A DNA stretch of 64,000 bases from Halapricum desulfuricans (GTDB taxonomy: Archaea; Halobacteriota; Halobacteria; Halobacteriales; Haloarculaceae): NCBI RefSeq assembly GCF_017094465.1, contig NZ_CP064791.1, forward strand, positions 1,054,001-1,118,000, written 5' to 3'. Positions 1-64,000 of the stretch are shown here, piece by piece. A program made the translations under genes and the position numbers. The notes beneath the pieces were generated by a model, which was not told the DNA's origin, did not search any database, and saw nothing but the letters and a program-made list of their open reading frames with translations. Numbering within the stretch: the first letter of the stretch is position 1; each line of letters opens with the position of its first letter.

Positions 1-809
1 CCGACCTCGGACATACTCAACATGTGCATACCGAACCGCTCGGCGACTTCGGCGCGACCCAGGACCCATTCGGCGGCGACGAACGTCCCTCCGGGTTCGA
101 GCGCCTCGAAGACGTTGCCGAAGTACTCGTTGATCCCCGACAGCGACAGCGAGACCGTCATGCGGGCGCTGAAGACGAGATCAAATCCGTCGGGAAGCGA
201 CTCGCGGGCGTCGCCCTCGACGACATCGAGATCCAGTTCCTCGTGGTGGTCGGCCAGCAACTCCAGCACCGATCGCTGGTCGAGCAGCGTCACGTCCGCA
301 CCGCGGCGGGCGAACTCGGCACCGAACCGACCCGGACCGCCGCCCACGTCGAGCACCTGGCCGGGGCGCGGATGGACGTGCTCGGCCGCCGTGACGATGG
401 CTCGGAGAGTGCCTTCCGGCACCGACGCCATCGCGCCCATGTAATTTTTAAACTCCTCTTCGCTCGGCTCCGGGGCCGAGCCGGTTCGCATCGTCTCCGG
501 GAGGTGGATGTAGTTCTCCAGCGAATCGACCCGGTGTGGCAGGATGCCACGCGCTGTGGGCGGCGTCTCGGGATCGAACCCGCGCAGTTCCTCGGTCGGG
601 ATGTACCCCTCGTCGGATTCCTGGGTGTAGCCCGCATCGGCCAGCGCTTCGAGGACGATCTCGGCGGCCCGGTCGGTGATACCCGCGTGCTCGGCGACAG
701 CGTCGGGTCGGCGCCGGCCCGCGAACAGTGCCTCGAACACGCCGGTCTCGCGGCAGGCCCACAGGAGAAACACCTCGTGGTGTCTGTCGTAGATCGCGTC
801 TGAACCCAT
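1..809 (-). CDS. SAM-dependent methyltransferase, O-methyltransferase-like (3' end outside window)
   Basis: The gene reads leftwards from an ATG at 809 and is still open at the window edge, so the C-terminus is missing. About 90 N-terminal residues look like the winged-helix dimerisation domain of plant-type O-methyltransferases (alpha-rich, with an AEHAGIT / VLEALADAGY helix-turn-helix pattern). A class I Rossmann methyltransferase domain follows, with the SAM-binding motif LDVGGGPGR near residues 152-160 and an acidic strand end DVTLLDQ. The substrate cannot be told. The start was chosen because MGSDAIYDRH begins the conserved helix and nothing coding-like precedes it. It is the last gene of a leftward group at this edge. 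Confidence 0.8.
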   Translation of the reverse strand, partial: MGSDAIYDRHHEVFLLWACRETGVFEALFAGRRRPDAVAEHAGITDRAAEIVLEALADAGYTQESDEGYIPTEELRGFDPETPPTARGILPHRVDSLENYIHLPETMRTGSAPEPSEEEFKNYMGAMASVPEGTLRAIVTAAEHVHPRPGQVLDVGGGPGRFGAEFARRGADVTLLDQRSVLELLADHHEELDLDVVEGDARESLPDGFDLVFSARMTVSLSLSGINEYFGNVFEALEPGGTFVAAEWVLGRAEVAERFGMHMLSMSEV

Positions 810-901
810 GGTGGGCGTTCAAACTGACTGTCAAAAAGTATTCGGGGGAATCCCACGTCGGCAGCGTATCGACGCCCGGTCACGGCGTTCGTTACGGCGG
901 C

Positions 902-2341
902 TCACTCCTGGGTCACCTCGAAGGACATATGGCAGGCCGGGAGCCGACGCACGGGATGGTTGTCCAGGTACGACAGATGCGGTCGGATCTCGAACTCGGG
1001 TTCGTCGTCCTCCATCTCGAAGAGAGAGGGATACACGTCGATGAAGTGGTATCCTGGCTCGCCGGTGGCTTGTAGGACAGTTCGGACTGTCGGACTACGG
1101 AGGTCCTCGCTGGCGCCACAGGCGTACCCCAGCGGCGCGTTGTCGTAGACGAAAAACGGCGCGCTCTCGTAGGCGGTCCAGCCGATGCCCGAAAGCTCGA
1201 TCTCGATCTCGGTTCCGACGGGGCCGCTCGTCGGCTCGAACGTCTCGATCGAGGGCTGCATCATGAACCCGGTCGCCGCGACTGACTGGCCGTCAACTTC
1301 TGCGAGGATTGGGCGCGTCGACCCCTCCGCGGGCGGGACCTCGAACTCGACCTGGAATCGGCCGTCGGCGTCTGTCGTCACCGCCGGCAGGATTCCGGGC
1401 CGGGCCGTCGGCGTCACTTCGAGCCCGCGGATACCCTCGCCGACGTGCTGGTACCACTTGAGATCGACCTCCGTCCGCGCCGGGAACTGCCGACCCGTGA
1501 TGATCGCCTGCGTGCCGGCCTGGCCGTACTGCGGCGTCACGTCCAGTTCGGCGTCAGTGTCTGCGTCGAGTTCGGGGTAATGGGCCTCGATGGGACTCTC
1601 TTCGAAGAGCGTGTCGACCCACGCTGTCGGCGGCGTCTCGGCCGGCTCGGTCACTTCGACCGTCCAGGCGTTCGCGCGGTCGCCGCCGACCGATCCGAGC
1701 GGCGACTGGGTGTTGTTCGCGACGAACGGCACGCCGCGGTAGTTGCGCCAGACCTGAATGACGTGTTTGCCTGGTGGGCCGACCGCCCGAACCTGTGCGG
1801 TCGCCGTGCCCCGGTTGCGAACGCCCGTGACGAACCCGACGAACTGGTTGTCCCAGGCGATCTGGAAGTTGTTCGACTCGACGGACGGGCCGATCCCGTA
1901 CCCTCGGACCACGAACGCATCGCCCATCGGCGCCTCCGTCCGATCGATCTCGAACCATGGCCGAACTTCGAACTCCGCCCGCGCGAGGACGCTATCGCCG
2001 TCCTGAAGCGTAATCTTGTGGGTGCCGCCGTAGTCTTCGGGGACCGTCCAGCTTGTTTCGAACGCGCCTCGTTCGTCGGTCCTGACGGTCGTGATCGTCT
2101 CAGTTCGGGGCTGGTACTGCGGCCCGACGACCCGATTGGCTCCGATGATGGCCCACTCCCCATCGCTCGTCTGCCAGACGAGGTCGTACGTTTCGTCCGT
2201 GGGGAACTCCCGCCCGCGGATCGTCAACTCGTCGCCGACGTATCCGTCCTCGTCACTCAGTTCGAGCGTCCCCCGCGCGTCACCCGTTCGCCGGTCCGCA
2301 AGCCGATCTTGCAGTTCCGAGGAGAGGTCGGAGTCGTCCAT
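902..2341 (-). CDS. Hypothetical protein with four IPT/TIG-like Ig-fold repeats
   Basis: A 479-residue acidic, beta-rich protein with no signal peptide and no membrane segment. Four stretches share the IPT/TIG pattern of Gly-x-x-(V/L)-T-(I/V)-x-G-x-x-F with a hydrophobic strand after it: about residues 33-60 (GYVGDELTIRGREF), 137-165 (APMGDAFVVRGYGI), 269-300 (QYGQAGTQAIITGRQF) and 369-400 (PTSGPVGTEIEIELSGIGW). Between them lie further beta strands with aromatic residues. IPT folds are usually protein- or sugar-binding modules of surface proteins or transcription factors, so finding them in a protein without an export signal is unusual. No catalytic motif is seen. The function is unknown. 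It stands between the methyltransferase gene and the MgtC-family gene on the same strand. Confidence 0.75.
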   Translation of the reverse strand: MDDSDLSSELQDRLADRRTGDARGTLELSDEDGYVGDELTIRGREFPTDETYDLVWQTSDGEWAIIGANRVVGPQYQPRTETITTVRTDERGAFETSWTVPEDYGGTHKITLQDGDSVLARAEFEVRPWFEIDRTEAPMGDAFVVRGYGIGPSVESNNFQIAWDNQFVGFVTGVRNRGTATAQVRAVGPPGKHVIQVWRNYRGVPFVANNTQSPLGSVGGDRANAWTVEVTEPAETPPTAWVDTLFEESPIEAHYPELDADTDAELDVTPQYGQAGTQAIITGRQFPARTEVDLKWYQHVGEGIRGLEVTPTARPGILPAVTTDADGRFQVEFEVPPAEGSTRPILAEVDGQSVAATGFMMQPSIETFEPTSGPVGTEIEIELSGIGWTAYESAPFFVYDNAPLGYACGASEDLRSPTVRTVLQATGEPGYHFIDVYPSLFEMEDDEPEFEIRPHLSYLDNHPVRRLPACHMSFEVTQE

Positions 2342-2405
2342 ACTCGTCGTTCAGCACCTGGGAGGAAATAGCTTGGCTCGGCCGGGATCGACCCCGAACG
2401 GACAG

Positions 2406-3659
2406 TCACACGACTAGCAGAACGACGCCGCTCGCCACGACGATCCCGAGCACGATCGCGACGAGGTGGCCCAGTTTCCGCGTCCCAAGCGCCCATGCCA
2501 GCGCGGCCTTGACGAACGTGTTGGCGATTGCTGCGATGACGATCCCGGTGGTCGCGACCTCCGCGGAGACGGTCCCCTCAGCGGCGAGTCGGCTCAGCGT
2601 GAGCGTCATGGCGTCGACGTCCGCCAGCCCGGAAAAGAATGCCGTCGCGTAGATCCCCGACGCGCCGAGCCACTCGTTGGCGTACTCGGAGACGAGCAGG
2701 ACAACAGCGAAGATCGCACCGAACAAAAGCGCCGGCCGGAGCCGGAACGGGTTCTCCAGTTCGTCCGGTTCGATAGATTCCTCGGCGGTCGTCCGCCAGT
2801 ACAGCAGGACTGCGGCGACAGCGCCGACGAGCGTCATCGCACCCAGCGGCAGGGCGACGGAAGACAATAGCGCGGGATTGACGACAGCGACCTCGATGAG
2901 CGCCCGCGGAAACATGACGATCGAGGCAGTCACGACCGCGAAGGCACAGACGTGATACAGTGACCTGTTCTGGACGGTCTTTTCGGCCATCGAGACCGTC
3001 GTCGCCGTCGAGGAGACGAACCCGCCCACGACACCGGTTATCGCAATCCCACGTTCCGGCCCCAGGACGCGTCCGAGCACGTACGCGACGAACCCGAGCC
3101 CGGTGACGAACACGACCATCAGCCAGACGAAGCGCGGATTGAGGCCGTACAGCGCCTCGAGTTCGCGGTCGGGAAGCGCGGGCAGGACCACCAGTACCAC
3201 GAGCACGAACTTCGCCGAGGCGAGCCGTTCGCTGCGCTCGATCCGGTCGGCGAACTCGTGGATCGGGTCCTTGACCGTGAGCAAGACGGTGACTGCGCCG
3301 CCGACGACGACCGCGAGCGTGGCCGCCTGCTGGGAGTGCATCGTCATCGCCCCGAGCAACACCGTCAGCAGCGCGGCCGCGACCGTCGTGAGGCCGATGT
3401 CCCGTTCGTAGACGACCCGGGCGACGTACGCAACCGTCAGCGGGATCGCGAACACGGCGAGCGCGGCCGGGAACGCATCGGGAAAAAAGCCCCAGACGAG
3501 CGCGCCGTACAGCGCGAACAGCGGGAAGGTCCGGCTGCCGGCGATCGCACCCGCGGACTCGCTTTGCTCGCGCTCGATCCCGATGAGCGCCCCAAGGCCG
3601 AACGCGACCAGCAGGTGGAGGACGACTTCCGCCAGCGGGTCCGCGACTGGATCGACCAT
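2406..3659 (-). CDS. MgtC/SapB family membrane protein with DUF4010-type C-terminal half
   Basis: A 417-residue polytopic membrane protein. The N-terminal part has the MgtC/SapB signature: a transmembrane helix followed by GLGALIGIERE near residues 17-27, then SRTFPLFALYGALVW. The C-terminal half contains several more hydrophobic helices (for example around residues 190-260 and 310-417), matching the MgtC-DUF4010 fusion that is common in archaea. In bacteria MgtC proteins are linked to magnesium limitation and ATP-synthase control, but transport by these fusions is not shown, so a role in ion or membrane homeostasis is an inference. The first ATG of the frame gives the expected N-terminus. 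Confidence 0.85.
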   Translation of the reverse strand: MVDPVADPLAEVVLHLLVAFGLGALIGIEREQSESAGAIAGSRTFPLFALYGALVWGFFPDAFPAALAVFAIPLTVAYVARVVYERDIGLTTVAAALLTVLLGAMTMHSQQAATLAVVVGGAVTVLLTVKDPIHEFADRIERSERLASAKFVLVVLVVLPALPDRELEALYGLNPRFVWLMVVFVTGLGFVAYVLGRVLGPERGIAITGVVGGFVSSTATTVSMAEKTVQNRSLYHVCAFAVVTASIVMFPRALIEVAVVNPALLSSVALPLGAMTLVGAVAAVLLYWRTTAEESIEPDELENPFRLRPALLFGAIFAVVLLVSEYANEWLGASGIYATAFFSGLADVDAMTLTLSRLAAEGTVSAEVATTGIVIAAIANTFVKAALAWALGTRKLGHLVAIVLGIVVASGVVLLVV

Positions 3660-3730
3660 TGTCTAGACGTTTCGGCCCGGGTATTGTCAAACGACCGGCC
3701 ACCGGCGACGTCCGGCACGCGAGTGAAAAA

Positions 3731-4240
3731 TCAGTCGCCGCGTACTTCCCCGGCGACGTCTTCGAGCAGTCGGTACTTCGCCGGCGAGTAGGCGATCACG
3801 CGCACGTCTTCCAGGGTGTCGGGCTCGTAGGCCGCGATCTCTTCGCACACCAGCCGCGCCCCGTCCTCGAACTCGAAGGCGGCTGCTCCCGTCCCGAGGA
3901 TTGGCACGACCAGCGATTCACAGCCGAGTTCGTCGGCTGTCTCGAGGCTGTTTCGAGTCGCATCGCGGATGCTCTGGTCGGTCGCGCGGCCGTCGTCGTA
4001 GTGTGGCATCGCGGCCGCGTGGATGACGTACTCGGCGTCGAGTTCGTAGGCGTCGGTGACGGCCACCTCGCCGAGGTCGACCGGCCCCTTCGAGGTGGCT
4101 TCCTCGTTGATCGGGCCGTTCGCGCCGCGTCGAAGTGCCCCGGCGACGCCGCTGCCCATCTGCAGGCTCGTCCCGGCAGCGTTGACCAGTGCGTCGGCGC
4201 GCTGTTCGGCGATATCTCCCTGAACGACGCTGAGCTCCAT
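3731..4240 (-). CDS. Macro-domain protein (ADP-ribose / O-acetyl-ADP-ribose binding or hydrolysis)
   Basis: A single macro domain of 169 residues. The hallmark motifs are present in order: VVQGDIAEQRADALVNAAG at the N-terminus (strand, NAAG loop), GSGVAGALRRGA (glycine-rich ligand loop), YVIHAAAMPHY, and LGTGAAAFEFEDG near the end (diphosphate loop). Known macro-domain enzymes remove ADP-ribose from proteins or deacetylate O-acetyl-ADP-ribose, and the conserved Asn in NAAG fits an active enzyme. The start at 4240 (MELSVV) is preferred over an ATG five codons upstream. On the minus strand an ATTTTACTG TATA-like box lies about 29 nt before it (near 4269), which implies a leaderless transcript. 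Confidence 0.88.
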   Translation of the reverse strand: MELSVVQGDIAEQRADALVNAAGTSLQMGSGVAGALRRGANGPINEEATSKGPVDLGEVAVTDAYELDAEYVIHAAAMPHYDDGRATDQSIRDATRNSLETADELGCESLVVPILGTGAAAFEFEDGARLVCEEIAAYEPDTLEDVRVIAYSPAKYRLLEDVAGEVRGD

Positions 4241-4295
4241 GTCCGGTAGATACACGCCCCCGACAGTAAAATCTCACCTCGTTCCCGGAAGCCGC

Positions 4296-5018
4296 CTACT
4301 CGACGGCGTCAATCGCCGCTTCGAGCGTGAACGACCCCTCGTAGAGTGCACTCCCGACGACGACCGCGGCCGCACCGGCCTCTTGGAGTGCCTGTACGTC
4401 TTCGATCGTCGCGACGCCGCCGCTGGCGACCACCGGGATGTCGACGGCTTCGACGACCCGACGGACCGGCTCCGTCCGGACGCCGTCGAGTTGCCCTTCC
4501 ACGTCGACGTCAGTGAAGAGGATCCCGCCGGCCCCCAGATCCGCGTATCGCTCGGCGGCTTCGGCCGGGTCGAGACCGGTGCCCTCCGTCCAGCCGGAGA
4601 CGACGACCTCGCCGTCCTTGGCGTCGAGACTCACGAGCACGCTTTCGGGGTGTACGTCGCTGATCTCGGCGACGATCTCGGGGTTCTCGACGGCGGCCGT
4701 GCCGAGGATGACCCGGTTGACGCCCCCGTTGAGGAGTCCGACCGCGTCCTCGACGGTTCGGATCCCGCCGCCGAGCTGGACGTCCACGTCGACGGCCTCG
4801 CGGATCGCCTCGATCGCGGCGGCGTTCTCGCGCTCGCCCTCGAACGCGCCGTCGAGATCGACGAGGTGGAGCGTCCGTGCGCCCGCTTCGACCCACCGCT
4901 GGGCGGCCTCGACCGGATCGCCGTAGGTCTTCCCGGTCCCGCGCTCGCCGCCGACCAGCTGGACGACCTGGCCGCCCTGCATGTCCACGGCAGGGACGAC
5001 CTCGAACTGTTCGAACAT
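4296..5018 (-). CDS. hisA: HisA, ProFAR isomerase of histidine biosynthesis
   Basis: Phosphoribosylformimino-5-aminoimidazole carboxamide ribotide isomerase, the fourth step of histidine biosynthesis. The 240-residue TIM barrel begins MFEQFEVVPAVDMQGGQVV, with the catalytic Asp of PAVD. It carries the HisA/HisF family motifs HLVDLDGA, QLGGGIRT, NRVILGTAA, GILFTDVDVEGQLDG (second catalytic Asp region) and PVVASGGV, and ends in the phosphate loop AAAVVVGSALYEG. The frame stays open nine codons further upstream, but homologous HisA proteins start at the methionine chosen here. No other histidine gene is in the window, as is usual for scattered haloarchaeal his genes. Confidence 0.96.
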   Translation of the reverse strand: MFEQFEVVPAVDMQGGQVVQLVGGERGTGKTYGDPVEAAQRWVEAGARTLHLVDLDGAFEGERENAAAIEAIREAVDVDVQLGGGIRTVEDAVGLLNGGVNRVILGTAAVENPEIVAEISDVHPESVLVSLDAKDGEVVVSGWTEGTGLDPAEAAERYADLGAGGILFTDVDVEGQLDGVRTEPVRRVVEAVDIPVVASGGVATIEDVQALQEAGAAAVVVGSALYEGSFTLEAAIDAVE

Positions 5019-5135
5019 GCCTCTCTCTGGGAGCAGGCGGGGCAAAACGGGTTCGATTCCGTCTACGGTGTCGTCCGGACGTCCAGTTCGTCGTCACACC
5101 AGTTCCGTCGCTATCCAGAGTTCACCGCTGCTGTG

Positions 5136-5588
5136 TCAGGTTCGCCGCCGGAGGTATCGTGCGGCGACAAGCGGGGCGACGAGCAGTGTCACGGGCACGA
5201 GTATCCAGATCCGGCCGGCAAGCACGTCGTAGTCGGCCAGCAGGACGGCCCAGGATTTGCCCACGACGTAGTGGCCAAAGCCAAACTCGAACGCGAGCGT
5301 CAGGACCGTCCAGAGGCCGCCGACGGCCAGCAGCGTCCGCCGCTCGGCCTCCTGGGCGAACCGCTCGACGTACAGTACTGCGACGATTGCGACCGCAACG
5401 GTAAGCAGGAGCGTGCTGAGGACGTGTGCCCCCGCGTCACCGAGCGAGGGGGCTAGCACCGCCTCGCGGAAGATACCGTTGAGTACCGCCAGGACGGCCA
5501 GTCCGGCCCAGACGGCCAGCGCCGGCCCGAGCAGGCGACGCCACGAGGATCGGATCTGTGTGTTGACCTGTGATGTAGGCGCTTCCAT
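5136..5588 (-). CDS. Four-helix membrane protein, unknown function
   Basis: A 150-residue integral membrane protein with about four hydrophobic helices (residues about 20-40, 58-78, 85-105 and 122-145) and a basic C-terminus (ARYLRRRT). No family was recognised with confidence. The gene is divergent from truA, with about 128 bp between the start codons, and lies 117 bp downstream of hisA on the same strand. Nothing in the sequence identifies a ligand. Confidence 0.7.
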   Translation of the reverse strand: MEAPTSQVNTQIRSSWRRLLGPALAVWAGLAVLAVLNGIFREAVLAPSLGDAGAHVLSTLLLTVAVAIVAVLYVERFAQEAERRTLLAVGGLWTVLTLAFEFGFGHYVVGKSWAVLLADYDVLAGRIWILVPVTLLVAPLVAARYLRRRT

Positions 5589-5716
5589 GCGATGACAGAC
5601 GCGTCCGGCCGATATGAAACCGTATTGACGCGTGTCAGCAGGTGCCTCTCGATGCCGAGACGCGACGTAGCGGCAGGGACCGAACGTGTCTTTTCGGTCC
5701 CCCGCGTACCCCCGAC

Positions 5717-6529
5717 ATGCGCGCGTTTCGGATCGCCTACGACGGCCGTCCGTTCCACGGGTTCCAGCGCCAGCCCGACGTGTCGACGGTGGCCGACACG
5801 CTGCTCTCGGCTCTCCGCGAACTGGACGTACCCTTCGATGGCGATACGCCGCCGGGGTACGCCGCGGCGGGCCGGACTGACGCCGGTGTCTCGGCGCTCG
5901 CCCAGACGGTCGCCTTCGAGGCCCCGGAGTGGCTCTCTCCGGCGGCGTTCAACAGCGCACTCCCTGCGGATGTCCGCGCGTGGGCACACGCCGACGCTCC
6001 GGACGGCTTTCACGCCACGCACGACGCGACAGAGCGGGGGTACACCTATCATCTCTATGCGCCCGGGGTCGATCGCTCGCGAGCGCGTGACGGAGCGCGA
6101 CTGCTCGCCGGCGAACACGACTTTCACAACCTCACGCCGGACGAGACCGGAACCGTCCGGGAGCTCACAATCGAGGTCGAGCGCGACGGGCCGTTTCTCG
6201 TCTGTCGGTTCCGGGCTGGGGGGTTCGCACGGCAGCTCGTCCGGCGACTCGTGACGCTGCTGGCGTCGTTCGCCCGCGGCGAGGCCGACCGCGACCGGAT
6301 CGAGCGCGTGCTCGGCCCCGAACCCCTCCCTGGACCCGACGGGGTCGGTCCCGCGCCGCCGGAGCCGCTGGTGTTGACCGACGTCGACTATCCCGAACTG
6401 AGCTTTCAGCCCGACGAGAACGGGACGGCGAGCGCTCGCGAGATCTTCGGACAGCGCCACCGGGAGCTGCGCTCGCGGGCCGAGGTCGCGAGGTCGATCC
6501 ACCAACGACTCCCGACAGATCCCGACTGA
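5717..6529 (+). CDS. truA: TruA, tRNA pseudouridine synthase
   Basis: An archaeal member of the TruA family, which converts uridines 38-40 of the tRNA anticodon arm to pseudouridine. The 270-residue protein starts MRAFRIAYDGRPFHGFQRQ. The catalytic motif AAGRTDAGVSALAQ places the nucleophilic Asp at about residue 55. Later family motifs are FHATHDATERGYTYHLY and HDFHNLT, and a FRAGGFARQLVRRLV segment forms the active-site floor. The ORF extends 25 codons upstream, but that part is not conserved-looking and the ATG at 5717 is the usual TruA start. Confidence 0.95.
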   Translation: MRAFRIAYDGRPFHGFQRQPDVSTVADTLLSALRELDVPFDGDTPPGYAAAGRTDAGVSALAQTVAFEAPEWLSPAAFNSALPADVRAWAHADAPDGFHATHDATERGYTYHLYAPGVDRSRARDGARLLAGEHDFHNLTPDETGTVRELTIEVERDGPFLVCRFRAGGFARQLVRRLVTLLASFARGEADRDRIERVLGPEPLPGPDGVGPAPPEPLVLTDVDYPELSFQPDENGTASAREIFGQRHRELRSRAEVARSIHQRLPTDPD

Positions 6530-6581
6530 CCGACTACTGCAGCCGAGAGGTACAAACCGCTCCAGGCCCGAGAGAAAGCCG

Positions 6582-6800
6582 ATGGATCGATCACAACTCG
6601 TGACGGGAGGCTTGCTCCTGGCCGCGGTCGTTCTCGTCCCCGGGATCTCCAACTACGCGCTGACCCAGCTCGGGTACGGGACGCTCGGCACGGCGATCTG
6701 GTACGGCGGGTACGGGATCGGCGTCGTCCTCGTCTGGGCGCTGTGGCTCCGCCCGCTGGACATCTCCGGCCCGAACGACCGCGACTATCCCGGGGAGTGA
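6582..6800 (+). CDS. Small two-helix membrane protein
   Basis: A 72-residue protein with two hydrophobic helices (about residues 7-25 and 38-57) and a hydrophilic tail rich in Asp and Pro. It lies 52 bp after truA and 25 bp before the next small gene, so all three may be cotranscribed. No family name can be given. The reading frame has haloarchaeal codon use and a purine-rich GAGAGAAAG stretch just before the ATG. Confidence 0.65.
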   Translation: MDRSQLVTGGLLLAAVVLVPGISNYALTQLGYGTLGTAIWYGGYGIGVVLVWALWLRPLDISGPNDRDYPGE

Positions 6801-6825
6801 TGGACGAGCGTGTCCTGTCTCCACT

Positions 6826-7101
6826 ATGGGATCCGAGACAGTCCGCCTCTGGCTGGTCGAGCGTACCTATTCTGACGACGAGCAGAACCTGATCATCCTC
6901 GTCTACGCGACGACTGATGGCCGTCGGTACTTCCGCAAGGAGCGGGCACTGACCAGCTTCACCGGCGCCGAGCGCGAGACGACGGCAGCGATCGAGGAGC
7001 ACCCGGACAGCCTCGGAACCGTCGAGCCGGGCGATCGGGAGCGCTACGCCGCCGAAGCCGGCCGGATGGCCTCGAAACACGACCCGGACGACAGCGTCTG
7101 A
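6826..7101 (+). CDS. Small conserved-looking haloarchaeal protein
   Basis: A 91-residue soluble acidic protein beginning MGSETVRLWLVERTYS. It has two predicted beta strands (VRLWLVERTY, NLIILVYATTDG), a basic turn (RRYFRKERAL) and a helical, charged C-terminus. The pattern looks like a small single-domain haloarchaeal protein, but I do not recognise a function. It follows the small membrane protein gene by 25 bp and is probably in the same transcript. Confidence 0.65.
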   Translation: MGSETVRLWLVERTYSDDEQNLIILVYATTDGRRYFRKERALTSFTGAERETTAAIEEHPDSLGTVEPGDRERYAAEAGRMASKHDPDDSV

Positions 7102-7198
7102 CGCTCGGAGGACGGCCGCAGGGACAACCGCGCCTGGCGTACGCTCGCAGTTTGCAGGGACCGGAACGGACTTTTCTACGAAGGCCACAGTTCGAGTA

Positions 7199-8479
7199 AT
7201 GGCAGAGCGCGGTATCTCGCGGCGTTCGTTCGCGAAGGCGGCTGTGGCGATCGGTGGTGCAAGCGCGCTGGCGGCGTGTCTGGATCGCGGTGACACCGAG
7301 CCGATCCCCTCGGGTCCGGACGACCTATCGACGCTCCCACGTCGCCAGCACGCCTGGAACGAGTCGCTACCGACCGACGAACACGGCAACGTCCGGACGC
7401 CCTATCACCACCTGCTGCTGTATTACGACTACGGCAGCGCTGAGACCGCTGCCGGCGGAGCGACGCCGACCGCCGACGAACGCGAAACCGTCGAGAATAC
7501 CCTTCGGAGTCTGGAGCGAGCGTACGAGCACTCCAACGACGGGCTGTTGTTCACGGTCGGCTACTCCCGGCGGTACTTCGAGCGTTACGACGCGGCGCTG
7601 CCCGAGAGCGTCGATCTGCCGCGACCGGACGCGCTCGCGCCCTTCGAGGACCCCGAACGCGACGAGTTCGATGTCGTAGTCCACCTCGCGAGCGACCGTG
7701 CTGACGCCCTCCTGGAAGCCGAAGAGGCGCTTCGGGGCAACCGCGAGACGGCGAACGGCGAGGAGATGGCCGCCGCGCTTGAGGACGTGCTGCGGTTTCG
7801 CGAGCGCCGGACGGGCTTCATCGGCGAAGGAATGCCGGCCGAACGTGACGACGTCGACGGCGTGCCGGACGGGGCAGTGCCCGAGGACGCACCGATGTAT
7901 ATGGGCTTCAAGTCCGGGTTCCGTGCCAACCAGGCCACCGAAGAGCGGGTGACGATCGGGTCGGGTCCCTTCGAGGGCGGGACCACCCAGCACGTCTCGA
8001 AGATCCGGCTCCACCTCGAGCAGTGGTACGAGCAGGACAGCCGCTCTCAGCGCGTGAGCAAGATGTTCTGTCCGGCCCACGCCCAGGAAGACCGGGTCGA
8101 GGGCGCGGGACAGAACCTCGGCGACGCCAGCGGCGCCAGCGCCTGTCCGGCCCACACGACAGACGCCCGCGAGAACGGCGTCGTCGGACATGCCCAGAAG
8201 AACACCGCTGCCCGCGAGGACGGGGCCCCGATTATGTTACGCCGGGACTTCGATTCGACAGATGACGAGGCAGCCGGATTGCACTTTCTGGCACTACAGC
8301 GCGAGATCGGGGACTTCGTCGAGACCCGCGAGGCGATGAACGGCACCGACGCCAACGAGGCCAGCGGCGCGGTCGGAGTGCGCCATAACAACGGGATCCT
8401 CCAGTATATGACCGTCCTGCGTCGGGGAAACTACCTGTTGCCGCCCAGAGACAAGCGCGCGCTACCCCGGCCGAGTTGA
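7199..8479 (+). CDS. Tat-exported Dyp-type peroxidase homologue (lipoprotein) with altered distal motif
   Basis: The N-terminus has a twin-arginine signal (SRRSFAK at residues 7-13) and a lipobox ending at Cys27 (LAAC), so the protein is probably a Tat-exported lipoprotein on the outer face of the membrane. The C-terminal half resembles dye-decolourising peroxidases. It has a HVSKIRLHLEQW segment, a VVGHAQKN segment supplying the likely proximal heme His331, and then APIMLRRDF followed by GLHFLALQREIGDF. The distal GxxDG motif of the family is instead GFKSG at residues 236-240, so the catalytic Asp is Ser. A CTTTTCTA TATA-like box about 25 nt before the ATG suggests a leaderless transcript. 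A P19-like metal-binding lipoprotein gene follows 91 bp downstream. Together they resemble the iron-uptake pairing of EfeB-type peroxidases with periplasmic iron proteins, which is an inference from context. Confidence 0.8.
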   Translation: MAERGISRRSFAKAAVAIGGASALAACLDRGDTEPIPSGPDDLSTLPRRQHAWNESLPTDEHGNVRTPYHHLLLYYDYGSAETAAGGATPTADERETVENTLRSLERAYEHSNDGLLFTVGYSRRYFERYDAALPESVDLPRPDALAPFEDPERDEFDVVVHLASDRADALLEAEEALRGNRETANGEEMAAALEDVLRFRERRTGFIGEGMPAERDDVDGVPDGAVPEDAPMYMGFKSGFRANQATEERVTIGSGPFEGGTTQHVSKIRLHLEQWYEQDSRSQRVSKMFCPAHAQEDRVEGAGQNLGDASGASACPAHTTDARENGVVGHAQKNTAAREDGAPIMLRRDFDSTDDEAAGLHFLALQREIGDFVETREAMNGTDANEASGAVGVRHNNGILQYMTVLRRGNYLLPPRDKRALPRPS

Positions 8480-8570
8480 TCCGTTGCTCTCGTGGTCCGT
8501 GGCCGGGCTGTGTCCCACAGAGATGGCCGCGACCGTGTCGCTATTGTGCGTCCGGCCCGGATTTTGGGTG

Positions 8571-9593
8571 ATGAATCGACGGACTTTCCTGCGGGTGAGC
8601 GCTGTCGGTGCCGCCGGCGGGCTGGCCGGCTGTGGCGAGTTGTTCGCCCGGCAGTCGACCGCTCGAATCCCACCGGTGCTCGATGATCGGCCTGACGGCG
8701 TCTATCGGCCGACACACATCGAGGGAATGAAAATGATCGGGACGCAGACGGTCGGTGACCGCACCGTCGGGCTGTTCTACTCGTTTCCCCATCGGTTCTG
8801 GACCGTCAGCGGGGAGACCAACTTGGCCGAAATACAGGACGCCCAGACCGTCCACCTGATGGCCTCGATATGGGACCGAGAGACGGAGACGGTCGTCCCC
8901 GTGTTGCGCCAGCCCCGGTTTGCAGTGTCCCAAGACGGCGATTCGATCGACGAGAAGCGCGCCTGGCCGATGCTCAGCCAGAATATGGGCTTTCACTTCG
9001 GCGAGAACATCGACCTCGACGGTGACGGCACCTACACCGTCGAGGTCGAGGTCCCGCCGATCGACATCGAGACGGTCGGCGCATTCGACGGACGCTTCGA
9101 GTCTGCACACACGGCGGAATTCACCTTCGAGTACGCCGAGAGCGAGCGTGAGGATATCCCATTCGAGGAGTTCCCCGACACGGCCGGCGAGCGCGCGGCC
9201 GTCGACCCAATGGAGACGGCTATGCCGCTCTCGTATGCACCTGCCATCGAGGAACTGCCCGGCTCGCCCGTGACGGTCGGTCGTGTCGGCGACGCCGAGT
9301 TCGTCGCGACCGTCGCGGACGGAGCACTGATCGTCTCACCGCGGACGCCGTACAACCGTTTCGCTATCCCCGGGTTCCCGCTGTCGGCGACCGTCGAGAG
9401 TGCCGGATTCGACGACGTCCTCGCGGGCGCGATCGGCCCGTCGCTCGGCGCTCACTACCGCGCTGGGCTCGACAACACGCCCGAAAGCGGCGACACCGTG
9501 ACGGTCACCGTCGACGGCCCGAACTCGCTGTCCCGCCACGAGGGCTACGAAACGGCGTTTCTCGAAGGCGGGTCGATTTCGACGACGCTGTAA
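8571..9593 (+). CDS. Tat lipoprotein of the P19/Tp34-like iron (metal) transport family
   Basis: A 340-residue exported protein. The start at 8571 gives a clean Tat lipoprotein signal: NRRTFLR at residues 2-8 and lipobox LAGC with Cys21. The upstream part of the frame has no signal character. The segment MGFHFGENIDLDGDGTYTV closely follows the P19/Tp34 signature (Met-x-x-His-(Y/F)-Gly-(D/E)-Asn followed by a Gly-rich turn), whose Met and His bind Cu/Fe. Earlier HIEGMKMIG and FSFPHRFW provide further Met/His residues. The C-terminal 120 residues are a second beta-rich region without clear assignment. Its position behind the Dyp-type peroxidase gene suggests joint work in metal acquisition or peroxide handling at the cell surface. 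Confidence 0.75.
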   Translation: MNRRTFLRVSAVGAAGGLAGCGELFARQSTARIPPVLDDRPDGVYRPTHIEGMKMIGTQTVGDRTVGLFYSFPHRFWTVSGETNLAEIQDAQTVHLMASIWDRETETVVPVLRQPRFAVSQDGDSIDEKRAWPMLSQNMGFHFGENIDLDGDGTYTVEVEVPPIDIETVGAFDGRFESAHTAEFTFEYAESEREDIPFEEFPDTAGERAAVDPMETAMPLSYAPAIEELPGSPVTVGRVGDAEFVATVADGALIVSPRTPYNRFAIPGFPLSATVESAGFDDVLAGAIGPSLGAHYRAGLDNTPESGDTVTVTVDGPNSLSRHEGYETAFLEGGSISTTL

Positions 9594-9656
9594 CGTCGAT
9601 TGAGACGGTCGGTTGTACCGATTTCCTGGCGGCCGTATGACCTGTGCAATCGAGTC

Positions 9657-9736
9657 ATACTGGTGGCTAGACCATTTCGAACTGATCCGGTACGCCGTCG
9701 TGCCGGATCCCTTTACGAACGTATAGCCACCAGTGT
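9657..9736. repeat. Nested inverted repeats (80-bp hairpin-forming sequence)
   Basis: The outer arms 9659-9669 (ACTGGTGGCTA) and 9724-9734 (TAGCCACCAGT) are an exact 11-bp inverted repeat, extendable by two more pairs with one wobble. Inside them GATCCGG (9684-9690) and CCGGATC (9703-9709) form a second stem. The unit lies in the 243-bp gap before the small membrane gene at 9837. It could be a cruciform-forming regulatory site, a terminator region for the P19-like gene, or a palindromic miniature element. Confidence 0.6.
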
Positions 9737-9836
9737 CAGAATGAAAACTATTTTGTATCTGGGGGGTGATACCAAACACCACGAGCCGCTGCTCGCGCGT
9801 CGGGGTGGCGCGCAGTTGTGGCTGTGGGGGCCGCCT

Positions 9837-10205
9837 ATGGCAACGCAAGAGTCGACAGCAACTAGCTGGGTGGATAGACAGGCAACCACTGGTGAGCACA
9901 GTCAAATTGTCCGCATGCTCGCGGATATCGAAAGCTACCTCTGGGGAGTCCTTGTCGTTGCTCTCCTGTCCGATGTCGTCCTTACAGGGTACGGGCTACA
10001 GCATGGATTGAGCGAGGGAAATCCAGCAATGCGTCTCGCGGTCGACGCGGCCGGTATCGTCGCGCTGCTTGGCGCGAAGCTCGCCGCCCTCGGATTCGGT
10101 GTTGCGGTCCGACGGGATCTTGACGATCGGGGCGCCGTTGTCCCGCTTGGACTAGCGATACCGTGGGTCGGTGCTGCTACGGTCAACGCTGTGTTGATAC
10201 TCTGA
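9837..10205 (+). CDS. Small multi-helix membrane protein, DUF5658-like
   Basis: A 122-residue protein with three or four hydrophobic helices. The motif LSDVVLTGYGLQHGLSEGNPAM is typical of small DUF5658-type membrane proteins (Asp in helix 1, then a GLxEGNP turn). The start at 9837 (MATQEST) is preferred. The frame remains open to 9600 and an ATG at 9741 exists, but that extension is not protein-like. A weak TATA-like AACTATTTT lies near 9747-9755. The function is unknown. Confidence 0.65.
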   Translation: MATQESTATSWVDRQATTGEHSQIVRMLADIESYLWGVLVVALLSDVVLTGYGLQHGLSEGNPAMRLAVDAAGIVALLGAKLAALGFGVAVRRDLDDRGAVVPLGLAIPWVGAATVNAVLIL

Positions 10206-10367
10206 TATCGAAACACTCAGTTCGCGCCGATTTGCCGGACGGACTGTCGTACCGATTTGTCGCGCTAGTTGCAGTCGGCCAGTTAATTCCGAGCAGACTT
10301 ACACGGCTGTATGACGTGCCACGATCAAGTCGAGAACCTGAAAAAGCGCGGCCCCGTGTCCCGACGT

Positions 10368-11177
10368 ATGGAAGCGACCAAGCGCGGTGACGTCGCGATC
10401 GGGTACGATCGCGTCGGTCCCGAGGACGCCGAGACGATCGTGTTTCTGGAGCGGCTGGGGTACAGCCGCTGGATGTACAACTGGCAGCGACGGGACTTCG
10501 AGGAGCGGTACGAACTGCTCGTGCCCGACAACCGCGGCACCGGCGCGTCGAGCGAACCGGAGGGGCCGTACACGATCGCTGAGATGGCTGCCGACCTCGA
10601 GGCCGTGCTGGCCGATGCCGGAGCCGATACGGCCCACCTCGTCGGCGCGGAGATGGGTGGAATGATCGCCCTGCAGTACGCCCTGGAGTACGACCGGGCG
10701 GTCTCGCTGACGCTGATGGCGACCCATCCCGGCGGCCCGGACGCGAAGTCGACGCCCGAGTCCGTCCGCGAGCGGCTGTTCGATCCCCGTCCAGATATCG
10801 ATGAGGAAGCCCGGATCCGAAAGCGACTTGAGCCGATGCTCAGCGACTCCTATCGCGACCGGTATGCCGAGATCGTCGATCAGATCGTCGAGTGGCGGGT
10901 GCAGAGTGACGCCTCCGAACGCGCTCGCGACTGGCAGGCCGCGGCCATCGAGGACTTCGACGTGAGCGACCGACTCGAAGATATCGCGCTCCCGACGCTC
11001 GTGATGTCCCCGACGGGCGACGAGGTCGTGCCACCCGAGAACGGCGAACTGCTGGCCGAGCGGCTCCCGAACGCGGAACTGCTGACCTTCCGGAACGCCC
11101 CGCATCTCTTTTTCATCGAGGAGGCGATCCAGGTGAACGAACACCTCGCGATGTTCCTTGCGGACGTCGAAACGTGA
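10368..11177 (+). CDS. Alpha/beta-hydrolase fold protein lacking the nucleophile serine
   Basis: A 269-residue alpha/beta-hydrolase fold. The cap and core elements are clear: LLVPDNRGTGASSEPEGPYT, a nucleophile-elbow region LVGAEMGGMIALQYAL, a late acid strand MSPTGDEVVP and a His loop FRNAPHLFF. In the elbow the family consensus GxSxG is GAEMG, so position 95 is Glu instead of the catalytic Ser. The usual HG oxyanion-hole motif after strand 3 reads LERLGYSRWMYNW and has no HG. The acid and His positions remain. The protein is therefore either non-catalytic or uses another chemistry. The start at ATG 10368 (MEATKRGDVAIGYD) is typical of such proteins, and the in-frame codons before it are not convincing. 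Confidence 0.85.
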   Translation: MEATKRGDVAIGYDRVGPEDAETIVFLERLGYSRWMYNWQRRDFEERYELLVPDNRGTGASSEPEGPYTIAEMAADLEAVLADAGADTAHLVGAEMGGMIALQYALEYDRAVSLTLMATHPGGPDAKSTPESVRERLFDPRPDIDEEARIRKRLEPMLSDSYRDRYAEIVDQIVEWRVQSDASERARDWQAAAIEDFDVSDRLEDIALPTLVMSPTGDEVVPPENGELLAERLPNAELLTFRNAPHLFFIEEAIQVNEHLAMFLADVET

Positions 11178-11265
11178 GTGCAGGAGGGGAACACCCGTCC
11201 CGCCGGACCCGGAACGCGTTGACGAGACACGAAGCTAAAAAGCGCTGGCGACCGGACCGTCACCA

Positions 11266-11871
11266 ATGGCTGTCCAGGGAGCACTCCGCGAGTGGGTCCG
11301 CTCACACACGCTCGGCGTCGCGGTCGCGATCACGGCGATCGGCTACGCGCTCGTGTTGAACGCCTTCGAGGGGATCGTCCCGCTGTTCCCGTCAATCGGT
11401 GAATCGACTGTCCGACTGCTCAGCAGTGTCATCGTCGTGATCAACGCCGCGACGCTGACCGCGCTGCTTTCGGGCGTCTACTACATTCGGCAGCGAGGGA
11501 TCGACCGCCACCGGGTCGCGATGGTGACGGCCGTCGCGCTGGAGCTGGGGTTTCTGGTGTTGTACCTCTGGAAAGTCGGCGGGGGCGGTGAACTGTACAT
11601 CCAGGCGAGCGGACTGTTCCGGCTGGCATACCTCCTGGTCCTCGCGATCCATCTGGTCTGCTCGGCGCTGTCAGTCCCGCTGGTCATCTACGCTGTCCTG
11701 CTGGGGTTGACGCGTTCGCCGGCAGAACTGGAGCAGACGGCACACGCACGCGTCGGCCGGATCGCGGTCGCCGTCTGGTCGGTTAGCCTCGCGCTCGGGA
11801 TCGTCACCAGCGCCATGCTCCGAATCGCCGGCTCGGAACTGGAGACCGTCGGCGCGATTGTGCTGGTGTGA
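11266..11871 (+). CDS. DUF420 family membrane protein
   Basis: A 201-residue integral membrane protein with five or six helices. The C-terminal half, with AIHLVCSALSVPLVIYAVLL followed by ELEQTAHARVGRIAVAVW and a terminal helix, matches DUF420 (YozB-like) proteins, which keep several membrane-embedded His residues (here in AIH and TAHARV). DUF420 genes often sit near cytochrome oxidase or SCO genes in other genomes, but no such gene is next to this one. A TATA-like AGCTAAAAAG lies about 33 nt before the start. The gene converges on the GGGP-synthase-like gene, with six bases between the stops. Confidence 0.8.
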   Translation: MAVQGALREWVRSHTLGVAVAITAIGYALVLNAFEGIVPLFPSIGESTVRLLSSVIVVINAATLTALLSGVYYIRQRGIDRHRVAMVTAVALELGFLVLYLWKVGGGGELYIQASGLFRLAYLLVLAIHLVCSALSVPLVIYAVLLGLTRSPAELEQTAHARVGRIAVAVWSVSLALGIVTSAMLRIAGSELETVGAIVLV

Positions 11872-11877
11872 CCGGAT

Positions 11878-13152
11878 CTATTCGAGATCGAGACTCAGGT
11901 GTTTGACCGGCGGGCCGTCGGCTTCTAGATCGTATCGCGGGGCCGCGAGTGCAACGAGCAGGTCCGTCAGGAACGACTCCTCGTCGAGGACGGCCGTCAC
12001 GTCCGAGCGACCGGGAAGTTCCGTCGACTGGAACAGCTCCCGAATCTCCGGGATCGAGGCGACACCTTTCTCGTCGAGTTCGGCGACCGTGTCCTGGACC
12101 GCGAGCCAGGTTTGAATCGTCGTGACGAGGTACTCCCGGGCGCGCCCCTCCGGGTTCGGCACGTCTACGATCGTCGAGAGGTACTTCGTCGCGCTACTCT
12201 CGGCAATATCGACCTCGCCGTCGAGCCAGTCGAGCACCTCGTCGCGAGTCACGTCGGTGTCCAACTCCTCGACCGCGCGTTCGCAGATGTCGGCCTCCTC
12301 GGCGGCGACCTCGTGGAAGACGTTCCCGACGACGACGGCGTCCGCCCCGGCGTCGAGGACGGCATGCGCGTTCTCGCGGTTGTCCAGTCCGCCGCCGTAC
12401 CACAGTCGCGACCAGCGCCGCCCCTCGTCGACGGCTTCCAGAATCGACTCGGCTTCCTCGCCGCCGAACGTTCCGGAGTATTCGAGATAGATGAGTTCAC
12501 TACCGAGGTGGCGCTCGGCCGCCATCGCGCGCTGTTTGGCCGTCCCCGGATCGAGCAGATCATTTTCGGTGACGTTGCTCTCGCGGGCGGCCGCACTGTC
12601 GGGGTTCATGATGATGTACGCCTCGAAGACCGTCTCCTGCAAGAGCCACGACGTCGCAAACGCCGCGAGCCGATCCTCGATGGCCGCCCCCGGCGATATC
12701 GGGAGCTTCTTGGCAATCATCTCCGGGGCGAGTTCCGACTCGATGTATTCGACACCCGACCCGAGTGTACCGATCAACGCTTCGACGTCGCCGTTGAGGA
12801 CCTCCGGGATGGCCAGAAACTCCGCCCGAGAGTGCGTGTCGGTCGTCACCTGCTTTGGGCCGCTTGGCTCCTGGAACGCCGGGACCGGCCGGTCGGCGAC
12901 GAGTTCGAGCGTCTCCTCGGTGTTCTGATCGGTCACGTCTCGGGAGCCGCCGACCTCCAGGGCGCTCGTGTGCTGGAGATACAGTGGGTACAGCAGCGGC
13001 AGTTCCTTTTCGTCCTCGGGATCGATCTTGGTGATATGTGTCCAGTCGGCCGGGACCGGATTCGTGTCCAGATCCAGCAGCGATCGACCGGCGATGCCTC
13101 CGATCGTCGAGTACCGCTCGACCGTGCGTGCGATGTCTTCGATCCGTACCAT
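11878..13152 (-). CDS. PcrB/GGGP synthase-like TIM-barrel protein with C-terminal extension
   Basis: The first 300 or so residues are a TIM barrel of the geranylgeranylglyceryl phosphate synthase/PcrB family, which joins glycerol-1-phosphate to a prenyl diphosphate in archaeal lipid synthesis. Family landmarks are DWTHITKIDPE, a Gly-rich EVGGS, MNPDS, LIYLEYSGTFGG, RLWYGGGLDN and the phosphate loop ADAVVVGNVFHE. About 120 further residues (from DVTRDEVLDW) form a helical extension not seen in ordinary 230-250-residue GGGP synthases. The segment between strands 2 and 5 is also longer than usual. It may be a second GGGP-synthase type or a paralogue with another acceptor. The gene lies 64 bp downstream of the Asp-rich gene on the same strand, which suggests they work together. 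Confidence 0.75.
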   Translation of the reverse strand: MVRIEDIARTVERYSTIGGIAGRSLLDLDTNPVPADWTHITKIDPEDEKELPLLYPLYLQHTSALEVGGSRDVTDQNTEETLELVADRPVPAFQEPSGPKQVTTDTHSRAEFLAIPEVLNGDVEALIGTLGSGVEYIESELAPEMIAKKLPISPGAAIEDRLAAFATSWLLQETVFEAYIIMNPDSAAARESNVTENDLLDPGTAKQRAMAAERHLGSELIYLEYSGTFGGEEAESILEAVDEGRRWSRLWYGGGLDNRENAHAVLDAGADAVVVGNVFHEVAAEEADICERAVEELDTDVTRDEVLDWLDGEVDIAESSATKYLSTIVDVPNPEGRAREYLVTTIQTWLAVQDTVAELDEKGVASIPEIRELFQSTELPGRSDVTAVLDEESFLTDLLVALAAPRYDLEADGPPVKHLSLDLE

Positions 13153-13216
13153 TACCCGTTCCGTGGGCGCGTCAGTATAAAAGCCTGGCAGAAATCGTTC
13201 GAAACCGATCGGGCTG

Positions 13217-14425
13217 TCACAGCTGCCCAGTACCAGGCAGCACGTGTGGATTCCCGGAGTGGTAGATGTACTCCGTGGCGATACCCGTCAGCGGTGACTC
13301 GGTTTCGGCCGCGTGGGATCGGGCAATATCGAGATATCGCTCGGTGATCTCCTGAACGCGTCGGGCGGCCTCGCGGTCGCTGTCGGCCAGCAGGTATTCG
13401 GCCGTAACCGGTGTTAGCTGCCCGTCTTCCACGTCCGCGCCGTAGTCGTCGACGTCGTCGAGCCAGATCTGTGCGGCGATGATCGCCAGCACGATCGAGC
13501 GTTTGAACGCCGTCTCGACCGGCAGGCCCGCCGCGCGGTACATCTCGATCATCGCGTCGTAGATCACGCCGACCCTGGCGTACTGCGTCCAGAGATACGG
13601 CAAATCGTGCTGTTCGTCGCCGAACACGTCCGTCTCGGCGTCGAACGGCGCGTCCCGATACTCGGACTCGATCTCCGTGACGGCGCCAGCCGCACCGTCG
13701 CGGGCGCGTTCGTACAGGTCCCGGAAGTGCGGATCCCGATCCTGATGGGCTTCCGAGAGGTCGACGGCCCACTCGTAGACGTCCGTCAGTTCGTCCGGCA
13801 ACTCTTCGAGGTGGTCTTCGAGGTCGGCCTGGAGCGTCTCCTGGGCGATCCGTGCGACGCGAGCGCGCTCGTCCTCGTCGACGCTGATCGACACCTCGAA
13901 ATCCTCGTATTCGCCGTCGTTGACGGCGTCGCGCATGTCGCCGTCGAGCAGTGCCTCGATGACGATCCGCGTCAGGTACTCCGCCCGGTCGACCATCGCC
14001 TCTGGGCTGGCGGGAGCCTCGCCCACGTCGGATGGATCAGCGGGTGTGCGATAGCTGTCGTCGCCGACGGCGTTTGCGACCCGGCTGGCCCAGGTGCTCC
14101 CAGCGACCGGATCGGTCCCGTCGGCGCGACGCTGAGCACGCCGGTAGAGGTACCCGAGCGTCAACTCGGCTGGCAACAGTAATTTGGTGTCGTATTCGAA
14201 CGTGACGGACTCGACGTCGAACTCCCTGGCGAGTTCGGACTCGACGAGCGTGAACACGTCCTCGACCATCGCCTCGGTCCGGTCGTCGACCGTCGATTTC
14301 AGCCGTAGACTGCCCAGATCGAACGCGCCGGTGTGCCCGTAGTAGCCGAAGACGGCCCGCACGGCCGTCGGCAGCGCCGATCGACCGGCGAGCCAGCCGG
14401 CGGTGGCACGGAGTGGTCCTGTCAT
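13217..14425 (-). CDS. Alpha-helical protein with DDVDD motif, possibly isoprenoid-synthase-like
   Basis: A 402-residue mostly helical acidic protein. Near residue 330 it has QIWLDDVDDYGADVEDGQLTP, which resembles the second Asp-rich metal-binding motif of class I (all-alpha) isoprenoid synthases (Q-x-x-DD-x-x-D-x-x-x-D-x-x-x-G). Before it is a helix KRSIVLAIIAAQ. A first Asp-rich motif is not obvious. The family is not certain, and the whole-protein similarity could be a coincidence of an acidic proteome. Position is supportive: it lies 64 bp upstream of the PcrB/GGGP-synthase-like gene, which would use a prenyl diphosphate. The gene diverges from the DUF2238-like membrane protein gene. Confidence 0.6.
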   Translation of the reverse strand: MTGPLRATAGWLAGRSALPTAVRAVFGYYGHTGAFDLGSLRLKSTVDDRTEAMVEDVFTLVESELAREFDVESVTFEYDTKLLLPAELTLGYLYRRAQRRADGTDPVAGSTWASRVANAVGDDSYRTPADPSDVGEAPASPEAMVDRAEYLTRIVIEALLDGDMRDAVNDGEYEDFEVSISVDEDERARVARIAQETLQADLEDHLEELPDELTDVYEWAVDLSEAHQDRDPHFRDLYERARDGAAGAVTEIESEYRDAPFDAETDVFGDEQHDLPYLWTQYARVGVIYDAMIEMYRAAGLPVETAFKRSIVLAIIAAQIWLDDVDDYGADVEDGQLTPVTAEYLLADSDREAARRVQEITERYLDIARSHAAETESPLTGIATEYIYHSGNPHVLPGTGQL

Positions 14426-14510
14426 AGATGGCCCTCAGCGAGCGTATGTGTTCCCGACACTCCTCCCGGACGGATAAAGACGCTTGTCCTTTCGTCCGGT
14501 ATATTCTGTT

Positions 14511-15836
14511 ATGGACCAGTTGAGCGCGCTGCTCGCAAGCAGGAAGCGCGACGTACTCACCGGCTGGACCGCCGTCGCTGTGCTCGCTCTGACGACTGTC
14601 GAGACTGTTCTTGACGGGGCGTTCGACTGGGCGTTCGTCGCGCTTGTCGTTGCGGTGGTGATTTTGACACCTGCCGTCGTTTTCCGCGATCGACGGGCGA
14701 TGCCGCCCTGGGAGCTTGTCGTACTCGCGCTCGCGCCGCTTCTCTGGCAAGCGGTGCTTGGCCAGACGTTCCGGACGGAGATCCCGACGTACCTGGCTGT
14801 GGCTGCGCTCGCGCTGCTTGCCAGTACCGAATTGCATCAGTTTACGTCGGTCCGGATGAACCGGCCGTTCGCGATTGTGCTGGTCGTATTGATAACGCTC
14901 GCAGTCGCCGGCGTCTGGAACGTCCTCCAGTGGACTGCGGACGTGTTCTTCGGGACGACGTTCGTGCTCGACGGGCGTAGCCAGGACGCGATCAACGCCG
15001 ATGTACTGGTGGAGTTCGTCTCGGCTAGCTGTGCCGGGATCGGCGCAGGCGTGCTCTTTGACCGGTTCGTTCGATCGCGAGACGCCGAGTCGAACAATCG
15101 GAGCTACGTGCCACCGGAACCGAACAGTGATCGGACGGATGGAGACGATCTCGAGTCCGGCACAGACGACGCCTCCGACGCGCGGCGGTTGCGCGATCGG
15201 CTGTCGATCAGCCCCCGCCGACAGCACCAGGCCAGCCGCGGTATGCAACTGGTACTCGCAGGGATCCTGCTGTGGGGTTTGTACGCACGAGATCTGGAGG
15301 TAGTCGCCAACGCAGCAGTGATGCTCGCGATCACGTCTGTCCCGGCGATCCTGCGACGCGAATACGGCCTCTCGATGGACGCCGGGCTGGTCCTCTGGCT
15401 CACCGCTGCAGTGTTTCTACACGCGCTGGGTTCGGCCGGACTCTACTCTCAGATTCCGCTGTTCGATCGGGTCACACACGCGCTTTCGGCGACAGTCGTC
15501 GCCGCAGGCGGCTACGCCGTCTTCCGGGCGGTCCACGTTCACGTCGAACGGATCTATATCCCGCCCAAACTGATGAGTGCGTTCATCCTCCTGTTCGTGT
15601 TCGCTGCCGGCGTCGCCTGGGAGATTCTCGAGTTCGCACTCGATCAAAGTGCCGCTGCACTGGGAATACAGGCCGTGCTCATCCAGTACGGCATCGACGA
15701 CACGATCGGGGACCTTATTTTCAACGCGCTCGGTGCACTCGTCGTCACAATCTGGGGGGCGGTGTATCTGACCGACCTTTCGGAGTCGATCGCAGACCTG
15801 GTCGTGGCGCAGTTCGTAGAGAACGACCACTCGTGA
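14511..15836 (+). CDS. Polytopic membrane protein with DUF2238-like C-terminal domain, internally duplicated
   Basis: A 441-residue protein with about ten hydrophobic helices split by a hydrophilic loop (about residues 195-250). The C-terminal half (AGVAWEILEFALDQ, then DDTIGDLIFNALGALV) fits the DUF2238/YjdF-type membrane family. The N-terminal half has a weaker copy of the same pattern (AGVWNVLQWTADVF, then DAINADVLVEFVSAS), which suggests an internal duplication with conserved Trp and Asp positions. The function is unknown. The ATG at 14511 follows a TATA-like GGATAAAGA at 14471-14479. The potassium-channel gene begins 25 bp after the stop and may be cotranscribed. Confidence 0.75.
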   Translation: MDQLSALLASRKRDVLTGWTAVAVLALTTVETVLDGAFDWAFVALVVAVVILTPAVVFRDRRAMPPWELVVLALAPLLWQAVLGQTFRTEIPTYLAVAALALLASTELHQFTSVRMNRPFAIVLVVLITLAVAGVWNVLQWTADVFFGTTFVLDGRSQDAINADVLVEFVSASCAGIGAGVLFDRFVRSRDAESNNRSYVPPEPNSDRTDGDDLESGTDDASDARRLRDRLSISPRRQHQASRGMQLVLAGILLWGLYARDLEVVANAAVMLAITSVPAILRREYGLSMDAGLVLWLTAAVFLHALGSAGLYSQIPLFDRVTHALSATVVAAGGYAVFRAVHVHVERIYIPPKLMSAFILLFVFAAGVAWEILEFALDQSAAALGIQAVLIQYGIDDTIGDLIFNALGALVVTIWGAVYLTDLSESIADLVVAQFVENDHS

Positions 15837-15861
15837 TGATGCGTTTCTTGACATAACTGGT

Positions 15862-17511
15862 ATGGCTCCTCGGCACACGCCAGAAAGCATGAAGCGATGG
15901 CAGCGCCGGGCGGTACAGACGATCGGTGCCGTCGCCGTGCTGGCCGTGCTTTCCTCGATCGTGTATCATTACACGCTGGTCGTCATCGAGGGACGGTCGC
16001 CGTCGTACTTTCAGTCGACGCAGGTCGTCGTCGAGATATTCACCGGGACTGGCTTTGGCGCGCACTCGCCGTGGAACACTCCGTTCGCGAACGTGCTCGT
16101 CATCGCGCTGGACCTTTCGACGTTCCTGCTCCTGTTCATCGTCCTCCCGTACGTCTTCCAGCCGATCCTCGAAGATCGGCTGACGCCGACCCCGCCCGAG
16201 CGGACGAACCTCGTCGAACACGTCGCCATCGCGGGCGATCGGACCGGCCAGACCGACCGATTGCTCGAGGAGTTCGACGCCCGCGGCGTCCCGAACGTCC
16301 TCGTCACTGCGGATCCCGAGACGGCGCTCGGACGCTCTGATGACGGGACTGACGTCGTCTATGGTGATCCGACCGAATCGAGCGCGCTCGAGCGAGCGAA
16401 CGTCGGCCGAGCCCGCACAGTAGTCGTCAATACGGACAGCGAGGACGTGGCTAACTGTGTCCTCGCTGTCCGGGAACTGACGGCCGACGCCCAGGTCGTC
16501 GCGCAGGTCCGGGACCCGTCGCTGCAAAATCCACTCGAGTACGCCGGTGCCGATACGGTCCTCATGCCGCGTCGGCTGCTCGCGAACCGGCTGGCCGGCC
16601 GGGTCCGGTCGCTGTTCGACCCGCGGATCAGCGACGTGCTGTCGATCTCCTCCGAGTTCGCTCTCGTCGAGACGACCGTCACGGAGGATAGCCCGTTGTG
16701 CGGCGAGACGCTCGAAACCGCTGGCTTCGACAACGGCTCCGACGTGACCGCTCTCGGACTGTGGGACGACGGCGATTTCGTCCCCTCGCCGCCGCCGGAG
16801 ACGGCCCTCGAAGCGAACACCTCCGTGCTCGTCGCGGGTCCGGAAGAGCGGTTGCAAGAGCTTGAAACCCGTCTCCCGGACGCACCGTCGACCGACGGGC
16901 GGGTCGTCATCGCCGGGGCCGGCGAGGTCGGCTCGACCGTCCAGCGGCGACTGGAACGCGCCGGGATCGACTGTACGCTCGTCGACCGCGTCGATCGCGA
17001 GGGTGTGGATCTCCAGGGCGACGTGACCGACGAGGCGGTACTCCGGGACGCGAATCTCGGTGACGCCGCCGTCTACGTGGTCGCGATCGGGAACAACGCC
17101 GAGGCGATCCTGTCGATCCTCCTCGCGCGGAACCTCACGTCCGACACAGAGATCGTCGCACGCGTCAACGACTCGGACATCCAGTCGAAGGCTCGCCGTG
17201 CCGGAGCGAACTACGTGCTCAGTCTGCCGGACATCAGCGCCCGTCTGATCGCGATGAACGTTCTCAAGGAAGATCTCCTCTCGTACGACAGACAGGTGCA
17301 GATCCTCCGAATCGAGGGCGAACGGCTGGCGGGACAGACACTGGACGAGACGCCGATCGGGCCGACCGACGCGGTGCTGGTCGCCGTCGAACGCGACGGC
17401 GAACTCCTCACGGATCCCGACGCCGACTTCGAGATCGACGACGACGACCGGCTGCTGATCGCCGGGAGCGACGATTCGCTCGACGCCTTCGAGACCGCGA
17501 TGCACCGCTAG
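15862..17511 (+). CDS. Potassium channel with two TrkA-N/TrkA-C (RCK) modules
   Basis: A 549-residue two-helix K+ channel fused to two RCK units. Helix 1 (about residues 18-40) and helix 2 (about 76-100) frame a pore loop with the selectivity-filter-like TGTGFGAHSP at 61-70 (GFG variant of TxGYG). The first Rossmann domain begins VEHVAIAGDRTG and has a degenerate glycine motif. The second begins VVIAGAGEVG near residue 348, with an intact GxGxxG for nucleotide binding. Each is followed by a TrkA-C-like region, the last near residues 465-545. The likely role is nucleotide-gated K+ flux, important in a salt-in organism. Start 15862 is used; an ATG ten codons later would also fit. Confidence 0.88.
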   Translation: MAPRHTPESMKRWQRRAVQTIGAVAVLAVLSSIVYHYTLVVIEGRSPSYFQSTQVVVEIFTGTGFGAHSPWNTPFANVLVIALDLSTFLLLFIVLPYVFQPILEDRLTPTPPERTNLVEHVAIAGDRTGQTDRLLEEFDARGVPNVLVTADPETALGRSDDGTDVVYGDPTESSALERANVGRARTVVVNTDSEDVANCVLAVRELTADAQVVAQVRDPSLQNPLEYAGADTVLMPRRLLANRLAGRVRSLFDPRISDVLSISSEFALVETTVTEDSPLCGETLETAGFDNGSDVTALGLWDDGDFVPSPPPETALEANTSVLVAGPEERLQELETRLPDAPSTDGRVVIAGAGEVGSTVQRRLERAGIDCTLVDRVDREGVDLQGDVTDEAVLRDANLGDAAVYVVAIGNNAEAILSILLARNLTSDTEIVARVNDSDIQSKARRAGANYVLSLPDISARLIAMNVLKEDLLSYDRQVQILRIEGERLAGQTLDETPIGPTDAVLVAVERDGELLTDPDADFEIDDDDRLLIAGSDDSLDAFETAMHR

Positions 17512-17587
17512 ACGTCGGGAAAAACTCCCAGCACCTGACCGTTCGTTCACGACAGCCTTTTGGCACGTCACGGAAAACGAGTCAGCG

Positions 17588-18958
17588 ATGCGTACCGAAC
17601 AGTTCGACGTGATCGTCGTCGGGGGTGGGACCGGCGGAACGTTCGCCGCCACGACCGCCGCTCGTGAGGGGCTTGACGTCGTGCTTCTCGAACGGAAATC
17701 CGAGTCCGAGGCCGGACACATCGCCTGTGGCGACGCGATCAAGGGTGCGAACACGTTCCCCGACGTGATCGACCGCGAACATCTCCGCGCGGAGTCGTTC
17801 ACCAACGACGGCATCGAGCGTGCACTGTTCGAACTCCCCGACGGAGAACGGATCGAGTATTCCTTTGGCGGTCAGTCCGGCGCGATCGTCGACCGCAAGC
17901 GCTACGGCGAGGTCCTGCTCGAAGAGACCGACCGCGCCGGCGTAACGATCCAGTATGACACCGTCGTCCAGGACGTGATCCAGTCCGACGGCGTGGTCGA
18001 GGGCGTCGTCGCGACGCGAAACGGGATACAAACGCGGTACGAGGCTCCGGTGACCATCGACGCGGCCGGTGCGCTGTCGATCCTGCAGGACAGGGCCGAC
18101 TTCGGGGCGGCAACCTTCGATACGAACGTCGATTACACGCATTTCTGTTCGGCCTACCGTGAGGTCCTTTCGGTGGACGAGCCGGTCGACTACGACGACG
18201 CGCTGGTGTTCAAGCCGACCGAGGAACTGGGCTATCTGTGGTATTTCCCCCGGACGGAGAGGGAGATCAACGTCGGTCTCGGCTTTCAGATGACCGAGGA
18301 GCCGATGCAGTTGGTCGAGACGCTCAGAGGGGATCTCGGTGCGAAACCCGAGTTCGCGAATGCGACCGTCGAGGACAAACTCGGGGCGGCACTTCCGACC
18401 CGGCGACCTTACGATTCGGCTGTCGCGCCGGGGTATCTGGCCGTCGGTGACGCTGCTGCGCACGTCAACCCGACGACGGGCGGTGGCATCCCGGGCGCGG
18501 CGAAGGCCGGCCACTGGGCCGGGGAGGTCGCCGCCGACGCCGTCGTCGAGGAGTCGGTCGACGAAGCGACCCTCTGGAGGTACAACCACCGGGTGCAGAC
18601 GGATTTCGGCAAGCGCTTCGCCGCGATGGACCTGTACAACATCTTCGGGACGGCCCACTCGATCGACGAACTGACTGATGTCATCGCGTCGCTGCCGGCC
18701 CAGCAACTCATCGACGTACTCGGGAAAGAGGGGACGGCTTCGATGGGCCTGCTCGGAAAGGCCAGGCTGGCGCTCTCGACGCTCGGTCACTGGCGGACGC
18801 TGTACGACGCCTATCGGGTCAACGCGATGGCCGACGAACTCAAGTCCATCTACGAGCGGTATCCCGAGACGCCGGCGAACTTCCCGGACTGGCGTCGCGA
18901 TCGCGACGCGTTCATGGATCGGTTCTACGAGCACGTCGGGGCCGAGCCGAAATACTAG
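17588..18958 (+). CDS. Geranylgeranyl reductase family flavoprotein
   Basis: A 456-residue FAD enzyme of the geranylgeranyl reductase family, which saturates isoprenoid chains of archaeal lipids or related prenyl compounds. It starts EQFDVIVVGGGTGGTFAATTAA, the dinucleotide-binding fold with FAD ribose contact at LLERKSE. The family segment GHIACGDAIKG follows, and LAVGDAAAHVNPTTGGGIPGAAKAG (residues about 282-306) closes the FAD site. A C-terminal helical substrate domain completes the fold. Length and motifs are normal. It stands alone in its transcript direction after the channel gene. Lipid-related genes lie on both sides within a few kilobases. Confidence 0.9.
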   Translation: MRTEQFDVIVVGGGTGGTFAATTAAREGLDVVLLERKSESEAGHIACGDAIKGANTFPDVIDREHLRAESFTNDGIERALFELPDGERIEYSFGGQSGAIVDRKRYGEVLLEETDRAGVTIQYDTVVQDVIQSDGVVEGVVATRNGIQTRYEAPVTIDAAGALSILQDRADFGAATFDTNVDYTHFCSAYREVLSVDEPVDYDDALVFKPTEELGYLWYFPRTEREINVGLGFQMTEEPMQLVETLRGDLGAKPEFANATVEDKLGAALPTRRPYDSAVAPGYLAVGDAAAHVNPTTGGGIPGAAKAGHWAGEVAADAVVEESVDEATLWRYNHRVQTDFGKRFAAMDLYNIFGTAHSIDELTDVIASLPAQQLIDVLGKEGTASMGLLGKARLALSTLGHWRTLYDAYRVNAMADELKSIYERYPETPANFPDWRRDRDAFMDRFYEHVGAEPKY

Positions 18959-19033
18959 CGGGCCGTCGCTCCCGGCTGTCGATCATCTGATGGATCCACG
19001 CGCCCTGTGGTATCGAAACCCACGCTTCAGAAC

Positions 19034-19043
19034 CCCTTAAATG
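19034..19043 (+). promoter_or_regulatory. TATA box of the aldo/keto reductase gene (leaderless)
   Basis: The sequence CCCTTAAATG is centred about 26 nt before the ATG at 19065, which places the transcription start at or next to the start codon, the common haloarchaeal arrangement. Confidence 0.55.
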
Positions 19044-19064
19044 ATAGAGCCCGTAGTGCAACTG

Positions 19065-19895
19065 ATGTCATCAAGCGAACTCACACCGGAGAGCGTGCCG
19101 TCCACCAAGGGTATGCCGATGCTCGGACTCGGCACCTGGGAGAACGAGGACCCCGATCAGTGTGCCGAAAGCGTCCGCACTGCCCTGGAGATGGGGTATC
19201 GACATATCGACACGGCACAGGCATACGGTAACGAGGACGCCGTCGGCGAGGGGATCGCCGCTGCCGACGTCGATCGAGCGGATATCTTCCTCGCGACGAA
19301 AGTCTGGATCTCGAACCTCGACTACGAGGACGTCCTCGAAACCACACAGGAGAGCCTCGATAGACTCGGGACGGACTACCTCGACCTGCTGTACGTCCAC
19401 TGGCCGTCACGGACCTACGAGCCCGAGGCGACGCTGGAGGCGTTCGACGAACTGTACGACGAGGGGACGATCCGAAACATCGGCGTCAGCAATTTCGAGC
19501 CGCGCCACATCGACGCGGCTCGCGAGCAGCTGGACGCGCCGATTTTCGCCAACCAGGTCGAGACTCATCCGATGCTCCAGCAGACTGAACTGCGGGACTA
19601 CGCCGACGAACACGACATCGAGATCGTGGCGTACTCGCCGCTGGCTCGCGGTGATGTCTTCGAGATGGACGTCCTGAGTGAGATCGCGGAGAAACACGGC
19701 GTCAGCGAGGCCCAGGTGAGCCTGGCGTGGCTGCGTGCAAACGACGTGACTGCGATCCCGAAAGCGACCAGCGAAGCCCACATCAGGGACAACTGGGAGA
19801 GCCTGTCGCTGGAACTGGACGAGGCGGATCTCGAACGGATCTCGAACGTCGATCGGACGCGTCGGAAGGTCGATCCCGGATTCGCCCCCTGGTGA
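19065..19895 (+). CDS. Aldo/keto reductase
   Basis: A 276-residue NADPH-dependent oxidoreductase of the aldo/keto reductase superfamily, reducing aldehydes or ketones (substrate unknown). The (beta/alpha)8 barrel has the catalytic tetrad in context: Asp and Tyr in IDTAQAYGNED, Lys in LATKVWISNL and His in LYVHWPS. The NADP-binding end includes IAYSPLARGD-like VAYSPLARGDVF and AIPKATS. The start at 19065 (MSSSELTP) matches the TATA spacing; an ATG eight codons earlier lies too close to the TATA box to be transcribed. Confidence 0.92.
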   Translation: MSSSELTPESVPSTKGMPMLGLGTWENEDPDQCAESVRTALEMGYRHIDTAQAYGNEDAVGEGIAAADVDRADIFLATKVWISNLDYEDVLETTQESLDRLGTDYLDLLYVHWPSRTYEPEATLEAFDELYDEGTIRNIGVSNFEPRHIDAAREQLDAPIFANQVETHPMLQQTELRDYADEHDIEIVAYSPLARGDVFEMDVLSEIAEKHGVSEAQVSLAWLRANDVTAIPKATSEAHIRDNWESLSLELDEADLERISNVDRTRRKVDPGFAPW

Positions 19896-19960
19896 GGCCA
19901 CGATCGCCCGTGCGTCCGTAACCTACAACTATTAACCAGCGGGCAACAGAACCAGTGAGT

Positions 19961-20704
19961 ATGTCGGCCCCAAATCAGACGGGGATCGCGGGGGCGATCC
20001 GGATCGATCTCAAGCGCCTCCACGAGACCTGGATGGAACTGGTCTATCCGCGCCAGCTAGACGCGGAGCAGACGGTACTGGGCAAGTGGCGACCCCAGAC
20101 GACAGGCAGCCGCATCGCGTATCGACTATGGGGGGCTATTGGGACACCGATTGTCGGCCTGCTGTATCCGCTGGTGCTTTTCGGCTACGTACTTCGCTAT
20201 CAGGCAGGCAAGCTCGACTCGGCAGTCACGCGGATCGGAATTGCTGGCGTCGTCGTGCTTTCGGTGGTCGTCTGGGGCGCGCTCTCGGTGCTCGCACGGT
20301 ATCAACTCGAGATGAGCCCAACCGGCGTCATCGCAGTCGTCGCGGCGGGCCTGGTCGCGACCGTCTCCGCCGCCCTCGCGGTCGTCACCAGCCGGATCGG
20401 CGGTCGCGCGTCGACGGTCCTGCTCTCCTATCCGCTGGCGATCACGGCCATCTTTCTGCCGCCGGTCGTCGCTGGCCTGTACTCCGAAGCCGTCGCGAGC
20501 TACATCTTCCCCCAGAGCGAGTCGCTCGCGGAGTGGCTGCTCGAGAACGTCCTGACGATCGGCGGTCTCAACGACTACCTCTGGAACAACTACGAACTGG
20601 AGGGAGTCGCCTACGTCGGCATGTGGTTCGGCATCGCCGTGCCGGTCGGCTGGCTCCTGGGAACGCTGGTCACGCTCGCGAATTACGTCCGCCCGCGGAA
20701 CTAG
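19961..20704 (+). CDS. Polytopic membrane protein, unknown function
   Basis: A 247-residue protein with a 50-residue cytoplasmic N-terminus (LKRLHETWMELVYPRQLD, LGKWRP) and about six hydrophobic helices. It ends in NYVRPRN. The start is the ATG at 19961, two codons after an in-frame GTG. A TATA-like ACTATTAACC lies about 32 nt upstream. It converges with the acyl-adenylate-fold gene, and the two stop regions overlap by four bases. No family was recognised. Confidence 0.7.
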   Translation: MSAPNQTGIAGAIRIDLKRLHETWMELVYPRQLDAEQTVLGKWRPQTTGSRIAYRLWGAIGTPIVGLLYPLVLFGYVLRYQAGKLDSAVTRIGIAGVVVLSVVVWGALSVLARYQLEMSPTGVIAVVAAGLVATVSAALAVVTSRIGGRASTVLLSYPLAITAIFLPPVVAGLYSEAVASYIFPQSESLAEWLLENVLTIGGLNDYLWNNYELEGVAYVGMWFGIAVPVGWLLGTLVTLANYVRPRN

Positions 20705-21429
20705 ATTTCCGAGGTTTGAACGTCTGACGGACGGATCGCGCCGTCCCGTTCGGCGACTGTCACTGTCGATTCGCCGTCGAGCGTTATCGTCGCACCTGCC
20801 AGCAGCGGGGTGAGTATTCCCGCGATGATCGCTCCGGAGTCGGACAGCGACGCCGACAGCGCTATTCGATCGTCAGACTCGATGCCGTACGCCTCGCGAA
20901 CGCGCCGTCCTGCCGCCAGCAGTTCGGCGTGTGTCCGCTCGCTGTCCCCCGCTCGCAGCGCTGGATCTGTCGGTTCCACGTCGGCAGGGAACTGGACTGG
21001 GTTCTCGCTCCAGCGTTCGCCCTCGAAGTGTGCGACCGTCGGATCCTCGGGCCGGCTACCGTACCCGATCGCCTTGCAACCGGGCGGCAACTCGCGGCCT
21101 TCGAGCCGATTGGCTGGACCGACGAGCACGTCCAGCCCGTCCAGCGACGCGGGGTCGACCGCGACGGTCGCGCCGACCGTCCACGCGCCGAACAGCGCGA
21201 TGATCGCCTGCGCGTTCGGGGCCTCGTCGGAGCTTTCGGGATCGGAACCGTCGAAGAGCCCGACAGTTGTCCCCTCTCTGATGCCGTAGTGGCGCAACAG
21301 GTTGCCCGCCTTCCAGGCCTCCACACAGAACTGCTCGCCGCTCCAGGAGCGACTCCGCGGTCCCGACCGGTGGATCCACAACTCGTCGGTGCCGCGTTCT
21401 GGGTGTACGAGATCGCCGAGTACGTCCAT
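20701..21429 (-). CDS. Short AMP-binding-enzyme-like protein, lacking the adenylation core
   Basis: A 242-residue acidic protein whose parts look like fragments of the acyl-CoA synthetase/AMP-binding fold. They are WSGEQFCVEAWKAGNLLRHYGIREGTTVGLFD (like the conserved helix and strand after the N-terminal start), AIIALFGAWTVGATVAVDPAS, THAELLAAGRRVREAYGIESDDRIALSASL, and a GILTPLLAGATITLDG end. The P-loop-like Ser/Thr/Gly motif and the C-terminal adenylate-binding motifs are missing, so an active ligase is unlikely. The start at 21429 (MDVLGDLV) is preferred over an ATG 20 codons upstream. The cis-prenyltransferase-like gene lies upstream on the same strand. Confidence 0.6.
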   Translation of the reverse strand: MDVLGDLVHPERGTDELWIHRSGPRSRSWSGEQFCVEAWKAGNLLRHYGIREGTTVGLFDGSDPESSDEAPNAQAIIALFGAWTVGATVAVDPASLDGLDVLVGPANRLEGRELPPGCKAIGYGSRPEDPTVAHFEGERWSENPVQFPADVEPTDPALRAGDSERTHAELLAAGRRVREAYGIESDDRIALSASLSDSGAIIAGILTPLLAGATITLDGESTVTVAERDGAIRPSDVQTSEI

Positions 21430-21510
21430 ACGGCCTGCTCGGGCCGGGTCGGACAAAAGCACCCGTGTCACGTGGCTCGCCCGCGCCACTGGGGCGGTCA
21501 GTGGGTCGAC

Positions 21511-22119
21511 CTACCGGCCGAATCGCCGCTGTCTGGTTTGATAGTCCCGCAGCGCCCGGAGATAGTCGCGCTTGCGGAAGTCACGCCAGTTGACGTCCGT
21601 GAAGTACAGTTCGGAATAGACGGACTGCCAGATCATAAAATCAGAGAGCCGCTCGGCACCGGTCTTGACCACCAGATCCGGGGCCGTCGGGAAGACCAGT
21701 CGCTTCTCGATCTCGGATTCGTCGACGTCGTCGGGGTCGAGCCGCCCGTCGGCGACCTCTTCGGCCAGTCCGCGAACCGCGGTCGCGAACTCGTGTTTAC
21801 CGCCGAGGCCGATGCTCACCTGGATCGGCGCGTCGGCCTGGTCGTCGTCGTCGGGACCGCGGACGGCGATCGGCCGGGGCGTATCCACGTCGCCGATCTG
21901 TGTCCGGAGCGTCGGCACTGCCTCCGCGTCGAGCACGCTGACGTACACGAGCATGTGGTCGGCACCGTACTCGAACACCCAGTCGAAACTCCGTTCGAGC
22001 GTCTCGTAGGCGCCCTTTTCGAGGAGATCCCGCTCGGTGAGGACGACGGCGACCGATTCGGGGAGCGAGGCATCGCTCCAGCGGATTCGCGCGGCGAGGT
22101 ACCGATCGTACAGGCCCAC
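21511..22119 (-). CDS. Divergent cis-prenyltransferase (UppS) family protein
   Basis: A 202-residue homologue of undecaprenyl/polyprenyl diphosphate synthase. The C-terminal signature is clear: VVKTGAERLSDFMIWQSVYSELYFTDVNWRDF, the region that binds isopentenyl diphosphate in active enzymes. In the N-terminus, however, the catalytic DGN motif that should follow VAVVL is replaced by TERDLLEKG, and the first Arg of the RTGGE-x-R motif is Lys. Activity is therefore doubtful; it may be a subunit or regulator like NgBR/Nus1, which also lacks these residues. A GGCTTTATTTC TATA-like box centred near 22145 gives a leaderless start at 22119. The DUF92 gene diverges 91 bp away. Confidence 0.85.
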   Translation of the reverse strand: MGLYDRYLAARIRWSDASLPESVAVVLTERDLLEKGAYETLERSFDWVFEYGADHMLVYVSVLDAEAVPTLRTQIGDVDTPRPIAVRGPDDDDQADAPIQVSIGLGGKHEFATAVRGLAEEVADGRLDPDDVDESEIEKRLVFPTAPDLVVKTGAERLSDFMIWQSVYSELYFTDVNWRDFRKRDYLRALRDYQTRQRRFGR

Positions 22120-22210
22120 ACGGATGGATCGTCGGCCGGTGAAATAAAGCCCTCCGGATCGTCGACCGGTTCGGAAAGGGTAAGTATCTCTCGGGGAAAC
22201 GCACGGTAGC

Positions 22211-23554
22211 GTGACATCGACAGTCCGGCGCGCCGGCGCGTTCGCCCTCGTCGGAGCCCTGTCGCTTGCGGTCCCACTGATGGACCGCCTGTTTTCCCGG
22301 CCAGTGGCAACTGTCGCCGCTGGCGCGCCGTTTCTGGCGATCGCCGCCGTCGCACTTGCGCTCTCCGATGACAGCGCGATTTTCGAGCTGTTCGCCCGGC
22401 CCGGCGACCGACGGGACGGCCGTCTCTACGGACTGGCCGGATTCGCACTCGCGATCGCGGTGCTCTCGGCGTTCGGAACGTATGCCGGGCTCTCGATCCC
22501 GGCGTTCGTGGCGAGCGTCATTGTCCTCTCGGGTGGGAACCTCGCCGCCCACGCGGCTCGCGACCGAGGGGTCGAGCCGTTCGGCGCAATGACGGCGTTC
22601 GTCGCGGGGAGCCTGCTGGCCGGGACTGGCGGGTATCTCGCCGCGGCTGCGATTCTCAATCACCCGACTGCTCTCCCGCGGGTCGTGTTCCTGGCCGCGA
22701 CCGGCGCGTTGATCGGTGCGCTCGTCCGCTCGATGCTGTTCGAGCGCGACGACCCGGTCGTGTTGCTCGCGATCAGTCTGCTGCTGTGGCTGTTCGCCGA
22801 CCTGTCGATCGCCGTCTCCGCGACCGGGATCACCGCCGCGCTTGCTGTGACTATCGCGCTCGGATACGTCTCCTACGCGCTGGAGACGGCTTCGATTCCG
22901 GGGATGCTCACCGGCGTCCTGCTGAGCCTGTTGACGCTGGTCGTCGGCGACGTCGGCTGGTTCGCGATGTTGATCACCTTCTTCGGTCTTGGCGGGCTGT
23001 CCGCGAAACTCCGGTACGACCGGAAGGTCAAACGGGGCATCGCCGAACCGAACGAGGGTGCCCGGGGAAGCGGGAACGTCCTCGCGAACTCGGTCGTCGC
23101 ACTGTTCGCGGTCATCGCACACGCTGCGTCCCCGCGGATGGGGGCCGTTCCCGAGGGCCTGTTCCTGTTCGTCTTCTCCGGGGCGGTCGCCGCCGCGATG
23201 AGCGATACCCTATCCAGCGAGATTGGCGGACTGTACGACGATCCCCGGCTCATCACGACGTTCGAGGTGGTCGAACCGGGCACCGACGGCGGCGTGACCT
23301 GGCAGGGCGAACTGGCCGGCCTGTCGGGTGCCGCGCTGATCGCTGGAATCGGGGCGGTGGCGTTCGATCTCGGGGCAGTCGGTATCGGCGTCGTCGTCGC
23401 CGCCGGCCTCGTCGGGATGACCGTCGATAGCGTCCTGGGTGCGACTGTGGAGGGTGGGTTCGTGGGTAATCAGGGCGTCAACTTCCTGGCGACGCTCGTG
23501 GCAGGTCTGGCTGCCGGGGTGCTGGCAATCACGACAGGCACTATCGCGGTGTAA
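22211..23554 (+). CDS. DUF92 family membrane protein (polyprenyl-phosphate kinase-like)
   Basis: A 447-residue membrane protein with about ten helices. The DUF92 signature lies in the C-terminal half: VVAGLVGMTVDSVLGATVEGGF-type residues near the end, AMSDTLSSEIGGLY, and NEGARGSGNVLANSVVALF. DUF92 includes the plant phytyl-phosphate kinase VTE6 and its relatives, which phosphorylate isoprenyl phosphates at a CTP-dependent membrane site. This makes a polyprenyl-phosphate role plausible but unproven here. The start is GTG at 22211, about 30 nt after a GGGTAAGTAT TATA-like box. The acetyltransferase gene follows four bases after the stop. The opposite neighbour is the cis-prenyltransferase-like gene. 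Confidence 0.85.
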   Translation: MTSTVRRAGAFALVGALSLAVPLMDRLFSRPVATVAAGAPFLAIAAVALALSDDSAIFELFARPGDRRDGRLYGLAGFALAIAVLSAFGTYAGLSIPAFVASVIVLSGGNLAAHAARDRGVEPFGAMTAFVAGSLLAGTGGYLAAAAILNHPTALPRVVFLAATGALIGALVRSMLFERDDPVVLLAISLLLWLFADLSIAVSATGITAALAVTIALGYVSYALETASIPGMLTGVLLSLLTLVVGDVGWFAMLITFFGLGGLSAKLRYDRKVKRGIAEPNEGARGSGNVLANSVVALFAVIAHAASPRMGAVPEGLFLFVFSGAVAAAMSDTLSSEIGGLYDDPRLITTFEVVEPGTDGGVTWQGELAGLSGAALIAGIGAVAFDLGAVGIGVVVAAGLVGMTVDSVLGATVEGGFVGNQGVNFLATLVAGLAAGVLAITTGTIAV

Positions 23555-23557
23555 CCG

Positions 23558-23983
23558 ATGACGACGATCCGCGAAATCCGATCTGACGACCAGAGTCGAT
23601 TGAGGCGGATACAGGAGTCTGTTCTGTCCGATCCCAGTCCGGACGTGCTGACGGCCGCCCTCGATGGGCCGCTGTTCGGACTGGTGGCCGTCGAGTCGGG
23701 CACTGTCGTCGGCTACCTGCTGGCTATCGTCGGCGACCGTCGCGTCTACGTGCCGGAACTCGCGGTCGCGGAGTCGGCTCAGCGCGAGGGGTACGGCTCG
23801 ACGCTCGTGCGCGCCGCAGCCGATCGGTTCCGCGAACGGGGCTTCGAAGCCGTGCGACTCACGGCGCGTGCCGACGACACGGCTGCACGGCAATTCTACG
23901 AGCGTCTGGGGTTCGAGGCGGTCGAGCGAGCGCCGGACAACTACGACGACGCGGACGGAATCGTCTACGAAAAACGACTGTGA
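23558..23983 (+). CDS. GNAT-family N-acetyltransferase
   Basis: A 141-residue single-domain acetyltransferase. Motif A, VPELAVAESAQREGYGSTLVRAA, holds the acetyl-CoA pyrophosphate loop (Q/R-x-x-G-x-G/S). The C-terminal DDTAARQFYERLGFEAVER is the typical alpha4-beta segment. The substrate (protein N-terminus, antibiotic or metabolite) cannot be inferred. It starts four bases after the DUF92 stop and is very likely cotranslated. Confidence 0.88.
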   Translation: MTTIREIRSDDQSRLRRIQESVLSDPSPDVLTAALDGPLFGLVAVESGTVVGYLLAIVGDRRVYVPELAVAESAQREGYGSTLVRAAADRFRERGFEAVRLTARADDTAARQFYERLGFEAVERAPDNYDDADGIVYEKRL

Positions 23984-24036
23984 CGGACGGTGACTCCGGG
24001 GCCGACCGAGGTAGCCGCGGGATCGGTGGCCGGCGA

Positions 24037-25365
24037 CTACGAGACGACGCGAAGGCGGACGGACGTCGGCTTTTTGACGAACTCCCCTTCCGCGGTTGCG
24101 ACGATCTGACTGACGCCGCGCTGGGCGGCCACGTCGAGCACGCGCTGATCGACTGCCCCGTCGACCAGCACCGTCACGGGCGCCGTCTCGGCGTCGGCGA
24201 TGGCGTCGAATGCCTGGCCGGCGTCGCGCTCGTCGATCGGGTTCAGGCCGTCGTCGAGCAGTCGCGTCCGGCCGGTGCCGTCTTCGATGACGTGCGCGAT
24301 GTGATCCCCGAGCGTCCGCTCGCGCTCGTCGTCGGTCGGGCTGTCGTCGGCTTCGGTCTCTGCGTTGTCAGCTTCGGCCTCGGTGTTGTCGGCTTCGTCC
24401 TCGGTGTCGTCGCTCTCCGTGCCGTCAGGCCGGTCGTGAGCCGACTCGGCATCCGGTGCTACGTCGCGGGCGTCTTCGGACTCGTCGTTCGTCGCCGACT
24501 GGGTCGCCGCTGTGTCGCGTTGTGGACCGTCCGCGACCGCCGGTCGCTCGCCGTCGATTGTGATATCGTCGAGTTCGTCGTAAGCGACCTTTTCCCGGAG
24601 TGCCGTCATGACTTCCTCGCGGGAAAGGTCCTCGACCGATTTACCGCCGGGGGCGAACGCGACGTAATCGACATCCCCGACCTGCGCCAGTTCGCGCAGG
24701 ATGAGCTCGCCGCCGCGATCGTCGTCGAGAAACGCCGTCACCGTTCGCTCGTCGGTGAGACGGGCCACCGCGTCTGGGACGTTCGTCCCCTCGACGGCGA
24801 CGGCGTTCTTGATCCCGAACTGCAACAGTTGCATCACGTCCGCACGCCCCTCGACGACGATGATGGCGTCGCTGTCGGCGACGCGCGGTCCGGCGGGATA
24901 GCCCTCGAAGTCGGTGATTCGCTCGGCACGGGCCTGCCGGCGAACCTTTTCGACGAGTTCCTGACTCGAGAGCACCGACTCGTCGAACCGCTCTAGCAGC
25001 TCGGTGGCCCGCTCGACGATCTCGCGGCGCTTGGCCTGTCGGACGTCTTCGAGGCTGGTCACCTCGAAGGTCGCTCGACACGGCCCGACGCGGTCGATGG
25101 TCTCCAGGCTCGCCGCTAGGATCGAGGTCTCGACGCGGTCCAGGCCGCTTGCGATCGTCACCTCGCCGACCGACTGCCCCTTCTCCGAGTCGATCTCGAC
25201 GTCGATCCGACCGAGTTTGGCTGACTCCTGAAGGTTGCGAATCTCGAGTTCGTCGCCGAGCAGCCCTTCTGTCTGTCCGAAGATCGCACCGACGACGTCA
25301 CTCCGTTCTACCACCCCGTCGGCGGTGATCTGTGCATGTATGAGGTATTTGGATGAATCCTGCAT
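24037..25365 (-). CDS. dnaG: Archaeal DnaG-like primase
   Basis: A 442-residue archaeal DnaG homologue. In archaea it is a TOPRIM protein that can make short RNA primers and also associates with the exosome in RNA decay. The N-terminus is KYLIHAQITADGVVERSDVVGAIFGQTEGLLG. The TOPRIM core follows with the catalytic Glu in AIIVVEGRADVMQLL and the DxD in TAFLDDDRGGELIL. A long acidic linker (about residues 285-365, rich in Asp, Glu, Thr) separates it from the conserved C-terminus (DGLNPIDERDAGQAF, VDQRVLDVAAQRGVSQIVA). The start at 25365 matches family N-termini; the open frame upstream is not conserved-looking. A 6-bp hairpin (25375-25388, GGGTCC/GGACCC) lies 10-23 nt before the start codon and could affect translation. 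Confidence 0.95.
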   Translation of the reverse strand: MQDSSKYLIHAQITADGVVERSDVVGAIFGQTEGLLGDELEIRNLQESAKLGRIDVEIDSEKGQSVGEVTIASGLDRVETSILAASLETIDRVGPCRATFEVTSLEDVRQAKRREIVERATELLERFDESVLSSQELVEKVRRQARAERITDFEGYPAGPRVADSDAIIVVEGRADVMQLLQFGIKNAVAVEGTNVPDAVARLTDERTVTAFLDDDRGGELILRELAQVGDVDYVAFAPGGKSVEDLSREEVMTALREKVAYDELDDITIDGERPAVADGPQRDTAATQSATNDESEDARDVAPDAESAHDRPDGTESDDTEDEADNTEAEADNAETEADDSPTDDERERTLGDHIAHVIEDGTGRTRLLDDGLNPIDERDAGQAFDAIADAETAPVTVLVDGAVDQRVLDVAAQRGVSQIVATAEGEFVKKPTSVRLRVVS

Positions 25366-25374
25366 TGATGATCT

Positions 25375-25388
25375 GGGTCCTCGGACCC
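25375..25388 (-). promoter_or_regulatory. Hairpin in the presumed dnaG leader
   Basis: GGGTCC and GGACCC pair perfectly around a two-base turn, 10-23 nt upstream of the dnaG ATG. In a leadered mRNA this would lie over the ribosome-binding region. Whether the transcript includes it is not known. Confidence 0.35.
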
Positions 25389-25553
25389 GGTGATGATGCC
25401 ATGACTGAGCGCATGGACGGTCTATCTGTACGAGATCCATTCGCAAATGCCTGTCGAGAGTCGAATACACGCGGCCGTGATGATTGATCAAAATAACTCT
25501 TCAAAATCGAAGACTGATGGCCAGTAGTAACGGTTAAGGGGATATAGTAGTAA

Positions 25554-25787
25554 ATGCAGCCAATCGTGACCGAACGAGTACGGATCGCACTGTGGGGCAC
25601 GGTGGCGTTCGTGTTGATCGCGCTGGCTGTGCCGTGGTTCATGTGGCGCTCTGACGCGGTCATCGCCGGGTTACCGGTCTGGATCTGGTGGCACGTCGGC
25701 TGGCTCGGTCTGGCAAGCGTCGTCTTTTACGTCTTCACGCAGCGAGCGTGGGGCCTCGGCGTCGAGCGAGGTGAGAACCGTGGCTAA
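25554..25787 (+). CDS. DUF3311 family small membrane protein (symporter partner)
   Basis: A 77-residue protein with two hydrophobic helices (about residues 9-27 and 42-65), ending in a charged tail. The pattern VPWFMWR, LPVWIWWHVGW, FYVFTQRAW fits DUF3311, a small protein regularly encoded just before sodium:solute symporters and assumed to be a subunit or assembly factor. Its last bases overlap the start of the symporter gene by eight nucleotides, which supports coupled translation. Confidence 0.82.
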   Translation: MQPIVTERVRIALWGTVAFVLIALAVPWFMWRSDAVIAGLPVWIWWHVGWLGLASVVFYVFTQRAWGLGVERGENRG

Positions 25788-27246
25788 CGTACCGCTCCAG
25801 CTCGGGATCATCACCGCGTATCTCCTGATTGCGCTTGTAGTCGGACTGTTGGCGTATCGGGTAACCGACCGCACCGCCGAGGACTACTACCTGGCGAGTC
25901 GAACGTTCGGAACGGTCGTGTTGCTGTTCACGACCTTTGCGACCCTGTTGTCGGCGTTCACCTTCTTCGGGGGGCCGAACATATCGGCCGGGTCAGGGCC
26001 CGAGTGGATCCTCGTAATGGGTTTGATGGACGGCGTGCTCTTCGCCGTCCTCTGGTACGTGATCGGCTACAAACAGTGGTTGCTCGGCCAGCGGGAGGGG
26101 TATCTCACGCTCGGGCAGATGCTCGGCGATCGGTTCGGATCGACCGCACTTCGGGTGCTGGTTGCGGCCGTCAGCATCTTCTGGCTGTTTCCCTACGTCA
26201 TGCTCCAGCAACAGGGGGCCGGTACGGCGCTGGTTGCCCTGACCGAGGGTGCAGTCCCCTACTGGGTCGGGGCCGGCGGGATCACTCTGTTTATGATCGT
26301 CTACGTGACCCTTGCAGGGATGCGTGGGGTTGCCTGGACGGACACCCTGCAGGGACTCTTTATGCTCGTGATGGTCTGGGGGGCGTTCGTCTGGGTTCTC
26401 GCAGCGGTCGGTGGACCGACCGCGGCGACCAGCAAACTCGCGAGCACCGATCCGGAGTTCCTCGCGCTCGGGGGCGGACTGTACTCGCCACAGTACGTCA
26501 TCTCGACGGCCGTCTCGATCGCGTTCGGCGTGTCGATGTTCCCGCAGGTCAACCAGCGGTTTTTCGTCGCCGAGTCCAAGATGGTGCTCAAGCGGACCTT
26601 CGCGCTGTGGCCGGTGCTCGTCATCCTGCTGTTCGTCCCCGCGTTTATGCTCGGCGCCTGGGCCGCCGGCTATGGGATCTCGCCCGCGGACGGCAACGTC
26701 CTCCCGCTGTTGCTCAACGAGTTCACGCCCGGCTGGTTCGCAGCACTGGTCGTCGCCGGCGCGATGGCCGCGATGATGTCCTCCAGCGACTCGATGCTCC
26801 TGTCGGGATCGTCCTATCTCACGCGGGACATCTACCGGCAGGTCGTCTCGACAGCCACCCAGCGTCGGGAGGATCTGCTGGCCCGGGTCGGTGTCGCACT
26901 CTTTGCCGCTCTCACCTTCGTCGCGAGCCTGTTCCAGCCCGGGACGCTCGTGGAGATCGGTGACACCGCTTTCGGCGGGTTCGCACAGCTCGCGCTGCCA
27001 GTGATCGTGGCGCTGTACTGGACCGGAACGACCCGCAAGGGTATGCTTTCGGGCGTGCTCGGCAGTCAGACGTTTTACCTCGCCAGCGTCTTCGTGCCCG
27101 TCGTCCCGTCGTCGTATCTCGGCGGGTGGTCGGCCTCGATCGTCGGAATGGTCCTGGGCCTGATACTTACCGTGAGCGTCTCCCTGGCTACCGTCGCCGC
27201 ACCCGAAGAAAACGCCAGCCGGTTCAGCAATCTACAGGCAGAGTAG
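25780..27246 (+). CDS. Sodium:solute symporter (SSS family)
   Basis: A 488-residue transporter with about 13 transmembrane helices and the SSS/LeuT-fold features: AEDYYLASRTFGTVVLLFTTFATLLSAFTFFGGPN near the start and LVVAGAMAAMMSSSDSMLLSGSSYLTRDIYR in the middle, whose serines include Na+-ligand positions. The relatives are pantothenate- or small-organic-acid-type symporters, but the substrate cannot be stated. The start is GTG at 25780: a GAGGTGA Shine-Dalgarno-like sequence lies seven nucleotides before it, and the gene overlaps the DUF3311 stop. A GTG at 25771 is the alternative. An IS-like remnant begins about ten bases after the stop. Confidence 0.92.
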   Translation: MANVPLQLGIITAYLLIALVVGLLAYRVTDRTAEDYYLASRTFGTVVLLFTTFATLLSAFTFFGGPNISAGSGPEWILVMGLMDGVLFAVLWYVIGYKQWLLGQREGYLTLGQMLGDRFGSTALRVLVAAVSIFWLFPYVMLQQQGAGTALVALTEGAVPYWVGAGGITLFMIVYVTLAGMRGVAWTDTLQGLFMLVMVWGAFVWVLAAVGGPTAATSKLASTDPEFLALGGGLYSPQYVISTAVSIAFGVSMFPQVNQRFFVAESKMVLKRTFALWPVLVILLFVPAFMLGAWAAGYGISPADGNVLPLLLNEFTPGWFAALVVAGAMAAMMSSSDSMLLSGSSYLTRDIYRQVVSTATQRREDLLARVGVALFAALTFVASLFQPGTLVEIGDTAFGGFAQLALPVIVALYWTGTTRKGMLSGVLGSQTFYLASVFVPVVPSSYLGGWSASIVGMVLGLILTVSVSLATVAAPEENASRFSNLQAE

Positions 27247-27254
27247 GGCGAGTG

Positions 27255-27682
27255 CCTCGGGGTCATCCGGAAATCAAAGATTTCCGTGATCACGAGAATC
27301 GAAGATTCTCGGACGACTTGACCCCGAGGGTGAAGCCCGTCACCCGTGCAGTAATTCAAACAATTAATACAACAGAGATACTACGTGGTTGTAACGGTCA
27401 GAGAACACCCTCTAAAGGCGGAGTTGCAGACCTCAATTCCGCGCTGGCCGTGTCGCAGATTTGGAAACGTGGCCCCTCTCAACACGGTCCATTGGGCGTG
27501 AGACGGGGGTTTCAACGGGTCGAGTGGAGCGACCGACCTCCACGGACACACGCGGTGTGTTCGGGTGTGAATTCCAGCCGACCCCTTCACTGGGGAAGGT
27601 CGGAGGGAATTAAATTCCCTTGCCGGGCGCGGTGCCGACCCTAAACAGGGAAGCCTCGGGGCTTGTCCCCGAGGTACTTCAC
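27255..27682 (+). mobile_element. Non-autonomous IS200/IS605 (IS1341)-type remnant without tnpA or tnpB
   Basis: About 430 bp with structured ends and no intact ORF. The left end is a three-way junction: outer stem 27255-27265 with 27319-27329 (CCTCGGGGTCA, 11 bp perfect), enclosing two hairpins at 27268-27286 (CGGAAATC/GATTTCCG) and 27293-27311 (CGAGAATC/GATTCTCG). A short GGTGA/TCACC hairpin follows at 27329-27344. The right end is a 12-bp hairpin at 27650-27680 (GAAG plus CCTCGGGG, loop CTTGT) followed by TACTTCAC, a pattern I associate with haloarchaeal IS1341-type right ends. GTGAAG at 27330 and CTTCAC at 27677 are complementary. The interior has one stretch (frame of 27432-27500) reading ADLNSALA then KRG, possibly a worn TnpB C-terminus. 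No inverted terminal repeats or target duplication are expected for this family. Confidence 0.6.
27598..27682 (+). ncRNA. Candidate omega/reRNA-type scaffold at the element right end
   Basis: TnpB guide RNAs end at the element's right end. Here GGTCGG (27598-27603) pairs with CCGACC (27635-27640), enclosing AGGGAAT/ATTCCCT (27604-27620). The 12-bp terminal hairpin at 27650-27680 comes next. Stacked stems of this kind are what a reRNA scaffold shows. Sequence after 27682 would be the guide. No TnpB is encoded nearby, so any function would need a protein in trans. Confidence 0.4.
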
Positions 27683-27699
27683 GGGCGACCGACGCGGAG

Positions 27700-27707
27700 T
27701 AATATAC
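27700..27707 (+). promoter_or_regulatory. TATA box for the HFX_2341-type regulator gene
   Basis: TAATATAC is centred about 35 nt before the ATG at 27739 and 20 nt beyond the IS-like right end. This predicts a leader of roughly nine nucleotides. Confidence 0.5.
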
Positions 27708-27738
27708 TTTTTACGACCGGCCACGCTACTCACTCGAC

Positions 27739-28662
27739 ATGCACACCCACATCGTCCCGGTCGGATTCGACTACGACCGGTTGATCGCGCCACTGGTGCG
27801 CGAGCAGCTCGACGTCGATCGGGCGATTCTGCTGGAGGGCGCGGTCGGCAGCGAGGCCAATGTCGAATACTCACAGCAGCTGGCTGCCCAACTGGAGACC
27901 GACTTCCAGAGCCTCCTGGGGGCGGAAACCGAACGCATCTCACTCGCAGACGTCTACGACTACGACGCGGCCTTCGAGGAGGCCTACGCCCTGATCAACG
28001 CCGAACTCGATCACAGTCCTGAGACGGAAGTGTGGGTCAACATCTCCGCGATGCCCCGGCCGGTCTCCTTTGCGTTCGCGACGGCCGCCAACTCCATTAT
28101 GGTCGAACGCGAGGGCGACCGCGACCGGATCCACACTTACTACACGGCTCCCGAGAAGTACCTCGAAACTGAGCTGGCCGAGGAGTTGCGCGAGGGGATC
28201 GACCTGGTGACCGATCTCAGTCGGGAGCTTGACGACGACCGGGTGGAGGAGTGGCTCACGAGCGCCCGGGACCTGCTCGCGGAGTTCGACGAGCGCGGGA
28301 CGACCATCGGTGCCAAGGAGATTGACGGCAGCTACGTCGTCGAACTTCCGGTGGCGTCGTTCTCGAACGTCAAACCCTTTGAGGAAGTCATCCTCTTCAC
28401 CCTCGGCGAACACGACGAGTTCGAATCGGTCTCCGAACTGGCCCAGCAACTGGCGACGGAACTCGGTGAGGAGTACACCGACAGCTTCCGCTCGAAAGTG
28501 CTGTACAACGTCGATCGGCTCGGCCCCGGCGGCAAGGGCTACATCGAACAGGAGTCACACGGCAAGTCCTACCGGACTCGACTCTCCCGAATCGGACAGC
28601 TGTGGGTTCGAGCCCATTCCGACGACGAGCGCGAACGATTCAGCGAGTGGGGCCGAAGCTAG
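27739..28662 (+). CDS. HFX_2341-type regulator: Rossmann/CARF-like domain plus winged helix (DUF6293)
   Basis: A 307-residue protein. The N-terminal 150 residues form a Rossmann-like sensor: HTHIVPVGFDYDRLIAPLV as strand 1 and helix, and EVWVNISAMPRPVSFAFATAAN, which parallels the N-(L/I)-(T/S)-G-G-T-(K/R) ligand strand of CARF domains. The C-terminal 110 residues contain a winged-helix region (FEEVILFTLGEHDEFESVSELAQQL, SKVLYNVDRLGPGGKGYIEQE). This is the DUF6293/HFX_2341 layout of haloarchaeal regulators. CARF-HTH proteins sense cyclic oligonucleotides or other nucleotides; no CRISPR locus is present in the window, so the ligand is unknown. It lies right after the IS-like remnant. Confidence 0.82.
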   Translation: MHTHIVPVGFDYDRLIAPLVREQLDVDRAILLEGAVGSEANVEYSQQLAAQLETDFQSLLGAETERISLADVYDYDAAFEEAYALINAELDHSPETEVWVNISAMPRPVSFAFATAANSIMVEREGDRDRIHTYYTAPEKYLETELAEELREGIDLVTDLSRELDDDRVEEWLTSARDLLAEFDERGTTIGAKEIDGSYVVELPVASFSNVKPFEEVILFTLGEHDEFESVSELAQQLATELGEEYTDSFRSKVLYNVDRLGPGGKGYIEQESHGKSYRTRLSRIGQLWVRAHSDDERERFSEWGRS

Positions 28663-28700
28663 AATTTCAATCGGGAACAATACTAGCGCCGAAATCCATC

Positions 28701-28722
28701 CGATAACTGCAGTATGTTATCG
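28701..28722. promoter_or_regulatory. Dyad symmetric operator-like site
   Basis: CGATAAC, eight bases, then GTTATCG: a perfect 7-bp inverted repeat of 22 bp total. It lies 100-120 bp before the flavoprotein start and just after the regulator gene. A second smaller dyad, GGCCG-ATATAC-CGGCC, is at 28741-28756. Spacing suits a protein dimer, possibly the regulator encoded just upstream. Confidence 0.45.
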
Positions 28723-28821
28723 ATAAACATGACCAATACCGGCCGATATACCGGCCACGGGCGGGCCACACTCACATGGACCGAGTGATTTAACTTTGAA
28801 TAGAATTGTGTTATACATACA

Positions 28822-29733
28822 ATGATCGACGTAGCTATTATCGGCGGTGGGCCCGCGGGATCGAGTGCTGCAGTGTACACGGCGCGGGCGGATCAGGAGA
28901 CGCTGATCTTCGACAAGGGAGACGGCACGACGGAGAATGTTGACTTCATGGAGAACGTCTACGGGTTCCCGGAGGGTGCGACCGGCCCGGAACTCGTCGA
29001 CGTCGGACAGGAGCAGGCCACGAAATTCGGCGCGGAGATCGTCGAGGAGGAGGTCGTCCGAGTCGCCGAAGCGGACGACGGGTACCTCGTCGAGACTGAA
29101 GCAGACGAGTACACAGCCCGTGGGATCATCCTCGCGACGGGCGCGTCCTACGAGTCGCCGGCGATCCCCCACGTCGACGACTACGAGGGCAAGGGTGTCT
29201 CCTACTGTGTCGAGTGTGACGCCTTTTTCTATCAGGACTCGCCGGTCGGCATCGTCGGTGCGGGCAACTACGCCGCCAAGGAAGCGATGATGATGCTGGA
29301 CTACACCGACGACGTCCGCGTGCTGACCAACGGCACCGACCTGGAGATGGACGACGTGCTGCAGGAACAGCTACAGGACGAACAGATCGAGATCATCACC
29401 GAACCCGTCGACCACATCGTCGGCGACGAGATGGTCGAAGGCGTCGAACTCGATGACGGTGACGTCATCGAACTCGAAGGGCTGTTCGTCGCGCTCGGCG
29501 CGGCCGGTGGCGCGGACATCGCCGACATGCTCGGCATCCCGCGGGACGGGTCGTACCTCGACGTCGACGAGGACCAGTTTACGGGCGTCGACCGGGTCTA
29601 CGCTGCCGGTGACCTCACCGGTGGCCAGCGCCAGGTCAACGTCTCCGTCGGCGAGGGCACGACGGCTGCGATCAACCTGCTCGAGGACTTCCGCGGCGGC
29701 GAGTACATCGACTACAAGAAAATCGAAGCGTAG
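28822..29733 (+). CDS. Thioredoxin-reductase-like NAD(P)/FAD oxidoreductase
   Basis: A 303-residue flavoprotein of the low-molecular-weight thioredoxin reductase family. FAD binds at VAIIGGGPAGSSAAVYTARA, the NAD(P) domain has GIVGAGNYAAKEAMM, and the C-terminal FAD contact is VYAAGDLTGGQRQVNVSVGEG. The redox-active pair is C129-V-E-C132 in place of the usual CATC, so a dithiol-disulfide function is likely; the partner could be thioredoxin, glutaredoxin-like or another small thiol. The NADP ribose-phosphate motif HRR is not seen, which may favour NADH or F420-linked donors. A GATTTAACT TATA-like box about 29 nt upstream gives a leaderless transcript, and a dyad lies further upstream. Confidence 0.88.
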   Translation: MIDVAIIGGGPAGSSAAVYTARADQETLIFDKGDGTTENVDFMENVYGFPEGATGPELVDVGQEQATKFGAEIVEEEVVRVAEADDGYLVETEADEYTARGIILATGASYESPAIPHVDDYEGKGVSYCVECDAFFYQDSPVGIVGAGNYAAKEAMMMLDYTDDVRVLTNGTDLEMDDVLQEQLQDEQIEIITEPVDHIVGDEMVEGVELDDGDVIELEGLFVALGAAGGADIADMLGIPRDGSYLDVDEDQFTGVDRVYAAGDLTGGQRQVNVSVGEGTTAAINLLEDFRGGEYIDYKKIEA

Positions 29734-29739
29734 GGCGTT

Positions 29740-31260
29740 CTATCGCGTAAACGTCCCTGCGATCGCCTCGCGATACCGAGCCGCCAGTTCCGTAATGACG
29801 AGTCGATCTCGCGGGTCGACGCCGAGCACGACCAGTCCGAACATATAACTCGCGAGTCCGACGAGTGTGCCGGCTGCGATGGCAGTGAGGCCGGACAGCG
29901 ACACTCGCACGGCGAGCATCGCCGCGATCATACCGCTGCCGGCGACCAGCGGCTTCAGGAAGGTCCGATCGAACGGGAACAGCCCCTCGAAGTGCCGGAG
30001 CAACAGCACCTGCAGCCCGTTCTGCGTGGCGATCGCCAGCGAGGTGCCCAGCGCCGCACCGACCAGTCCGAACCTGACGGTGAACGCGTACGTCAGGGCC
30101 ACGTTCAGGACGGCGAGTATCCAGTCCAAGAGCATGCGGGCGTACTGGTGGTCGGTCATCATCAGCAACCACCCGGTTGCGCCGACGGCGCTGCCGACGA
30201 ACACGCCGCCGAGATATACGACCAGCGGGACGTACCCGCGTGCGTACGTCGGCCCGAAGACCGCGAGCAACTGCTCTCCGTAGACGCCGAGCACGGCGAG
30301 GAAGGGGAGGACGGTCGTCACGATGAGCCGCGTCGCCGAGGAGTAGACGGCGTTGAGTGTCTCCATCTGATCGTCAGCATAGAGATCAGACGCGACCGGC
30401 GGCAACAACTGGTTGAACGACAACAGCGGGATCCAGGTGATCGAGATCAACACGAGCACGACGTTGTAGGTCCCGGCGTCGACAGCCGTCAATAGCGCAC
30501 CGACCAGCAGGATGTCGACCCGGTTCTGGAACACCTTTCCGAGGCTGCTCATCGCGACCGGGCCAGCGTGGTTGTAGAACCGTCGTGCCTCGCTACGGAT
30601 CCCGTGCACTCGTGGCACGATTCCGGTCGACCGGGTCGACGCGGGGACCCCGATGACGACTAACGCGAGCATACAGACGACCATCGCACCCGCGACGCCG
30701 ACGACCGAATACCCCAGCGCCAGTGCGAGTGTCGCGCCGACGAGACGGGCTGACGGTCGCAAGAGCTTGTTGAACAGCACCTCTCCGCGCGCGGAGCCGA
30801 TCGCCCGGAAGATCGCCGCGACGATCATCACGAGCCCGAGCAGTCCGACGAGCAGCCCGAACAGCCGCATCGCCGGCGTGAACGCCGGTTCGGTGACGGT
30901 GCGCTCGTTGATCAGCGGTGCGAGTAGCCAGACGCTGACCGCGATGACGCTCCCGAAGCCGATCGTCGTCACGTAGGCCAATCCGGTCACGCGAGAGCGC
31001 TGTGCGGCGTCATCGGCCGCGGGGAGAAACCGCTGGAGTGCGGGGACGCTTCCGAACGTGACCAGGCGCGACAGGACCTGGGCGATCCGCCAGGCCAGCG
31101 CGTACACCCCGTAGGTGACCGGGCCGAGCCCGCGCGTGAGGACGAACTCGGTTGCCGTCGACAGGGCTCGCTGTGCCGAAACGGCTCCCGAGGTGACGAC
31201 GGCACCGTGGGCAATCGTCACGAGCGCGTCGCGTTCGTCCGGGTCGATATCGCGCGACAC
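29740..31260 (-). CDS. Polysaccharide/oligosaccharide flippase (Wzx/MATE-like, MOP superfamily)
   Basis: A 506-residue membrane protein with about 12-14 helices. It resembles polysaccharide biosynthesis flippases, with ALSTATEFVLTRGLGPVTYGVYALAWRIAQVLSRLVTFG near the N-terminus (helix 1-2 with the G-x-x-x-Y-G-x-Y motif) and a MOP-type two-bundle layout. Such proteins move lipid-linked glycans across the membrane for glycoprotein or surface glycan assembly. The gene starts three bases after the nuoN stop on the same strand, so it may be read from the nuo transcript, although its product is unrelated to respiration. Confidence 0.88.
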   Translation of the reverse strand: MSRDIDPDERDALVTIAHGAVVTSGAVSAQRALSTATEFVLTRGLGPVTYGVYALAWRIAQVLSRLVTFGSVPALQRFLPAADDAAQRSRVTGLAYVTTIGFGSVIAVSVWLLAPLINERTVTEPAFTPAMRLFGLLVGLLGLVMIVAAIFRAIGSARGEVLFNKLLRPSARLVGATLALALGYSVVGVAGAMVVCMLALVVIGVPASTRSTGIVPRVHGIRSEARRFYNHAGPVAMSSLGKVFQNRVDILLVGALLTAVDAGTYNVVLVLISITWIPLLSFNQLLPPVASDLYADDQMETLNAVYSSATRLIVTTVLPFLAVLGVYGEQLLAVFGPTYARGYVPLVVYLGGVFVGSAVGATGWLLMMTDHQYARMLLDWILAVLNVALTYAFTVRFGLVGAALGTSLAIATQNGLQVLLLRHFEGLFPFDRTFLKPLVAGSGMIAAMLAVRVSLSGLTAIAAGTLVGLASYMFGLVVLGVDPRDRLVITELAARYREAIAGTFTR

Positions 31261-31263
31261 CGA

Positions 31264-32784
31264 TTAGAGCAGTGCACCCGCAGCGGCGATCGCTTCCTCC
31301 GCGACGACGCCGAACCCGGGCAACAGCAGCACTGTCACGACGGCCGCGCCGACGACCGCAGCGTAGAGGCCGGCCGGGTAGGAGTCGATCTCGCGGGGCG
31401 TCTCGGGCGTCTCGATCCACAGCGCCTTGACGAGCCGCGAGTAGTAGTACAGGCTCAAGGCGCTGTTGATCAGCGCGATGACGACCAGCCACCACAGGCC
31501 GGCCCCGATCACGCCCATGAAGAGGACGTACTTCGAGAGGAAGCCCGCGCCGACGGGCAACCCGGCCAGGCTGAACAGGAAGACCGTCATCGCGACGGAG
31601 GCGATCGGCGCGTCCCGCCAGAGCCCGTTGTAGTCCTCGAACCGGCGGCCGACGCCCCAGTACTCGGCCAGCGCGACGAACAGGAACGCACCCGTGTTCA
31701 TGAAGCCGTAGACCAGCAGGTGCATCATCCCGGCACCGAGCAGCAGGCTGTCGTTGCTCACGTCCGCGAGCAGACTCTCCGTGCCCGTCCCGGAGAACGC
31801 GGCAAGTGCCATCAGGACGTAGCCGGCGTGACCGATCGAGGAGTACGCCAGCATACGCTTGACCTTCTCCTGTGTCGCGGCCGCGAAGTTCCCGAGCGTC
31901 ATCGTGACGACCGACAGGATCAGGAACGCCAGCGTCCAGTCGAAGGTCCCCGAGACCGCCTCGATCGGGAACGCGACGGTGAACACGCGGAACGCGAGCA
32001 CGAATCCGGCGGCCTTCGAGGCCGAGGAGAGGAAGCCGGAGATCGGCGCGGGCGCACCCTCGTAGGCCTCCGGCGCCCAGAAGTGGAACGGCACGGCGGC
32101 GGTCTTGAACGCGACTCCGCCGATGACCATCAGGATGCCGAGCCCGAGGATACCCGGCCCACCGGCGAGTGAGTCTGTGGCGATCGCGTCAGCGACCATA
32201 TCGAACTGCATCGCGCCGGTCGCGCCATAGACGAGGCTGATCCCGTAGACGAAGATCGCCGACGACAGCGCGCCGACGAGGAAGTACTTCAGGCCGGCCT
32301 CGACGGACCCGCGGTTGTGCTTGAGGTAGGCCACGAGTGCGTAGGACGGCAACGAGACGAGTTCGACGGCGACGAACGCCGACGCCAGGCTGTTCGCGGA
32401 GGCGACCATCGCCATCCCGGTCGCCGCCAGGAACACGAGCGAGTAGTACTCGGCCTGGTGGTCTTCCTCGGCGATGTAGTCGTGGCTACCGAGCACGACG
32501 AGGGCGGTGACGCTGCCGATCAGCGCCGTGAAGAACAGACTCATCTCGTCGACGATGTACGCGCCGTCGAACAACTCGACCGTCCCCGCTTCGAGGAGGA
32601 ACCAGCCCGAGAGCACGACAGCGGCCAGCGAGCCGACCAGCCCGACGCCCGTCAGGACCGTCAGGCTCAGCGAGCCCGATTCCGGCTCGATGCTGTCTAA
32701 CAGGAACAACACCAGCGCCGTCACGGCGAAAGCGAGCATCGGCGCCATCCCGGCCCAGTCAGGCAGGTTGACGAGCGGATCCAT
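31264..32784 (-). CDS. nuoN: NuoN, respiratory complex I-type subunit N
   Basis: A 506-residue antiporter-like proton-pumping subunit with about 14 helices. Family features are ALVAYLKHNRGSVEAGLKYFLVGALSSAIFVYG (conserved Lys and helix break), FKTAAVPFHFWAPEAYEGAP (broken helix with the key Lys) and KVKRMLAYSSIGHAGYVLMAL. It is the last nuo gene. Its ATG overlaps the nuoM stop in TGATG, indicating translational coupling. Confidence 0.96.
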   Translation of the reverse strand: MDPLVNLPDWAGMAPMLAFAVTALVLFLLDSIEPESGSLSLTVLTGVGLVGSLAAVVLSGWFLLEAGTVELFDGAYIVDEMSLFFTALIGSVTALVVLGSHDYIAEEDHQAEYYSLVFLAATGMAMVASANSLASAFVAVELVSLPSYALVAYLKHNRGSVEAGLKYFLVGALSSAIFVYGISLVYGATGAMQFDMVADAIATDSLAGGPGILGLGILMVIGGVAFKTAAVPFHFWAPEAYEGAPAPISGFLSSASKAAGFVLAFRVFTVAFPIEAVSGTFDWTLAFLILSVVTMTLGNFAAATQEKVKRMLAYSSIGHAGYVLMALAAFSGTGTESLLADVSNDSLLLGAGMMHLLVYGFMNTGAFLFVALAEYWGVGRRFEDYNGLWRDAPIASVAMTVFLFSLAGLPVGAGFLSKYVLFMGVIGAGLWWLVVIALINSALSLYYYSRLVKALWIETPETPREIDSYPAGLYAAVVGAAVVTVLLLPGFGVVAEEAIAAAGALL

Positions 32785-34319
32785 CAGGCACCACCTCCGA
32801 GACTATCGACGATGGGATTGATCGCGTCCTGGATCATCCCCATGAAGAGGTCGGGGTTGACCCCCAGGACGATCACGCAGGCCAAAAGCACCGCGAGCGG
32901 CGCGACGTCGTGCAGCGGCGCACGGCCGACCTCGTAGTCGGTACCGAGGTCGAACTCGCCGAACAGCGTCCGCTGCATGGCCCACAGCAGGTAGCCGGCG
33001 ACGATGACGATGCCGAACATCGCTGCGGCCGTGAACAGCGGCGAAAGCGACAGGTGCGGCGTGCCGAACGATCCGAGGAAGACGAACACCTCGGCGGCGA
33101 AGCCGCTCATCAGCGGCAGCCCCATGTAGCCGAACGCAGCCGCGACGAAGATCCCGACTGTCCAGGGCATCCGGTCGGCCATCCCGGACATGTCTCCGAC
33201 CAGCCGGGTGTGGGTCTCGTTGTAGATGACGCCGACGACCATGAACATCAACCCGGAGATGAACCCGTGCGAGATCATCTGGAAGGTCGCGCCGCCGATC
33301 CCGTAGGTCGTGTACGCGACTAGCCCGAGGATGACATAGCCCATCGAGGAGATCGAGGAGTAGGCCACGATTCGTTTGAGGTCCTGCTGGGCCAGCGCGA
33401 GCATCGCGCCGTAGATCACGCTGAGCACCGCAATCGCGGCGATGAGCTCGGCGTAGTCGGTGGCGACCTCGGGCAGCATCGTGAAGTTGAACCGCAGCAG
33501 GGCGTAGGTCCCCATCTTCAGCAAGACGCCGGCCAAGAGCACCGACACCGGCGTCGGGGCCTCGACGTGGGCGTCCGGTAGCCACGTGTGGACCGGCACG
33601 ATCGGCACCTTCACTGCGAATCCGAAGAACATCAGCGCGAATGCGAACAGTTTGACCGTCTCCGGGGCAAAGCCGGCGATCGATCCGACGGCGCCACCGG
33701 CGTGCAACGCCTTGGCGATCTCCGGCAGGCTGAGGGCCGTCACGCTGTCACCCATCGCGAAGACGAGCGTCAGGAACCCGACGAACATGATCAGGCTCGC
33801 GACGTTCGTGTAGACGAAGAACTTGATCGCCGCGTACTTCCGTCGCGGGCCGCCCCAGATGGCGATCAGGAAGTACATTGGGACGAGGACGACCTCCCAG
33901 AAGATGAACCACAGGAAGAAGTCCAGCGCCGCGAACACGCCGAGTAGCCCGAACTCCAGCAGGAGCACGAGCCCGTAGAACTGCGACTGGCGCTCGTCGA
34001 TCGGCGTCCAGGCGCTGACAATCGCTGCAGTCGTCAGGATCGTCGTCAACACGATCAGCGGCAGGCTCACGCCGTCGAGCCCGACGTACCACTGCAGCGT
34101 GTATCCGATGTCCATCCACTCGACCGTCGTCTCGTAGGCGATTTCGCTACCCTCAAGCAGGGCGTTCCCGCTACCCTCGAAGTCAAGCCACAGCCAGAGG
34201 CTGCCGGCGAGCGGCAGGAGGCTAAGCGCGGCAGCGAGTTTGCCCGCGTACCGATCGGGGGCGAAAAACACAACGCCGGCGGCAAGCAGCGTCGCGACCA
34301 GCAGTGCTTCGATCAACAT
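32784..34319 (-). CDS. nuoM: NuoM, respiratory complex I-type subunit M
   Basis: A 511-residue proton-pumping subunit. Diagnostic segments are IFWEVVLVPMYFLIAIWGGPRRKYAAIKFFVYTNVAS (Glu and Lys of the pump), VKVPIVPVHTWLPDAHVEAPTPVSVLLAGVLLKMG (broken helix) and KRIVAYSSISSMGYVILGL. The start at 34319 overlaps the nuoL stop in TGATG, so it was preferred to a GTG three codons upstream. The stop overlaps the nuoN start by one base. Confidence 0.96.
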   Translation of the reverse strand: MLIEALLVATLLAAGVVFFAPDRYAGKLAAALSLLPLAGSLWLWLDFEGSGNALLEGSEIAYETTVEWMDIGYTLQWYVGLDGVSLPLIVLTTILTTAAIVSAWTPIDERQSQFYGLVLLLEFGLLGVFAALDFFLWFIFWEVVLVPMYFLIAIWGGPRRKYAAIKFFVYTNVASLIMFVGFLTLVFAMGDSVTALSLPEIAKALHAGGAVGSIAGFAPETVKLFAFALMFFGFAVKVPIVPVHTWLPDAHVEAPTPVSVLLAGVLLKMGTYALLRFNFTMLPEVATDYAELIAAIAVLSVIYGAMLALAQQDLKRIVAYSSISSMGYVILGLVAYTTYGIGGATFQMISHGFISGLMFMVVGVIYNETHTRLVGDMSGMADRMPWTVGIFVAAAFGYMGLPLMSGFAAEVFVFLGSFGTPHLSLSPLFTAAAMFGIVIVAGYLLWAMQRTLFGEFDLGTDYEVGRAPLHDVAPLAVLLACVIVLGVNPDLFMGMIQDAINPIVDSLGGGA

Positions 34320-36370
34320 CAGAACCACCCTCCTGTGACGCCGAAGAAGGCAACGAGCAAGACCAGCCCCAGCGTCAGCAGGGCGGCGTAGTTACGCACG
34401 ACGCCGGTCTGGATCCGCCGCACGCCGCGTCCGGCGAAGCGGCTCACGGTGCTGATCCCGTCGACGACGCCGTCGATGATGCTTTGATCGAACGTGTCGG
34501 CGGCTTTCGCGACCGGGACCGTCAGTCCCGTCGCGAGCCACACCTGGAACTCGTCCTGGTAGTAGTTGTGCATGAGAAGCGTCTTGAGACGTCCGAGTCT
34601 GTCAGTGTGCTCGACCGGTTCGGGCACGTTGTACAGCCGGTAAGCGAGTCCGGCACCCGCAAGCGCCAGTCCCAGTGAGAGTGCCGCCGAGACCAGCAGG
34701 CCGGTCGTGCCAATGTCGGCCGCCCCGTAGCCCGCGAACTCGGGGTTCTCAAGCAGTTCTCCGTAGTGGTGGACGTTCGTGAGAAACGCCTCCGGGCCGT
34801 AATCGAGGAACTGATGGAGATAATCGATGTCCGCGCCGGTCAACTTCTTGATCGGGACCATGTTGATCGCGCCCAGCGTCGTCGCGAGCACGCCCAGCAC
34901 GACCAGCGGACCCTTCACGTTCCAGCGGACCGGCTCGGGATCTTCGGCCACCTCCGTCCGGGGCTTTCCGTGGAAGGTGAGGAACACCATCCGGAAGGTG
35001 TAGAAGCCGGTGAACGCGACCGCGAGCAGCCCCATCGTGTACCCGCCCAGAAGTAGCGGGCTCTCACCCAGTCCGTGGATCAGCGTCTCGTAGAGCACCT
35101 CGTCTTTCGACCAGAAGCCCGCGAACGGGAAGATGCCCGCGAGCGCGAGCGAACCGGCGAGGAACGTCCAGTAGGTGACTGGCATCCGGTCTTTCAGCCC
35201 GCCCATGTCCCACATATTCTCGTTGTGGTGCATGGCGATGATGACCGACCCGGCACCGAGGAACAGAAGCGCCTTGAACACGGCGTGGGTCGTCAGGTGG
35301 AACACGGCGGCGACGTAGCCGCCACCGCCCAGCGCGAGCATCATGTACCCGTACTGGGAGATCGTCGAGTAAGCGAGCACCTGCTTAAGTTCCTGCTTGA
35401 CGACGCCCATCGTCGCCGCGAACAGGGCGGTGAATCCGCCGACGAAGGCAATCACGCCCAGTGCGGTCGGTGAGAGCGCGTAGAAGCCGTACATCCGGGC
35501 GACGAGGAAGACGCCGGCCGCGACCATCGTCGCCGCGTGGATCAGCGCCGAGACGGGCGTCGGACCTTCCATCGCGTCCGGCAGCCACGTGTGCAGCGGG
35601 AACTGTGCGGACTTGCCCATCACGCCGCCGAGCACGAGCAGGCCGATGACGGTGAACCACGCCTGCTCGCCGAGACCGAGGAACGTGTTGACAGCATGTT
35701 CACCGTGCAGCGCCTGTTCGGCGAGATGCGGAAAACTCTCGCTGCCGGCGAACGCGCCGGTCCCGAACGTCGCGAAGATCGCGACGACGCCGACGAGGAA
35801 GAAGTAGTCCCCGAACCGGGTCACGAGGAACGCCTTCTTCGCGGCGCTGGGCGGGCCGGCCTCGCGGAACCAGAACCCGATCAGCAAGTACGAACAGAGC
35901 CCGACCAGTTCGAAGAACATGAACGCCATCAGGATGTTGCTGGCGAACACGAAGGCGAGCATCGAGAAACTAAACAGGCCGAGACCGGCGTAATACCGCG
36001 GCAGACCGGTCTCGCCCTCGTCGTTCATGTAGCCCAGCGAGAAGACGTGCACGAGGAACGAAATGAGCGAGACGATGACCAGCATGAGCGCCGAGAGCGG
36101 GTCGACCAGCACGCCGAGTTCCAGTGAGAACGGGGCCGAACTGCTCCCCTCGAGGAACGTGTACAGCGTCTCGTTGTAGCCCGCGTCGGCACCGTCGCTG
36201 GTCGCGACCGTCAGCGCCACGAGCAGCGACAGTACCAGCGAGCCGCCGGTCGCGGCGATGCCAGCCAGCGCGCCCTTCTTGGGCAGGTATTTGCCCGCGA
36301 ACAGCGCGACGACGAACGATACCAGGGGCAGGAGCGCGATCGCCGGAACGAGGTCGTATATCCCTGTCAT
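34319..36370 (-). CDS. nuoL: NuoL, respiratory complex I-type subunit L
   Basis: A 683-residue subunit, the largest antiporter-like pump, ending with the long lateral helix region typical of NuoL (about residues 500-620). Landmarks are FFELVGLCSYLLIGFWFREAGPPSAAKKAFLVTRFGDYFFLVG, KSAQFPLHTWLPDAMEGPTPVSALIHAATMVAAGVFLVAR and KQVLAYSTISQYGYMMLALG. Length and motif order are normal. It starts two bases after the nuoK stop. Confidence 0.97.
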   Translation of the reverse strand: MTGIYDLVPAIALLPLVSFVVALFAGKYLPKKGALAGIAATGGSLVLSLLVALTVATSDGADAGYNETLYTFLEGSSSAPFSLELGVLVDPLSALMLVIVSLISFLVHVFSLGYMNDEGETGLPRYYAGLGLFSFSMLAFVFASNILMAFMFFELVGLCSYLLIGFWFREAGPPSAAKKAFLVTRFGDYFFLVGVVAIFATFGTGAFAGSESFPHLAEQALHGEHAVNTFLGLGEQAWFTVIGLLVLGGVMGKSAQFPLHTWLPDAMEGPTPVSALIHAATMVAAGVFLVARMYGFYALSPTALGVIAFVGGFTALFAATMGVVKQELKQVLAYSTISQYGYMMLALGGGGYVAAVFHLTTHAVFKALLFLGAGSVIIAMHHNENMWDMGGLKDRMPVTYWTFLAGSLALAGIFPFAGFWSKDEVLYETLIHGLGESPLLLGGYTMGLLAVAFTGFYTFRMVFLTFHGKPRTEVAEDPEPVRWNVKGPLVVLGVLATTLGAINMVPIKKLTGADIDYLHQFLDYGPEAFLTNVHHYGELLENPEFAGYGAADIGTTGLLVSAALSLGLALAGAGLAYRLYNVPEPVEHTDRLGRLKTLLMHNYYQDEFQVWLATGLTVPVAKAADTFDQSIIDGVVDGISTVSRFAGRGVRRIQTGVVRNYAALLTLGLVLLVAFFGVTGGWF

Positions 36371-36371
36371 A

Positions 36372-36674
36372 TTACCACCGCATCGTTGTCGGAACGGTCA
36401 CGTCGATCGTCTCGAAGTTGCGATACAGTACGAGGATGATACCGAGGCCGATAGCGACCTCGGCCGCAGCTAGCGCCATTCCGAACAGCGCGAACACCTG
36501 CCCGGTGAGATTGCCGTGCTGGAGCGAGAACGCGACGAAGTTGATGTTCGCTGCGTTGAGCATCAACTCGACGGACATCAGATAGATCAGTGCGCTCTCC
36601 CGGACGAGAATTCCGAACAGACCGATCGAGAAGACCGCGGCCGACAGCAGCAGATACCACTGTGTTTCGATCAC
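36372..36674 (-). CDS. nuoK: NuoK, respiratory complex I-type subunit K
   Basis: A 100-residue membrane subunit with three helices. The two membrane Glu residues needed for coupling are present: in SVELMLNAANINFVAF (helix 2) and AAAEVAIGLGIILVLYRN (helix 3). The start overlaps the end of nuoJ2 by four bases. Confidence 0.96.
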   Translation of the reverse strand: MIETQWYLLLSAAVFSIGLFGILVRESALIYLMSVELMLNAANINFVAFSLQHGNLTGQVFALFGMALAAAEVAIGLGIILVLYRNFETIDVTVPTTMRW

Positions 36675-36967
36675 GACTCGTCACCTCCTTCGCGCCGGGC
36701 CAACAGCAGGGCACCGTCGAGGGCCGCGTCGAGCACGACTGCGATCGCGAGGAACGCGAACAGGAAGCCTTCGGTCACGAGCGGTGACTGATCGGCCAGA
36801 TCGAACAGTGCGTAGCCGATCCCTTCCATGACGCTGGCACCGGCCTCGAACCCGGCTGGAGCGTCGAACCCGGCGGTCAGGATGACGGCCGCGAGCACGC
36901 CGAACAGCGCCAGCGCGGCGACGCCAGGTACCGGGTCGAGGTCGCTGGCGAGTCTCGGGCGCCTCAT
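36671..36967 (-). CDS. nuoJ2: NuoJ second half (NuoJ2)
   Basis: A 98-residue membrane protein with three hydrophobic helices that corresponds to the C-terminal part of NuoJ. The split of NuoJ into two genes is usual in haloarchaea. GIGYALFDLADQSPLVTEGFLFAFLAIAVVLDAALDGALLLARRE resembles the last NuoJ helices. It overlaps nuoJ1 and nuoK by four bases on each side. Confidence 0.85.
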   Translation of the reverse strand: MRRPRLASDLDPVPGVAALALFGVLAAVILTAGFDAPAGFEAGASVMEGIGYALFDLADQSPLVTEGFLFAFLAIAVVLDAALDGALLLARREGGDES

Positions 36968-37236
36968 GAGGCCACCTCACTGTCCGAGGGGTCCGATCGG
37001 TTGCGTGTGAGCATCACGGCGAACGTGATCAGAATCAGGACCCCGCCGACGTACACGAGGACCTGCATCACTGCCAGGAACGGCGCCTGTGCGAGGACGA
37101 AGTGGACAGCGACGCTCAGAAGCGCCACACCCAGCAGCAGCGCCGAATGCCACACGTCACGCATCAGCACGACGCCCAGACTCGATCCGAGCGTGACGAG
37201 GGCAAACAGCGCAAAAGCGAGTGTCTCATACACCAT
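36964..37236 (-). CDS. nuoJ1: NuoJ first half (NuoJ1)
   Basis: A 90-residue subunit matching the N-terminal part of NuoJ: VYETLAFALFALVTLGSSLGVVLMRDVWHSALLLGVAL, followed by the conserved AVMQVLVYVGGVLILITFAVML pi-bulge helix. The start at 37236 is chosen because the 91 in-frame codons upstream run through the repeated intergenic DNA and are not protein-like. The 485-bp gap to nuoI is unusual in this otherwise compact operon. Confidence 0.93.
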   Translation of the reverse strand: MVYETLAFALFALVTLGSSLGVVLMRDVWHSALLLGVALLSVAVHFVLAQAPFLAVMQVLVYVGGVLILITFAVMLTRNRSDPSDSEVAS

Positions 37237-37350
37237 ACTATCGGTCACTCCGAACGGACGCCCTTTGAAGATTACTGTCTCAACGCGGTCGAGACAACGT
37301 TCCGGCAACAAATTCCAGTTTCTCGCCGGAACGATTCGCCACCCACCGAC

Positions 37351-37803
37351 TACCTTTTTATGCGTCGGGTTTTCCTCGGGCCGACGGCCCTGCGGGCACC
37401 GCGTTGCGGCTTCGCCGCAACGGCATTCGGTCGCGAGCGTCGCCCGCGACCTGCTCGCGCACGAAGCTGGACCAAAAATCCCGACCTCACTTCGTTCGGT
37501 CGAGGTCAAACAACTGGCTTCCGCCGCTATTGATAGTCGACTTCGCCCTCGCCTTCACCGATCCAGGCACCCCGGTCCGGTTCGCGTGCCTCGAGCGGGT
37601 CAACATCAACCACCTTTTTCCGCATCGGGTTTTCTCGGGCCGAGGGCCCTGCGGGAACCACTCGCGCAAAAAGCTGGACCAAAAACCTCGACCTCACTTC
37701 GTTCGGCCGAGCCCAAACCAGCTACTGATAGTCGACTTCGCCCTCGCCTTCACCGATCCAGGCACCCCGGTCCGGTTCGCGTGCCTCGAGCGGGTCAATG
37801 TCC
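37351..37803. repeat. Tandem duplication carrying a second copy of the nuoI 3' end
   Basis: Two imperfect copies lie in tandem: about 37351-37603 and 37611-37798. The best part is 37531-37603 versus 37726-37798, 73 identical bases that include the last 24 codons of nuoI; the stop codon region also matches with one synonymous change. The rest shares TCGGGTTTTC, CTCGGGCCGA, AAGCTGGACCAAAAA and a GACCTCACTTCGTTCGG segment, with a 65-base stretch found only in the first copy. That stretch holds a 9-bp hairpin (37402-37410 with 37414-37422). On the coding strand the extra copy lies between nuoI and nuoJ1 and has no start codon. Confidence 0.85.
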
Positions 37804-38183
37804 TTGTACCACGGGACGTTCTTGAGTTGCTCTTTGTTGTAGGCCAGTTCGTCTTTCGTGTCGGCGGTGAACTCGAAGTTCTGGGTCAGCAAGATCGCGT
37901 CGACGGGACAGACCTCCTCACAGAGCCGGCAGTAGATACACTGCCCGATGTGGAGGTTGTACTGCTCGCCGTTGCGCTGGTCGTCTTGGACGATCTGGAT
38001 CGTGTCGTTCGGACAGACGCTCTCACACTGGCGACACCAGATACACCGCTCCTGACTGAACTTGTGGACCCCGCGGAACCGGGGGCTCACTTCGGGCGTG
38101 TCTTCGGGATACTCGACGGTAAAGGTCTGGCCGTCGAGCGCGTGTTTCATCGTCGTTGCCATCGATTTGAGCAGTCCGATCAT
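37722..38183 (-). CDS. nuoI: NuoI, complex I-type ferredoxin subunit
   Basis: A 153-residue peripheral-arm subunit with two [4Fe-4S] clusters (N6a, N6b type). Cluster motifs are CIWCRQCESVCP and CIYCRLCEEVCP. The N-terminus has the amphipathic membrane-contact helix (LLKSMATTMKHAL). The last 24 codons and stop are duplicated 195 bp downstream on the coding strand; the copy here is the functional end because it is in frame with the clusters. Confidence 0.96.
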   Translation of the reverse strand: MIGLLKSMATTMKHALDGQTFTVEYPEDTPEVSPRFRGVHKFSQERCIWCRQCESVCPNDTIQIVQDDQRNGEQYNLHIGQCIYCRLCEEVCPVDAILLTQNFEFTADTKDELAYNKEQLKNVPWYKDIDPLEAREPDRGAWIGEGEGEVDYQ

Positions 38184-38211
38184 TGGGAATCACCGTCAGT
38201 TAGTCGGGCCG

Positions 38212-39270
38212 TCATACGCCGACCACCCCGACGATGACGGCGGTCAGGATCAGGTTGGCGAAGCTCAACACGAGCAGTCCCTTCCAGCCGATCTCGATGA
38301 GCTGGTCGATGCGCACCCGCGGGAGCGCCGAACGCGCCCACTGGGTGAACAGGAAGACGGCCCAGATCTTGGCCGTGAACCAGACGATCCCGGGCAGCAC
38401 CGGGCCGGCCGGGCCGCCGAGGAACAGCGTGGCGACGAGCGCGCCACCGAGGAAGATGTGGATGAACTCACCCAGGTAAAAGAGGACGAAGTAGACACTC
38501 GAATACTCGGTCTGGTAGCCAGCGACGATCTCCGTGGGCGCTTCCGGGATGTCGAAGGGGTTGCGTCCGACTTCCGCCAGGTTCGCGATCATGAACAGCG
38601 CGAACGCGAACGGGTTGAGGATGCCGAACCACGCGGGGATCGCGACCGGACCGAGTTCGATCAACGTCTGCTGCTGGACGGCGACGATCTCGCTCATCTG
38701 GAGCGTCCCGGCGAAGATGACGACCGACGCGCCGGTCAACACCAGCGGGATCTCGTAGGCGAGATTTTGCGCGACGGCTCGCAGTCCGCCCAAAAACGAG
38801 TACTTGTTGCTCGAGGAATACCCGGCCATCACCAGCCCGAGCGAGGCGATCGAAGCGACGGCGAAGACGTAGGCCAACCCGACCTCGGGGTCGGCGACCT
38901 GGATGCCGTTACCCATCGGGATGACCGCAAAGCCGAGCAGCGCCGAGCCGGCGAGCACCAGCGGCGCCAGATCGTAGGCCGGCCGGTCGGCGTCCTCGGG
39001 GATGATCAACTCCTTGCTGAGCAGACGGACCGAGTCGACGATGATCGTTCCCAGGCCCCACGGGCCGACCCGATTGACCGAGATCCGGTCGGTGAACGAC
39101 GCCGTGATCTTCCGTTTGGCCCACGGGCCGGCGACGGCCGTGTTCAACAACACGAACGTCCCGACCAGCGCCGCGGCGAGCAGACTGGCGAGAAACTCAC
39201 CGGCGATGCCGAACTGCTCTAGTCCAAGCAGATCGGAGAACGTCTCGGGCAGGGGTGCCGACCCAGCCAT
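38212..39270 (-). CDS. nuoH: NuoH, complex I-type membrane subunit H
   Basis: A 352-residue membrane subunit that forms the quinone-chamber entrance. Conserved parts are RDISVNRVGPWG-like DRISVNRVGPWGLGTIIVDSVRLLSKE, LVMAGYSSSNKYSFLGGLRAVAQNLAYEIPL, and AEVGRNPFDIPEAPTEIVAGYQTEYSS (acidic E-channel loop). Its ATG overlaps the nuoCD stop in TGATG. Confidence 0.96.
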   Translation of the reverse strand: MAGSAPLPETFSDLLGLEQFGIAGEFLASLLAAALVGTFVLLNTAVAGPWAKRKITASFTDRISVNRVGPWGLGTIIVDSVRLLSKELIIPEDADRPAYDLAPLVLAGSALLGFAVIPMGNGIQVADPEVGLAYVFAVASIASLGLVMAGYSSSNKYSFLGGLRAVAQNLAYEIPLVLTGASVVIFAGTLQMSEIVAVQQQTLIELGPVAIPAWFGILNPFAFALFMIANLAEVGRNPFDIPEAPTEIVAGYQTEYSSVYFVLFYLGEFIHIFLGGALVATLFLGGPAGPVLPGIVWFTAKIWAVFLFTQWARSALPRVRIDQLIEIGWKGLLVLSFANLILTAVIVGVVGV

Positions 39271-40948
39271 CAGCGATCGACCTCCCCGAGCACGATGTCG
39301 AGGCTCCCCAGCGATGCGACCATGTCCGGAATATATTCGCCCTCACTCATCTCCGGCAGCGTCTGGAGGTTCGAGAAGCACGGCGACCGGATCTTGAACC
39401 GCGCCGGCTTGTCCGTGCCGTCGCTGCGCATGTAGATCCCGAGCTCGCCTTTCGCACCTTCGACAGCCTCGTAGACCTCTTTGCCGGCGTCCGGCTGGAG
39501 CGTCCGCGGGACGTTGGACTGAATCTCGCGGTCGTCCTCCGGCCAGTCTTCCAGCAGGTCGGCACACTGGCGGATGATCTTCGCCGACTCCTCGACCTCT
39601 CGCATCCGGACGAGTACACGCGAGTAGTTGTCGCAGCCGTCCTCGGTGACGACGTCCCAGTCGAGTTCGTCGTAATATCCGTAGGGGTCGTCCCGGCGCA
39701 GGTCGTAATCGACGCCCGATCCGCGGAGGACGGGACCGGTCGCGCCGTAGTTCTTCGCGACCTCCGGCGGGAGGACGCCGGTGTCGATACACCGCAACTG
39801 GAAGATCTCGTTTTCCGTGATGAGGTTGTGATACTCCTCGATGTACTCCGGGAGACCGTCGAGGAACTCCCGCACGTCATCGAGGAACTCCTCGCGGGGT
39901 TCAGGCAGGTCCCAGGCGACCCCGCCAAGCCGGAGGTAGTTGAACATCAACCGCTGGCCAGTCAGGTCCTCAAGCAGATTCTGGACGGCCTCGCGGTCCC
40001 GAACTGCGTACATAAAGATCGCGTTGAAGTCACCGTAGACGTCCAGCCCAAAGGTCCCGAGTGCGAGCATGTGCGCGGCGATGCGGGTCAGCTCCGCACT
40101 CATCGTCCGCAGAACCTGCGCGTACTCGGGCACCTCGATGTCGGCCATCGACTCGGCCGCACGGGCGTAGGCCCACTCGTTGAGGATCCCGCCCGGCGTG
40201 TAGTCCCACCGGTCGGGGTAGGGCATGATCTGGTGGCGGTAGGTCGACTGCTCGCACATCTGCTCCTCGTTTCGGTGGAGGTAGCCGATGTCCGGATCGA
40301 TGTCGGCGATCTGCTCGCCGTCGAGCACCGTCTTCACGTGGAGGACGCCGTGCGTCGCGGGGTGGTGGGGGCCGATGTTGACGAACATCGTGTCCGAGTC
40401 CTCGCCCGCGCTGTGGTCCTCCGCGAGGGGGTTGACGTGCTCGCGCAGCGGCACGACCTGTGGCTGGTTCTGGTTGTAGTCTTTCCCCATCGGATGGCCC
40501 TGCCAGGTCTCCGGCAGCAGGATCCGGCGCAGGTCCGGATGGTCGTTGTAGTCGATGCCCACGAGGTCGTAGGCCTCCCGTTCGTGCCAGTCGGCTGTCC
40601 GGAAGACCGGTTCGGCGCTCTCGCTGACCGGTTGGTCCTTGTTCGTCGGGACGACCACACTCAACTGCTGGGTCGGGTCGTCGAACTTCTTGAGATGGTA
40701 GATCGACTCGTAACGGTCCTCGTACTCCTGGGCCGTGACCGCCGAACAGTGATCGAATCCGGCCTCCGTTTTCAGTGCCGAGAGGGTGTCCTGAACCGCG
40801 TCGGGCCGGATCACCAGCGCCTCTGCGTTGACGTGGCTCTCCCGATCGATGACGTGCTCGGAGACGAGTTCTTCCAGCGCGTCGTAGTCGAGGCCGTCTT
40901 CGGTGGCGCCGACCTCACTCGTCGTCGGTGGTTCTGGCTCTTCTAGAC

Positions 40949-40952
<4 letters not shown>
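39270..40952 (-). CDS. nuoCD: NuoCD fusion, complex I-type peripheral subunits C and D
   Basis: A 560-residue fusion. The NuoC part (about residues 30-190) includes WHEREAYDLVGIDYNDHPDLRRILLPETW. The NuoD part starts near residue 195 with MFVNIGPHHPATHGVLH, which holds the quinone-site His, continues through IGYLHRNEEQMCEQSTYRHQIMPYPDRWDY, and ends FSNLQTLPEMSEGEYIPDMVASLGSLDIVLGEVDR. Fusion of C and D is normal for haloarchaea and many bacteria. It overlaps nuoB by four bases and nuoH by one. Confidence 0.96.
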
Positions 40953-41647
<695 letters not shown>

Positions 41648-41649
41648 GG

Positions 41650-42057
41650 TTACCGTTCGACCTTCTGACGCTGTGCCCGCGGGCTCCGTACCCACCGGAC
41701 TGCGCCGTTGCGCCACGCCCAGCCGAGGCCCACGACGAGGGTCCCGACGAACACGAGCATCGGGACGAGCGCTCGTGTCATCCCAACAGCCTCGACGGCG
41801 TCGGTGTAGATGACCGTCCAGGGGAATATCAGGACCGTCTCGATATCGAAGACGAGGAACAGCAGCGCAACCATGTAATACTGGATGTTGAACCGGATGC
41901 GCGTGCCCCCTGTCGGGATCTCCCCGCTCTCGTACGTGGCGCGTTTGCTCAGTTCTGGGACGCGCGGGCGAAGTAGTGCCGACACGATTATCATCGCCAC
42001 CGGGATGAGAATCGCCACAATCGCCAGCGCGCCGATCGCGATCCACGGATTACTCAT
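41650..42057 (-). CDS. nuoA: NuoA, complex I-type membrane subunit A
   Basis: A 135-residue membrane subunit with three helices, first gene of the nuo operon. Conserved parts are the ESGEIPTGGTRIRFNIQYYMVALLFLVFDIETVLIFPW loop and helix with its membrane Asp/Glu. No nuoE, nuoF or nuoG is present, so the complex lacks the NADH-binding module and should receive electrons from another donor, as in other archaea. The basic C-terminus (RSPRAQRQKVER) is a haloarchaeal feature. Confidence 0.95.
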   Translation of the reverse strand: MSNPWIAIGALAIVAILIPVAMIIVSALLRPRVPELSKRATYESGEIPTGGTRIRFNIQYYMVALLFLVFDIETVLIFPWTVIYTDAVEAVGMTRALVPMLVFVGTLVVGLGWAWRNGAVRWVRSPRAQRQKVER

Positions 42058-42086
42058 AAGACTCCTGAGCGTCGCTTGGGAGCGGT

Positions 42087-42125
42087 CGCATATAAGGATT
42101 CAGTGTTGCCGTTTTCGGCAACGCT
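42087..42125 (-). promoter_or_regulatory. nuo operon promoter with adjacent inverted repeat
   Basis: On the minus strand CTTATATG (about 42090-42097) sits some 35 nt before the nuoA ATG. Directly upstream of it, 42102-42111 and 42116-42125 form a 10-bp stem around TTTT (core GTTGCCG/CGGCAAC). The stem could be the purE terminator, since purE ends at 42183, or a regulator site against the TATA box. Confidence 0.5.
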
Positions 42126-42182
42126 AGCCGTTTTTGCCTCGCGAATCGGTTCGATCCCGCTCGTAGGTCGCTTCGCTCGCGG

Positions 42183-42836
42183 TCACTCCTCCCAGTGCTC
42201 GGCTTTGAACCCCGGCGTCCCCAGTTCGTGAAGGTCTCGGGAGACCTCGCCGACCCCCTGCTGGAGATCTCGATGATAGTCGACGAGTCGCTCGCGGAGT
42301 TCGGGGTACTGGCGAGAGAGGATCTGGACAGCACTCAGCGCGGCGTTGAACGACTTGCCCGCGTCGACAGCGGTGATCGGCGCGCCCTGTGGCATCCCGA
42401 TGACGCTGTCGACGGACTTCTCCTGGACCGGCACGCCGATCACGGGCAACGGATAGGCGATCGATGCGGTCATGTTCGGCAGGTCGGCCGACTTGCCGCC
42501 CGCGCCCGCGATGATCACGTCCAGTCCGCGGTCCTCGGCGGTCTCGGCGTAGGCGTACATCAGTTCGGGGGTGCGATGGGCCGAGACAACGAACGTCTCG
42601 AAGGTAAAGCGCGCCTCAGGGGCGTCCGTGTAGTCGGTTTGCTCCGCGAAGCCGAGTTCCTCAGCGAGGGCGGCGTACGCACCGGGTCGCTTGCCCTTGC
42701 CGCCGGCCATCGTCGACAGGTCCGAATCGCTGCCCATCACGATGCCCACGTCGGGGGTCTCCTCGTTCGGCCGGTCCGTCTCGGCTTGCTCGCGTAGCTG
42801 GTCGATCAGCGACTGGACGCTCTCGGGAGTCGTCAT
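42183..42836 (-). CDS. purE: PurE, AIR carboxylase / N5-CAIR mutase
   Basis: A 217-residue enzyme of purine biosynthesis that places the carboxyl group on the aminoimidazole ribotide. Family motifs are VGIVMGSDSDLSTM, ETFVVSAHRTPELMYAYAE (active-site His), IIAGAGGKSADLPNMTAS and PVIGVPVQEKSVDS. About 25 extra N-terminal residues and an insertion after the SDSDL loop (GGKGKRPGAYAAL) are typical of halophile versions. No purK is adjacent, so it is either elsewhere or the class II (CO2-using) route applies; the sequence alone does not decide. Confidence 0.95.
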   Translation of the reverse strand: MTTPESVQSLIDQLREQAETDRPNEETPDVGIVMGSDSDLSTMAGGKGKRPGAYAALAEELGFAEQTDYTDAPEARFTFETFVVSAHRTPELMYAYAETAEDRGLDVIIAGAGGKSADLPNMTASIAYPLPVIGVPVQEKSVDSVIGMPQGAPITAVDAGKSFNAALSAVQILSRQYPELRERLVDYHRDLQQGVGEVSRDLHELGTPGFKAEHWEE

Positions 42837-42927
42837 GTGCGTGGCTGTGCGCGGCCGCTCCCTAATACTGACGGGATCCGATGTCGAGACGGACCGGGCA
42901 CGCGGCGAGTCCGAAATCCCCTCCCCA

Positions 42928-45516
42928 TCAAACCTCGGTGAAACGCCCGTTGAGCAGCCGCTCGCGCACGACCAGCAAGCCCGGCAACATCGTGACGACA
43001 GCGACGAACGCGAAGACGATCGCCAGTCCCGTCACGATCCCGAACCGCTGTAGCGGCGGCGAGAGGGCAAAGGCGAGCACGCCGAAGGCCGCCGCAGTCG
43101 TCGCGGCACTCGCCAGGAGTGCTCCACCGGTACCGGTGATCGTCCGGTTCAGTGCGGACGCGAGGCTTTCGGCGCGTTCGCGTTCGTCCATGAATCGCTC
43201 GCTCGCGTGGATGCTGTAGTCGACGCCGAGCCCGATCGCGAGACTCGTGATCACTGCCGTCTCGCTGTTGAACGACACGCCGAGTACCGACATCGCTCCC
43301 AGGAGCCACGCCAGTGCCACCACGACCGGCACGAGCGCCACGGGCCCCAGCGACCACGAGCCATACCGGACGCGGAACAGCGCCGTCAGGAACCCCAGGA
43401 TGACCACGAGCGTCACCGCGAAGGCCTCGATCAGCGTCTCCAGCAGCGCGTCCTGGATGACAGCAGTCGTGACGGTTCCGCCGGTCGCGACCGCCGTGAT
43501 TTCGGTCGTACCGTCGCCGTTGTCGGCTGCGTCCCGCTCAACTTGTGTCGCGAACGCGCGCGTGTCCCCGGCGATCGTCTGAGCGGACTCACTGGAGCGA
43601 ACCGAGAGCAGCAGACGCGCGGAGGTGATCGTCCCGTCTTCATTGCGGCTCAGGACGTTGCTCGCGGCCTCGCTGTCGATCTCGAACAACTCCGCGTAGA
43701 TCGCCGTGACGTTCTCCTCGGGTAGCCCGTCGCCGTCGGTGTCGTTCGCGGCGACGCGTGCGGCGAATCCGGGATTGTCCCCGGAATCGACCGCGTCACG
43801 CAACACGGTGTGTGGCCCGTCGATGGCCGCCTGCCCGCCCGGCGCGAGCTGGATCGAGCTGTCGGACTCCACAGCGTGGCTGGCGTTGTCGATCGCCGAG
43901 AGGACCGAACCGTCGGTCACGTCTCCGCGTATCAGCACCTGTGACTGACCGTCGTCCCCACGGAGCTGGAAGTTATCGCTCAGGTATTCGAAGTCATCGG
44001 CGATCGTGTAGGTCCCCGGCTCCAGCGGTCCCGGGAGATACTCGGCCCAGTCGGGCGCGTCCTGCGGGAGGAAATCGGCCTCGTTGAACTCCGTGTCGAT
44101 CGTCGTCGCACTGTAGCCGCCGGCGACCGCGAGCACGAGCGCGACGGCCACAATGGCAACCGGCGCGCGCGTCGCCAGGCTCGCGAGCCGTTCGAGCACG
44201 GCGTTCGCGAGACCGCTCTCGACGCCGAACGCCGGCTTGGCCCGCGAGCGACCGAGGCGGTTCTCGACGACCGAGTCGACTTCGATCTTCAGTGCCGGCA
44301 GGAACACGCCAAAGGCGACGAACGTGGCGAAGATGCCGCCGGCGCTGAGGACCGCGAAGTCCTGGATGGCCGGGAGCGGACTGACGACGTTCGACAGAAA
44401 TCCCACGCCGGTCGAGACAGTCGCCGCCGCCAGTGCGAGGACGACACCTCCGAATCCGAGCGCCATCGCGGCCCGAATTGACAGGTGCTCGCCGCCGTCG
44501 CCCCGTTCGAGCGTACCCTGGCGCGCCTCCCGATAGCGCATAACGACGTGCAGGGCGTAGTCGATGCTCAACCCGATCAACAGGAAGGGCACGGCGATGA
44601 GGATGACGTTCATCGGGATCGCGAGCCACCCCATAATCCCCGCGAGCCAGGCCATCACGATGCCAATCCCGACGAACGCCAGCAGGATGTCCAGCACGTC
44701 ACGGTAGGTGATCCCGAGGACGAAGACGATCAGCGCGAGCGCGAACGGCGTGATGATCGCGAAGCTGTCACCGGTCGCCCGCGAGGAGGCATCGTCCTGG
44801 ATCCCCTGTCCGAACACGAACGCGTCGTCGAAGCGCTGTTCGACCAGCTTGTCGATCTCGACCTGGGCATCGTAGGCCGGAGGATCCGCGTTCGAACCGC
44901 TGTCGTCGGCCTGAAAGAGCAGCGTCAGCCGCGCCTCGGCGCTCGTCTCTCCGGGGTCGTAGCTCCGCGGGAGGAACGCGTACGGGTCCTGTTCGCCCGG
45001 GAGCTCGGCGTCCGGATCGAGCACTCGTTCGAGCAGTTGTTCGAACCCCCTCCGATCGAGGTTCTCGAGCGCCTCGATCTGTCGATCCAGCGATGGCACG
45101 CCGTCCGGCTGCCGGGTCTCGCCGGAGCTGGCATGTACTGCGGCCGTCGCGACGACGTTCTCGATGCCGACCGTCCCCGGCTCGGCGAGCGTCGCGTTCA
45201 GCGTCTCGTCGTCTCTGACCGACCGCTGGAGGTACAGCCCTTCGAGCAGCGACTCCTGGGTCAGTACGTCACCGCTCTCGTTTCGGACGACAATCTGTGC
45301 GACGATCCCGTCGTCGCCGCCGTAGTTGTCTCGGACAAACTCACCGGCTCGTGTCTCCTCGGAATCGATCTCGAACTGGCCCACGTCGGAGCTACCGGCG
45401 TCTCCGAGTGTAGCACCAGCCGCGACAACGGACGTGACGAGGAGGACAGCAAGGACGACGAGTTTGCTGTGCGTCGCGATCCAGTCCGCGTACCGCTGTG
45501 CGACGGGGCCGCCCAT
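42928..45516 (-). CDS. RND/MMPL superfamily exporter
   Basis: An 862-residue transporter with 12 predicted helices in the two-fold RND layout: helix 1, a large outside domain (about residues 40-240), helices 2-6, helix 7, a second outside domain (about 480-690) and helices 8-12. The sterol-sensing-like segment PFLLIGLSIDYALHVVMRYREAR and its repeat TSLAIGLGVDYSIHASERFMDERERAE hold the Asp of the proton relay. MMPL-type proteins export lipids or small molecules; the cargo is unknown. The gene is divergent from a TrmB-like regulator gene 183 bp away, likely its controller. Confidence 0.9.
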   Translation of the reverse strand: MGGPVAQRYADWIATHSKLVVLAVLLVTSVVAAGATLGDAGSSDVGQFEIDSEETRAGEFVRDNYGGDDGIVAQIVVRNESGDVLTQESLLEGLYLQRSVRDDETLNATLAEPGTVGIENVVATAAVHASSGETRQPDGVPSLDRQIEALENLDRRGFEQLLERVLDPDAELPGEQDPYAFLPRSYDPGETSAEARLTLLFQADDSGSNADPPAYDAQVEIDKLVEQRFDDAFVFGQGIQDDASSRATGDSFAIITPFALALIVFVLGITYRDVLDILLAFVGIGIVMAWLAGIMGWLAIPMNVILIAVPFLLIGLSIDYALHVVMRYREARQGTLERGDGGEHLSIRAAMALGFGGVVLALAAATVSTGVGFLSNVVSPLPAIQDFAVLSAGGIFATFVAFGVFLPALKIEVDSVVENRLGRSRAKPAFGVESGLANAVLERLASLATRAPVAIVAVALVLAVAGGYSATTIDTEFNEADFLPQDAPDWAEYLPGPLEPGTYTIADDFEYLSDNFQLRGDDGQSQVLIRGDVTDGSVLSAIDNASHAVESDSSIQLAPGGQAAIDGPHTVLRDAVDSGDNPGFAARVAANDTDGDGLPEENVTAIYAELFEIDSEAASNVLSRNEDGTITSARLLLSVRSSESAQTIAGDTRAFATQVERDAADNGDGTTEITAVATGGTVTTAVIQDALLETLIEAFAVTLVVILGFLTALFRVRYGSWSLGPVALVPVVVALAWLLGAMSVLGVSFNSETAVITSLAIGLGVDYSIHASERFMDERERAESLASALNRTITGTGGALLASAATTAAAFGVLAFALSPPLQRFGIVTGLAIVFAFVAVVTMLPGLLVVRERLLNGRFTEV

Positions 45517-45580
45517 CTCAGGCCCACGCCCCTGGCTCCGCGTTCCCGTGCATACCTAGCCAGTAGCCACGATCAAGTTA

Positions 45581-45606
45581 AGTGTTTGTAGATTCCTACT
45601 ATATTT
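45581..45606. promoter_or_regulatory. Dyad and TATA-like sequences between exporter and TrmB-like gene
   Basis: GTAG-ATTC-CTAC (45588-45599) is a short inverted repeat next to CTATATTT (about 45598-45605) and to a minus-strand CACTTAACTT. Its central position in the divergent promoter region makes it a candidate operator, but the repeat is short. Confidence 0.35.
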
Positions 45607-45698
45607 GCAGCCATTGGCGCCACGCAGTCACAGCGGCCCGAACGGACGCGACACGGGAAGCACGGTGAGGCGACTGGACACAACGGAGGGAAACAGAC

Positions 45699-46490
45699 AT
45701 GAGCGGACAATCCGAAGCGGAGTCGATGAGCGAACGGGAGGCCATCGAGGCGCTGGAGACGCTGGGACTGTCGAACTACGAGGCGCAGGTGTTCGTCGCG
45801 CTCCAGCGCCTCGGGAGCGCGAGCGCGCAGGCGGTGAGCCGCCGCTCCGAGGTGCCGCGGTCGCAGGTGTACGGCGCTGCCGACGACCTCGCCGAGCGCG
45901 GGCTACTGGAGGTCGTCGAGTCCTCGCCGAAAACCTACCGGCCGGTCGGCCTCTCGACGGCACGACAGCTGCTCACCGAACGGCTCGAACGCGAGACGGA
46001 TCGGGCGTTCGAGACGCTGGAAAACCTGCGTGCCAGCGATCCGTCACCGACCGGCGGCGACGTCTCGACGTTGCGGGGCCGACAGCCGATCGACGACCGA
46101 ATCGCGTCGCTCGTCGGCGATGCCGAATCGACCGTCGTGTTCGTCTCGCCGACTGCCGGATCGCTGACCGACGACATCACGGCTGCGCTCCGGGACGCCG
46201 CCAGTGGTGGTGTTGCAGCGACGCTTGTCACGGCCGAGCCGTCGCTTCGCGACCAGTTTCGCGGGACGCCGATCGAGGTGTTCGTGATGTCGGAGGACAA
46301 CCCGGCGGATTTCGCCGGCCGTGCGCTCATGGTCGACGACCGGACCGTGTTGCTGGCCGCCGAAACGGACGCCGAACCGGTCGAAGAAGAGGCGCTGTGG
46401 ACCGGCGATTCCAGCATCGGGCGCATCCTCGCGGCGTTCATGCGATCGGGGATGGAATCCGGGCGCGATCGCCACCGGGACACGTCCTAA
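45699..46490 (+). CDS. TrmB-family transcriptional regulator
   Basis: A 263-residue regulator. The N-terminal winged helix (EAIEALETLGLSNYEAQVFVALQRLGSASAQAVSRRSEVPRSQVYGAADDL) is the TrmB signature. A short coiled segment follows, and from about residue 130 a phospholipase-D-like sensor domain (RIASLVGDAESTVVFVSPTA), as in the TrmB families that do not have the sugar-binding domain. Effector unknown. It is divergent from the RND exporter and probably controls it. A second in-frame ATG nine codons on (MSEREAIEA) could also be the start. Confidence 0.88.
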   Translation: MSGQSEAESMSEREAIEALETLGLSNYEAQVFVALQRLGSASAQAVSRRSEVPRSQVYGAADDLAERGLLEVVESSPKTYRPVGLSTARQLLTERLERETDRAFETLENLRASDPSPTGGDVSTLRGRQPIDDRIASLVGDAESTVVFVSPTAGSLTDDITAALRDAASGGVAATLVTAEPSLRDQFRGTPIEVFVMSEDNPADFAGRALMVDDRTVLLAAETDAEPVEEEALWTGDSSIGRILAAFMRSGMESGRDRHRDTS

Positions 46491-46527
46491 CGAGCGGGAC
46501 GAATCCGTCCCACTCGCTCGTCGTCGG

Positions 46528-47103
46528 TTACTCCTCGCTGGCTTCGTCCGCTGGATCGTCGTCGCTGTCGCTCGCGTCCTCGACGGAGATCGTCACGGGT
46601 TCGTCGGCTTCGCTCTCGTCGGCGTCGAGATACGAATCGAGGTTGAAGACGGTGTTGAGCTGGTCCTGGACCTCGTCGACGACGTCCGAGACGAGGTCGC
46701 TCGGAGCCATCGCGCTGTACTCGTAGGGGTTGTTCCCCGCGCCGTCGCTCTCGCGTTTTTGGCGGGTCACCTTCTCCTCGTCGTGGAGTTCCGCCAGCGC
46801 TTCCCGGACCGTACTCGGGTACAGACCGGTCGCCTCGGCGATTTCCTCGCTCGTGCTGTGTGGCTGCTGGCGGAGCGAGACGTAGATCCGCGCCCGTGTC
46901 TCCGTCTCGAGCACCCACGCGAGCAGGTCCACGAACCGATCGTCGAACCCCTCGACAGCGCGGTCGGCCTCCTCTTCGAGTCGCTCGCGGACGCTTTCGT
47001 CGTCTTCGACTGTCACCTCGACCGCATCGTCGGATTCGTTCTCGACGTCGATTTCTTCGGGGCTGTCCTCGCTCGCGTCGTCTGTGGTATCGTCTGCAGA
47101 CAT
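46528..47103 (-). CDS. Winged helix-turn-helix regulator with acidic tails
   Basis: A 191-residue protein. The central part (about residues 55-125) is an ArsR-like winged helix: FVDLLAWVLETETRARIYVSLRQQPHSTSEEIAEATGLYPSTVREALAELHDEEKVTRQKRE. Both ends are highly acidic and low in complexity (about 45 residues N-terminal, 25 C-terminal). A NNPYEYSAMAPSDLV linker and a VQDQLNTVFNLDSYL helix may serve dimerisation. No metal-binding Cys is seen in the helix, so a metal sensor is unlikely. The target is unknown. Confidence 0.82.
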   Translation of the reverse strand: MSADDTTDDASEDSPEEIDVENESDDAVEVTVEDDESVRERLEEEADRAVEGFDDRFVDLLAWVLETETRARIYVSLRQQPHSTSEEIAEATGLYPSTVREALAELHDEEKVTRQKRESDGAGNNPYEYSAMAPSDLVSDVVDEVQDQLNTVFNLDSYLDADESEADEPVTISVEDASDSDDDPADEASEE

Positions 47104-47193
47104 GCGTCGTTTCTACGAGGACAAAAGTGATTCCCGAATAAAAACCTTGGCTCGCCGAGTCGGCGGCCCACTGCCACAGCAAGCGGATGCTTC

Positions 47194-47829
47194 TCAGGGC
47201 TGGCGGTCCCGTGCCCACTGGTTGCGCTTCCGTCCCGCGTATCGATAGAGGAATACCCCGAGCACGAGCACGACGCTCCCGACGGCGAGAAACGCCGTCT
47301 GGGCCGCCCAGGCGTCCGATCCGAAGGCGCCGATCGACTGGGCGTCCACTCCCAGGATCGCTCGCCCGGCGACGATCAACACTGGTGTCGACGCGAGTGT
47401 CGCGCCGAGGACGACCAGTCCAGCGGCCACGATCGAGCTCGGAACCGCGAGCCGCGCGAGCGCCATCGCCGGCAGAAACCAGCCGGAAAGAAAGACGAGA
47501 CCGGACAGCCACAGGGGAAGCGAGACGACCGACCCGACGACGAACAGCACGACCGGCGCCATCGGGGCAGTGATCGCCAGCGCGACCAGCAACCGAACCC
47601 ACTGGGGAACGTACGTCCCCTCGGCGATGTCGAGATCCCTGTCTTCGAACAGCGCGTCGGCGGCTTCCTCGGTCAGGCCGCCGTCCTCGTCGAGAAAGAC
47701 GAGCCCGCAATCGGGGCATGTCCCGCCGTGTTCCGTGATCGACGACCCACACCGCGGGCACGTCGCTTCGGGACTGGCGTCCCCGTGCTCGTTGCTATCT
47801 CCCCCGCGCTGGTCGGTCATCGACGACAC
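47194..47829 (-). CDS. Zinc-ribbon membrane protein
   Basis: A 211-residue protein. The N-terminus holds a zinc ribbon, CPRCGSSITEHGGTCPDCG (two CxxC), and then an acidic segment. About four hydrophobic helices occupy residues 80-200 and the C-terminus is basic (YRYAGRKRNQWARDRQP). Such zinc-ribbon membrane proteins are common in haloarchaea and have no known role. It is 90 bp upstream of the wHTH gene on the same strand, so the two could be one transcript. Confidence 0.75.
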   Translation of the reverse strand: MSSMTDQRGGDSNEHGDASPEATCPRCGSSITEHGGTCPDCGLVFLDEDGGLTEEAADALFEDRDLDIAEGTYVPQWVRLLVALAITAPMAPVVLFVVGSVVSLPLWLSGLVFLSGWFLPAMALARLAVPSSIVAAGLVVLGATLASTPVLIVAGRAILGVDAQSIGAFGSDAWAAQTAFLAVGSVVLVLGVFLYRYAGRKRNQWARDRQP

Positions 47830-47866
47830 TTCGGCGCGGGCGTATTTTAGGGTGGGGATCGCCGCC

Positions 47867-48622
47867 CTACTGGCTCGTCAGGCCGCCGTCGGCTACGAGC
47901 GCCTCGCCGGTGACGAACGACGCGTCGTCCGAGCAGAGCCAGACGGCGGCGTCGCCGATCTCCTCGGGCTCGCCAAGCCGTCCGATCGGCGTCGCAGCTA
48001 TCGCGCCGTCGACGGCCTCGTTGTCGCCGGACGAGCGGTCGACCATCGGCGTGTCGATGACACCCGGACAGATGGCGTTTACCCGGACACCCGCTTCGCT
48101 GTATTCCAGCGCCGCGGTTTTGGTCAGCCCGATAACGCCGTGTTTGCTGGCGACGTAGGGGCTGATCTCGGGGAAGCCGACCTTCCCGGCGATCGAGGAC
48201 GTGTTGACGATCGAGCCGCCGCCGTCCTCGAGCATGACCGGGATCTCGGCTTTCATCGCCTGGAAGACGCCCTTCAGGTTGACGTCGATTACCTGCTCCC
48301 AGTTGTCCATCGGCTGGTCGGTCGTCGGTTCGTTCGCCCCTTCGATGCCGGCGTTGTTGAACGCGAAGTCCAGCCCGCCGTACGTGTCGACCGCGGCGTC
48401 GACCATCGCCTGGACGTCCTCGAAGTCGCTGACGTCCGTCTCGACGAAGATCGCCTCGCCGCCCATCTCTTCGATCTCTTCGACGGTCCCGTTGCCGTCC
48501 GCGACGTTCACGTCGGCGGCGACGACGCTGGCCCCCTCCTCGGCGAACCGCAGTGCTGCTGCACGACCGATACCCGTACTCGCTCCCGTGACTATCGCGA
48601 CGCTGTCGCTGATGCCATCCAT
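47867..48622 (-). CDS. Short-chain dehydrogenase/reductase (SDR)
   Basis: A 251-residue classical SDR. The cofactor motif is TGASTGIGRAAA, followed by an acidic DVNVAD after strand 2 that favours NAD(H). NNAGIEG is the second structural motif, and the catalytic Ser-Tyr-Lys are in NTSSIAG and PYVASKHGV. The C-terminal part has CPGVIDTPMV and ends VTGEALVADGGLTSQ, typical of 3-oxoacyl-ACP or glucose-dehydrogenase-like members. The substrate is unknown. The start at 48622 (MDGISDSVAIVTG) is the normal N-terminus; the frame is open further upstream. A CGTATATGTG TATA-like box is near 48675. Confidence 0.92.
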   Translation of the reverse strand: MDGISDSVAIVTGASTGIGRAAALRFAEEGASVVAADVNVADGNGTVEEIEEMGGEAIFVETDVSDFEDVQAMVDAAVDTYGGLDFAFNNAGIEGANEPTTDQPMDNWEQVIDVNLKGVFQAMKAEIPVMLEDGGGSIVNTSSIAGKVGFPEISPYVASKHGVIGLTKTAALEYSEAGVRVNAICPGVIDTPMVDRSSGDNEAVDGAIAATPIGRLGEPEEIGDAAVWLCSDDASFVTGEALVADGGLTSQ

Positions 48623-48748
48623 AGTTATCACGTCCGGCGTCCGGACGAGTGGAACTACAGCGGGCCCGCACATATACGTGTGGGATAGATATCATGTAGG
48701 TAAAATTCGGGTGGAAAGCTATACCCGGGCCGGGGACGACGCTCCGAT

Positions 48749-50503
48749 ATGCGACTGGAGGACTACTGGGGCGTCGGGCCGAAGACGAGCGAGTTGCTCG
48801 CGTCCGAGCTCGGCGTCGAAGCCGCCGTCGAGGCGATTGAGAGCGGCGACGTCCGGACGTTGACCGATGCCGGGCTCAGCCGGGGTCGCGCGACGCGGAT
48901 CCTCCGCCGTGTCGAGGGCGGCCCCGCGATGGACGTTCTCGCCACGCGGGACACCCGAGAGGTCTACAAGGACTTGCTGGCAGTGATCGGCCGCTACGCC
49001 GTCACGGATCACGCCGCCGACCGGATCCGCCTGCTGACCCCGCTCGCCGAGCGAGCCGACATCGAAGACCGACTGACGGACGTGATCGAAGCCAGGGACA
49101 CCTGGGCGCGGTTGGACGATTCCGACCGCGAGACCGTCATGGACGCCTTCGAGGCCTACGAACGACTAGACGGCGAGCAGTCCGCCGTCCGGGCCGCGCT
49201 CGCACTGCTGGATGCGGGCCTCGATTCGGGTGTGTTCGCGCCGCTGGGTGACCTCGAGACTGACGCGCTCGCGGACGGCGCCGACGCGTTAGCTGCCCTG
49301 GACGGGGACGGGACCGTCGCTGACGGCGCCGACGAGCGACTGGACCGACTCGAATCACGGCTCGGGACGGTCGACGACATGGCAGCGGACAGCGACGCGG
49401 TCGTCGAGGCCGTCCGGGGCGAGATCCAGACGCCCGAGGAGTTCGAGGAGGGCGTCCTCGATCACGTCGTCCGGGAGACTGACGTCGACATCGAGCGCGT
49501 CCGTGCCGCGATGCCGTCCGACGCGGCCGACGCGCGGGACTTCGTCGCGGAGACGCTCCGATCGCTCGCCGACGATCTCCGTTCGGCCGTCGACGAGCGC
49601 GCCGAAACTGTCGCCGAAACCGCTCGCGAGACGATCGCGGACACGCGGCCGGAGATCGACGCCGCCGTCGCGGCAGTCGACGACATCGCGCTGTCGCTGT
49701 CGCTGGCTCGCTTCGCGATCGACTTCGATCTGACCGAGCCTGCGTTCGTCGAGGACAGCGACGTGCTGGCGGTCGAGGGCGCCCGAAACCTCTTCCTCGA
49801 AGCCGCCGACGAGTCCGTTCAGCCGGTCGACTACGCCGTCGGCGAGCACCAGCTGCAGTATCCGACGGCGAACGCCCCGCCGAGCGGCGACCGCGTCACC
49901 GTTTTGACGGGCGCCAACAGCGGCGGGAAGACCACGCTACTGGAGACGCTCGCGCAGGTGCAGTTGCTCGCGCAGATGGGACTGCCTGTACCGGCAGAGA
50001 CGGCGGCAGTCGGGCTCGTGGACGCGATTGTCTTTCATCGACGCCACGCTAGCTTCAACGCCGGCGTGCTCGAATCGACGCTGAAGAACGTCGTCCCGCC
50101 GCTTTCGGCCGAGGGACACACGCTGATGCTCGTCGACGAGTTCGAGGCGATCACCGAGCCGGGCAGCGCCGCCGACCTGCTACACGGGCTGGTGACGTTG
50201 ACAGTCGAACGCGAGGCGCTCGGCGTGTTCGTCACGCACCTCGCGGACGACCTCGAACCGCTGCCGGAGTCGGCGCGTGTCGATGGCATCTTCGCCGAAG
50301 GGTTGACCCCTGAACTGGAACTGGAAGTCGACTATCAGCCCCGTTTCGAGACTGTCGGCCGTTCGACACCGGAATTCATCGTCTCGCGGCTCGTGGCCGA
50401 CGCCGACGATCGCGAGGAGCGAGCCGGGTTCGACACCCTCGCCCGGGCGATCGGCCAGGAGGCCGTCCAGCGGACGCTTTCGGACGCCCGATGGTCGCGA
50501 TAA
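48749..50503 (+). CDS. MutS-related ATPase with N-terminal helix-hairpin-helix region
   Basis: A 584-residue protein. An N-terminal HhH-like segment (WGVGPKTSELLASELGVEAAVEAIESGDVRTLTDAGLSRGRA) precedes a helical lever/core region with a coiled coil (about residues 180-320) and a MutS-type ATPase. Walker A is TGANSGGKTT at 387-396, Walker B is LMLVDEFEAI, and the signature region is AVGLVDAIVFHRRHAS. The mismatch-binding domain I and the connector of classical MutS are absent. This is the archaeal MutS5-like/MutS-related type, whose DNA target is not mismatches and is not well known. A TATA-like GGTAAAATTC is near 48703. Confidence 0.88.
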   Translation: MRLEDYWGVGPKTSELLASELGVEAAVEAIESGDVRTLTDAGLSRGRATRILRRVEGGPAMDVLATRDTREVYKDLLAVIGRYAVTDHAADRIRLLTPLAERADIEDRLTDVIEARDTWARLDDSDRETVMDAFEAYERLDGEQSAVRAALALLDAGLDSGVFAPLGDLETDALADGADALAALDGDGTVADGADERLDRLESRLGTVDDMAADSDAVVEAVRGEIQTPEEFEEGVLDHVVRETDVDIERVRAAMPSDAADARDFVAETLRSLADDLRSAVDERAETVAETARETIADTRPEIDAAVAAVDDIALSLSLARFAIDFDLTEPAFVEDSDVLAVEGARNLFLEAADESVQPVDYAVGEHQLQYPTANAPPSGDRVTVLTGANSGGKTTLLETLAQVQLLAQMGLPVPAETAAVGLVDAIVFHRRHASFNAGVLESTLKNVVPPLSAEGHTLMLVDEFEAITEPGSAADLLHGLVTLTVEREALGVFVTHLADDLEPLPESARVDGIFAEGLTPELELEVDYQPRFETVGRSTPEFIVSRLVADADDREERAGFDTLARAIGQEAVQRTLSDARWSR

Positions 50504-50841
50504 AGCGTGCATTGACAGTGTTGGAGTCCCTATCGATGGTGATGCTCAACAAATGTCCCTCGATGGGTGGGAAGTGCCGCTCGGCCGGCTACGCGTGGCT
50601 GGCGCTCAATGGTGTCCTGTACGCGCTCGCGCCGCGACTGGCGCTCAAGATGTCCTCGAAGATGCTGACGATGGGGTTCGAAAACGCCGACGAACTCGAA
50701 CCCCGCGAGTGGTATCAGGACGCCACGCGCGCGACCGGCGTCGGGATGATCGCGACCGGTCTCGCAGGGCTCGCGTTCGAACGCGGCGGCGAGGATAGCC
50801 AGGGCGATGCAGAAGCGGACGAAGCCGAAACTGCGGCGTAG
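50491..50841 (+). CDS. Small haloarchaeal membrane-associated protein
   Basis: A 116-residue protein that overlaps the MutS-related stop by 13 bases, so it is probably translated from the same mRNA. Hydrophobic stretches are YAWLALNGVLYALAPRLALKM (with two Met-rich turns) and GVGMIATGLAGLAF, and the tail is acidic. An alternative ATG at 50536 starts MVMLNKCPS. The function is unknown. Confidence 0.6.
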   Translation: MVAIKRALTVLESLSMVMLNKCPSMGGKCRSAGYAWLALNGVLYALAPRLALKMSSKMLTMGFENADELEPREWYQDATRATGVGMIATGLAGLAFERGGEDSQGDAEADEAETAA

Positions 50842-50873
50842 CAGTCCAATGGCATCGGATTGAACCGCCGGCG

Positions 50874-50966
50874 TCAGCGACGGCGCCGACGGCAGTTGCG
50901 ATCGATACGACGACGGTGGTATCGCTGTTCGATGAGCGCGGCTCGGAGGGCCAGTGCCTGGTACAT
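50874..50966 (-). CDS. 30-codon Arg-rich ORF in the tRNA-like cluster
   Basis: The ORF runs from ATG 50966 to TGA 50874 and encodes a short helix-forming start (MYQALALRAALIEQRYHRRR) with a strongly basic end (NCRRRRR). It follows the second tRNA-like fold and the GC hairpin by about ten bases. The bases right after the stop contain GGTTCAATCC, a T-loop-like sequence. No strong Shine-Dalgarno is visible. It may be a real micro-protein, part of a longer frame, or chance. Confidence 0.3.
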   Translation of the reverse strand: MYQALALRAALIEQRYHRRRIDRNCRRRRR

Positions 50967-50975
50967 GCTATCAAC

Positions 50976-51046
50976 GGGGGTGTACCCCCAGACCCCGAGC
51001 GGGAGTCGAACCCGCGTGCCGGGTCGCCGGCACGTCCATCCGGGGC
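50976..51046 (-). ncRNA. tRNA-like fold 1 (acceptor stem, 7-bp hairpin, T-arm) with an adjoining GC hairpin
   Basis: Read on the minus strand, GCCCCGG (51046-51040) pairs with TCGGGGT (50998-50992) as a 7-bp acceptor-like stem with two G-U ends. Next comes a 7-bp hairpin GTGCCGG-CGAC-CCGGCAC (51033-51016), then a normal T-arm GCGGG-TTCGACT-CCCGC (51015-50999) whose loop fits the TTCRANY consensus. D- and anticodon arms are absent; the hairpin looks like a class II variable arm. No CCA is encoded (the base after the stem is C, then TG). Two bases later is a GGGGGT/ACCCCC hairpin at 50989-50976. It lies 15 nt after the 98-codon ORF. Confidence 0.45.
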
Positions 51047-51060
51047 AGTCGACGGTCCGA

Positions 51061-51357
51061 TCACGCCGCCGTCTCGACGCGGTCGACGCCCATGACGCCG
51101 AAGCCGTCGGCGAGCGTCTTTCGAACGACCTGCTCGTCGTCAGCGGGAGCGGCGACCGCAACGTCGACGACGGCCGTGACCTGGATGTCAGTCGCACGCG
51201 GCTGCACGTCAGTTACGTCCCGGATCGTCACCGCGTCGACGCCCGCAACGTCGCGGAGGACCGTCTCGACGCTCTGCTGGAGATCACCGCCCGCTTCGCG
51301 GGTGACCCAGAGCGTGACTGTCGCCGTCACGTCGGTGTGTCTGGCTTGCACTGCCAT
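51061..51357 (-). CDS. 98-residue protein between two tRNA-like folds, unknown family
   Basis: An open frame from ATG 51357 to TGA 51061, encoding a protein with an alternating strand/helix pattern: TDVTATVTLWVTRE, a helix DLQQSVETVLRDVAG, DAVTIRDVTDVQ, DIQVTAVVDVAVAA, and a final helix DEQVVRKTLADGFGVMG. This resembles a beta-alpha-beta-beta-alpha-beta ferredoxin-like fold, but I do not recognise the family. There is no signal peptide and no metal or catalytic motif. The start codon begins two bases after the first unpaired base of tRNA-like fold 2 and has no Shine-Dalgarno sequence; the same frame upstream meets a stop at 51445. Codon use fits the host. The neat position between the two folds is the reason to regard it as real. 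Confidence 0.55.
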   Translation of the reverse strand: MAVQARHTDVTATVTLWVTREAGGDLQQSVETVLRDVAGVDAVTIRDVTDVQPRATDIQVTAVVDVAVAAPADDEQVVRKTLADGFGVMGVDRVETAA

Positions 51358-51359
51358 AG

Positions 51360-51406
51360 GCCGGCGGCCGGGATCGAACCGACGAATCGCGCCTTCGCGC
51401 GCCGGG
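51360..51406 (-). ncRNA. tRNA-like fold 2 (acceptor stem, short hairpin, T-arm)
   Basis: On the minus strand CCGGCG (51405-51400) pairs with CGCCGG (51366-51361) as a 6-bp acceptor-like stem. It is followed by a CGCG-AAGG-CGCG hairpin (51399-51388), linker ATTC, and a T-arm GTCGG-TTCGATC-CCGGC (51383-51367) whose loop fits the TTCRANY consensus. The 98-codon ORF starts three bases after the stem's last base. As in fold 1, no D- or anticodon arm can be drawn and no second half was found nearby. Confidence 0.4.
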
Positions 51407-51583
51407 TGCTGCGGCTGGTCGACAGTGATACCTCTCGTACCGCGTCAGTGAGGCCGACTCCCGACCGGATACGGCTGTGGTCAGGGCCAGATACGCCGAT
51501 CGCGAGTCGACCGACTCCGAGGCGATATCGACGGCGGAAAACGGGACGTGTCCACGCCGGTCGTGGCCAGTCGCCCGCCGTCG

Positions 51584-51600
51584 GGCACCCGACGGGTGCC
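51584..51600. repeat. 17-bp near-perfect palindrome
   Basis: GGCACCCG and CGGGTGCC are exact inverted arms around a single base. It lies 18 bp after the 52-codon ORF on the minus strand and could be a terminator-like or processing hairpin. Apart from it, the stretch 51407-51617 shows no ORF with a recognisable start. Confidence 0.5.
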
Positions 51601-51617
51601 GATCCCCTCGAAGTGGG

Positions 51618-51776
51618 TTACGCGGCGAGGCTGGCTGCGAACCGGGTGGACCAGCGATCCAGAACCGGACCGACATCCCCCTCGCCGCGGATCGACGGGG
51701 CCGGAATCAACCCCTCGATCGCGGCCGTGCCGTCGCTACACACAACGGCCGGCGACGGAGAGCGGATGTCGGTCAT
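51618..51776 (-). CDS. 52-residue small protein, first ORF of the tRNA-like cluster
   Basis: The start at ATG 51776 (MTDIRSPSPAVV) has an AGGTGATCC sequence just upstream, one of the best Shine-Dalgarno matches in the window. It also fits a TATA box centred at 51820 with a leader of about 17 nt. An ATG nine codons upstream lies too near the TATA box. The protein is acidic, with one Cys and a helical end (LDRWSTRFAASLAA). No family was recognised. It may be the promoter-proximal gene of a short transcript reaching the 98-codon ORF. Confidence 0.5.
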   Translation of the reverse strand: MTDIRSPSPAVVCSDGTAAIEGLIPAPSIRGEGDVGPVLDRWSTRFAASLAA

Positions 51777-51814
51777 CTGGATCACCTGATCGCTGTACTC
51801 CATCCTGTGACGGG

Positions 51815-51824
51815 AAATATATTA
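51815..51824 (-). promoter_or_regulatory. TATA box of the small-ORF/tRNA-like cluster
   Basis: Minus-strand TAATATATTT is the most AT-rich stretch here and directs transcription towards the 52-codon ORF. It lies between that ORF and the end of the XPB helicase gene. Confidence 0.5.
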
Positions 51825-51893
51825 GTTCTTTTGCACTATTGAAAACCACTCACATGGGGGTTCATACCACGGGGCAGTCGACTCACGGGATCG

Positions 51894-53735
51894 TCAGGAC
51901 GAGTCGGGATCGTCTGATTCCGGAGCGTCGGACTCGACGGCCTGTGCTGACTGCTCGGTTACTGTGACACCCTTCTCGGCGAGATGGCGGATCCGCTGGC
52001 GGGCGAAATCCTCCTCGCGCGAGCCTCGCGTCGCGAGGACGTACATCCTGGCCCGCCCGTCCGGGCGCATCGTCCGGCCGGCGCGCTGGGAACTCTGTCG
52101 GCGCGACCCGCCGAGTCCCGAGGCGACGATCGCGATTTCGGCGTTCGGTAGGTCAATCCCCTCGTCGCCGACCCTGGAGACGATCAGCGTATCCCGCTGT
52201 CCGGACCGGAACGCCTCGAACAGTTCCGATCGGCGTGCGTGGCGGGTCTCGCCGCTGACGAACGGGGCCTCAAGCGCCGCCGAAAGCGCCCGGCCCTGAT
52301 CGAGGTAGTCGACGAAGACCAGCGCCTGCTGGCCCTCGTGCTGGCGGAGCAGCTGACGCGCCTCCTCGATTTTGGCCGGGTTCGTCGCGGCCAGCTGGCG
52401 GCGTTCGTGGCCCTGCGCGCTGACGTACTCGTTGCGCGCGGTCTCGTCGGCCCAGGGGAGATACCGGATCTCGACGGTCGGCTCGGCGACGAACCCGGCA
52501 TCGAACAGCGCGTCCCAGTCGGTACCGATCGGGGGGCCGATCAGCGTGAATATCTCCTCCTCGCGGTCGTCCTCCCGGACGGGCGAGGCTGATAGTCCCA
52601 GCCGGTGGCGGCTCTGGAGATCGGTGCTGCGGCGGAACACGTCGCTGGGTACGTGATGGACCTCGTCGTAGACGATCAGTCCCCATTCGCGATCATCGAA
52701 AATGTGGCGGTGGCGGTCCATCCCGGCGGTCTGGTAGGTCGCGATCGTCACCGGTCGGACCTGCTTCTGTCCGCCGTGATATTCGCCGATCTGGTCGTCG
52801 GTGAGCGTCGTCTGACTCAACAGTTCCTCGCGCCACTGGGTCGCCAGTTCCCGGCCGGGCACGAGGATCAGCGTCTCGCCTTCGATGCGCGAGAGGATGC
52901 CCATCGCAGCGACGGTCTTGCCGCTGCCCGGCGGCCCGACGAGCACGCCGGATCGGCGTTCGAGGAACGACTCGACCCACTCGTGTTGGTACGGTCGCAA
53001 CTCGGGGTGGAGATCGACCGGCAGCGGCTCACCGGTATCGAGGTCGCGTCGATCGACGACGGGATAACCGGCCTCGTAGAGCGTCCGCTTGACCGTCGCG
53101 ACCGACTCCTCGGCGACCCAGCTCTCGGTGTCGGAGAGCTCGGCCCGGAGCTGGCCCGCTTCGAGCTTCTGTCTGGCGACGTTACCCATCAGGTCCGCAC
53201 TGGCGGCTTCCAGGACGACGTAGCCGTCCTCGTGGGTCCGGAGCGTGAACTGGTGGGCCCGCTCCCACTGATCTTCGATCCACGCTTCGAGGTCGGGTTC
53301 GCGGTCGGGCAGCACGTCCCGCACCGTCCCGAGCAGGGCATCGACGTCGTCGTAGGGGGCCTGCCAGATGTCGGCCGGCTGGATCTCGTAGAGGTATCCC
53401 TCCGATCCGGTCGTGTCGATCAGGCGGGCGAACTGCGAGAGTTGGGCGCGCGTGAACTGCCGGGGCTGGTCGACGACCAGCTGGCGACGATCGGGGAAGA
53501 CGACGATCCGCTCGCGGTCGGTCATCCGTGACCACTCCTCGGGATAATACACGATCGGGTCCGAGGAGACGTCCTGTCGCAGCAGGGGGCCGTCCTCGAC
53601 CAGCGCATCGAGGGCATCAGTTGCCTCGTCGTGGTCGAGGTCACGCTGTTGAGCGTAGCGGGTCGCCGTCACGACCGGCTGGCCGATCGCTTCGAGCGCG
53701 TCGTAGAACGTTTCCGCAGTCGGCTCGGGAGTCAC
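51894..53735 (-). CDS. rad25: XPB/Rad25-type DNA helicase
   Basis: A 613-residue SF2 helicase of the archaeal XPB family, acting in DNA opening for repair or transcription. About 240 N-terminal residues comprise the DNA-damage-recognition-like region. The ATPase core follows: motif Q/I YQHEWVESFLERRSGVLVGPPGSGKTVAAMG, motif II VYDEVHH (DEVH variant), motif III LGLSASP, motif V LIVSRVGDEGIDLP and motif VI SSQRAGRTMRP. The C-terminus is acidic. The start is ATG 53735, divergent from the DUF357 gene. Confidence 0.93.
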   Translation of the reverse strand: MTPEPTAETFYDALEAIGQPVVTATRYAQQRDLDHDEATDALDALVEDGPLLRQDVSSDPIVYYPEEWSRMTDRERIVVFPDRRQLVVDQPRQFTRAQLSQFARLIDTTGSEGYLYEIQPADIWQAPYDDVDALLGTVRDVLPDREPDLEAWIEDQWERAHQFTLRTHEDGYVVLEAASADLMGNVARQKLEAGQLRAELSDTESWVAEESVATVKRTLYEAGYPVVDRRDLDTGEPLPVDLHPELRPYQHEWVESFLERRSGVLVGPPGSGKTVAAMGILSRIEGETLILVPGRELATQWREELLSQTTLTDDQIGEYHGGQKQVRPVTIATYQTAGMDRHRHIFDDREWGLIVYDEVHHVPSDVFRRSTDLQSRHRLGLSASPVREDDREEEIFTLIGPPIGTDWDALFDAGFVAEPTVEIRYLPWADETARNEYVSAQGHERRQLAATNPAKIEEARQLLRQHEGQQALVFVDYLDQGRALSAALEAPFVSGETRHARRSELFEAFRSGQRDTLIVSRVGDEGIDLPNAEIAIVASGLGGSRRQSSQRAGRTMRPDGRARMYVLATRGSREEDFARQRIRHLAEKGVTVTEQSAQAVESDAPESDDPDSS

Positions 53736-53849
53736 TGCCCCTCCTAGTCGAGTCGGCTACAAACGGTTTGCGGGACGTACCGAACCGTCGTTGCGGCCGT
53801 AGCGAGCCGAACCGTCACGCTCAGGCACGCGGAGGCCGACGTATTCGCT

Positions 53850-54131
53850 ATGGCGGACATCGTCGAGAAGACTGATCGCTACGAGGGATTGCTCAGCGAG
53901 GCGCTCGCCGAAGCGACGGTTGCACCGCCCGAAGACACACCTCTCGAAACGGCGGCAGCCGAGTATCTGGAGATGGCCCGCTCGTATCTCGAAGACGGGC
54001 GTCATTTCCGACAGCAGGACGACCTCGTCAACGCGCTGGCGGCCTTCTCCTACGGACACGCCTGGCTCGATGCCGGTGCCCGGATGGGCCTGTTCGAGGT
54101 CCCGACGGAGGGTCACCTTTTTACGGTTTGA
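53850..54131 (+). CDS. DUF357 family protein
   Basis: A 93-residue helical protein of the archaeal DUF357 family, recognised by EMARSYLEDGRHFRQQDDLVNALAAFSYGHAWLDAGARMGLF, a helical hairpin with conserved Tyr/Asp and a buried His. Its function is not known. It is divergent from the XPB gene with about 115 bp between start codons. tfb follows 161 bp downstream. Confidence 0.88.
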   Translation: MADIVEKTDRYEGLLSEALAEATVAPPEDTPLETAAAEYLEMARSYLEDGRHFRQQDDLVNALAAFSYGHAWLDAGARMGLFEVPTEGHLFTV

Positions 54132-54191
54132 ATCTCTGTGGGTCTCCCTCTCATGGATGGTAACCGTAGGTAATAAATACTAAAGATGGTG

Positions 54192-54223
54192 GGTATATAA
54201 AGACAGACAAAAGATTTATATAC
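54192..54223 (+). promoter_or_regulatory. Two TATA boxes of the tfb promoter
   Basis: GGTATATAAAG (54192-54202) and TTTATATAC (54215-54223) lie in an AT-rich stretch from 54160 to 54240. Predicted transcription starts are near 54223 and 54242, giving a leader of 50-70 nt, which is long for a haloarchaeal gene. Confidence 0.55.
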
Positions 54224-54237
54224 TTTTCTCACTAACT

Positions 54238-54300
54238 ATGGGTCAAGAGGGCGACGGTCCCCGAACCACGCAGTTTCGCCCTTTCGATCATCATGAGTGA
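54238..54300 (+). CDS. 20-codon upstream ORF overlapping the tfb start
   Basis: ATG at 54238 opens MGQEGDGPRTTQFRPFDHHE and stops with TGA at 54298-54300, so it overlaps the tfb ATG (54293) by eight bases in another frame. Its ATG lies at or just after the predicted transcription start. Translation of it would compete with or feed ribosomes to tfb. No protein family can be named. Confidence 0.35.
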   Translation: MGQEGDGPRTTQFRPFDHHE

Positions 54301-55273
54301 GACAACAACACGAGCAACAACTGGCGAACACGAGCGAACGGCCGAACGAGCGGAGGCACCGGCAGCCGAACAGGAGGTCTGTCCGGAGTGTGGCGGCCCG
54401 CTCGTAACCGACGAGGAGCGCGGCGAGACGGTCTGTGACGACTGCGGACTCGTCGTCGAGGAAGACGAGATCGACCACGGACCGGAGTGGCGCGCGTTCG
54501 ATGCCGGCGAGAAGGATCAGAAGTCCCGTGTCGGAGCGCCGACGACGACAATGATGCACGACAGAGGACTGTCGACCAACATCGGCTGGCAGAACAAGGA
54601 CGCCTACGGCAACTCCCTGTCGTCGAGCCAGCGCGAGAAGATGCAGCGACTCCGCACCTGGAACGAGCGGTTCCGCACGCGCGACAGCAAAGAGCGCAAC
54701 CTCAAACAGGCGCTGGGCGAGATCGATCGGATGGCCTCCGCGCTTGGCCTGCCCGAGAACGTCCGCGAGACTGCAAGCGTCATCTACCGGCGCGCGCTAC
54801 AGGAGGACCTGTTGCCCGGCCGGTCGATCGAGGGCGTCGCGACGGCCGCGCTGTACGCCGCCGCCCGGCAGGCGAGCGTCCCCCGTAGCCTCGACGAGAT
54901 GACGACCGTCTCCCGCGTGGACAAGATGGAATTGACTCGGACGTACCGATACATCGTTCGGGAACTGGACCTGGAGATCAAGCCGGCCGAGCCCGAGAGT
55001 TACGTCCCCCGATTCGTCTCGGATCTCGATCTCTCCGACGAGGTCGAACGGACCGCCCGGCGGCTGCTCGAGGCGGCTCGCGAAGCGGGACAGCTCAGCG
55101 GCAAGAGTCCCGTCGGGCTCGCCGCCGCTGCGATCTACGCCGCGGCCCTGCTGAGCAACGAGCGCGTCACGCAAAGCGAGGTCAGCGAGGTCGCGGACAT
55201 CTCCGAGGTCACGATCCGCAACCGCTACAAGGAACTGCTGGAGTCCGATGGCGTGCGGGGCCTTTCCGCCTGA
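54293..55273 (+). CDS. tfb: Transcription initiation factor TFB (TFIIB homologue)
   Basis: A 326-residue general transcription factor that joins TBP and RNA polymerase at the promoter. The N-terminal zinc ribbon is CPECGGPLVTDEERGETVCDDCG. The B-finger/reader follows (PEWRAFDAGEKDQKSRVGAPTT), and two cyclin folds span about residues 115-215 and 220-315. The second has the helix-turn-helix that reads the BRE (VTQSEVSEVADISEVTIRNRYKELLE). Haloarchaea keep several TFBs for different gene sets; which one this is cannot be told. An overlapping upstream ORF may affect its translation. Confidence 0.96.
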   Translation: MSETTTRATTGEHERTAERAEAPAAEQEVCPECGGPLVTDEERGETVCDDCGLVVEEDEIDHGPEWRAFDAGEKDQKSRVGAPTTTMMHDRGLSTNIGWQNKDAYGNSLSSSQREKMQRLRTWNERFRTRDSKERNLKQALGEIDRMASALGLPENVRETASVIYRRALQEDLLPGRSIEGVATAALYAAARQASVPRSLDEMTTVSRVDKMELTRTYRYIVRELDLEIKPAEPESYVPRFVSDLDLSDEVERTARRLLEAAREAGQLSGKSPVGLAAAAIYAAALLSNERVTQSEVSEVADISEVTIRNRYKELLESDGVRGLSA

Positions 55274-55401
55274 TCGGACACGCGCTGTTGTTGTCAATCT
55301 TCCCGGGCGAGCGCGACTCTGTCGCTGTACTGCCGGCTGTGATATTTTAAAAATCCGATATATGCACTCGTCGAACAGCGTTGCCACCGGACGGCAGCCG
55401 A

Positions 55402-56604
55402 TCACCGGCTCCCGTCCATCGAGAGCGACTCGTCGGCCGACCCTGGCGAGGGTTGGCGACGGACGTTGCCCCCTTCTTTGATGATATTCAGTGCCGTCAG
55501 CAGGTCTGACCGGGTGAGCAGGCCGACGAACTCCCCCTCGTCGTAGACCAGCAGTCGCCCGATGCTGTTGCGCTGGAGGCGTTCCATCGCATCCATCGCG
55601 CTCGCGGTCGGCTCGACCGTCTCCAGGTCGGTCGTCATCACCTCCCCAACTCGGTAGGCATCACGTTCGACCTCGCGGACCGCACGCGCGTCTTCGAGCG
55701 TGACTAGCCCGACGATCTCACCGTTACGCACGACGGGAAAGCCCGTGTGGCGTTCCCGGAACATCTGCTCGATCAACTCGGCGACGCTGGCGTCGGCAGC
55801 GACGGTCTGCACGCGATCGGCCGGGGTCATAATGTCTCGGACCTCAAAGCCTTCAAACGCGGCTTTCATCATCGTCTGCTGGGCCTCACCTGAGGCGCCG
55901 ATGTAGATGAAGAAGGCGATTGCGACCAAAAAGAGGCTGCCGGGACCGAACAGACCGAACAGCCCCAACAGGAGCGCAAACGCCTTACCGACCTCCGCGG
56001 CAATCTTGGTGGCCCGGGCGTAGCCGCGATTGCGGGCCAGCAGCGCTCGCAGGACGCGGCCACCGTCCATCGGAAAGCCCGGCAACATATTGAACACGGC
56101 CAGCGCGACGTTCAACAGTGCCAAATACCCCAGCAGGAACTTCCCGGACGCGAACACGACACCACTGCCACTGGGAGTCAGGAGAAACCCGACGTACGAG
56201 AGGACGCCGAGGGCGACGCTCACGACAGGGCCAGCCAGCGCGATCACCAGTTCGTGTCGCCAGTCTTCGGGCATCTCGTCGAGCTGGGCGATCCCCCCGA
56301 ACAGCCACAGCGTGATCGACGAGATCGGATAGCCATACCGGATCGCGACCAGCGAGTGGCCCAGTTCGTGTAACACGACACCGACGAACAGCCCCGTCGC
56401 GGCCGCTAACCCGAGCACCCACCTGATTGCGCCGGCTTCGAGCGGGCCGACCGGCAACCCGGCTCCCCACACGTCGTTCAGCACGGTGACCGTCTGACCG
56501 ATTTGCACGCCGATGATCCAGGCGAAAAGCGGCAGCACGATCAAGAAAGTGAGATCCAGCTGAATCGGGATCCCGAACGCGCTGCCGATCCGAAAGCGTG
56601 GCAT
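55402..56604 (-). CDS. Site-2 protease family (M50) metalloprotease with two CBS domains
   Basis: A 400-residue intramembrane protease. The zinc motif HELGH lies in GLFVGVVLHELGHSLVAIRYG and the third ligand in LAVFNMLPGFPMDGGRVLRALL. About six helices span residues 15-235. A CBS pair follows (VRDIMTPADRVQTVAADASVAELIEQM, RHTGFPVVRNGEIVGLVTLEDA; then VGEVMTTDLETVEP and GRLLVYDEGEFVGLLTRSDLL), which often binds AMP/ATP. It would cleave membrane-bound regulators or help membrane quality control. Start 56604 (MPRFRIGSAFG) is the usual one; 12 open codons precede it. It lies 52 bp downstream of grpE, in the same direction. Confidence 0.92.
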   Translation of the reverse strand: MPRFRIGSAFGIPIQLDLTFLIVLPLFAWIIGVQIGQTVTVLNDVWGAGLPVGPLEAGAIRWVLGLAAATGLFVGVVLHELGHSLVAIRYGYPISSITLWLFGGIAQLDEMPEDWRHELVIALAGPVVSVALGVLSYVGFLLTPSGSGVVFASGKFLLGYLALLNVALAVFNMLPGFPMDGGRVLRALLARNRGYARATKIAAEVGKAFALLLGLFGLFGPGSLFLVAIAFFIYIGASGEAQQTMMKAAFEGFEVRDIMTPADRVQTVAADASVAELIEQMFRERHTGFPVVRNGEIVGLVTLEDARAVREVERDAYRVGEVMTTDLETVEPTASAMDAMERLQRNSIGRLLVYDEGEFVGLLTRSDLLTALNIIKEGGNVRRQPSPGSADESLSMDGSR

Positions 56605-56656
56605 ACCTGCCTGTAGTCGGGGAGTCACCTTAAGCCCCACCGACGGCGGTCAGCGA

Positions 56657-57343
56657 TCACTCGTCGCTGACGGCGACCTGAGCGGTGCGGATGACCTTGT
56701 CGGCCATCTCGTAGCCCGGCCGATGGACCTCAGCGATCGTCCCCTCGGGTTGGTCGCTGTCCATCCGGACTAACACTTCGTGGCGCTCGGGATCGACCTC
56801 GTCGCCGGGATCGGGTTCGATCGGTTCGACGTTCTCGTCCTCGAGGACGCGGTCGAACTGGCCGAGCGTCGTCTCGATCCCGTCCCGGATGTCGGTGTCC
56901 TCGTCCTGTTCGAGTGCGCGCTGCAGGTTGTCCCGGACGTCGAGCAAACGCGTGACCAGATCCTCTGTCGCGCGCGCTTTCTCCTGCTCCCGACGCTTTT
57001 GCATCCGCTTTTTGTAGTTCTCGAAGTCCGCCTGCTTGCGTTTGAGGCGCGATTGCAGTGACTCGACCTCCTCCTCGTAGTCGTCGAGTTCCGCCTCGAG
57101 CGCCTCGACCTCGAACCGCAGCGTCGCGATCTCGTCGGCGATCTCGGCGGAGTCGCTCGATTCGACGTGATCGAGCAATTCCTCGGCGACGTCGAGCTCA
57201 CCGTCGTCAGGCTGTGCGGACTCGTCCGCGGCCGTCTCCTCGTCGGGGGCATCCTCGGCTGGTTCTCCGGTGTCAGTCGCCGACTGTGTCACGTCGCTCT
57301 CCTCGGCCGTCTCCTCCTCGGACATGCCCTCCTGGTCGGTCAT
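56657..57343 (-). CDS. grpE: GrpE, nucleotide-exchange factor of DnaK
   Basis: A 228-residue GrpE. The acidic N-terminal 75 residues are low in complexity. A long coiled coil (RFEVEALEAELDDYEEEVESLQSRLKRKQADFENYKKRMQKRREQEK) and the four-helix/beta-wing part follow, with the signature VLVRMDSDQPEGTIAEVHRPGYEMADKVIRTAQVAV at the end. It releases ADP from DnaK. The start at 57343 (MTDQEGMSEE) sits about 26 nt after a TATA-like box, so the mRNA is leaderless; the open frame to 57688 is not protein-like. No dnaK or dnaJ is in the window, although they are adjacent in many haloarchaea. Confidence 0.95.
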   Translation of the reverse strand: MTDQEGMSEEETAEESDVTQSATDTGEPAEDAPDEETAADESAQPDDGELDVAEELLDHVESSDSAEIADEIATLRFEVEALEAELDDYEEEVESLQSRLKRKQADFENYKKRMQKRREQEKARATEDLVTRLLDVRDNLQRALEQDEDTDIRDGIETTLGQFDRVLEDENVEPIEPDPGDEVDPERHEVLVRMDSDQPEGTIAEVHRPGYEMADKVIRTAQVAVSDE

Positions 57344-57357
57344 GTGCGGACAAAGCC

Positions 57358-57465
57358 GATACGGCGATAAAAGAGTTGATACTGCTTGTGCCGGTCGCCC
57401 CGTGTGATACGGATTATCGTAACGACTCACCACCCCGACCGCCCCATATCGGGCGGTCGATACGG
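57358..57465. promoter_or_regulatory. grpE/MFS divergent control region with strong inverted repeat
   Basis: Minus-strand CTTTTATCG (57365-57373) is the grpE TATA box. A 9-bp perfect inverted repeat, CGACCGCCC with GGGCGGTCG, occupies 57436-57459 with a six-base centre. GATACGG occurs three times in the same orientation, at 57358, 57406 and 57459, spaced 48 and 53 bp. Such spacing suggests repeated binding of one factor on one face of the DNA. Confidence 0.5.
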
Positions 57466-57555
57466 AAGGGGCGTACACCAGTCCGTATGCCAGACGAACG
57501 TGTCGGGCGGCAGTCGGAAGACTCAATTGGCTCACTGAGAGGGGTGGAAATATAG

Positions 57556-58815
57556 GTGAACTCGAACTGGGGACGCGGTCGATTCGGGCTGGCATCGGGG
57601 AGTCGCGGCATGCTCCTGGTGAGCGTCGCAGTCGGCTGGTTTTTCGCACTCGGATTGCGCTTCGTCTTGCAGGGCATCCTGCCGACAATCGCGGCGTCGT
57701 TCCCCGCTGCGACGGAGACCCAGGCCGGGCTCGCAGTCACGGCCCTGTGGGCGACCTACGGAATCGTCCAGTTTCCGGCCGGGATTACCGCCGATCGGAT
57801 CGGCGAGGGGCGCGTGCTCGTCGCGAGCCTGCTCGCGAGCGCCGTCAGCGTGCTCGCGTTCTCGCTCACGCCGACGTTCACGCTGTTCGTGATCGCGATG
57901 GGGGTGTTCGGGGCTGCGACCGGTTTTTACAGTCCGCCTCGAGGGACCCTACTGACGCGAGTGTTCTCCGGACGGGCCGATCAGGCGCTCGGACGGACGC
58001 TGGCCGCCGGCAGTCTTGGCGCCGCTGTCCTCCCGGCGCTCGCCGCCGTACTCGTCGACGGGCTGGGATGGCGTGGGACGCTCGGTCTGGCGGCCCCCGG
58101 ATTCCTGCTCGCCGCGCTGTTCGTCTACCGGAGCACCCGCGGGCTCGACGAGCGAGACGACGGAGCCAGTCACGCGGAGGCGGGATCCGAAACTGAAGCC
58201 CAACAGCCATCGGTCCCGACCGCCATCAGAGCCGCTGCTCGGGCGGTCTGCTGTCGTCGGACGGGGCTCGCAGTCCTCGCAGCGATCGTCATGTACTTCG
58301 GCTACCAGGGGTTCACCGCGCTGGCGACCACCTACCTCGTGACCGAGAAAGGGTTTACTCAGTCCAGCGCGGGTGTGCTTTTCGGTGGTCTGTTCGTCGT
58401 CGGCGCGTTCTCACAGTGGTTGTCCGGGGTTCTCGCCCAGCGAGCGCGTCCGGTTCGTGTCCTCGCCGTGGTTGCCGGTATGAGCGTCCTGCCGCTGGTC
58501 GGTCTGGTCGTCTTCGAGAACCGACTGTTCGTCGCGGCGAGTATGCTGTTAAACGGCGTCCGGATGGGGTTCGCGCCGGTCTCGAACGCGTTCATTATCG
58601 ACCTGCTCCCGGCGGATGTCGAGGGGACGACCTGGGGCGCGATCCGGACGAGTCTGTTCGTTGTGAGCTCGCTCGCATCCACGATGGTCGGGGTGCTTGC
58701 GGACGCGGGTCAGTTCGACGGCGCGCTGCTCCTGCTCGCCGGCCTCACCGGTGCAGCAGCAGCACTGTATGTAGCGCTGCTGTCCACCCGATTCTCTCAA
58801 TCGCCCTCCCCGTGA
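57556..58815 (+). CDS. MFS transporter
   Basis: A 419-residue major facilitator with 12 helices. The loop 2-3 motif GITADRIGEGRVL matches the conserved G-x-x-x-D-R-x-G-R pattern, and a hydrophilic central loop (about residues 195-225) divides the two six-helix halves. The substrate is unknown. The start is uncertain. GTG 57556 gives a basic N-tail, but a GGAAATATAG TATA-like box at 57543-57553 would place the transcript start near 57573. That favours ATG 57610 just before helix 1. Confidence 0.85.
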   Translation: MNSNWGRGRFGLASGSRGMLLVSVAVGWFFALGLRFVLQGILPTIAASFPAATETQAGLAVTALWATYGIVQFPAGITADRIGEGRVLVASLLASAVSVLAFSLTPTFTLFVIAMGVFGAATGFYSPPRGTLLTRVFSGRADQALGRTLAAGSLGAAVLPALAAVLVDGLGWRGTLGLAAPGFLLAALFVYRSTRGLDERDDGASHAEAGSETEAQQPSVPTAIRAAARAVCCRRTGLAVLAAIVMYFGYQGFTALATTYLVTEKGFTQSSAGVLFGGLFVVGAFSQWLSGVLAQRARPVRVLAVVAGMSVLPLVGLVVFENRLFVAASMLLNGVRMGFAPVSNAFIIDLLPADVEGTTWGAIRTSLFVVSSLASTMVGVLADAGQFDGALLLLAGLTGAAAALYVALLSTRFSQSPSP

Positions 58816-58832
58816 GAAACGGGTCGTGACAG

Positions 58833-59000
58833 CTACTCTGAGTCTCCCTCGCTGACTCCGATAACTCGGAGCAGCGCAAGCGGAAGTGTGACGAGGTCTA
58901 ACGCGAGGGTCGACACTAAGACGACGACTTCCGTGTCTGCGTCGAAGTCGAGCACACCCTCCTCTTTCGTGAACCCGAACGGCTCCGTCCACGTCGACAT
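58833..59000 (-). CDS. 55-residue single-helix membrane protein
   Basis: A short frame from ATG 59000 to TAG 58833. The protein has a polar start (MSTWTEPFGFTKEEG), one hydrophobic helix (VVVLVSTLALDLVTLPLALLRVIGV) and an acidic end (SEGDSE). The helix and the haloarchaeal codon pattern argue that it is real. It fills the 270-bp gap between the MFS gene and the hydrolase gene and is divergent from the latter. The function is unknown. Confidence 0.5.
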   Translation of the reverse strand: MSTWTEPFGFTKEEGVLDFDADTEVVVLVSTLALDLVTLPLALLRVIGVSEGDSE

Positions 59001-59085
59001 ATCCCGTAGTGACGTCCTTGTTTGTCATAAATATTCGATTCCGGTCAGCCAAAGCGTCTTCTCGGACGAACTCAACGGATCAGAT

Positions 59086-59832
59086 ATGGCCTCACGCGTC
59101 ATCGTCGAACGGGACGTGCTGTTTCGCGAATTCGAAGACAGGACGCTCCGGCTGGACACCTATCGACCGGCCGAGACCGACTCGAACCCAGCCATCGTCT
59201 ACGTTCACGGCGGTGCCTGGCGGGCCGGCAGCAAGGGGCAGTTCAGTCGCTATGCAGTCGAGTTCGCCGACCGCGGCTACGTCGGGATCAATCCGAACTA
59301 CCGGCTCGCGCCGGACGCGACGATGGCGGAGATGGTCGCCGACGTGCGGGCGGGGATCGACTGGTGTCACGAACACGCCGAGTCACTGGGCGTCGATCCC
59401 GACAGAATCGCTGTCGCTGGCCACTCCGCCGGTGCACACCTAGCCGCGCTGGCCGCGCTCGCTGCCCCCGAGTTTACCGGCGACGACAGTGCCCCGCCGA
59501 TCGCAGCGCTGATCGCGTTCAGCGGCGTCTACGACGTTCGTGCGGAGAAGTACGCGCCGCTGGTCGGCGACCGGCCGGACGCCGCGGCGCGGTCGTCCCC
59601 GATCACGTGGGTCGACGGTGGCGCGCCACCGACGTTTCTGGGCCACGCCGTCGACGACGAGACCGTACCGATCGACGAGACTGACGCCTTCTACGAGGAA
59701 CTGCTCTCTGCCGGCATCCCGGCCGATCGATTCCGGGCCGATGGTGGCGGACACACGTTCCTGTACGACGATATGGGCTGGTACGAAGAGACGACCGAAC
59801 GGCTCGCGGACTTTCTCGATCGGCACCTCTAG
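59086..59832 (+). CDS. Alpha/beta hydrolase (HSL/carboxylesterase-like)
   Basis: A 248-residue esterase-type hydrolase. It has the oxyanion-hole motif YVHGGAWRAGS, the nucleophile elbow AVAGHSAGAHLAA (Ser in GHSAG), the acid in GHAVDDETVPIDE and the His in DGGGHTFLYDDM. These place it among hormone-sensitive-lipase-like or BD-FAE carboxylesterases that hydrolyse short esters. Start ATG 59086 (MASRVIVERD) gives the normal N-terminus; the frame is open upstream but the extension is not protein-like. Confidence 0.9.
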   Translation: MASRVIVERDVLFREFEDRTLRLDTYRPAETDSNPAIVYVHGGAWRAGSKGQFSRYAVEFADRGYVGINPNYRLAPDATMAEMVADVRAGIDWCHEHAESLGVDPDRIAVAGHSAGAHLAALAALAAPEFTGDDSAPPIAALIAFSGVYDVRAEKYAPLVGDRPDAAARSSPITWVDGGAPPTFLGHAVDDETVPIDETDAFYEELLSAGIPADRFRADGGGHTFLYDDMGWYEETTERLADFLDRHL

Positions 59833-59850
59833 CGGAGGGGCAGCGACAGA

Positions 59851-60729
59851 TCACCGACGCGTGACTCGCTCGGTCTCGAGGACGTTCGTCCGCTCGTCGA
59901 CGGTCACCCGTAGCGTCTCTTCGTCGAGCGTGATCGGAACGGTCACGCGCAGTGGCTCCTCGCTTTGCAGGACGGCGTCGCTGTCGTCGATACAGCAGTT
60001 GAACTCCCAGAATGGGCGGTCGTCGGCGTGCTCGCCGTGATCGTGCAGGAACGCGACGACCGCCGGATCCGCGAGCAGCCGGACGCCGATCGTCGTGCCG
60101 ATGGTCACCTGACAGCTCTGACAGACGCTCACGGCCGGATACCGAAGGTGCCAGTCCGGGTCGACCTCGACGGTCGTTTCGGTGCGTCCGCCGCAGTGCG
60201 GGCAGATTCCCTCGCGGGCGAGCGTGAAATCGCGCCAGGTCTGCTTGCTGTAGGCGGCGAAGAACTCGGCCGGATCCCGTTCGAGGCGACCCCGTGGCGG
60301 GAAGTAGCCGATGTTCACCAGCACCGGGCAGTCCGGGCACCCGATGACGACCCGTCCGTCCGAATACGAGGCGTGCAGTTGCGTATCACAGGACGGACAG
60401 TCCGCCTCGACGTCGATGTCGACGTCCGGCGGGGACTCACCGAACCGCTCGTCGAAGACGACGTCGAGCGCTGACGTGCCGGGCGTGCGCAGGCGATACT
60501 GGCCGTCAGTCTTCTCGACGAACCGATCGAGGAGTTCGTCGAGGTGGTAGTTGAAGTGGCCGCTGTCGGAGAATCCGGCGGCCGACTGGAGTTCGGCGAA
60601 CGACAGCGGCCCGGACTGCCACAGCGCCAGCAGGATCCCGATTCGGTTCTCGTCGGCGAGCGACCCGAACGCGGACGCGGCCTGCGCGACGTTGACGTCA
60701 GTGTCCCGATCGACAGCCCTGTCGGTCAT
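59851..60729 (-). CDS. ArsR-type transcriptional regulator with C-terminal zinc-ribbon-like domain
   Basis: A 292-residue regulator. Residues 10-85 are an ArsR-like winged helix (AFGSLADENRIGILLALWQSGPLSFAELQSAAGFSDSGHFNYHLDELLDRFV). Three Cys pairs follow in the middle: CPSCD, with CPDC a little later, then CPHCG and CQSC, forming treble-clef or ribbon structures. A beta-rich C-terminus completes the protein. The layout is widespread in haloarchaea and its ligands are unknown. Start 60729 is taken from the family N-terminus; the long open frame to 62595 is antisense to the GH13 gene. It is divergent from that gene and may control it. Confidence 0.85.
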   Translation of the reverse strand: MTDRAVDRDTDVNVAQAASAFGSLADENRIGILLALWQSGPLSFAELQSAAGFSDSGHFNYHLDELLDRFVEKTDGQYRLRTPGTSALDVVFDERFGESPPDVDIDVEADCPSCDTQLHASYSDGRVVIGCPDCPVLVNIGYFPPRGRLERDPAEFFAAYSKQTWRDFTLAREGICPHCGGRTETTVEVDPDWHLRYPAVSVCQSCQVTIGTTIGVRLLADPAVVAFLHDHGEHADDRPFWEFNCCIDDSDAVLQSEEPLRVTVPITLDEETLRVTVDERTNVLETERVTRR

Positions 60730-60978
60730 CGATAGGCCAGTTTCGCCGTCCGGATAGTTAGTTCCACGGATATTCGGTGTACGACTATTCACCGACCGCG
60801 ACGAGCGGGCAGTCGACCCGCGATGACAGACGGCATTGAGGGCCTTGTACCGCTCGCTCGTCGCCGCGGCTACCGTCAGGTAACCGAGCACGCGGGGACA
60901 GCGGTACACGACGGTAACCGAACAGAAATAGCCTTCAGGAGAGGTTTTTGCCCATCCAGCATAGACGCTGGGGTAGCA

Positions 60979-63030
60979 ATGCACCATCCAGGGCCACCGC
61001 GGTTCACGACGGTCGGAACAGCCGTCGAACTCGCCCCGCGAAACCCGGCAGCGGAGATCGAACCCGCGATCGAGTGGTCGATCGTCGACGCACCGGACGA
61101 CAGCGACGCGTCGCTCGGCTCGGACGCGGTCGAACACATCACGCCCGACGCGCCGGGTCAGTACCGACTCCGGATGACGGCCCCGGACGGGCCACACGAG
61201 TTGACCGTTCGAGCCTATCCGGACGTCAGTCGGCCGGTCCGCTTCGCTGTCGAGGCTGGGGAACTCCCCGAGGCCGAAGACGTCTGGATTTCGGCTCCGT
61301 TCAACGAGCACATCCTCGGTCGCGACCGCGCTCGATACGAAGACGGCCAGTACGTCTTCGAGACGGAACTGCCGCCGGGGCGACGCTCGGCAGCGTTCGT
61401 CCCCGATGAGGACTACCACTCGGCTGCCAGGGACACCGTCGACATCGAGGGACCGGAACGCCCGCGGATCGAACTCGACGCGACTGTCGAAAGCGGGACG
61501 GTCGTCTTCGAAGCCGTGCCACGCGCTGGCCCGACGACCGACGAGCGATCCGGGGACCTCGACGTGGAGTTCTTCCTCGACGACCGGGACACCCTGGAGG
61601 GATCGCTGGCGATCGACGGGACGACCGCACGCTGTGAGCTGGCGGCCATCGAGGACTCGATCCGCGTTCACGCTGTCGCGGTCGGAGCGCGCCACTCGAT
61701 CGCCGACACGGTAACGGTCTCGACGGACGGGGACGTCTCCTATCCGAACGAACCGCCCGCCTGGACGGACGACGCGACGATGTACGAGATCTTCACGCGA
61801 TCGTTCACGGGCCAGGCCGACGCCAGTTTTCAGGCGCTCGAACGGCGCGTGCCCTACCTCGAGTGGCTCGGGATCGACACGCTGTGGCTGACGCCGATTC
61901 TCGAGTCCTACGCGCCACAACGGGACGACGACGGCTACGAGCGCGGCGGTCCCCACGGCTATCACACGCTCGATTACTTCCGGACGGCGCCCGATCTCGG
62001 CACGCGCGAGGAGTTCGAATCGTTCGTCGAGACCTGCCACGACCACGGGGTCCGGGTCGTCTTCGATCTCGTCGTCAACCACACGTCGAAACACCACCGG
62101 AACTTCCAGCTGGCCTCGGCGGGCGTCGAGGACTACGAGCAGTGGTATCGCTTCGACGACGACGGTAACGCCGAAAACTACTTCGCCTGGAATTCGATTC
62201 CGAACCTGAACTACGACTCGCTGGCCGTCCGCGAGCATATCCTGTCGGTCGTCGATGAGTGGGCGCCGGTCGTCGACGGGTTCCGGTGTGACGTCGCCTG
62301 GGGCGTCCCCCACGGCTTCTGGCAGGAAGTGCGGGACCGCGTGACGGCCGAAGACAGCGAGTTCCTGTTGCTCGACGAGACCATCCCCCGTGATCCGCTG
62401 GCCCACGAGAACGCCTTCGACCTGCACTACGACACGACCCTGTACGGTCGCCTGCTGGAGATCGGTCGGGGCGACCGGCCGGCCGAGTCGCTGCTTGAGG
62501 CGGTTCGGGCCGAGCAGCGCGAGGGGTTCCCGCCGCGGTCGATGCAGCTCCGATACATCGAGAACCACGACGAGGACCGCTACCTGGCCGAACACGGTCG
62601 TGACGCCCAGCGTGCCGCCGCGGCGGCTACGCTCACGCTACCAGGGATGCCGATGGTCTACTACGGCCAGGAGACGGGGATGACCCACTTCCGAAAGCCC
62701 ATGGAGTGGGACGGCGACGACGAACTGACCCGGTTCCACCGCCGTCTGATACAGACACGAAACGAACACGGGGTCTTGCGCCGCGGCGACCTCGAAGACG
62801 TGGCCTTCGAGAGCGAGACGGACCGCGCCGTCGCGTTCGCTCGCGAGTATCAGGGACGACGCGTGGTCGTCCTGTTGCACTTCGGGAACGGAGCCGCCTC
62901 GGTGTCCGTCCGGGAGTCACTCGCAGCAACGGATCTCGTGACCGGCGACGCGATCGATGTCGCACGCGCCGGCGGGGAGACGACCGTTTCCGTGGCGACT
63001 GTCGCTGTACTCGAAGTCGTGGGCGAGTAG
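60979..63030 (+). CDS. GH13 glycoside hydrolase (neopullulanase/alpha-amylase-like)
   Basis: A 683-residue GH13 enzyme without a signal peptide. About 250 residues at the N-terminus are beta-rich (carbohydrate-binding-like, two Ig-type folds). The catalytic barrel has the four conserved regions: DLVVNHTS, DGFRCDVAW (nucleophile Asp), LLLDETIP (acid/base Glu) and IENHDEDR (third Asp). A beta-sandwich domain ends the protein. Likely substrates are alpha-1,4/1,6 glucans or cyclodextrins inside the cell. The start ATG 60979 (MHHPGPPRFTTVG) is preferred over 52 upstream open codons. The ArsR-type gene is divergent with 249 bp between, a stretch in which I see no other gene. Confidence 0.9.
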   Translation: MHHPGPPRFTTVGTAVELAPRNPAAEIEPAIEWSIVDAPDDSDASLGSDAVEHITPDAPGQYRLRMTAPDGPHELTVRAYPDVSRPVRFAVEAGELPEAEDVWISAPFNEHILGRDRARYEDGQYVFETELPPGRRSAAFVPDEDYHSAARDTVDIEGPERPRIELDATVESGTVVFEAVPRAGPTTDERSGDLDVEFFLDDRDTLEGSLAIDGTTARCELAAIEDSIRVHAVAVGARHSIADTVTVSTDGDVSYPNEPPAWTDDATMYEIFTRSFTGQADASFQALERRVPYLEWLGIDTLWLTPILESYAPQRDDDGYERGGPHGYHTLDYFRTAPDLGTREEFESFVETCHDHGVRVVFDLVVNHTSKHHRNFQLASAGVEDYEQWYRFDDDGNAENYFAWNSIPNLNYDSLAVREHILSVVDEWAPVVDGFRCDVAWGVPHGFWQEVRDRVTAEDSEFLLLDETIPRDPLAHENAFDLHYDTTLYGRLLEIGRGDRPAESLLEAVRAEQREGFPPRSMQLRYIENHDEDRYLAEHGRDAQRAAAAATLTLPGMPMVYYGQETGMTHFRKPMEWDGDDELTRFHRRLIQTRNEHGVLRRGDLEDVAFESETDRAVAFAREYQGRRVVVLLHFGNGAASVSVRESLAATDLVTGDAIDVARAGGETTVSVATVAVLEVVGE

Positions 63031-63101
63031 CTGTCGTCGCGGCAGACGCCTGGCTGACGCTCGCCGTCACCTTTGATACTGATGCGCCCCTATCTCTAGG
63101 C

Positions 63102-63344
63102 ATGCACGGGACGCCGGGAGACGTCTTCGAGCACGACCGACTCCAGGCGATCTACGAGGCGCGGTCGCTACTGATCATCGCGTTCGTCCTGGCGAACCTG
63201 GTGGGGTTGCAGCTGCTCAGGCTCGGCTTCCCGACGGCCGCCAATGCGGTCGTCACCGTCGCGGCGCTGCCGCTGGTGATCGTCGTCATCGGACTACTGC
63301 GAGAGACCGGTCGCTGGATCGGTCGTCACTGGCTGGTCGGCTGA
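63102..63344 (+). CDS. Small two-helix membrane protein
   Basis: An 80-residue protein with two hydrophobic helices (RSLLIIAFVLANLVGLQLLRLGF and AVVTVAALPLVIVVIGLL) and a basic end. Start ATG 63102 (MHGTPGDVF) follows a TTTGATACT TATA-like box by about 27 nt. It converges with sdhA. The function is unknown. Confidence 0.6.
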   Translation: MHGTPGDVFEHDRLQAIYEARSLLIIAFVLANLVGLQLLRLGFPTAANAVVTVAALPLVIVVIGLLRETGRWIGRHWLVG

Positions 63345-63405
63345 TCACAGTCGCTGGCCAGAATCGGTGGCTGACCACCAACTACGGGCGTCGAGCGGAA
63401 CCCCC

Positions 63406-64000
63406 TCAGTACGAGCGCTCTTTGGGTTCGTAGGTTTCCTCGTCGCCCTCGAGGATGACGGGCTTGTAATAGAGTTCGGGCGACCCCTCGTTCCAGGCGA
63501 GCATGGTGTGTTTGATCCACTCGTCGTCCTTTCGCTCCTGATGGGCTTTCCGCCAGTGTGCGCCGCGGAACTCCTCGCGGGCGAGCGCGCCGACGGTGAT
63601 CGCCTCGGCCAGATCGAGGATGTTGCGGGTTTCGATCGTGTGGATGAGATCGGTGTTGTACGTCCGTGAAGGGTCGGCGACGGCGACGTCCCGGTAGGCT
63701 TCTCTGGCGCGCTGGAGTTCCTCGAGTGCCTGTTGCAGGCCGTCCTCCTGCCGGAAGACGTTGACGTACTCGGTCATCGTCTCCTGGACGTCCGCCCGGA
63801 CTTCCGCGTGGTTTGTCCCGTCTTCCTCGAGCAGTTGTTCGACGCGTTCGCGTTCACGCTCGACGGCGGTGTCCAGCACCGCCTCGGGTGCAGTCATCGC
63901 GCCATCGGCCGCGACGTCGCCTTCCGAGCCGTCGACGGCGCCGAGTTCGACAGACGCGTCGACGGCGGCGTCCTCGCTTCTGGCCGACGGACCGGTCTCG
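63406..64000 (-). CDS. sdhA: SdhA, succinate dehydrogenase flavoprotein subunit (C-terminal part, 5' end outside window)
   Basis: The frame is open to the window edge, so only about 197 C-terminal residues are present. They match the SdhA/FrdA C-terminal helical domain: REAYRDVAVADPSRTYNTDLIHTIETRNILDLAEAITVGALAREEFRGAHWRKAHQERKDDEWIKHTMLAWNE and the closing KPVILEGDEETYEPKERSY. The R-x-E-x-R-G-A-H-x-R motif helps form the succinate site. The FAD domain lies outside the window. An ATG at 63897 is inside the frame and is not the real start. Confidence 0.93.
   Translation of the reverse strand, partial: ETGPSARSEDAAVDASVELGAVDGSEGDVAADGAMTAPEAVLDTAVERERERVEQLLEEDGTNHAEVRADVQETMTEYVNVFRQEDGLQQALEELQRAREAYRDVAVADPSRTYNTDLIHTIETRNILDLAEAITVGALAREEFRGAHWRKAHQERKDDEWIKHTMLAWNEGSPELYYKPVILEGDEETYEPKERSY

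Follow-up and report, generated by a model that had tools for sequence, protein, structure and literature searches.

A conserved haloarchaeal protein with a predicted isoprenoid-synthase fold as a candidate non-homologous DGGGP synthase

The window analysed here, a stretch of 64,000 nucleotides from Halapricum desulfuricans (contig NZ_CP064791.1, positions 1,054,001 to 1,118,000), carries two open reading frames on the same strand, separated by 64 bases and encoding proteins of 424 and 402 residues (Table 1). Both exist exactly as delimited by a first-pass annotation, which took the longer protein for a GGGP-synthase-like enzyme and its neighbour for a maker of prenyl diphosphates serving a non-standard lipid. 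Both proteins are conserved across haloarchaeal genera and are therefore not chance reading frames.

Table 1. Features of the locus, with coordinates in the window and the basis of each assignment.
Feature	Coordinates	Strand	Basis
Long GGGP synthase, PcrB/GGGPS family, 424 aa, first ether bond	11878-13152	-	PF01884, AF2 model
C-terminal helical extension, about residues 333-424	11881-12156	-	model helices 334-362, 367-376, 380-389, 394-407
GGGPS TIM-barrel domain, about residues 32-332	12157-13059	-	range aligned to solved GGGPS/PcrB structures
N-terminal helix, residues 4-25	13078-13143	-	AF2 model; absent from the short GGGPS sampled (alignment and sequences of short paralogues)
402-aa protein with isoprenoid-synthase fold; candidate DGGGP synthase (second ether bond)	13217-14425	-	predicted fold; near mutual exclusion with UbiA DGGGPS, 391 genomes
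QIWLDDVDDYGAD motif, residues 319-331	13433-13471	-	second Asp motif; end of model helix 305-326
HQDRD motif, residues 227-231	13733-13747	-	position of GQxxD
DGDMRDAVND motif, residues 161-170	13916-13945	-	position of first Asp motif; end of model helix 141-169
YDTKLLLP motif, residues 78-85	14171-14194	-	position of GKxxRP of prenyl synthases, correspondence by eye
Geranylgeranyl reductase family gene	17588-18958	+	TIGR02032, 209.8 bits (cut-off 158.8); two genes from the 402-aa gene

The identity proposed for the 424-residue protein was borne out by both profile and fold. It matches PF01884 (PcrB) with 93.2 bits over residues 36-283 (cut-off 23.9) and lies barely above the cut-off of NCBIfam NF003199 (169.8 versus 169 bits), and its AF2 model (pLDDT 91.6) contains a TIM barrel that superposes on the Archaeoglobus fulgidus GGGPS structure 2f6u (Z 24.9, rmsd 1.8 over 226 residues) and on the MoeO5 structures (Z 18.4-18.6). 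The catalytic tyrosines and glutamate of the A. fulgidus enzyme (Y124, Y165, E167) are kept, the segments EAYIIMNPDS and LIYLEYSGTFG aligning to its motifs. A C-terminal domain of about 120 residues had also been claimed, and an extension is indeed present; that figure falls between the one given by the end of the Pfam match at residue 283 and the about 92 residues left past the solved folds, which align to residues 29-332. Residues at the chain-length limiter column (W99 of A. fulgidus) are Y in 22, H in 4, S in 4 and A in 1 of 31 long GGGPS sequences aligned with MAFFT, comprising the window protein and 30 of 39 matches (five partial sequences and four without a simple motif were left out); a comparison by eye with Leu-type paralogues had given Gly/Ala at this column. 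The wider pocket and C25-or-longer chain suggested by the by-eye reading were dropped, the MAFFT alignment placing Tyr or His there in 26 of the 31.

The 424-residue protein is the only PcrB match above the Pfam cut-off in the source genome (2.88 Mb), which answers the count of GGGP synthases proposed earlier; a second match, at 22 bits, falls below the cut-off and was not counted as a GGGPS. Among 109 genomes of the source's family, all at least 90% complete and with 16 candidates scored per genome, the long form occurs in 29, of which 21 lack any further match at E 1e-6 and eight also carry a short form; short forms only are present in 80, and every genome has one form or the other. The long-only status of fourteen genomes was also found in a search that scored all candidates. 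The long protein is therefore probably a working GGGP synthase in those genomes. Passages of a review describe haloarchaeal paralogues (IaH1, IaH2) within GGGPS group Ia, with which the long form shares the catalytic Tyr/Glu motifs. Compared with the short paralogues sampled, it has extra helices at both ends and separates from them in an unrooted tree.

For the 402-residue protein, profile searches returned no Pfam or NCBIfam family above cut-off, including no match to the PF00348 prenyl synthases, and none to PF01040 or to NF009521, the profile of UbiA-family DGGGP synthase (DGGGPS), up to E 1; a sequence search of the PDB gave a sole match at E 2. Its AlphaFold model is confident (pLDDT 92.2, pTM 0.91). 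The best 50 of 289 Foldseek matches are terpene synthases or prenyl diphosphate synthases, most judged by title and a few by protein name only, and the best 50 VIA-align matches belong to the same enzymes with Z 16.6-19.6. The suggestion that the protein resembles isoprenoid synthases thus holds for the predicted model. The profile-profile comparison that had been proposed was negative: hhalign of the 402-residue family against haloarchaeal prenyl synthases found no relation in local, global or greedy mode (probability 0.4%), so that the fold assignment rests on prediction. This lack of a detectable sequence relation counts against the candidate role developed below, as does the Foldseek result, whose best match has E 1.7e-3 (probability 1.00), none of those listed being below E 0.001.

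The solved structures matching the model are those of soluble enzymes, and no sign of an integral membrane protein was found: the maximal 19-residue Kyte-Doolittle mean in seven relatives of the window protein, a crude test, is 1.08-1.57, below the threshold of 1.6.

A pattern-based scan of an 84,980-species genome collection located 66 loci of the 402-residue gene, all with haloarchaeal titles, the closest named relatives being those of Halapricum hydrolyticum and Halapricum sp. CBA1109. Conservation was assessed in 63 sequences, the window protein and 62 of the 66 loci, with two loci left out for frame breaks (L099, L119), one as partial (L125) and one for a gap of N (L126); in the last, an apparent fusion of the 402-residue and long GGGPS genes is an assembly gap and was ruled out. 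Invariant in all 63 are Y78, T80, L82 and P85 of the first motif in Table 1 by residue order, D161, G162, D163, R165, D166, A167, N169 and D170 of the second, H227, Q228 and D231 of the third, and Q319, L322, D323, D324, D326, D327 and D331 of the fourth, together with Q281, Y282, R284 and Q336, among others. The Asp motif likened earlier to the second metal motif of prenyl synthases is therefore conserved. Within a closer set of 17 relatives the segment QIWLDDVDD is invariant at Q319, W321, L322, D323, D324, D326 and D327, W321 varying in the wider set; K81, the lysine of TKxxLP, is likewise invariant in these 17 and falls below 90% among the 63, which counts against the candidate role.

Compared by eye with an alignment of 21 of 32 haloarchaeal prenyl synthases, the order and placement of these motifs suggest that TKxxLP corresponds to GKxxRP, DGDMRD to the first DDxxD, HQxxD to GQxxD, RVGVIY to KTxxLY and DDxDD to the second DDxxD. 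The second Asp motif is thus present as an invariant DDxDD, but the first reads DGDMRD, a literal DDxxD being absent (a further point against the candidate role), and both the arginine of GKxxR and the RRG following the first Asp motif are missing. We take these residues to be IPP-binding in true prenyl synthases. Because membership tests failed for both UbiA DGGGPS and PF00348 synthases, the protein was assigned to neither. It shares with the latter the predicted overall fold and a DDxxD-type motif on the second Asp helix, and differs in its altered first motif, its missing arginines and the absence of a detectable sequence relation.

A long GGGPS reading frame lies near the 402-residue gene in 39 of the 66 loci (sharing its strand in 18, on the other strand in 21), and the two look like a lipid pair, in keeping with the coherent pairing proposed at the outset. 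Geranylgeranyl reductase genes also occur in the flanks, one kind at 19 and a second kind at 13 of the 66; two reductases of the first kind score above the cut-off of the NCBI haloarchaeal digeranylgeranylglycerophospholipid reductase family, and this kind stands beside the 402-residue gene in Haloarcula, where the long GGGPS is absent. A reductase of the kind found at 17588-18958 is the immediate divergent neighbour of the gene in several relatives. In three genomes of the genus Halorhabdus (G006, G025, G108) a true prenyl synthase gene follows directly downstream, overlapping or 66 bases off.

This last arrangement, and the match of the model to both homodimeric and heterodimeric prenyl synthases, would suit a prenyl diphosphate synthase, or a regulatory subunit of one, supplying the long GGGPS. 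We regard that reading as unlikely: the presumed IPP-binding residues appear to be missing from the family in the by-eye comparison, the source genome already has three PF00348 synthases, the gene persists in Haloarcula without a long GGGPS, and the missing DGGGPS of the same genomes (see below) would be left unexplained. Taken as a whole, the earlier interpretation, in which prenyl diphosphates are made for an unusual lipid, is less likely.

In archaeal lipids the second ether bond is formed by DGGGP synthase, a member of the UbiA family. In a census of UbiA proteins in 14 genomes, one scoring 158-169 bits occurred in all three genomes without the 402-residue gene, whereas the 11 that carry the gene had none; two of these three proteins are DGGGP synthases by the NF009521 equivalog (379.6 and 353.8 bits, cut-off 296) and the third matches one at 360.5 bits. 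In genomes carrying the 402-residue gene, the UbiA genes scanned were assigned to MenA or to NF009516 prenyltransferases, or gave a weak match or no assignment, and one such genome (G010) has three UbiA matches only, a CtaB-size protein, MenA and an NF009516 prenyltransferase.

The same reciprocity holds at larger scale. Across the 109 genomes of the source's family, 62 carry the 402-residue gene only, 44 the DGGGPS only, two both (G074, G079) and one neither (G115); across 391 genomes of Halobacteria with a completeness of 90% or more, the corresponding numbers are 89, 295, three (G074, G079, G317) and four (G274, G285, G378 and one more). The genomes with both enzymes or with neither count against the candidate role. 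Expressed otherwise, 93 of the 391 genomes have no NF009521 match, and 89 of these 93 carry the 402-residue gene. Counted by genus (n = 84), 16 have the 402-residue gene only, 64 the DGGGPS only, four contain both genes within the genus and none lacks both. Family genomes were searched for DGGGPS by scoring all candidates of the listed genomes; in the class set only the best four (402-residue gene) and six (DGGGPS) candidates per genome were scored, so that a few absences there may be misses. All 298 DGGGPS matches in the 391 genomes exceed the curated NF009521 cut-off, and none was found at E 1e-25 below it. In a control of 14 named genomes the profile matched five (Haloferax volcanii, three other archaea and Synechococcus), three of them above the cut-off, which is therefore not reached everywhere.

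Fisher tests gave p 7e-27 for the 109 family genomes and 6e-79 for the 391, values that ignore relatedness and are descriptive only, since related genomes are not independent. More telling are swaps between the two genes within single genera, namely g11 (G033 versus four others), g24 (G370 versus the rest) and g13 (G120 and G125 versus five others). In about a quarter of the Halobacteria examined, the 402-residue gene thus appears to stand in for the membrane DGGGPS.

Two other explanations of this pattern were weighed. The DGGGPS step might have been taken over within the UbiA family, by MenA or by the NF009516 prenyltransferase, with the 402-residue protein as an accessory of that enzyme; UbiA enzymes with other jobs do remain in 11 of 11 censused genomes with the gene, and passages of PMC6431249 offer a similar take-over as one option for Thaumarchaeota. 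We hold this to be quite improbable, given that the MenA and NF009516 score classes, family-typed in some genomes only, also occur in three censused genomes that have a DGGGPS, and that the 402-residue protein has invariant Asp residues of catalytic type. The distribution could also simply follow from common descent, or the true replacement could be a linked gene that escaped notice, the genomes being related and the genes compared here being candidates only. To this we give hardly any credence: swaps are seen inside three genera (g11, g13, g24) as well as in separate families, and the lipid genes among the annotated recurrent neighbours are GGGPS, geranylgeranyl reductases and the prenyl synthase of three genomes, in an annotation covering part of the neighbour clusters.

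The lipids of these organisms bear on the question from another side. CarS, the next enzyme after DGGGP synthase, uses a two-chained lipid, and a CarS-like gene is present in all 109 genomes of the source's family. According to passages of the proposed standards for the class (PMC10999741), every known taxon has the diether phospholipids PA, PG and PGP-Me. Haloarcula argentinensis DSM 12282 carries the 402-residue gene and has no DGGGPS match; passages of PMC10704169 list Haloarcula argentinensis among seven strains with C20:C20 archaeol as their main core lipid. The second ether bond in this species is therefore probably made by something other than a UbiA DGGGPS. A non-standard lipid, as first envisaged, is not needed, because the gene stands where DGGGPS is missing and one such species has ordinary archaeol.

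A comparable pairing is found in moenomycin biosynthesis, where an isoprenoid-synthase-fold enzyme (MoeN5) and a PcrB-fold enzyme (MoeO5), presumably pathway partners, occur together. That pathway differs from the pair described here in producing an antibiotic and in that MoeN5 forms a C-C bond on a prenyl chain. Passages of the literature describe the acceptor of MoeN5 as a lipid rather than IPP (PMC7839719) and MoeO5 as prenylating 3-phosphoglycerate (PMC9385802). The 402-residue protein could, by analogy, extend or branch a glycerol-linked prenyl chain by forming a C-C bond on it, and MoeN5 structures do top its VIA-align list (Z 19.6) while the PcrB relative MoeO5 matches the long GGGPS model (Z 18.6). 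The lead of MoeN5 over ordinary synthases is below 1 in Z, a tie that proves no kinship. Strains outside Natrialbales, Haloarcula argentinensis included, have < 0.3% C25 archaeol in passages of PMC10704169, and the second ether bond would be left unexplained, so that we consider such an activity very unlikely.

We therefore favour, with considerable confidence, the interpretation that the 402-residue protein is a non-homologous DGGGP synthase, soluble and of isoprenoid-synthase fold. The case is built on the predicted fold, the conservation of its motifs, gene linkage and a distribution reciprocal to that of UbiA DGGGPS; it is from this distribution that we infer DGGGP formation itself. On the simplest reading, the protein would work like UbiA DGGGPS on the fold of PF00348 synthases. 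Enzymes of the isoprenoid-synthase fold ionise allylic diphosphates with Mg2+ held between two Asp-rich helices. The 402-residue protein would likewise bind GGPP through Mg2+ between its two facing Asp-rich helices, ionise it and attach its geranylgeranyl group to GGGP at the sn-2 hydroxyl, yielding DGGGP (unsaturated archaeol phosphate). Its GGGP would be supplied, perhaps by direct hand-over, by the adjoining long GGGP synthase and in Haloarcula by the ordinary short one, and the product would then be activated by CarS and saturated by the geranylgeranyl reductase often encoded nearby. Loss of the residues that we assume to bind IPP is expected under this scheme because the acceptor would not be IPP, and the chemistry has a precedent in MoeN5, which shares the fold and takes a lipid as its acceptor.

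UbiA DGGGPS, of which the Methanocaldococcus jannaschii enzyme is an example (NF009521), would share with the 402-residue protein the reaction of GGGP with GGPP, and it too has Asp-rich motifs. According to passages of a review, its structural elements resemble those of soluble prenyl synthases (PMC9385802). The two differ in that UbiA DGGGPS is described there as a membrane protein with 9 transmembrane helices, whereas none of the seven relatives examined has a hydropathy window reaching the threshold, as well as in the absence of a UbiA match and in their near mutual exclusion across genomes.

Forming the second ether bond is central to the synthesis of archaeal membranes. If the proposed role is confirmed, a reaction that serves as a marker of the lipid divide would have been reinvented on a different fold, the absence of a DGGGPS gene would cease to signify absence of the diether pathway, and the 402-residue gene would offer a soluble alternative to the membrane enzyme for making archaeal lipids in other hosts. 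Searches of the open-licence literature found no article joining 'DGGGP synthase' with Haloarcula, or 'digeranylgeranylglyceryl phosphate synthase' with Haloarcula marismortui, and no report of the 402-residue gene in the passages drawn on here (PMC9385802, PMC3533463, PMC9179154, PMC7839719, PMC10999741, PMC10821996, PMC7852524, PMC6431249, PMC8305020, PMC10704169).

We also lean slightly towards a broader view, in which the two genes form a portable cassette for both ether bonds, a two-domain GGGPS passing GGGP directly to an unrelated soluble DGGGPS, that entered several haloarchaeal lineages (one plasmid-borne case is seen) and repeatedly displaced UbiA DGGGPS and in six genera also the ordinary GGGPS. 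The plasmid, a 437-kb replicon of Salinigranum marinum, carries the pair of 402-residue gene (its orthologue annotated as hypothetical) and long GGGPS, with no reductase annotated within 9 kb. Trees of the 402-residue protein and of the long GGGPS agree in most shared groups and differ for three loci (L080, L102 and L111).

Three Halobacteria genomes (G074, G079 and G317) encode both the 402-residue candidate DGGGP synthase and the membrane UbiA DGGGP synthase, possibly representing intermediates or re-acquisition. The UbiA enzymes of G074 and G079 share 58% identity with the query, below the other high-scoring ones of the family. Our searches recovered neither enzyme in 4 of 391 Halobacteria genomes (G274, G285, G378 and one more), which may be explained by gaps in the assemblies, by genes that the searches missed or by a third way of solving the step.

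The long GGGP synthase and the candidate also occur as a pair on a 437-kb plasmid of Salinigranum marinum, where they are divergently oriented and annotated as a heptaprenylglyceryl phosphate synthase and a hypothetical protein. In Haloarcula, an NAD-kinase-like gene and its relatives, whose best score of 61.3 bits is under the cut-off, adjoin the geranylgeranyl reductase gene located beside the candidate.

Features discussed and their positions
Feature	Locus	Replicon	Position
Putative C25 prenyl synthase, H. desulfuricans	L129	C1	708571-709287
Plasmid-borne pair, S. marinum	L269	NZ_CP100462.1	7494-10227
NAD-kinase-like gene, Haloarcula	L074		7883-8596

Within Halorhabdus, a prenyl diphosphate synthase gene directly follows the 402-residue homologue at three loci (L224 in G006, L225 in G025 and L231 in G108), the frames overlapping in two and lying 66 bases apart in the third; the long GGGP synthase is encoded ~2.8 kb further on at each. 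The H. desulfuricans genome itself encodes a prenyl synthase scoring 628.7 bits against the NCBI geranylfarnesyl diphosphate synthase equivalog (cut-off 560); PMC8305020 puts one such C25 assignment in Natronomonas in doubt.

Finally, some genomes carry, alongside the canonical short GGGP synthase, a second kind (L054, L055, L056 and L161), which may correspond to the published IaH2 type.

Follow-up and report, generated by a model that had tools for sequence, protein, structure and literature searches.

A short tRNA-like fold, built of an acceptor stem and a T-arm, recurs across the haloarchaeal order at a nearly fixed distance before the start codons of two unrelated families of protein-coding genes. 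These folds are probably t-elements carried on mRNAs, from which tRNase Z (perhaps also RNase P) would release near-leaderless messages. All coordinates below refer to the window, i.e., the whole 64-kb stretch of Halapricum desulfuricans DNA that was analysed (NZ_CP064791.1, 1,054,001-1,118,000), in which two such elements belong to a cluster of small open reading frames (ORFs) on the minus strand. In order of transcription, the features of this cluster are as follows.

51815..51824, minus strand: TATA-like stretch TAATATATTT 5' of the cluster, likely a promoter.
51618..51776, minus strand: 52-codon ORF (MTDIRSPSPAV...), conserved within the genus only (tblastn, 48-79% identity at same-genus loci).
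51360..51406, minus strand: element 1, tRNA-like, with a short hairpin and an acceptor formed by 51400-51406 with 51360-51366 (6 of 7 positions pair).
51367-51383, minus strand: T-arm of element 1, GTCGG-TTCGATC-CCGGC.
Between element 1 and the following ATG, minus strand: spacer CT (2 nt), preceding the 98-codon ORF.
51061..51357, minus strand: 98-codon gene, member of a conserved haloarchaeal family.
50992..51046, minus strand: element 2, tRNA-like, with a hairpin and an acceptor formed by 51040-51046 with 50992-50998 (7 pairs).
50999-51015, minus strand: T-arm of element 2, GCGGG-TTCGACT-CCCGC.
50975..50990, minus strand: GC hairpin (predicted fold) between element 2 and the basic ORF.
50874..50966, minus strand: 30-codon basic ORF, MYQALALRAALIEQRYHRRR..., with related small basic ORFs after element 2 in other genera.

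A preliminary description of this DNA had reported two minus-strand folds with an acceptor-like stem and a T-arm, bracketing the 98-codon ORF. Both were found where it placed them, element 1 ending 2 nt before the ATG and element 2 beginning about 15 nt past the stop codon, and the TATA-like stretch that it put upstream of the cluster is likewise present. Its account of the arms was correct for the acceptor and the T-arm but omitted the short hairpin that lies between them. Both elements thus read as a 7-position acceptor stem, a short hairpin and a T-arm, without full D- or anticodon arms: in element 1 the acceptor pairs CCCGGCG with CGCCGGC (6/7) and encloses a CGCG-AAGG-CGCG hairpin and the T-arm, and in element 2 it pairs GCCCCGG with TCGGGGT (7/7), with a longer hairpin and the T-arm inside. 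A T-arm motif (5-bp stem, TTCRANY loop) occurs just twice in the 64-kb window, in elements 1 and 2. Neither ARAGORN nor Rfam at its gathering cut-offs detected a tRNA in the window, and both missed the two elements; a search of the genome at E<=10 returned no weak matches to RF00005, its 45 matches all being ordinary tRNAs. Since elements 1 and 2 have no complete cloverleaf recognised by tRNA models, they are not tRNA genes.

The 98-codon gene belongs to a real haloarchaeal protein family, and the folds recur beside its members. Relatives were identified in 27 of 59 genomes and, by profile, in 231 of 392 genomes of the order, covering 66 of the 95 genera sampled; among named genomes, closer alignment identified family loci in Halapricum and Halosimplex. 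Stretches around more than 100 family genes were collected, giving 108 distinct loci. At 91 of these an acceptor/T-arm fold precedes the gene, its last acceptor base being 0-7 nt away from the start codon, with a spacing of exactly 2 nt in 45 and 3 nt in 26; some of the 0-nt spacings depend on a GTG being called as the start. Measured from the T-arm, the distance to the ATG is 26 nt at 45 of the 91 loci. The 52- and 30-codon ORFs that the preliminary description had drawn on either side also proved to be conserved beside the folds, over the respective ranges given above. No plasmid matched the 98-aa protein of the window, and four haloarchaeal plasmids match a Natrialbaceae-type family member.

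The element is not indispensable, since six loci of a single genus (g37, family f17; L059, L099, L105, L107, L118 and L122) keep the gene and have lost the T-loop signature, and three further loci (L065, L142 and L144) have the gene without the element. An acceptor-like stem is still visible by eye in several of the six, and L142 and L144 carry GGAGGTGA before the ATG instead. At L148 a longer tRNA-like stretch is present that the T-loop pattern missed. We also considered an N-terminal coding extension running through the T-arm (AFDSRR..M at some loci) and rejected it, as the spacers fall in all three frames and stop codons break the frame at several loci. Separately, a motif, GAGAGRYATCRCTG, was observed 16-191 nt upstream of element 1 at 17 of the 91 family loci, in several genera and at variable distance; the copy in the window lies at about 51422-51435.

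The structure of the element is under selection. The preliminary description had proposed covariation across homologues as a test of the stems, and the covariation found is strong. For 40 loci, 94% of the cells at the twelve pairs are paired, both sides have changed in 10 of the 12 (in 106 cells), and the covariation score reaches 0.599, compared with 0.172 +/- 0.017 after shuffling and with 0.08-0.15 for slid partners. Because the 5' strand of the acceptor was picked by best pairing, raw acceptor counts are inflated; a fair control was obtained by swapping acceptor 3' strands between loci and repeating the same search, against which acceptor pairing of element 1 was 8.00 vs 7.24 +/- 0.07. Element 2 was detected within 220 nt past the stop codon at 31 of the 108 loci, with all 7 acceptor pairs in 23, and scored 8.52 vs 7.43 +/- 0.13 in the swap control. 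Short basic ORFs of a single type often come next, such as MHRIYLAAVISRRRRDSKNKAQSRRTRRL, MRTTYLIAIAEQRRKQRDDDRRRARRR and that of the window. The case for the elements rests on this conservation and covariation and not on folding energy, which relative to shuffled sequences is not special for element 1 (z +0.42) but is so for element 2 (z -2.2).

A covariance model built from element 1 matched the 2.88-Mb genome at E<=0.05 in two places only, elements 1 and 2, and had a match in 145 of 293 genomes of the order. Of forty matches read at places away from the listed family genes, most belong to additional 98-aa family members or stand before DUF5658 genes, and a few are true tRNAs or chance matches. 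In other classes of the phylum, the matches are 72-79 nt long, approximately full tRNA length. The DUF5658 (Pfam) gene encodes a membrane protein of ~116 aa that is unrelated to the 98-aa family, and the element lies 2-3 nt before its ATG. Such loci number 22, from family f7 (Natrialbaceae-type, as judged by plasmid match), and from T-arm to ATG they measure 26 nt in 20 cases and 27 nt in two. Upstream of the element, these loci (L255-L290) share a near-invariant CATAACAATA-like motif, often 30-40 nt away, and the element fills most of the stretch between this motif and the ATG. The motif is possibly a promoter or a regulator site, and given its position close upstream, transcription at DUF5658 loci may start near the element. 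Unlike at these loci, no AT-rich peak that would mark a local promoter was found directly 5' of element 1. At one additional locus (L293, G240:C34:10426-10488), a short ATG-AGC-TGA frame has a tRNA-like fold 3 nt ahead of it and a long ORF behind it; the latter looks like a provirus structural gene, and a virus may make use of a tRNA-like element too.

The closest known counterpart of these elements precedes a ribosomal RNA. According to two articles describing the work of Holzle et al. (2008, 2012), a tRNA-like structure lies directly upstream of the 5S rRNA of Haloferax volcanii, and tRNase Z makes the 5' end of the 5S rRNA there (PMC4326828, PMC3296008). Both 5S rRNA genes of the H. desulfuricans genome (L301 and L309) have a t-element about 50 bases upstream, whose T-arm, CGCGG-TTCGAGT-CCGCG, begins 26 bases before the 5S match in either case. 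The T-stems of 5S elements vary in paired fashion between the relatives read, and the element-1 model aligns at these elements weakly, at about 16 bits. As the T-arm-to-ATG distance equals the T-arm-to-5S distance, the mRNA start codon occupies the position at which the 5S rRNA starts. The genome also holds a tRNase Z gene (359 bits vs a curated cut-off of 293). The resemblance to the H. volcanii 5S t-element therefore includes an acceptor stem and a T-arm without full D- or anticodon arms as well as the 26-nt T-arm distance, whereas the product here is an mRNA, the cut would fall at a start codon, and cleavage is known for the 5S element only. Of the traits of a t-element, the stacking of an acceptor-like stem on a T-arm, with full D- and anticodon arms missing, is borne out by covariation and the folds, and a product directly after the acceptor stem is what the spacing of element 1 and of the DUF5658 elements displays and that of element 2 in the window (25 nt) does not; a third trait, cleavage by tRNase Z (and RNase P), is predicted for these elements.

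Plant mitochondria have mRNA t-elements, and there, as in the tRNA punctuation of organellar transcripts, mRNA-containing transcripts are cut by RNase P and RNase Z; the haloarchaeal elements differ in being archaeal, in standing at a start codon and in keeping a fixed distance to it. When a crRNA was flanked by t-elements in Haloferax, RNase P and tRNase Z freed it in vivo with exact ends (PMC4326828, PMC4946936). A precise role at an RNA end is also what we propose here, with the difference that those constructs were engineered and the present arrangement is natural.

Because the elements have the same geometry as the tRNase Z-cut 5S element, a tRNA-processing enzyme probably makes a messenger that begins at the start codon. 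Haloarchaea readily translate leaderless or nearly leaderless messages. tRNase Z would cut just after the discriminator base and leave an mRNA that starts on the AUG itself or from one to a few bases ahead of it, as (U)AUG.... In the window, element 1 would set the 5' end of the 98-codon message and part it from the 52-codon cistron upstream, and element 2 would set the 5' side of the basic-ORF message; as 25 nt, hairpin included, would be left before the ATG of the latter, a leaderless basic-ORF product does not follow. A cut by RNase P on the 5' side would leave the upstream cistron with a trimmed 3' end. The cut itself, translation of the mRNA that it would release and any regulatory role are inferred. 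The covarying stems and the ORFs kept beside them support the suggestion in the preliminary description that RNase P or tRNase Z might act on these folds as punctuation of a polycistronic transcript, but an intercistronic role is too narrow: what is precise about the element is the constant distance at which it precedes the start codon, and at the DUF5658 genes it takes up most of the room between the upstream motif and the ATG.

Some loci hint at the origin of this arrangement. At L108 and L114, a complete tRNA-Glu(UUC) of 59 bits stands in the element's place, four bases before the ATG and among other tRNA genes, and other loci retain a TGGTGTA-type remnant of a D-arm together with a shortened anticodon stem. 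These forms suggest that a tRNA came to stand in front of the gene and was later reduced to what tRNase Z requires, a direction of change that we infer. In a wider proposal, which we entertain without quite favouring it, haloarchaea would repeatedly have made tRNA genes into start-codon-adjacent t-elements, such that tRNase Z, not transcription initiation, would set the 5' ends of certain leaderless mRNAs, both within operons and behind promoters of their own. The expression of these genes would then be tied to the tRNA-processing capacity of the cell.

The 98-aa protein itself has no Pfam or NCBIfam family. AlphaFold2 modelling with 9 sequences gave a mean pLDDT of 73 and a beta-alpha-beta-beta-alpha-beta order, from which the fold is predicted to be ferredoxin-like. 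The best PDB matches of the model in Foldseek are DUF211 proteins (2x3d, 3bpd, 2raq; E 1.7e-3, TM about 0.45, 14% identity), which are likewise small and archaeal; this resemblance is weak, comes from a predicted model and does not imply homology, and none of 23 family members had a Pfam DUF211 match. A kinship with EF-1beta, raised by weak matches, was rejected, as hhalign paired only the first half of one with the second half of the other, out of register, at 42% probability. As a side observation, at L065 and L068 divergent family members are preceded by clusters that comprise 20-30 tRNA genes and by a TROVE/Ro-like protein, and the next genes are nucleotidyltransferase-like at L065 and ADP-ribosylglycohydrolase-like at L068, these names being given by eye; of 29 archaeal tRNA clusters, 20 are reported to contain TROVE genes (PMC6333295).

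The predicted fold bears on a different reading of the element, as a cis-regulatory tRNA mimic that would bind a tRNA-binding protein (the encoded protein, EF-1A, aIF2 or a tRNA-modifying enzyme) and control translation uncut. Acceptor and T-arm together are the part of a tRNA that several translation factors recognise, the element abuts the AUG, and the modelled fold has its weak structural matches to DUF211 and EF-1beta. Nevertheless, we consider such a mimic unlikely: the EF-1beta similarity is out of register in profile comparison, the spacing matches that of a known cleavage substrate, and unrelated DUF5658 genes carry the same element, which argues against autoregulation by one protein and makes control by any one encoded protein less likely. 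It is also quite improbable that the small tRNA-like RNA is itself the product, for instance a stable noncoding RNA acting as a decoy for tRNA enzymes, with the ORFs merely adjoining it. Strong structural conservation and the complete tRNA found in its place at some loci would suit a product of this kind, but a free-standing RNA has no need of a near-constant distance to the ATG of two unrelated genes, and both the middle region and the acceptor sequence vary freely.

Two further readings fare worse. The acceptor 3' strand could conceal a Shine-Dalgarno sequence and the fold act as a translation switch, as GGGAG or GAGGG just before the ATG at some loci might imply; this is very unlikely given that GGAG, GAGG, AGGA or AGGT occurs at only 34 of 91 loci and that CGCCGGC in the window contains none of them. 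Hardly credible is a descent from tRNA genes left behind by mobile-element integration, close to the recombination or small-mobile-unit reading that the preliminary description had offered as a second option. Although tRNA 3' halves are common attachment-site remnants, and the gene and its elements lie away from an XPB helicase in two relatives, BLAST of the region against its own genome matched only itself and revealed no similar tRNA gene, and the phage records and viral contigs searched contained no relatives. Moreover, the two sides of the stems change together across the order, covariation that already contradicts decaying remnants, and the element recurs before unrelated genes. The mobile-unit reading is accordingly not supported, and mRNA-borne t-elements remain the preferred explanation.

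T-elements as such, and their natural use before 5S rRNA, were known already, and priority for a use at mRNA start codons is uncertain: the literature searches made did not turn up an order-wide covarying t-element fixed at the start codons of protein genes in archaea, and a 2012 survey of H. volcanii tRNA-like elements may list some. Most leaderless mRNAs are thought to arise by transcription initiation at the start codon. If mRNA-borne t-elements are the correct explanation, some would be made by tRNA-processing enzymes and not by initiation there, a claim that is directly testable, as the enzymes and genetics exist for Haloferax. The loci would then display forms midway between a genuine tRNA and a signal for mRNA processing, and haloarchaeal small genes listed as "unknown" would share a mechanism of expression.
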